Shown here: positions 1-18,994 of the stretch, piece after piece
How the letters are laid out: the number at the start of each line of letters is the position of its first letter
Numbering within the stretch: the stretch's first letter is position 1
Assembly (NCBI GenBank): GCA_003599475.1
Contig: QZKK01000166.1
Location: forward strand, 1 to 18,994
Direction: 5' to 3'
DNA: 18,994 nt
Source: Desulfobacteraceae bacterium
GTDB lineage: Bacteria; Desulfobacterota; Desulfobacteria; Desulfobacterales; SURF-15
The notes under the pieces: model-generated
What the model saw: only the letters and a program-made list of their open reading frames with translations
What the model was told of the DNA's origin: nothing
The model's database searches: none
Program-made: the position numbers and the translations under genes

Positions 1-339
1 ACCCATCTGACCGAAAGACTTCCAGCCGCCGCCGTTCTCGACGAATTGACCCACCAGATGGTCATGTTCGGATTCCTTTTCCTTTCGGCCGGGATCATTA
101 CCGGTGCCGTCTGGGCAAACACCGCGTGGGGGCGGTATTGGGGATGGGACCCAAAGGAGACCTGGTCGCTGATTACTTGGTTTGTATACGCCGCCATGCT
201 CCATTTCCGGCTGATGCGCGGCTGGTCGGGCAAGTGGTTCGCAATTGTTTCAATCATCGGGTTCATGGCGGTTCTATTCACCTATTTCGGCGTCAACTAC
301 CTGCCCGGTCTGCACAGCTACGGCGCCATGGGACAGTGA
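1..339 (+). CDS. ccsB: Cytochrome c biogenesis protein CcsB/ResC-type (CcsA family), C-terminal part
   Basis: The last 112 residues of an integral membrane protein; the 5' end lies outside the window and the frame is open from base 1. The segment [13 protein letters not shown] is the tryptophan-rich WWD signature of the CcmF/CcsA/CcmC haem-handling family, and the ending with a conserved His (LPGLHSYG) is typical of CcsB/ResC proteins of the system II pathway. Two to three hydrophobic helices are visible. In this family the protein carries haem to the outer face of the cytoplasmic membrane for attachment to CXXCH motifs, which fits the multihaem cytochrome gene that follows. The family call is firm; the exact name (CcsA versus CcsB) depends on the missing N-terminus. 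Confidence 0.9.
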
Positions 340-395
340 TTTAATCGTTGCAACGTGCCAAAGCGACGAGAACTGCTGAACAAAGTTGTTTTTCC

Positions 396-425
396 TTGAC
401 ACTCCTCTTGCCCATTGGATATAGT
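396..425 (+). promoter_or_regulatory. Sigma70-like promoter of the qrc operon
   Basis: A TTGACA hexamer at 396-401 is followed, after 18 bases, by TATAGT at 420-425. It lies in the 146-base gap between the ccsB-type gene and qrcA and would give a leader of roughly 50 bases before the qrcA ribosome binding site (ACGGAG, about 475-480). The -35 box is perfect and the -10 box has one mismatch to TATAAT. This is a match by eye, not a mapped start. Confidence 0.6.
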
Positions 426-485
426 GTTTCCTTTAAATTTCAACCCATTGATATTTTGAATTAACTTCACCATTACGGAGTTTTC

Positions 486-1262
486 ATGAGCGCACCCGAG
501 GATATCACTTCCACAGGCTCCGGAACAAGCACCGATTCGGAACCCCCGGAAAAACGAAACGGGGCCGGCGGCACCATCTTTCTTTTTTTCATCGTCGGAT
601 TTGCGGTCAGCCTGGTCGTCGGCTGGGTTGCCTTTCCGAGACTTCTTTACTCCCAAAAAAGACAGCCGATCGATTTCAATCATGCCCTCCACGTGGAGTT
701 GGTCGAAGAAGGCTGCCGGAGCTGCCATTATTTCAGGGAGGACGGAAGCTTCTCCGGGGCCCCCGGCCTTGCCGAATGCATCGACTGCCACACCAGCGTC
801 AACGGTGCAGACCCCGAGGAAGAAAAATTCGTCACCCGGTATGTCGCCACCGGTAAGGAGGTTCCCTGGCTGATTTATGCCAAACAACCTCCGTGCGTCT
901 TTTTCTCCCATGCCGCTCATGTGAACGCAGCAAAGATGAATTGCACTGCCTGCCACGGACATATCGGTGAGTCCACCGAGCTTCCGGTTTATGAGGAAAA
1001 CCGAATCACCGGTTACAGCAGAAACATCTGGGGAAAGAGCATCGCCGGTCTCAAAGAGAATTCCTGGGACCGCATGAAGATGGACGATTGCGCCGAATGC
1101 CATGCTAAAAGAGCGCCTTTCGAGACAGAGGTGCCTGCGGAGGACTCCGTCTTCCGCCAGTTCAAAGAGACTGCAGCCGTTGCCTTCCCGAGCGCCGGGA
1201 TAGCGGACAGAGGTTCGAGTGTCCAGACAGAAAAAGATGCCTGCTTCGTATGCCATAAATGA
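486..1262 (+). CDS. qrcA: Menaquinone reductase Qrc, multihaem cytochrome c subunit QrcA
   Basis: 258 residues with one N-terminal membrane helix (about 29-50) behind a polar, Ser/Thr/Glu-rich head, then a periplasmic domain with five CXXCH haem-binding motifs at about residues 77-81, 98-102, 153-157, 202-206 and 253-257, the last ending one residue before the stop. In characterised Qrc this subunit takes electrons from periplasmic type I cytochrome c3 and passes them to the Fe-S subunits. The identification rests on the multihaem membrane-anchored architecture and on the qrcB, qrcC and qrcD genes directly downstream. The stop codon overlaps the upstream extension of the qrcB frame, so the two are probably co-translated. 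The Desulfovibrio vulgaris complex was reported to bind six haems c; only five canonical motifs are visible here. Start chosen at ATG 486, with ACGGAG upstream. Confidence 0.9.
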   Translation: MSAPEDITSTGSGTSTDSEPPEKRNGAGGTIFLFFIVGFAVSLVVGWVAFPRLLYSQKRQPIDFNHALHVELVEEGCRSCHYFREDGSFSGAPGLAECIDCHTSVNGADPEEEKFVTRYVATGKEVPWLIYAKQPPCVFFSHAAHVNAAKMNCTACHGHIGESTELPVYEENRITGYSRNIWGKSIAGLKENSWDRMKMDDCAECHAKRAPFETEVPAEDSVFRQFKETAAVAFPSAGIADRGSSVQTEKDACFVCHK

Positions 1263-1282
1263 TCTGTGATGAGGTCGAATCG

Positions 1283-3556
1283 ATGAAAGTAGATAGAAGA
1301 AGCTTTTTATCCTTCGTAGTCGGCGGTGCAGTGGGCACGGCGCTCTCCCCCCTCCCCTGGAAGTTGACCGACGACCTGTCCATCTGGACGCAAAACTGGC
1401 CGTGGACCCCGGTTCCCGCCAATGGAGAGGCCTCATACATCCAGTCGACCTGTGCGCTCTGCCCCGCCGGCGGCTGCGGAATCATCGTCCGTAAAATCGA
1501 AAACCGGGCGGTCAAGATCGAAGGCCTCGAGGGCCATCCGGTCAACCACGGAGGGATCTGCCCCGTCGGATTATCGGGCCTTCAGCTCCTCTACGGACCC
1601 TCCAGGGTCAAGACGCCTCTGAAACGGGTGGGAAACCGCGGTGCGGGCAGGTGGCAAAAAATATCCTGGGACATGGGACTTGCCGAAGTCCAGGCCAGAC
1701 TTTCCGACCTGAGAAAGGCGGGCAGGGCGCACACCGTCGCCTGCATATCGGGTTCGGACCGTGGGACGGTCCCCCAGCTTCTCAGCAGGCTGCTTACGGT
1801 TTACGGATCGCCCAACTTCATTCGCACCCCTTCCCTTCAGGATGCATATGAACTGACCCTTCATCGGATGCAGGGAGTCCAAGGCTCTGCCGGATTCGAC
1901 ATCGAAAACGCCTCTTTCCTGCTGAGTTTCGGAAGCGGAATCACCGAGGGGTGGGGCTCTCCGGTTCGCATGTTCAGAGCCGTCAGCCACATGAAAAGAA
2001 TCGGTGCAAAATTGGTGCAGATAGAACCGAGGCTCTCTGAAACAGCGGCCAAATCCGACAAGTGGATTCCGATCCGCCCGGGTACCGAGGGTGCTCTGGC
2101 GCTGGGCTTTGCCCATTTCATCATCAAAGAATCCCTCTACAACCGCGATTTTGTCGAAAACTACACGTTCGGATTCGAAGACAGGAAAGACAAGGGAAAC
2201 ACCCGCAAGGGATTCAAAACGATCGTGCTGGAGGGGTACGGCCCCGATACGGTTTCCCGGATCACCGGAGTGGAAAAGGATATCATCGCCCAGACCGCCC
2301 GTTCGTTCGCGCGGGCCGCCAAACCGCTGGCGGTCTGTGGACGCGGACAGGGCGGAGTTCCCGGCAGCACAACGGAGCTTATGGCCGTGCACGCCTTGAA
2401 TGCGCTTGTCGGAAACATCAACAGGCCCGGCGGAATCTGGGCACTGCCGGAGCTCAATTATATCGAATGGCCCGAACCGGAAATGGATGCAGCGGCCTCC
2501 ACCGGAATTCAAAAGGGGCGTCTCGACGAATCCGAAAGCGATCGGTTTCCGCATACAAGATATCTGTTGAACCGATTCCTGCAAAATGCAAGCTCCGGAA
2601 AGCCTTACGGAATCGAAGCGCTTATGGTTTCGGAAGCAAACCCTTTATATTCGCAGCCGGACACGAAGGCCGTCAAGGACGCCCTAGACAAGATTCCCTT
2701 CATCGTAAGTTTTTCATCGTATATGGATGAAACGGCCAAATACGCCGATCTGATCCTTCCCAACCACATGTATCTCGAACGGTACGAGGACGTGCCGCAG
2801 CCGCCCGGGCTTCAGAAACCGGTGATAAGCCTCATGCGTCCGGTGGTATCTCCTCAGTTCGATACCCGTCATACGGGGGATGCGATCCTTATGCTCGCAA
2901 AGGGAATCGGGGGTGTGGTTTCAAAGGCTTTTCCATGGAGCACCTATGAAGACTGCCTGGAGGAGACGCTCGGCAGCCGATTGGAGCCCTTGCTCAAGAA
3001 GGGGTACTGGATGGATGAAAAATTCCAGCCGGCTCCCTGGGATAAAGCCTTTGACACCGCGTCCTCCAGATTCGAACTGGCTGCATCGGATCGAAACGAC
3101 GGGAAAGACGGGGCCGTCATGCCCGCTTTCCAGGCGATCGAGCCCGAAGGGGACAAATCCTATCCCCTGATTCTCATCCCCTATGATTCGATGCGGCTGG
3201 CAAACGGGTATGTGGCCGATCCTCCCTTCGTGATAAAGACCGTCGAAGACACCGTCCTGAAGGGCAAAGACAGCTTCGTTCAGATCAACCCGAAAACGGC
3301 GAAGGAAATCGGGCTGTCGCAAGGAAAAACGGCGCGATTGGAAACTCCCAAGGGCTCCGCCAGAGTGCGGATCCATCTCTACGACGGGATCATGCCGGGT
3401 CTCATCGCGATGCCCAGGGGATTGGGTCATACCGCCTATGACGAATATCTCTCCGGAAAAGGGGTAAACCTGAACGAGCTGATGGGCGTGGCGCCGGATC
3501 CGGCTTCGGGGCTGGATGCGACGTGGGGAATCCGGGCGAAGCTGAGCAGAGCTTGA
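1283..3556 (+). CDS. qrcB: Menaquinone reductase Qrc, molybdopterin-oxidoreductase-like subunit QrcB
   Basis: 757 residues. The N-terminus has a twin-arginine-type signal (DRRSFLSF followed by a hydrophobic stretch), so the protein is probably exported folded and stays on the periplasmic face. Cys57, Cys60, Cys65 and Cys93 (CALCPAGGC and GGICPVG) match the N-terminal Fe-S cluster of the molybdopterin oxidoreductase fold. The rest, up to a C-terminal molydopterin dinucleotide-binding-like domain, follows that fold. In characterised Qrc and alternative complex III this subunit contains no molybdenum and serves electron transfer. The start at ATG 1283 is preferred over ATG 1259 because GAGG lies 8 bases upstream and the Tat motif then sits at the very N-terminus. 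Next gene qrcC follows after 132 bases containing an octamer repeat. Confidence 0.9.
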   Translation: MKVDRRSFLSFVVGGAVGTALSPLPWKLTDDLSIWTQNWPWTPVPANGEASYIQSTCALCPAGGCGIIVRKIENRAVKIEGLEGHPVNHGGICPVGLSGLQLLYGPSRVKTPLKRVGNRGAGRWQKISWDMGLAEVQARLSDLRKAGRAHTVACISGSDRGTVPQLLSRLLTVYGSPNFIRTPSLQDAYELTLHRMQGVQGSAGFDIENASFLLSFGSGITEGWGSPVRMFRAVSHMKRIGAKLVQIEPRLSETAAKSDKWIPIRPGTEGALALGFAHFIIKESLYNRDFVENYTFGFEDRKDKGNTRKGFKTIVLEGYGPDTVSRITGVEKDIIAQTARSFARAAKPLAVCGRGQGGVPGSTTELMAVHALNALVGNINRPGGIWALPELNYIEWPEPEMDAAASTGIQKGRLDESESDRFPHTRYLLNRFLQNASSGKPYGIEALMVSEANPLYSQPDTKAVKDALDKIPFIVSFSSYMDETAKYADLILPNHMYLERYEDVPQPPGLQKPVISLMRPVVSPQFDTRHTGDAILMLAKGIGGVVSKAFPWSTYEDCLEETLGSRLEPLLKKGYWMDEKFQPAPWDKAFDTASSRFELAASDRNDGKDGAVMPAFQAIEPEGDKSYPLILIPYDSMRLANGYVADPPFVIKTVEDTVLKGKDSFVQINPKTAKEIGLSQGKTARLETPKGSARVRIHLYDGIMPGLIAMPRGLGHTAYDEYLSGKGVNLNELMGVAPDPASGLDATWGIRAKLSRA

Positions 3557-3574
3557 ATTACGCGATTTGATTCT

Positions 3575-3668
3575 GCCACCAAGGCACGAAGGCACAAAGA
3601 AAGAACTTGAATTTAAAGCATCTTTGATAGAGCCATAAACTCAGTGTCTTTGTGACTTTGTGGCTGAA
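3575..3668. repeat. Inverted pair of period-8 repeats between qrcB and qrcC
   Basis: The left arm (3575-3604) reads GCCACC then AAGGCACG, AAGGCACA and a degenerate AAGAAAGA. The right arm (3645-3668) reads TGTCTTTG, TGACTTTG, TGGCTGAA, which is the imperfect reverse complement of the left arm. The 40-base centre is AT-rich. The transcript could fold into an imperfect hairpin inside the qrc operon. It resembles in layout, but not in unit length, the period-7 arrays elsewhere in the window. Confidence 0.7.
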
Positions 3669-3688
3669 CAAGCAGAACAGGGGTTTTG

Positions 3689-4504
3689 ATGGAACAATCA
3701 CAAAAAGCGAAAAAATTCGGCATGGTCATCAACCTGGATCTTTGCACCGGATGCGGGGCCTGCATGGTGGCCTGTATGGCGGAAAACAATGTGCCGTTTA
3801 AGGTGGATGAAACCAACAAGCGCGTCAGCATCACCTGGATGCATCTCTACAGGCTGAGCAACGGCAGGCCCTTTCCCGATGCGGATACCTGCTATCTGCC
3901 CAGGCCATGCATGCACTGTGCCGGACCCGAAGAACACGGCCACTCCCCCTGTGTATCGGTATGCCCGGCAACCGCGACCGACTACAGTATGGCCACGGGA
4001 ATCGTAAGCCAGATCTATACCCGGTGTTTCGGGTGCCGGTACTGCATGGCCGCCTGCCCGTATCAGGCCAGGTATTTCAACTGGTGGGATCCGGTATGGC
4101 CGGAGGATATGGAAAAATATCTGAACCCGAATGTATCGGTGCGCATGCGCGGGGTCGTCGAGAAATGCAGCTTCTGCTACCATCGTTACCAGCTTGCCCT
4201 GGACAAGGCGTTTTCGCAGGGCCGAAATGAACTGGAGGAAGATGAATACCAGACCGCCTGCGCGCAGGCTTGCCCGGCAAATGCGATTACCTTCGGTGAT
4301 TTGAACAATCCGAAACACGAGGTCAATCAATTGGTCAGACCCGATCCGAAGCATTTCGGCCGGCCGAGAAATCCCAATGCCTTTCGACTCCTCGAAAGGC
4401 TGCATACCAATCCGAAAGTCTACTACATCTCCAGCCGGAAATGGATCCGGGATCAGGGAGACAATGCCGCAAAGAAGATGCTCGAACAAGGGCACAAAGC
4501 GTAA
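3689..4504 (+). CDS. qrcC: Menaquinone reductase Qrc, iron-sulfur subunit QrcC
   Basis: 271 residues, a DmsB/NrfC/PsrB-like ferredoxin-fold protein carrying electrons between QrcA/QrcB and the quinone-reactive membrane subunit. Four cysteine groups are visible: Cys19/22/25/29 (CTGCGACMVAC), Cys74/77/88/92 (CMHC...CVSVCP), Cys113/116/119/123 (CFGCRYCMAACP) and Cys160/163/191/195 (CSFC...CAQACP). That makes 16 ligand cysteines, enough for four cubane clusters, although Desulfovibrio Qrc has a [3Fe-4S] cluster. No signal peptide is seen; proteins of this type can be exported together with a Tat-bearing partner, here QrcB (inference). Start at ATG 3689 with AGGGG 5 bases upstream; the TTG codon just before it is less likely. 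Confidence 0.92.
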   Translation: MEQSQKAKKFGMVINLDLCTGCGACMVACMAENNVPFKVDETNKRVSITWMHLYRLSNGRPFPDADTCYLPRPCMHCAGPEEHGHSPCVSVCPATATDYSMATGIVSQIYTRCFGCRYCMAACPYQARYFNWWDPVWPEDMEKYLNPNVSVRMRGVVEKCSFCYHRYQLALDKAFSQGRNELEEDEYQTACAQACPANAITFGDLNNPKHEVNQLVRPDPKHFGRPRNPNAFRLLERLHTNPKVYYISSRKWIRDQGDNAAKKMLEQGHKA

Positions 4505-4519
4505 GCCCGTATGAGAGAT

Positions 4520-4550
4520 GAACATCGAACATCGAACGTCCAACATCGAA
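4520..4550 (+). repeat. Period-7 array, family B (GAACATC)
   Basis: Four and a half heptads in tandem: GAACATC, GAACATC, GAACGTC, CAACATC, GAA. It lies in the 160-base qrcC-qrcD gap. The reverse complement of the same family is found at 6195-6229. Nothing in it suggests coding. Confidence 0.85.
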
Positions 4551-4609
4551 TGAAGGATAAAGTCATTTCAGCTTTAGCTTTCGAAGGCTGGGCGTTCGGC
4601 TCAGGAGCA

Positions 4610-4637
4610 GAACCTGAACGCTGAACACTGAACACTC
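4610..4637 (+). repeat. Period-7 array, family A (GAACACT)
   Basis: GAACCT (6 bases) followed by GAACGCT, GAACACT, GAACACT, ending 11 bases before the qrcD ribosome binding site. Between this and the family B array is a 59-base spacer with a short potential hairpin (AGCTT-TCGA-AGGCT region). Copies of family A occur at 6080, 6415 and 14266. Confidence 0.85.
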
Positions 4638-4664
4638 TATAGGATATCAAGGAGTACTGAACGA

Positions 4665-5903
4665 ATGGATTCTGCACTCATTCCCGAGGGCGTGACACGA
4701 ACCCCATTGTGGAAGTTCGCACTGGCGATCGTCATCGTCGGAGCCGTGCTGTTGTGGGGCGTTTATGCCATGGTGCTGGTCTGGATGAAAGGCCTCAATC
4801 AGACTAACATGAACGACTCCTACGGATTTGCGCTCTGGATCTGGGCGGATCTGACGGTGATCGCCCTGGGCGGCGGCGCTTTCTTTACCGGATTGCTCCG
4901 ATACATCTTCGGGCTGAAGCCGCTCAAAAACATCATCAACTATGCCGTACTGATCGGATTCATCTGCTACAGCTCCGCCCAACTGATTCTAGGCCTCGAT
5001 GTCGGGCAACCCCTGCGGGCCTGGTTCATCTTCTGGCATGCCAATGTGCATTCCATGCTGACAGAGGTGGCCTTCTGCCTGAGCTGCTACTTCGGCGTGC
5101 TGACTGTCGAATATCTGCCTTTGATCCTGGAGAACCGCAAAATCGACAGAATCCCCTTGTTCCACAATCTTTCTCACACCATGCACGAGGTCATGGCCGT
5201 TTTTGCAGCCACCGGGGCATTTCTTTCCTTCTTCCACCAGGGATCTCTCGGCGGAGTTTCCGGAGTGCTTTTCGGCCGGCCGTTCGGGTTTCGGGAGCAT
5301 CTTTTCATCTGGCCCTACACCTTCTTTCTGTATACCTGGTCTGCGGCTGCGGCCGGGCCGTCCTTTACCCTTCTCATTACCCGGATTACCGAAAAGGTCA
5401 CCGGTAAAAAATTGGTGGCAGACAATGTCGTTCAGCTCCTGGCAAAGGTATCGGGCTGGATGCTGGCCTCCTACCTCGTTGTAAAGATCGCAGACACCCT
5501 CTACTGGGCGATCGAAACGGCGCCGTCGATGGGCTTTTCGTTCATGGAGTTCTACTCCGGCAACCCCTTCTATGGAATCTGGATACTGATTCTGGAGATC
5601 GTCATCGGGGGCATCATTCCCGCTACGATCCTGATCACCCCCAAATGGCGTGAAAACGGCACCCTTCTGACCGTGGCAACCGTACTAGCGGTCATCGGCG
5701 TGAGCGTGAACCGATGGGTCATGATTCTTCAGACGCTGGCCGTACCGGTCCTCCCATTTGAAGACTGGGTCATGTACATCCCAAGCTGGCAGGAGGTCGC
5801 CACGACGATCCTGCCGATCTGCTATGGGATCATTCTCATTATGCTGTCTTATCGTTATCTGCCGGTCTTTCCGCAGGAAAGGGAACTGAACCCAACGGCA
5901 TGA
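4665..5903 (+). CDS. qrcD: Menaquinone reductase Qrc, NrfD-like integral membrane subunit QrcD
   Basis: 412 residues, mostly hydrophobic, with about ten membrane helices, the size and pattern of NrfD/PsrC/ActC-type quinone-interacting subunits. In Qrc this subunit holds the menaquinone site on the periplasmic side of the membrane. Several acidic and basic residues lie within predicted helices, as expected for the proposed proton path in this family (inference). Start ATG 4665 has AAGGAG 10 bases upstream. It is the fourth gene in the canonical qrcABCD order, and a small membrane protein gene follows 14 bases after its stop. Confidence 0.92.
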   Translation: MDSALIPEGVTRTPLWKFALAIVIVGAVLLWGVYAMVLVWMKGLNQTNMNDSYGFALWIWADLTVIALGGGAFFTGLLRYIFGLKPLKNIINYAVLIGFICYSSAQLILGLDVGQPLRAWFIFWHANVHSMLTEVAFCLSCYFGVLTVEYLPLILENRKIDRIPLFHNLSHTMHEVMAVFAATGAFLSFFHQGSLGGVSGVLFGRPFGFREHLFIWPYTFFLYTWSAAAAGPSFTLLITRITEKVTGKKLVADNVVQLLAKVSGWMLASYLVVKIADTLYWAIETAPSMGFSFMEFYSGNPFYGIWILILEIVIGGIIPATILITPKWRENGTLLTVATVLAVIGVSVNRWVMILQTLAVPVLPFEDWVMYIPSWQEVATTILPICYGIILIMLSYRYLPVFPQERELNPTA

Positions 5904-5917
5904 GGAAGGAGTGAAAG

Positions 5918-6076
5918 ATGCTGCCGTTTTCTTTTGAATGGATATGGGATGCGAGTCATCTGGTATTTCACGGATGGCTCTGGTTTGCGCTGAACGTCAT
6001 CGGAATCGGAATGACCTACTGCATCGTGAAGGCCATCTACGACACCGTCAAGGCTAAAAAGTCCCACTCCCACTAG
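5918..6076 (+). CDS. 52-residue single-helix membrane protein at the end of the qrc operon
   Basis: An ATG at 5918 preceded by GGAAGGAG (5904-5911) opens a 53-codon frame ending with TAG at 6074-6076. The product begins MLPFSFEWIWDASHLVFHGW, has one likely membrane helix at about residues 18-41 and a basic, His-rich end (KAKKSHSH). The strong ribosome binding site, the 14-base gap from qrcD and the aromatic-rich amphipathic start make it a credible gene. Its position suggests an accessory subunit or assembly factor of Qrc, but I do not recognise a named family, so function is inference from context only. Confidence 0.75.
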   Translation: MLPFSFEWIWDASHLVFHGWLWFALNVIGIGMTYCIVKAIYDTVKAKKSHSH

Positions 6077-6079
6077 AGA

Positions 6080-6110
6080 AGCGTTCAGTGTTCAGGGGTT
6101 CAGTGTTCAG
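6080..6110 (-). repeat. Period-7 array, family A, inverted
   Basis: Reads AGCGTTC, AGTGTTC, AGGGGTTC (one extra base), AGTGTTC, AG on the plus strand, the reverse complement of the GAACACT family. It begins 4 bases after the small qrc-linked gene and forms an inverted pair with the array at 6415-6442, about 300 bases away. Confidence 0.85.
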
Positions 6111-6194
6111 CCCGGCCGCCGGACATCAAATCGGCCAGTTTGATCGGGAAAAAGACTTCCCTCGATTGGCTATAATTGATTTTATCCTTAATTC

Positions 6195-6229
6195 GATGTT
6201 GGACGTTTGATGTTCGATGTTGGACGTTC
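6195..6229 (-). repeat. Period-7 array, family B, inverted
   Basis: Five exact-length heptads: GATGTTG, GACGTTT, GATGTTC, GATGTTG, GACGTTC. This is the reverse complement of the array at 4520-4550. It directly precedes a probable terminator. Confidence 0.85.
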
Positions 6230-6243
6230 ATCTTTTAAACGAA

Positions 6244-6264
6244 GCTTCTAAGAAGCGTTTTTTT
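6244..6264 (+). terminator. Probable intrinsic terminator after the qrc operon
   Basis: GCTTC, loop TAA, GAAGC, then G and seven T. The stem is only 5 bp but perfect and the T-run is strong. It lies 168 bases after the last qrc-linked gene and before murA. Confidence 0.5.
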
Positions 6265-6414
6265 ATTCCAGTCCTCTTTCATATTTCCAAAAGCGGTGGT
6301 ATCAATCGGCCTATGAAAGCGATTCCGGGCTTTTCCGCCCGCGATTCATTTGGGCGTACAGTGCAGAGCCGGAGATTGAAGGTTGAGTCGGACGGTTTCC
6401 GCCTTTTCTTTCCT

Positions 6415-6442
6415 GAACACTGAACGCTGAACACTGAACCCT
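6415..6442 (+). repeat. Period-7 array, family A, just upstream of murA
   Basis: GAACACT, GAACGCT, GAACACT, GAACCCT. It ends immediately before the murA ribosome binding site, and is the inverted partner of 6080-6110. Confidence 0.85.
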
Positions 6443-6459
6443 TCTAAGAGGTACCTCGA

Positions 6460-7713
6460 TTGGATAAAATCGTCATCCAGGGCGGTGCCCGCCTCCAGGG
6501 AGAGGTCGGCATCAGCGGAGCCAAAAACGCGGCTCTTCCGATTCTTGTCTCTTCATTGCTGACCGATGGAGAATGCACCTTTACAAACGTTCCGAATCTG
6601 AAGGATATCGACAGCATCCAACTGCTGCTGGAGCACTTGGGGGCGCGCGTCGAATCGAAAGGGGATACCGTCCGAATCGATTCGGGCGGCCTCTGGAACC
6701 ATGACGCTCCCTATGATCTGGTGAGAAAAATGCGGGCGTCCATTCTGGTTCTCTGCCCGCTTGTCGCCCGGCTCAAGAAGGCCAAGGTCTCCCTGCCCGG
6801 CGGATGCGCAATCGGGGCCAGACCGATCAATCTCCATCTCAAAGGGCTGCGGGAACTGGGGGCCTCTGTTGAAATCTCCCATGGATACGTGGAAGTCGCG
6901 GCGGACCGGCTCAGGGGAAACGATATTTATTTCGATATCGTTACGGTTACCGGAACGGAAAACCTCATGATGGCAGCGGTTCTGGCTGAGGGGGTGACCA
7001 TTTTGCACAACGCCGCCCAGGAGCCCGAGGTCATCGCTCTTGCAGAGGTCCTGAACCGGATGGGAGCAAGAGTGGAAGGCGCCGGTACGGCGACGATCAC
7101 CATCACCGGCGTCTCTTCTCTCCGACCGGCATCGGCCGCCGTAATTCCGGACCGGATCGAAGCCTCAACCTTCCTGATTGCGGGTGCGCTGACCGGCGGG
7201 GACATCAAGGCGGTCGGCTGCGAACCCGGGCATCTGGATGCACTCATCGAAAAACTGCGGTCCGCGGGAGCTGCCGTGGAGGTGGGGGAAAAAAGCGTTC
7301 GGGTCAAGGCCGACGGCCGAATCGCCAGCGTCGATGTAAAGACCCTCCCCTTTCCGGGCTTTCCAACCGATGTTCAGGCTCAATTCATGGTGCTCATGTC
7401 CGTTGCAGATGGAACCAGCATCATATCCGAAACCATCTTCGAAAACCGCTTCATTCATGTCAGCGAGCTCCGTCGCATGGGCGCCGATATCACCGTTTCC
7501 GGCAACATCGCGGCCGTACGCGGGGTGCCGAACTTATCCGGGGCACCGGTCATGGCCACCGATCTTCGGGCGAGCGCCTGCCTGGTTTTGGCCGGGCTGG
7601 TTGCCGAAGGCCGGACCACCGTAAATCGCGTATACCATCTGGATCGCGGATATTCAGCCATCGAAGAAAAATTCTCCAGACTGGGTGCCGACATCAAACG
7701 GGTGAGAGAGTAG
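6460..7713 (+). CDS. murA: UDP-N-acetylglucosamine 1-carboxyvinyltransferase MurA
   Basis: 417 residues, the normal length. MurA transfers enolpyruvate from phosphoenolpyruvate to UDP-GlcNAc, the first committed step of peptidoglycan synthesis, in the cytoplasm. The N-terminal [13 protein letters not shown] carries the conserved Lys-Asn pair. The loop [16 protein letters not shown] carries the catalytic Cys116 (Cys115 in E. coli numbering), so the enzyme should be of the fosfomycin-sensitive type. [12 protein letters not shown] and [19 protein letters not shown] are further family signatures. The start codon is TTG 6460: AAGAGG ends 8 bases upstream and the protein begins at the usual MDKIVIQGG position. 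AAGAGG partly overlaps a 10-base palindrome GAGGTACCTC (6449-6458), which may be chance. Confidence 0.96.
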
Positions 7714-7720
7714 GAAAAAA

Positions 7721-7748
7721 CGGGTTGCGAGTTGCGGGTTTCGGGTTA
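7721..7748 (-). repeat. Period-7 array, family C (CAACTCG), inverted
   Basis: CGGGTTG, CGAGTTG, CGGGTTT, CGGGTTA on the plus strand. It starts 7 bases after the murA stop and can base-pair with the long forward array at 7849-7938. Confidence 0.85.
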
Positions 7749-7802
7749 CCAACAATTTAGCATCGAAACCGTGAAATTGCATCATTCCGAGGATCTGTAA
7801 GC

Positions 7803-7832
7803 GCTTTCTAAAATTTCAGAAGCAGGTTTTTT
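7803..7832 (+). terminator. Probable intrinsic terminator after murA
   Basis: GCTTTCT (7803-7809), loop of 8, AGAAGC (7818-7823) with one bulged T, then AGG and six T (7827-7832). It lies between the two arms of the family C repeats. The stem is modest (6 bp). Confidence 0.5.
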
Positions 7833-7848
7833 GCTCAGACGTATCTTG

Positions 7849-7938
7849 GAACTCATTACACGCAACTCGCAACGCATACTCGCAACTCATAACTCGTAAC
7901 CCGTAACTCGTAACTCGCAACTCGTAACTCGCAACCCA
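7849..7938 (+). repeat. Period-7 array, family C, running into the comEC start codon
   Basis: About 12 to 13 units, the first two degenerate (GAACTCA, TTACACG) and then CAACTCG, CAACGCA, a 6-base TACTCG, CAACTCA, TAACTCG, TAACCCG, TAACTCG twice, CAACTCG, TAACTCG, CAACCCA. The last base is the A of the comEC ATG. The units alternate C/T at the first base. Confidence 0.9.
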
Positions 7939-10415
7939 TGTACCACCGGCCGATCATCCCCCTGCTCGCAGCCTTAATGGCAGGAATTCTTATCGGATCC
8001 CGGTTCTCAGGCCGAATGACGCCGGCTTTCGGAGTCATTCTCGTTTCCGGCATTTTCCTTTTTCTATCGGCTGCAAAAAACAGGTGCTGCATTACGGCTC
8101 CGCTGCTCATTTTTCTGGCCGTAGGCTGCCTTTCCATCCAGCCCTGGGTCTCACCGCGATTTTCCCCGGATCATATCGTTCATCTTCAGAACCGGCCGGG
8201 ACTGGGCGTGGAAGGAACGATTGAACGGATCGATATCGTGGAAGACAATCGACTTCGATGCATTCTGAAGATTGCTCGAGTCGACTCAGGTGCGGGTGCA
8301 ACCGATGCAGCCGGCCGTATCCGGCTGACGATCATCGGCAGGGACCTCTCATTTTCTCCTGGAGACGCCATCCGTTTCCAGGGGAGCATCAAGCCGTTCC
8401 GCAACTTCAACAATCCAGGAGGATTCGATTATAAACGCCACATGCAGTTTCAAAGAGTCCACGGAACGGCTTATGCACTGAGTGAGAAGGTGAAGGTACT
8501 TGAAAAAGGACGTGAGGACGGGTTCCGAAGCCGGGTGGAAAAGGCGCGTCATCGGATTTCCGGATTTATTGAAGCGCACGCAGACCGAAGCAGCCGAGGC
8601 ATTCTGAAGGCTCTGGTCGTCGGGGATCGAACCGATATCCCGCCGGAGACCGCATTGTCGTTTTATCGCGCGGGCGTCGGCCACATTCTTGCCATTTCAG
8701 GCCTCCATGTCGGAATCGTCGCGACGGTCTCGTTTTCCCTATTCCGGTGGCTGCTGTCTTTTTCCAGATCCATCCTGTGGGCTGCCTGGACCCGAAAAGC
8801 AGCGGCCGCGTTGTCGCTTTTTCCGGTCTGGGTGTATGCGCTCCTTGCAGGCATGTCCCCTTCCACCCAGCGTGCCGTAATCATGGTATCGATTTTCCTG
8901 TTGTCCTATTTGCTGGAAAAGCGCCAGGACATCATCAACACGCTGGCAGCAGCGGCCCTTCTGGTTTTAATCGTCGATCCGCCCTCCCTTTTTTCCATCT
9001 CTTTTCAACTCTCCTTTACAGCGGTTCTTTCTATCGTTCTCGGAATCGGCCTCATCTCTCCTGCCGGAAAAAAGGATGCCTCCGCCGGCCTGCTCTCAAA
9101 GGCACTGCACCGGCTGATCCTGTTTTTTGCGGTCTCGTTTTTTGCCTCTCTTGGAACGTTGCCCCTGGTCATGCGGTATTTCAATGAGGTATCGCTTGTG
9201 GGACTGGCCGGGAATCTGATTGCGATTCCTCTCATCGGATTCGGGGTGGTTCCACTGGGTCTTCTTTCCGCATTCGTTTATCCCATCAGCGCCTCGGCAG
9301 CGGCCATCGGAATCGATTCAGCCTCCGGATTGACGGCTTTCTCGTTACCTGCAATATCGTTTCTATCCGATCTGCCGTTTGCAGCCGTTAAAGCCGTAAC
9401 CCCTTCGGTGGTGGAAATTCTCTGCTTCTATACGATTGCAGGCGCGGTTGTTTTTCGGCTGAAAAACCGAAAACCGCTTCTGCATCTTATTCATGCCGCG
9501 GCTGTAATCGCCTTTCTGGTGCTTGGAATCGATGTCCTCTACTGGGTCCATCAGCGGTTTATGCGCAGAGAAATTCGCGTGACCGCCGTCGACGTCGGAC
9601 AGGGAAACGCCGCCTTGATTCAGCTTCCGGGAAAAGAGGTTCTGCTTGTCGATGGAGGCGGCTTTTCGGACCCTGCAGTATTCGATGTCGGAGCCCGGGT
9701 GGTCGCACCGGTTCTCTGGAGCCGGAAGATAAGGACAGTCGACCGGCTGATCCTGACCCATCCCGACTCCGATCATTTGAACGGGCTGCTCTTTATTGCA
9801 GAACACTTCGACGTCGATTCCATCTGGTCCAATGGGGAACCGGCGGAATCGCAGAGTTATTCCGGATTCGGAGAGATCATCGAAAGGCACCGGATATCCG
9901 CGCCGAAATTCGAAACGCTGGCAAGGGTTCACCGGTTGGATGACGTTGAAATTAAGATCCTTTATCCGCCGGCCGATTTTATCGAGCGAAAAAGAAGAGA
10001 GAAGTGGCGGACTACCAATGACAACTCGCTTGTGGTGAGAATCGGTCTGGGCTCGGTGTCGTTTCTCTTCCCCGGAGACATCACGGAAAAAGCGGAGGAG
10101 GAACTCGTCTCTCTTTACGGAGACTCTCTTCGGAGTACGGTGCTTTTTTCGCCTCACCACGGGAGCCCTCGATCCAGCACCCCCGCTTTTCTTGACCGGG
10201 TGTCCCCGGAGATCGTCATCGTCTCATCGGGGGGGCGATACCGCACCGGACTCTCGCACGATTCCGTATTAAGAAGGTATCGGGACCGAGGCTGCCGCAT
10301 CTACGAAACATCGCGCCATGGCGCCGTGATGCTGGAAAGCGACGGCCGGAAACTCACCGTCAGACCTTTTCTGGATGCAGGCGAAGCGGGCCACCTGTTC
10401 AAAACCGGGAATTGA
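7938..10415 (+). CDS. comEC: DNA internalisation competence protein ComEC/Rec2
   Basis: 825 residues, full length. ComEC forms the inner-membrane channel that takes up single-stranded DNA. Visible in order: two N-terminal helices (RPIIPLLAALMAGILIG), an OB-like DUF4131 region (about 50-190), the Competence domain with ILAISGLHVGIVA near residue 250 and many membrane helices to about 535, and a C-terminal metallo-beta-lactamase-like domain starting VTAVDVGQGNAALIQL with HPDSDH at about 608-613, a later FPGDI and SPHHGS, the metal-ligand motifs of active ComEC nuclease domains. ATG 7938 fits the family N-terminus, but the bases before it are repeat units and no Shine-Dalgarno sequence is visible. 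Confidence 0.93.
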   Translation: MYHRPIIPLLAALMAGILIGSRFSGRMTPAFGVILVSGIFLFLSAAKNRCCITAPLLIFLAVGCLSIQPWVSPRFSPDHIVHLQNRPGLGVEGTIERIDIVEDNRLRCILKIARVDSGAGATDAAGRIRLTIIGRDLSFSPGDAIRFQGSIKPFRNFNNPGGFDYKRHMQFQRVHGTAYALSEKVKVLEKGREDGFRSRVEKARHRISGFIEAHADRSSRGILKALVVGDRTDIPPETALSFYRAGVGHILAISGLHVGIVATVSFSLFRWLLSFSRSILWAAWTRKAAAALSLFPVWVYALLAGMSPSTQRAVIMVSIFLLSYLLEKRQDIINTLAAAALLVLIVDPPSLFSISFQLSFTAVLSIVLGIGLISPAGKKDASAGLLSKALHRLILFFAVSFFASLGTLPLVMRYFNEVSLVGLAGNLIAIPLIGFGVVPLGLLSAFVYPISASAAAIGIDSASGLTAFSLPAISFLSDLPFAAVKAVTPSVVEILCFYTIAGAVVFRLKNRKPLLHLIHAAAVIAFLVLGIDVLYWVHQRFMRREIRVTAVDVGQGNAALIQLPGKEVLLVDGGGFSDPAVFDVGARVVAPVLWSRKIRTVDRLILTHPDSDHLNGLLFIAEHFDVDSIWSNGEPAESQSYSGFGEIIERHRISAPKFETLARVHRLDDVEIKILYPPADFIERKRREKWRTTNDNSLVVRIGLGSVSFLFPGDITEKAEEELVSLYGDSLRSTVLFSPHHGSPRSSTPAFLDRVSPEIVIVSSGGRYRTGLSHDSVLRRYRDRGCRIYETSRHGAVMLESDGRKLTVRPFLDAGEAGHLFKTGN

Positions 10416-10444
10416 AGACACTTTCACCCGAGGTTCCGACAAAT

Positions 10445-10477
10445 AAAAAAGCATCTTCCCCTTTACAGGGGAGATGC
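10445..10477 (-). terminator. Strong terminator between comEC and the cold-shock gene
   Basis: GCATCT and CCCC (10451-10461, one unpaired T) pair with GGGG and AGATGC (10468-10477) around a 6-base loop: a 10-bp GC-rich stem. Read on the minus strand it is followed by six T, ending the cold-shock gene. On the plus strand it is followed by CTTTTG, so it may also stop comEC transcripts. Confidence 0.85.
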
Positions 10478-10504
10478 CTTTTGATGTTTCGTTGGAAGAA
10501 GCGA

Positions 10505-10705
10505 TTAAATCACAGTGACATTTACGGCAGCAGGACCTTTTTTCCCCTGCTCGATGTCAAAACTGACTTTGTCGCCTTCTTTAAGGGATTTAAAACCGGC
10601 GGCTTTGATTCCCGAGTGATGTACGAATACATCCGGTCCGTTTTCCTGTTCGATGAATCCGAATCCTTTTCGGTCATTAAACCACTTGACAGTCCCCTGG
10701 CTCAT
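10505..10705 (-). CDS. Cold-shock protein, CspA family
   Basis: 66 residues, one cold-shock domain, the standard size. KGFGFIE (RNP1) and DVFVHHS (RNP2) are the RNA-binding motifs of this five-stranded beta-barrel, and the start [11 protein letters not shown] is canonical. These proteins bind single-stranded nucleic acid in the cytoplasm and melt RNA structure. AAGGAGG sits 8 bases before the ATG. The 221-base gap to the upstream universal stress gene leaves room for its own promoter and a long leader, as is common in cold-shock genes; I saw only weak promoter-like matches there (TATACT on the minus strand near 10820-10825). Confidence 0.96.
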
Positions 10706-10926
10706 GATGACACCCTCCTTTCTAAAAATTGCTTAAAGTCTCAACCTGGAGGATGCTTCATTCCCGGAGTGGATGATTCCTACAGAAGAAACCGTCCCGC
10801 CGATTGCAGGACTTTATTAAGTATATCTAAACTAACAACTCTCCGGAATGAAAGCAAGCAAAAAATTCATGGATGTGTATTCTGTTGAAATCATGAATCT
10901 TTATGGCAAATAAGATGTTATTTTCC

Positions 10927-11451
10927 CTAATCCGGCAGCCGGACGACCAGCACGGGTTTAGTCGATTGCCGGAGCACCCGCCGTGCAGTGCTCCCGATCA
11001 GCGCCTCCTCGAGCACGCCGTGGCCGTGGGAGCCCATGACGATTAAATCGCAGTTGCGGGTCTCGGCCACCCTCAAGATCTGTTCCACCGGATTTCCCCG
11101 TTCTACGATGATTTCGTCGGTGACAAAACTTTGATCGTCGGCCGTTGCCTTGACCTGCTGGCTGAATGTCTCGAGCACTTCACGGATGGCGATATTGTCC
11201 CTTTTCTTTCCGATGAGCACCTCCCTGGCTTCGTTGAAGTGGCGCTTCCGGATCTCCTCCCATTGATCTTCCCCGATATACGGGGAGATTTTCGACACCA
11301 CATCCGGGTTTTCAAAAAGCACATGAAGGATCGTAATGCCGGCTTTGTAGGTGTTTGCAAGGCTTACAGCATAGGCAAAGGCGTGAAGCGCAGTTTCGGA
11401 CAGGTCGGTGGTGTAGAGAATCTTTTTTATTTCGATCTTAGGCAGTATCAT
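10927..11451 (-). CDS. Universal stress protein, UspA family
   Basis: 174 residues, one Usp domain. The N-terminus IKKILYTTDLSETA and the C-terminal ATP-binding signature G-2x-G-9x-G-S (GSHGHGVLEEALIGST) followed by VLRQSTKPVLVV show the ATP-binding class. The exact physiological role cannot be told. The ATG at 11451 is preferred over the one at 11457 because AAGGAG (11460-11465) is 8 bases from the former but only 2 from the latter. A good promoter lies upstream. Confidence 0.94.
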   Translation of the reverse strand: MILPKIEIKKILYTTDLSETALHAFAYAVSLANTYKAGITILHVLFENPDVVSKISPYIGEDQWEEIRKRHFNEAREVLIGKKRDNIAIREVLETFSQQVKATADDQSFVTDEIIVERGNPVEQILRVAETRNCDLIVMGSHGHGVLEEALIGSTARRVLRQSTKPVLVVRLPD

Positions 11452-11539
11452 TTTCATCGCTCCTTCAGTGAAGTTAATGGATTGACGCAGTTTCCGCCTT
11501 TAAAGGCAGCGACCTGGGATACGAGCAGTTGCCTCTGCA

Positions 11540-11568
11540 AAAATATAGAGACGCAATCTTCATGTCAA
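11540..11568 (-). promoter_or_regulatory. Sigma70-like promoter of the universal stress gene
   Basis: On the minus strand TTGACA (11568-11563), a 17-base spacer, then TATTTT (11545-11540); a TATATT shifted by two bases is an alternative -10. It lies about 90 bases before the start codon. Confidence 0.6.
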
Positions 11569-11648
11569 GAAAATACCGCCAGGCGCAGGACCGATTCAGG
11601 CGTTGACGCGATCGGCCGGATACCGTTAGAGTAAACGTAGCACGTGGA

Positions 11649-11667
11649 CGTTGCGGGTTGCAGGGTT
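11649..11667 (-). repeat. Degenerate family C heptads
   Basis: CGTTG, CGGGTTG, CAGGGTT: about two and a half period-7 units resembling the inverted family C array at 7721, upstream of the TIGR02757-family gene. Too short to be sure. Confidence 0.4.
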
Positions 11668-11731
11668 CCGGTCCGCCTGCAGTCTACCGCCGAGTCTGCT
11701 TGCTTTTACGAGCCGAAGGTCAGGATTAAAT

Positions 11732-12541
11732 ATGAACAAACCGCTGCAAAACTGTCTGAAGCTGCATCTGGATACCCTTTACCGCACCTGGAATCGGAAG
11801 GAATACATCCATCCGGACCCTCTCGAGTTTCTCCATCGGTATGAAGAGATGGAAGACCGTGAGATTGCGGGCATGATCGCGGCCAGTCTTGCCTATGGGA
11901 GAGTCAAGCAGATTCTCCGGAGTGTGTCTGTGATTTTAAGAGTCATGGGGCCATCGCCGGCGGAGTACGTGAGAACCGTCACCTCCGGTTCCCTGAAAAG
12001 CGATCTATCGGGGTTTCGGCACCGGTTTGCCGGAGAAACCCATATGCTTTCCCTCATAACCGGACTGAAGAGGATCGTAGCCGAACATGGAACGCTTTAC
12101 GCCTGCTTCCTCTCCGGCCTCCGAGAGGAGGATTCGACAGTTCTCGATGCCCTGTCTCATTTCGCCGACTGCATGAGCGGCGGAATCGGAAATGCCGGGC
12201 ATCTGGTCCCGTCCCCGGCCAGAGGGAGTGCATGCAAAAGGTTGAACCTGTATCTGCGATGGATGGTGCGAGAAGATGCGGTCGATCCGGGCGGATGGAA
12301 TTCGGTCCCCGCCGAAAAGCTGATCATCCCGCTGGATGTTCACATGCACCGGGTCGGGCTCGGTCTCGGCTTTACTCTCAGAAAACAGGCGGATATGAAA
12401 ACAGCCATAGAAGTCACTGCCGGATTCAGAAACATAGTCCCTGAGGATCCTGTCCGATACGATTTCGCACTCACGAGGCTGGGTATCCGGAGCGGCGAAA
12501 ACCTGGAGACATACCTTGAAAGCTGTCGAAAAGAGAGTTAG
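11732..12541 (+). CDS. TIGR02757 family (DUF2400) protein
   Basis: 269 residues. The block VDPGGWNSVPAEKLIIPLDVHMHRVGLGLG, preceded by LVPSPARGSACKRLNLYLRWMVR, is the signature of the TIGR02757/DUF2400 family, found in Bacteroidetes and Desulfobacterota. The fold appears helical and may be related to HhH-GPD-type DNA glycosylases (from memory, uncertain); no function is established to my knowledge. Start ATG 11732 has CAGGA 6 bases upstream; the frame runs further back to 11651 but that part overlaps repeat-like sequence and does not look coding. murJ follows after about 30 bases. Confidence 0.88.
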   Translation: MNKPLQNCLKLHLDTLYRTWNRKEYIHPDPLEFLHRYEEMEDREIAGMIAASLAYGRVKQILRSVSVILRVMGPSPAEYVRTVTSGSLKSDLSGFRHRFAGETHMLSLITGLKRIVAEHGTLYACFLSGLREEDSTVLDALSHFADCMSGGIGNAGHLVPSPARGSACKRLNLYLRWMVREDAVDPGGWNSVPAEKLIIPLDVHMHRVGLGLGFTLRKQADMKTAIEVTAGFRNIVPEDPVRYDFALTRLGIRSGENLETYLESCRKES

Positions 12542-12570
12542 CGCCGTTTGAGGCCAATTGCACACCCATA

Positions 12571-14226
12571 TTGCCTTATGCCCCCCGTTTTGATACCAAG
12601 CAGAAAACGATTCGGAGCCGAAAACCAGAGGATACAGGCAGCTTTTTGACTTCTTCGATCTACAAAAGGGTGGGAATCGCCTCGGCCATCATGATGGCAT
12701 CGGTTTTCTTAAGCCGCCTGATCGGGGTATTCCGTGAAATGGTCATCGCCTATGCCGGAGGGACGGGAGCACCGGTCGATGCCTATCAGGTCGCATTCGT
12801 CATCCCCGAGATCCTGAACCACATCGCGGCCAGCGGATTTCTTTCGGTAACCTTCATTCCCATCTTTTCCCGTTATCTTTCTGAGGGACGCGAAGAAGAA
12901 GGCTGGCGCATCTTTTCCATCATCCTGAACGGATTCGGGCTCCTGCTCGTCTTTTGCATCACAGTCGGCGGCGTTTTTACCCCCCGACTGATCCCGCTCA
13001 TTGCCCCCGGCCTCAAAGATCCGGACACGATTGCAGCCGCCGTCAGAATGACCCGGATCATCCTCCCGGCGCAGTTTTTCTTTTTCGCCGGCGGGCTCAT
13101 GATGGCGGTCCAGTTCGCCAAAGAGCGTTTCGCACTGCCGGCGCTTGCACCATTGATCTACAACCTTGGAATCATCGCAGGAGGCCTGCTGCTTGGACCT
13201 GAAATCGGCATGGAGGGCTTTTCCTGGGGGGTTCTGTCAGGCGCCTTTCTCGGCAACTTCGCCCTTCAATACTGGGGGGCAAAAAGAGCGGGGTTCCGAT
13301 ACCTTCCGGCTTTTAATATCGGTCACCCGGATTTCATGAGATATCTTCTCCTGACTCTGCCTCTGATACTGGGGTTGACCATGACCTTTTCAACGGAGTT
13401 TTTTCTGAAGTTCTTCGGAAGCTTTTTTCCAAGGGGAAACATCGCCGCGCTCAATTACGCTCTCAGGGTGATGCTGCTTCTGGTAGGGCTCTTCGGACAG
13501 GCGGTCGGGGTGGCATCTTTTCCCTTCATGGCACGGCTTGCGGTTGAAAAAAGAATCGACGAAATGAACCGGCTGCTGAATCATACCCTCCGGTTTCTTT
13601 CCGTCATGGTTCCGTTTTCGGCCCTGATCATCGTCCTTCGATACGAGGTGGTATCGATCCTTTTTCAGCGGGGCCGCTTCGATGCCGAAGCCGTTGCCTT
13701 GACCGCACATGTCCTGATCTTCCTCATGGCCGGCGCTTTTGCTTTCGCCGTTCAAACCGTGGTCGTCAGAGGTTACTATGCCACCCAAAACACGGTTTTC
13801 CCGGCAATATTCGGAACTGTCGCCGTGGTGGCGGGCATCCCCTTCTACCTCATCGGCATGCATGCCCTGGGGATCGGCGGGGTGGCACTGGGTATTTCCC
13901 TTTCCGCCATATTTCAATCCGCCCTGCTTTACTGGCTGTGGAACCGGAAGAGCCGCAATGAGGGGAGCGCCGGAGTTTATTCCATTTATGCCCGGATGAT
14001 CGTTTTCGGAATCGTCCTTGGTTTTTTTCTGGAATGGGTCAGGCTGCGGCTCTTCGGCAGCATCGGAACCCAAGGCCCCCTTGCAGGCATTGCCGTCTGC
14101 GGGGTGATGGGGGTGCTTTTCACCGCCCTGCTGCTTGCGGCAGGGCGCTTTCTCGGCATCCGTGAGATTCAGGAGTTTTTTACCCGGCTGATCGGAAAGT
14201 TTCGAAGAAAGGTGTTCGGATCGTGA
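12571..14226 (+). CDS. murJ: Lipid II flippase MurJ (MviN)
   Basis: Up to 551 residues and about 14 membrane helices, MOP superfamily. MurJ moves lipid II across the cytoplasmic membrane for peptidoglycan assembly. The N-terminal SAIMMASVFLSRLIGVFREMVIA and the DAYQVAFVIPEILNHIAASGFLSVTFIPIF block are canonical family sequence. Start is uncertain: the frame opens at TTG 12571, but the first 25 residues are polar and unlike MurJ. A TTG at 12646 (AGG 7 bases upstream), which begins close to the first helix, is at least as likely. Confidence 0.94.
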   Translation: MPYAPRFDTKQKTIRSRKPEDTGSFLTSSIYKRVGIASAIMMASVFLSRLIGVFREMVIAYAGGTGAPVDAYQVAFVIPEILNHIAASGFLSVTFIPIFSRYLSEGREEEGWRIFSIILNGFGLLLVFCITVGGVFTPRLIPLIAPGLKDPDTIAAAVRMTRIILPAQFFFFAGGLMMAVQFAKERFALPALAPLIYNLGIIAGGLLLGPEIGMEGFSWGVLSGAFLGNFALQYWGAKRAGFRYLPAFNIGHPDFMRYLLLTLPLILGLTMTFSTEFFLKFFGSFFPRGNIAALNYALRVMLLLVGLFGQAVGVASFPFMARLAVEKRIDEMNRLLNHTLRFLSVMVPFSALIIVLRYEVVSILFQRGRFDAEAVALTAHVLIFLMAGAFAFAVQTVVVRGYYATQNTVFPAIFGTVAVVAGIPFYLIGMHALGIGGVALGISLSAIFQSALLYWLWNRKSRNEGSAGVYSIYARMIVFGIVLGFFLEWVRLRLFGSIGTQGPLAGIAVCGVMGVLFTALLLAAGRFLGIREIQEFFTRLIGKFRRKVFGS

Positions 14227-14247
14227 AAGACCGTCAGACTTGTGATA

Positions 14248-14257
14248 GAATGCATTC
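14248..14257. promoter_or_regulatory. Palindrome upstream of arsM, candidate ArsR operator
   Basis: GAATGCATTC is a perfect 10-base palindrome. The same GAATGCATT, followed by the same pattern NNANTTTT, occurs upstream of the arsR gene at 17269-17285. The 8-mer GAATGCAT also occurs once inside qrcA, so chance is not excluded. Confidence 0.35.
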
Positions 14258-14261
14258 GAGT

Positions 14262-14281
14262 TTTCAGTGTTCAGCGTTCAG
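14262..14281 (-). repeat. Short family A heptad array, inverted
   Basis: TTTTC, AGTGTTC, AGCGTTC, AGG: two full units plus edges of the GAACACT family in reverse, between murJ and arsM. Confidence 0.65.
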
Positions 14282-14384
14282 GAAAGAAAACTCTTATGAA
14301 GTTTCCTTTTCGATCAAATGCCGGAAGCGGCACGGTTGAGCCTGTTTGAAAAGAGAGTGGTCAAAAAAGAGGAATCGAAAGAGC

Positions 14385-15176
14385 ATGGAGAAATTCAAGG
14401 ATAAGATTCACAGCCTGGTCATGGAAGAATATGCCGGCATCGCAAAGGGGGAGTCCTGCGGATGCGCGCCGTCGTGCTGCAGCGGATCATCGCCCCTGGT
14501 TTCCATCCTGGATCGGGGAATGTCCCTGGACTACACGGAAAAGGATCTTTCGCTGGCGCCGGGAGAAGCGAACCTGGGTCTTGGGTGTGGAAACCCGATC
14601 GGTCAGGCAGGATTGAAAGAAGGGGAAGCCGTCCTGGATCTTGGAAGCGGGGCGGGGTTCGATGCCTTTCTTGCAGCCGGACAGGTGGGTGGATCCGGCA
14701 AAGTCATCGGAGTGGATATGACTCCGGAGATGGTGGAAAGGGCGAAGAAAAACGCAGAAAAGCTTCAGGTGGAAAATGTGGAGTTCCGCCTGGGGCAGAT
14801 CGAAAGGCTTCCGCTTGACGATGCCGTCGTGGATGTTGTTGTTTCGAACTGCGTCATCAATCTTTCCCCGGATAAATCCGCCGTATTCGGTGAAATTTTC
14901 CGGGTGTTGAAGCCGGGCGGGCGGATCTGCATCTCCGATGTGCTTCGCGCCGGAGAAATCCCCGGAGAGCTCAAGAACAATCCTGCGGCCTATACCGGCT
15001 GAGTGAGCGGAGCCGCTTCACCCGATGAGGTGAAAAGGATGCTGTCCGATCTGGGATTTGAGCAGATCGTGGTCATGCGCAAGGAGCAGAGTGAACAGAT
15101 CATCCAGGCATGGAACATCGGCAAAGGAGCCGAAGATATCGTATTTTCCGCTTACATTCATGCCATAAAACCATAG
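14385..15176 (+). CDS. arsM: Arsenite S-adenosylmethyltransferase ArsM, predicted selenoprotein with in-frame UGA (Sec206)
   Basis: 263 residues if UGA at 15000-15002 is read as selenocysteine; 205 if it stops. ArsM methylates As(III) with S-adenosylmethionine in the cytoplasm. Visible: N-terminal Cys25, 27, 31, 32 ([11 protein letters not shown]), Cys68 (GLGCGNP), SAM motif DLGSGAGFD (85-93), and Cys156 (SNCVINLS), the conserved arsenic site. The next conserved element in ArsM is a Cys in the pattern (Y/W)xGCxxGA; here it reads AYTG-UGA-VSGAAS. The frame continues in phase with family-like sequence ([17 protein letters not shown], then [16 protein letters not shown]) to TAG at 15174. A SECIS-like hairpin follows the UGA. 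The alternative is a nonsense mutation. Start ATG 14385 with AGAGGA 11 bases upstream. Confidence 0.8.
15017..15034 (+). promoter_or_regulatory. Candidate bacterial SECIS element in arsM
   Basis: TTCACC (15017-15022), loop CGATGA (15023-15028), GGTGAA (15029-15034): a perfect 6-bp stem, beginning 14 bases after the UGA, with G as the second loop base, 21 bases past the UGA. These agree with known bacterial SECIS rules (short stem-loop just downstream, G in the first two loop positions) and with the 11-base distance in E. coli fdhF. A competing hairpin (GTGAGCG with CGCTTCAC, 15003-15020) would be melted by a ribosome at the UGA. Confidence 0.55.
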
Positions 15177-15250
15177 CCGGATGCGGAAGCCGGGCAGAGA
15201 GTCCAACTTTCCCTGGAAGCCGCCGGGCAGTCCATCCGGGGGATTACAAA

Positions 15251-15580
15251 ATGCGAGAGGTTATCTCTGTTGTTTCCTTTGTGATGGCCGCTATCGGGGC
15301 GTTGGCAACGGTAATCGTTGAACAAAGGGATAAGCAGATCATGGCCTCGATTGTCGGCATGGCCTTTTTGCTTTCCTTCTTCATCAATGTGGACATTAAA
15401 TCCGAACTGATCCTTCGGACATCGTGCATCGTTTTTTTTGGCATATCCGTGCTGGGGGGGGTGATGGCCATCTTCAGCAATGTGGAGATGAGACGGACCC
15501 GGTCGATCATTACCGGAATCGTTTCTTTGGGCGCATCCCTGCTTATCCTTTTCGCATATATTGAGTTCAAAATTTTCTGA
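15251..15580 (+). CDS. Small four-helix membrane protein of unknown function
   Basis: 109 residues, MREVISVVSF at the start, with about four hydrophobic helices separated by short charged loops (EQRDKQ, DIKSE, EMRRTR). GGGGGA lies 8 bases before the ATG. It starts 74 bases after the arsM stop and ends 7 bases before the first ATG of the truncated TauE/SafE gene. I do not recognise a family, and it does not resemble the missing N-terminal half of TauE/SafE. Confidence 0.65.
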   Translation: MREVISVVSFVMAAIGALATVIVEQRDKQIMASIVGMAFLLSFFINVDIKSELILRTSCIVFFGISVLGGVMAIFSNVEMRRTRSIITGIVSLGASLLILFAYIEFKIF

Positions 15581-15587
15581 AGCAGGC

Positions 15588-15917
15588 ATGTCCGGCCACC
15601 AGGGCGCTTTGCGTTCTGCATTCCTCGTGAAGATCGGGGTTTCGACGCAGGCTTTTGTCGGCACAAATGCCGTGATCGGATTCATGGTAGACACGGCGCG
15701 AATCGCAACCTATGCGGGCCTTTTCCTTCTTGCGCGGAAAGCAAGCCCCATCGGCCCGGATCAATGGCCGTTGATCATATCCGGAATGACCGCGGCGTTT
15801 GCCGGTGTGTTGATCGGCAAACGCTTTTTTCACAAGGTGACCATGTCGGGCCTTCAGGCAGCGACGGGCATTTCCCTCTCGTTCATCGCTGTTGCCCTCG
15901 GAGCAGGAATCATCTAA
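15588..15917 (+). pseudogene. C-terminal half of a TauE/SafE-family sulfite exporter-like permease
   Basis: About 109 residues: MSGHQGALRSAFLVKIGVS, FVGTNAVIGFMVDTARIATYA, then WPLIISGMTAAFAGVLIGKRFFHKVTM and an ALGAGII end. These match the second half of TauE/SafE transporters, which are normally about 250 residues; the usual sequence before SGHQG is a first half of about 130 residues that is absent. The preceding sequence belongs to an unrelated membrane protein frame. No convincing ribosome binding site precedes ATG 15588, although the stop of the upstream gene is 7 bases away, so coupled translation is possible. Most likely a remnant left by a deletion or recombination; a functional half-size transporter cannot be ruled out. 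Confidence 0.65.
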
Positions 15918-16014
15918 TCGCCATGCTTCAGGACGTAAGATTGGGGTGATTCGGTGCGCTCAGAGTCGTCGGGAACACACCGGATATGGCAATTTTTTCC
16001 TGAGGGGATGCGAA

Positions 16015-17247
16015 GTGAAGGAAGGCCGCTCTTCTTCTGAAAAGAAAGAAAATACACCTCGAGGTGCTTCGCCGACTGCAGAGGGGGTACGCCCGGCTTC
16101 ACTGCGGGAGCTTGCACTTTTATTCCTGCGCCTTGGTTCGACGGCATTCGGCGGTCCTGCAGCCCACATTGCCATGATGGAAGACGAGGTCGTGCGCCGC
16201 CGCCATTGGCTTACGCAGGAGGAGTTCCTGGACCTCCTCGGCGCAACCAATCTCATTCCCGGCCCGAACTCCACCGAGATGGCCATTCATATCGGTCATC
16301 GCAGGGCAGGCTGGGCCGGCCTGCTCGTTTCAGGCGGCTGCTTCATCCTGCCTGCAACACTCATTGTCCTATTCATCGCCTGGGCCTACGTAAGCTTCGG
16401 CCGCTTGCCCCAGGCCGAAGGCCTGCTCTATGGCGTAAAGCCGGTTGTGCTTGCCATCGTTTTTCAGGCGATCTGGAGACTCGGGCGCTCGGCGCTCAAG
16501 ACCAAGCTGCTGGCGGCTACGGGTTTGACTGCTGCGGCTCTAAACTTCATTGGCGTAAACGAGTTGGCCGTTCTCTTTGGGGCAGGTGTGGTTATGGCCG
16601 TTTACCGCTCGGCGGCTTCAGGAAGATCGGGTGATAGTGCGGGTCTTCTGCTCGGTATTTGGCCCGGCATTTCTCCAGCAGCGGCAGCAGCCGTAACGGG
16701 AGCCTCTGCCGCACCGTTTGGTTTGTGGCAGATGTTTTTACTCTTCGTAAAGATCGGCTCCGTGCTTTTTGGAAGCGGCTACGTGCTTCTTGCTTTTTTG
16801 CGAGCCGATCTAGTCGACCGCCTGCACTGGCTCACAGAGGGCCAGCTTCTCGATGCCGTTGCAATCGGCCAAATCACGCCGGGGCCGGTGTTTACAACGG
16901 CGACGTTTATTGGCTATGTGCTGTCCGGCATGCCCGGCGCCATGCTGGCGACAGCCGGAATCTTTCTTCCCTCCTTTTTCTTTGTCGCGGTCAGCGGTCC
17001 GCTGGTGCCCCGACTGAGACGCTCGCCGACAGCGGGAGCTTTCCTTGACGGTGTAAACGCTGCTTCTCTGGCCTTAATGGCCGTCGTCATGGTTCAGCTC
17101 GCTCGTACAGCGTTTGTGGACTGGCCTGCGACAGCGATCGGCGTAGCCGCCGCCTTCCTGCTTCTGCGATACAAGTTAGGCTCGACGTGGCTCATTTTGG
17201 GAAGCGCGGTCGTTGGAATGATTGTCTACATCGCAAATTTGTCTTGA
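16015..17247 (+). CDS. chrA: Chromate transporter ChrA
   Basis: 410 residues, two CHR domains. The first has LRLGSTAFGGPAAHIAMMEDEVV and LIPGPNSTEMAIHIGHRRAG, the second FVKIGSVLFGSGYVLLAFLRADLV and IGQITPGPVFTTATFIGYVLSG, the long-chain ChrA pattern of chromate efflux with roughly 10-12 helices. GTG 16015 is chosen as start because GAGGGG lies 7 bases upstream; the frame runs further back to 15892 but that overlaps the TauE/SafE fragment. The stop codon overlaps the -35 box of the following arsR promoter. Substrate (chromate versus other anions such as sulfate) is not determinable from sequence. Confidence 0.93.
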   Translation: MKEGRSSSEKKENTPRGASPTAEGVRPASLRELALLFLRLGSTAFGGPAAHIAMMEDEVVRRRHWLTQEEFLDLLGATNLIPGPNSTEMAIHIGHRRAGWAGLLVSGGCFILPATLIVLFIAWAYVSFGRLPQAEGLLYGVKPVVLAIVFQAIWRLGRSALKTKLLAATGLTAAALNFIGVNELAVLFGAGVVMAVYRSAASGRSGDSAGLLLGIWPGISPAAAAAVTGASAAPFGLWQMFLLFVKIGSVLFGSGYVLLAFLRADLVDRLHWLTEGQLLDAVAIGQITPGPVFTTATFIGYVLSGMPGAMLATAGIFLPSFFFVAVSGPLVPRLRRSPTAGAFLDGVNAASLALMAVVMVQLARTAFVDWPATAIGVAAAFLLLRYKLGSTWLILGSAVVGMIVYIANLS

Positions 17248-17298
17248 CAGATCCAATTAAACAATATTGAATGCATTTAAATTTTTGCTTAATTGGAT
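17244..17298 (+). promoter_or_regulatory. Promoter and operator region of arsR
   Basis: TTGACA at 17244-17249 overlaps the chrA stop. A TTGAAT (17267-17272, spacer 17) or TATTGA (spacer 15) could serve as -10. ATCCAATTAA (17251-17260) and TTAATTGGAT (17289-17298) are a perfect 10-bp inverted repeat, extendable to 13 of 14. Between them AATGCATT (17270-17277) is a second palindrome. A dimeric ArsR binding here would cover the promoter, the usual autoregulatory arrangement. Confidence 0.55.
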
Positions 17299-17303
17299 TT
17301 GAA

Positions 17304-17798
17304 ATGAAAGGCTCCATTCACATTTTCAAGGCGCTTGCCGATCCCACCCGGCTGAAATTGGTCGACCTGCTGTTGAGCCACGATCTCTGTGTGGGGGCTT
17401 TGGCCGGCCGGTTGGGCATCTCCAAACCGGCCGTATCCCAGCATCTGCAGATCTTGCGGAAGGCCGGGCTGGTCAAGGGCGAAAAACGCGGCTACTGGAC
17501 CCATTATTCGGTCGAAAGAGAAATCCTTTATCGACTTTCCGCCGAAATCAGGGAGAAAGCCGAATTCCCCTCTTTCCCCCAGGGAGCCTGCCAAAGAACC
17601 GTTTCCGAATCAACCGTAATTTACGATGGAAGGAGGACTGTGGACATGTGTAGCGATTGTTGCCGAAAACCGGAAAACTTGAAGGGAAAGCCGGAGGAAT
17701 GTTCACCCGAGCAGATCAAGGCATGCCACGGGGATAGCAAGAACCACCCCTGCGTAATGGGCAAACCGGAGGCCGCCACCGATGACAGCCATCGTTGA
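17304..17798 (+). CDS. ArsR/SmtB-family metalloregulator with Cys-rich C-terminal tail
   Basis: 164 residues. The N-terminal 90 are a winged helix-turn-helix of ArsR type (KALADPTRLKLVDLLL, then LAGRLGISKPAVSQHLQILRKAGLVKGEKRGYWTHYSV), a dimeric repressor released by metal or metalloid. The classical ELCVC site is here DLCVG, keeping only Cys29. The tail carries Cys96, 116, 119, 120, 133, 141 and 150 (MCSDCC, EECSPEQIKACHG, HPC) and may take over metalloid sensing. Start ATG 17304 fits the domain. A perfect AGGAGG and an in-frame ATG at 17646 precede the tail. The 3' end overlaps the ABC ATPase start by 17 bases, pointing to one operon. Confidence 0.9.
   Translation: MKGSIHIFKALADPTRLKLVDLLLSHDLCVGALAGRLGISKPAVSQHLQILRKAGLVKGEKRGYWTHYSVEREILYRLSAEIREKAEFPSFPQGACQRTVSESTVIYDGRRTVDMCSDCCRKPENLKGKPEECSPEQIKACHGDSKNHPCVMGKPEAATDDSHR
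17646..17798 (+). other. Possible internal in-frame start producing a 50-residue Cys-rich protein
   Basis: AGGAGG (17631-17636) is 9 bases before ATG 17646, ideal spacing. Translation from here would give only the Cys-rich tail of the ArsR protein (MCSDCCRKPENLKGKPEECS to HPCVMG), with six cysteines and two His near them. Either this is an extra product, or the tail was once a separate gene fused to arsR. Confidence 0.35.
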
Positions 17799-18762
17799 AG
17801 CGCGAAATCTTCAAAAATCCTACGGTAAGATCCGAGCCGTCGAGGATGTCAGCTTCTCAATCGAAGAGGGTGAAATTTTCGGCCTTTTGGGTCCAAACGG
17901 CGCGGGAAAGACGACCACCATCCGGATGCTTTCCAGCCTGACGGACCCGGACGGCGGTGAAGCGTTGGTCGACGGCCGCAATGTCGTTGAGGATCCTGTA
18001 GGCGCCAAAATGAGACTCGGTGTGGTTCCGGAAAGCTCAAACCTTTACATGGAGCTTACCGCGCGGGAAAACCTCATCTACATGGCGCAGCTCTACGGCA
18101 TGCCGAAATCCCAATGGGAAGCGCGGGCGGAAGAGCTCCTCCGTCAATTCGGATTGCACGAAAGAAAAGACAGCCGCTTCCAGGGGTTTTCAAGAGGGAT
18201 GAAGCGGCGGCTGACCATCGCGGCGGCCCTGGTGCACCGGCCCCGGATCGTGTTTCTGGACGAGCCGACCACAGCCCTTGATATCATGAGCGCCCGGGGT
18301 CTCCGAAAATCGATCCGGGAGCTTAAAAAAAGTGGAGTGACTGTCCTTTTGACCACCCACCTGATCCCAGAGGCCGAAGAGCTCTGCGACCGGGTCGCCA
18401 TCATCCTCAAGGGAAAGATTCTGATGATCGACACGGTCGCCGGCATCCGGCAGCAGGTCAAAGAGACCGAAATCCTGGAACTTGCACTCGATCCGTTTTC
18501 AGAGCCGATCGTCGATCGGTTGAAAGGGATCGGCGGCATCGAAAAGGTTTCGAAGACAAACTCGCATCTGCGGCTTTACGGGAGAAACGTGTTAAGGGAA
18601 ATCCCGGCAATCGTACAAGCGCTGTCAGAAAACCGCACCGAAATCCTATCGATTCACAGCCTGAACCCCTCGCTCGAAGATGCATTCGTCAAGTTAACGG
18701 GGGTTGAAGCAGAAGTCATGAAGATCGACAAACCCTTGAAACCTGCCGGAGGCGGCGCATGA
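17782..18762 (+). CDS. ABC transporter ATP-binding protein, ABC-2 (NatA/DrrA) type
   Basis: 326 residues. Walker A GPNGAGKTT (37-45), signature FSRGM (136-140), Walker B IVFLDEP (156-162), D-loop TALD and switch His193 (TTH) are all present; the Q-loop position reads VVPES, with Glu in place of Gln. The C-terminal 110 residues form the extension seen in ABC-2 exporter ATPases (HSLNPSLEDAFVKLTG). GGAGG 9 bases upstream and a 17-base overlap with arsR; the next gene overlaps by 4 bases (ATGA). It drives export through the permease that follows. Substrate unknown; the arsR linkage hints at a metal or metalloid stress role. Confidence 0.93.
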   Translation: MTAIVEARNLQKSYGKIRAVEDVSFSIEEGEIFGLLGPNGAGKTTTIRMLSSLTDPDGGEALVDGRNVVEDPVGAKMRLGVVPESSNLYMELTARENLIYMAQLYGMPKSQWEARAEELLRQFGLHERKDSRFQGFSRGMKRRLTIAAALVHRPRIVFLDEPTTALDIMSARGLRKSIRELKKSGVTVLLTTHLIPEAEELCDRVAIILKGKILMIDTVAGIRQQVKETEILELALDPFSEPIVDRLKGIGGIEKVSKTNSHLRLYGRNVLREIPAIVQALSENRTEILSIHSLNPSLEDAFVKLTGVEAEVMKIDKPLKPAGGGA

Positions 18763-18994
18763 TTCTTGCATGGAAACAGTCTTATTATATCGCTCGAAAA
18801 GATCTGAAAGCCTATTACCTCAAACCGCCGCTGATTAGCTGGGGGCTGATGCTGCCGGTTGTCTTCCTTCTGGCATTCTACCTGAGGAACCCGGCAGGAA
18901 TCACCGAGGTGGCCCCGGGGCTTGCGGCGCTGACGATCCTTTTTTCGACCACCTCCATGACCGCCATCGTGATCACCTTCGAGAAGCGGATCGA
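18759..18994 (+). CDS. ABC-2 type transporter permease, N-terminal part
   Basis: ATG 18759 overlaps the ATPase stop (ATGA) and the frame runs off the window end after 78 codons. The start MILAWKQSYYIARKDLKAYY followed by a hydrophobic helix (LISWGLMLPVVFLLAFYL) and a second one (LAALTILFSTTSMTAIVIT) is typical of ABC-2 permeases, which begin with a cytoplasmic amphipathic segment ahead of helix 1. It is the membrane partner of the preceding ATPase. A second permease may follow outside the window. Confidence 0.82.
   Translation, partial: MILAWKQSYYIARKDLKAYYLKPPLISWGLMLPVVFLLAFYLRNPAGITEVAPGLAALTILFSTTSMTAIVITFEKRI

Follow-up and report, generated by a model that had tools for sequence, protein, structure and literature searches.

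A probable selenocysteine-containing arsenite S-adenosylmethyltransferase (ArsM) in a Desulfobacteraceae bacterium

The arsM gene in the stretch of DNA analysed here (the window, 18,994 nucleotides from a Desulfobacteraceae bacterium) is interrupted by an in-frame UGA. Judged from the sequence and its relatives, the gene very probably encodes a selenocysteine (Sec)-containing ArsM of 263 residues, and we put the probability of this reading at about 0.95. The UGA itself is confirmed. Its reading as Sec is supported because related genes show a strict Sec/Cys interchange at this column, the UGA genes have a hairpin at one of two fixed places, and the genomes of relatives contain Sec machinery. 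The features are collected in Table 1.

Table 1. Features of the arsM gene in the window, with the evidence for each.
Feature	Position	Strand	Evidence
arsM, arsenite S-adenosylmethyltransferase, 263 aa, probable Sec at residue 206	14385..15176	+	frame; NF008823; Methyltransf_31
Cys68 codon (TGT), equivalent to CmArsM Cys72	14586..14588	+	alignment to 4kw7; sequence
Cys156 codon (TGC), equivalent to CmArsM Cys174	14850..14852	+	alignment to 4kw7; sequence
In-frame UGA, probably Sec (U206), equivalent to CmArsM Cys224	15000..15002	+	only TGA, TGC or TGT at the column in 142/142 distinct related loci; alignment to 4kw7
C-terminal 57 codons, missed by automatic gene calls	15003..15173	+	58% identity and coding-type mismatch pattern, 45 UGA loci
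Bacterial SECIS-type hairpin	15017..15034	+	6-bp stem 15017-15022/15029-15034; loop CGAUGA 15023-15028

Results

The arsM frame and its arsenic ligands

Starting from the ATG, the TGA lies in phase and is followed by 57 codons that run to a TAG at 15174-15176, with SAYIHAIKP as the C-terminus. The first-pass annotation had described an otherwise intact arsM frame split by a TGA, and the family models agree. The read-through protein matches NCBIfam NF008823 (arsenite methyltransferase) over residues 5-263 and profile positions 4-268 of 272, with 324.4 bits against a cut-off of 263. Pfam assigns it to Methyltransf_31, and its best solved relatives are the arsenic methyltransferases 5evj, 4kw7 and 4fr0.

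In CmArsM, Cys72, Cys174 and Cys224 are named as As(III) binding sites (PMC4211708, PMC3790734). The alignment to 4kw7 places Cys68, Cys156 and residue 206 of the window protein at these three positions and so upholds the earlier equation of Cys156 with Cys174 and of the UGA with Cys224. All three As(III)-binding positions are filled in this alignment, the third by Sec, not Cys, if the UGA is read as proposed. The counterpart of CmArsM Cys224 in human AS3MT is Cys206, and the numbering of the human enzyme, Cys156 and Cys206, is coincidentally the same as in the window protein (PMC4211708).

The UGA column in related genes

Related loci came from genomes sampled at one per species (the best 80 of 216 relatives) and from three further genome sets, giving 156 loci, 142 of which are distinct. 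The initial 80 had TGA (15 loci), TGC (33) or TGT (32) at the column. Among the 142 distinct loci the codon was TGA in 52, TGC in 49 and TGT in 41, with no other codon. A search of ArsM homologues for U or C at this column, proposed with the first-pass annotation, thus returned a strict interchange (52 TGA against 90 Cys codons), and the window gene shows the pattern expected of a bacterial selenoprotein, an in-frame UGA aligned to Cys in homologues. The relatives were also inspected for stops elsewhere in the gene. The matched stretch contained no second stop in any TGA gene (0 of 52), and a stop there was present in two Cys genes, L073 and L155. The fetched locus nearest to the window protein, L081, is 72% identical to it.

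In the three further genome sets, one internal TGA was present in 16 of 26 matches (23 of 85 genomes with a match), 17 of 56 (55 of 295 genomes) and 21 of 89 (84 of 291 genomes; one more match has a TAA), and the position of the TGA at the column is established in these counts for the fetched loci. Some single genomes hold Sec-ArsM and Cys-ArsM paralogues side by side, namely G045 (L091, L104, L106) and G002 (L082, L105). A separate observation concerns L016 (around 2539): this Sec-ArsM sits on a long branch, reads C-G-U (a CxU motif) at the site and is followed by a hairpin that is strong, at -11.6 kcal/mol.

The hairpin downstream of the UGA

Hairpins were scored with a published bacterial model (loop of 3-9 nt, stem of 4-16 bp, G in the first two loop positions), and the energies were computed from the unbroken stem (core) alone. 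This model (bSECIS) places the loop 16-37 nt past the UGA and sets the MFE at -7.5 or lower (PMC13188914). In the window the stem begins 14 nt downstream of the UGA and the loop lies 20 nt past it. Loop, stem, G and spacing fit the model, whereas the core reaches -6.0 against the limit of -7.5 kcal/mol; the 45-nt fold has -13.5 kcal/mol. The value of -6.0 was matched or bettered by 515 of 5000 codon shuffles. As a single sequence, the window hairpin is within chance and is weak evidence, and Rfam, with no match in the window at the gathering score, lends no support to a SECIS. Given that the window hairpin alone was not significant against codon shuffles, the case for a SECIS was rested on the family.

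Every one of the 53 UGA genes, that of the window among them, had a model hairpin. Its loop lay 20 nt past the UGA in 30 genes, 17 nt past it in 17 and 21 nt past it in 6. The energy was -6 kcal/mol or better in 51 of the 53, and the core reached -7.5 or lower in 27 and missed this limit in 26; the weak cases are L081 (-3.2) and L115 (-3.7 kcal/mol). The mean of the UGA genes was -8.0 kcal/mol, compared with -1.7 for 100 codon shuffles (s.d. 0.4, lowest -2.7). In contrast, the 90 Cys genes had a mean of -1.2 against -2.4 for their shuffles (s.d. 0.3) and therefore no enrichment; any model hairpin was found in 54 of the 90, at scattered places and with 5 at -6 or better. The same contrast between UGA and Cys genes was seen in earlier subsets (16 vs 65 and 41 vs 78 genes), and since the genes are related it does not amount to 53 independent tests. 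The SECIS-like hairpin reported in the first-pass annotation is thus present, weak on its own but strong across the relatives.

The stem pairs were counted in 22 distinct Desulfobacterota-type rows, taken before the last 30 loci were added. Compensatory changes occurred at two of seven pairs (G-C for A-U in one row, C-G for U-A in three rows), two pairs were broken in one row each, and the loop read CGRUGA in 13 of the 22. The 17 Nitrospirota-type genes have the loop start 17 nt past the UGA and a different stem sequence. With the loop taken as six bases, 13 of these 17 form pairs 3 and 4; the other four use a four-base loop. The two placements with their different stems are represented by L010-L012 and L107-L123 (17 nt) and by L001-L009 and the window (20-21 nt).

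Sec machinery in the genomes of relatives

SelB and tRNA-Sec were searched for in the genomes of 32 of the 80 initial loci (all 15 UGA loci and 17 Cys loci) and in 14 controls. Among the 15 genomes of related UGA genes, SelB passed the cut-off in 13 (G006 did not reach it and G008 had a fragment) and tRNA-Sec in 14 (68-82 bits, cut-off 47; G003 did not reach it). Both were found in 12 of the 15 and at least one in all 15. The genomes of Cys genes had SelB in 5 of 17 (one a partial match) and tRNA-Sec in 8 of 17 (two near the cut-off), a contrast that is partly taxonomic because several of the Cys genomes are haloarchaea. In the controls, the SelB cut-off was reached in 2 of 14 and that of tRNA-Sec in 5 of 14; a bare pass of the tRNA-Sec cut-off is therefore weak evidence. 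ARAGORN found no tRNA in the window.

Database annotation of the gene

The first-pass annotation had predicted that gene callers would truncate this gene, and they do. A protein search scored 7999 candidates. Of the best 120 matches, 113 (counting the called product of the window itself) align over 78% of the query and the other 7 over 100%. The fetched proteins (n = 32) include 25 partial ones, and 25 of 25 end in YTG, the residues right before the UGA; the remaining 7 have Cys at the column. Because 113 of the best 120 matches cover only the part before the UGA, surveys based on gene calls would contain ArsM without its last ligand.

Coding pattern after the UGA and other readings of the codon

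The codons of the window were compared with those of 45 of the 52 UGA loci, seven being dropped for short flanks or an ungapped post-UGA identity below 45%. The mismatch fractions at codon positions 1, 2 and 3 were 0.25, 0.14 and 0.59 before the UGA and 0.31, 0.22 and 0.58 after it. Residue identity averaged 73% over the 60 codons preceding the UGA and 58% over the 57 that follow it. The ratio of residue-changing to silent differences was 722:1145 before the UGA and 1080:771 after it. The part downstream of the UGA keeps a coding pattern, though it is less conserved.

The excess of residue-changing over silent differences after the UGA speaks for a nonsense pseudogene or a sequencing error at an original Cys codon, and the single base that separates the UGA from TGC and TGT and the chance-level hairpin of the single sequence point the same way. 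Against these stand the retained coding pattern after the UGA and the occurrence of TGA at exactly this column in 52 of 142 distinct loci without a further stop in the matched stretch. In addition, P0003, a protein that comes from another contig and differs by one residue, ends at the same place. We consider a pseudogene or an error very improbable. Decoding of the UGA as another residue (a Trp or Gly code), or ordinary read-through, has scarcely any probability, and we found nothing in its favour. TGA ends 8 of the 13 other main genes of the window, which therefore uses the standard code with TGA as a normal stop; moreover, all 90 non-TGA loci have Cys at the column, and the hairpin and the Sec machinery of the relatives also speak against such decoding. 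Pseudogene, sequencing error and alternative code were accordingly rejected on the column statistics, P0003, the coding pattern and the use of TGA as a normal stop.

A further possibility is that the short, 205-residue form works as an ArsM when selenium is scarce, with the UGA serving as a switch as well. Bacterial UGA decoding is usually incomplete, and some short product is to be expected. However, the short form would be without the counterpart of Cys206, described as an active-site residue of human AS3MT (PMC4211708), and we regard a functional short form as improbable, if less so than the readings rejected above.

Gene neighbourhoods

At L002 (1342-6989) the gene order is arsR, ArsP-type permease, Thioredoxin_3, Sec-arsM, DGC, thioredoxin-like and DsbD-like. 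L005 (1844-6827) has ArsP, Thioredoxin_3, Sec-arsM, DGC and two thioredoxin-like genes, and a DsbD relative was not found there. Both runs of genes look like operons. The flanking genes scanned at L003 and L011 are not an arsenic operon and include no ArsP, thioredoxin, DGC or DsbD genes. By tblastn, relatives of ArsP, Thioredoxin_3, DGC and DsbD adjoin at least 11, 16, 8 and 13 of the 52 UGA loci and at least 3, 3, 0 and 0 of the 90 Cys loci, whereas relatives of arsR show the opposite trend (at least 6 of 52 against at least 38 of 90); the flanks being mostly short, all these counts are lower bounds, the queries came from one UGA locus, and taxonomy confounds the contrast.

In the window, arsM follows murJ, has no ArsP- or thioredoxin-like neighbour, and is followed further on by chrA-, arsR- and ABC-type genes. 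MurJ, DUF2400, ChrA and two small ORFs did not recur beside the 142 distinct loci in tblastn, a weak result given flanks of often about 1.5 kb. The region downstream of arsM (15251-18762) holds a ChrA transporter, an ArsR-type regulator with a Cys-rich tail and an ABC ATPase, and the small ORFs at 15251-15580 and 15561-15917 have no Pfam match. Elsewhere in the window, at 486-5903, there is a row of a haem-motif-rich ORF, a molybdopterin-oxidoreductase-type gene, an FeS-type ORF and a membrane-protein ORF. This row presumably resembles the Qrc complex of sulfate reducers (Pfam was run on 1259-3553 only).

The Sec-ArsM clade

A tree was built from 88 proteins: 51 UGA proteins (two shorter ones omitted), the 30 best Cys loci and 7 full-length Cys proteins from the database. 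A branch with 99/94 support separates all UGA proteins, together with these 7 Cys proteins, from the rest; L016 and L142 form long branches. The minimum number of U/C changes was four, consistent with a single change to Sec and three changes to Cys within the clade, in a tree that gives no direction by itself, uses a simple model and draws its sample by likeness to the window protein. Three origins of the seven Cys proteins were required in 5-95% of the bootstrap trees. Four U/C changes also came out of a quickly built tree with 127 rows, where supported branches force at least two of them. Sec-ArsM is thus one supported clade that takes in genomes of Desulfobacterota type and of Nitrospirota type, and within it a switch to Cys took place about three times. 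Within the clade there are two SECIS placements, one codon apart, and the 17-nt group is a single clade (support 100/99).

Discussion

From the known chemistry of ArsM and AS3MT, the working of the protein can be proposed as follows. SelB and tRNA-Sec would decode the UGA, aided by the downstream hairpin, and yield the 263-residue enzyme. Trivalent arsenic would be held by Cys68, Cys156 and Sec206 beside S-adenosylmethionine, and a methyl group would be transferred to the arsenic. A Cys156-Sec206 selenenylsulfide may then take the place of the disulfide proposed for the Cys enzymes, and might be re-reduced by thioredoxin-type partners, whose genes adjoin some Sec-arsM copies elsewhere.

The novelty of Sec-ArsM implied by the first-pass annotation does not stand: the literature on the family is nearly two decades old, and the reading of the window gene is mostly a correct re-discovery. 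Sec methyltransferases were reported in Ostreococcus and Thalassiosira in 2007, the one of Ostreococcus being counted among homologues of bacterial selenoproteins (PMC2375036). In 2008, 'Arsenite S-adenosylmethyltransferase PRK11873' was given with 8 sequences among the selenoproteins of ocean metagenomes (PMC2398784), and 41 Sec-ArsM in 39 organisms were counted in 2016 (PMC5029168). Two reviews with tables of prokaryotic selenoproteins, from 2022 (PMC9312934) and 2026 (PMC13188914, with the motif UxxG), enter Sec-ArsM as 'Experimentally verified' and refer to Fomenko et al. 2007. According to PMC4211708, that study pointed to Cys157 and Cys207 as redox-active residues in mouse AS3MT. The main text of deep-Sep (PMC12013277) does not mention arsM.

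Compared with the known Sec-ArsM (PRK11873/NF008823) as these sources present it, the window protein shares the family model, the UxxG motif (UVSG in the window), the probable active-site Sec and the downstream hairpin; we found no difference in kind, and the sequence is new. CmArsM (4fr0, 4kw7) and human and mouse AS3MT have the same catalytic core, with Cys where the window protein would have Sec (Cys72/Cys174/Cys224 of CmArsM for Cys68/Cys156/U206), and the CmArsM chains are longer (377-383 residues against 263). NCBIfam already includes fused Sec-ArsM families. The methyltransferase part is shared with ArsM_AhpD_UU (NF041537, 3 Sec; 164 bits vs cut-off 510), ArsM_DUF2284_UU (NF041536, 2 Sec; 157 vs 575) and MTase_UXPK_star (NF047649, 2 Sec; 146 vs 460), the numbers of Sec being those given in PMC13188914. 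Unlike these three, the window protein would have a single Sec and does not extend beyond the ArsM domain; membership in NF041536 and NF041537 was rejected on the scores.

The picture across the clade may be new, with the one-codon shift of the SECIS, the repeated change to Cys and the ArsP, thioredoxin and DsbD neighbours of some copies. It was not found in searches of the open-licence PMC literature, a few of them directed at ArsP or SECIS, and a 2025 paper on selenoprotein neighbourhoods may already contain part of it. As a tentative account, which we hold to be possible rather than probable, Sec could be ancestral in an old ArsM lineage of Desulfobacterota-type and Nitrospirota-type anaerobes. 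In part of the lineage the gene might belong to an arsenic module coupled to a reductant (ArsP permease, thioredoxin-like, DGC and DsbD-like proteins), in which Sec would enable recycling of the enzyme by thioredoxins under sulfidic conditions; on about three occasions Cys would have replaced Sec, and the SECIS would have moved by one codon between the two groups. The ArsP, thioredoxin and DsbD neighbours, together with close Sec/Cys pairs in one clade (L086 and P0005, for example), offer a system in which the benefit of selenium to arsenic methylation can be tested.
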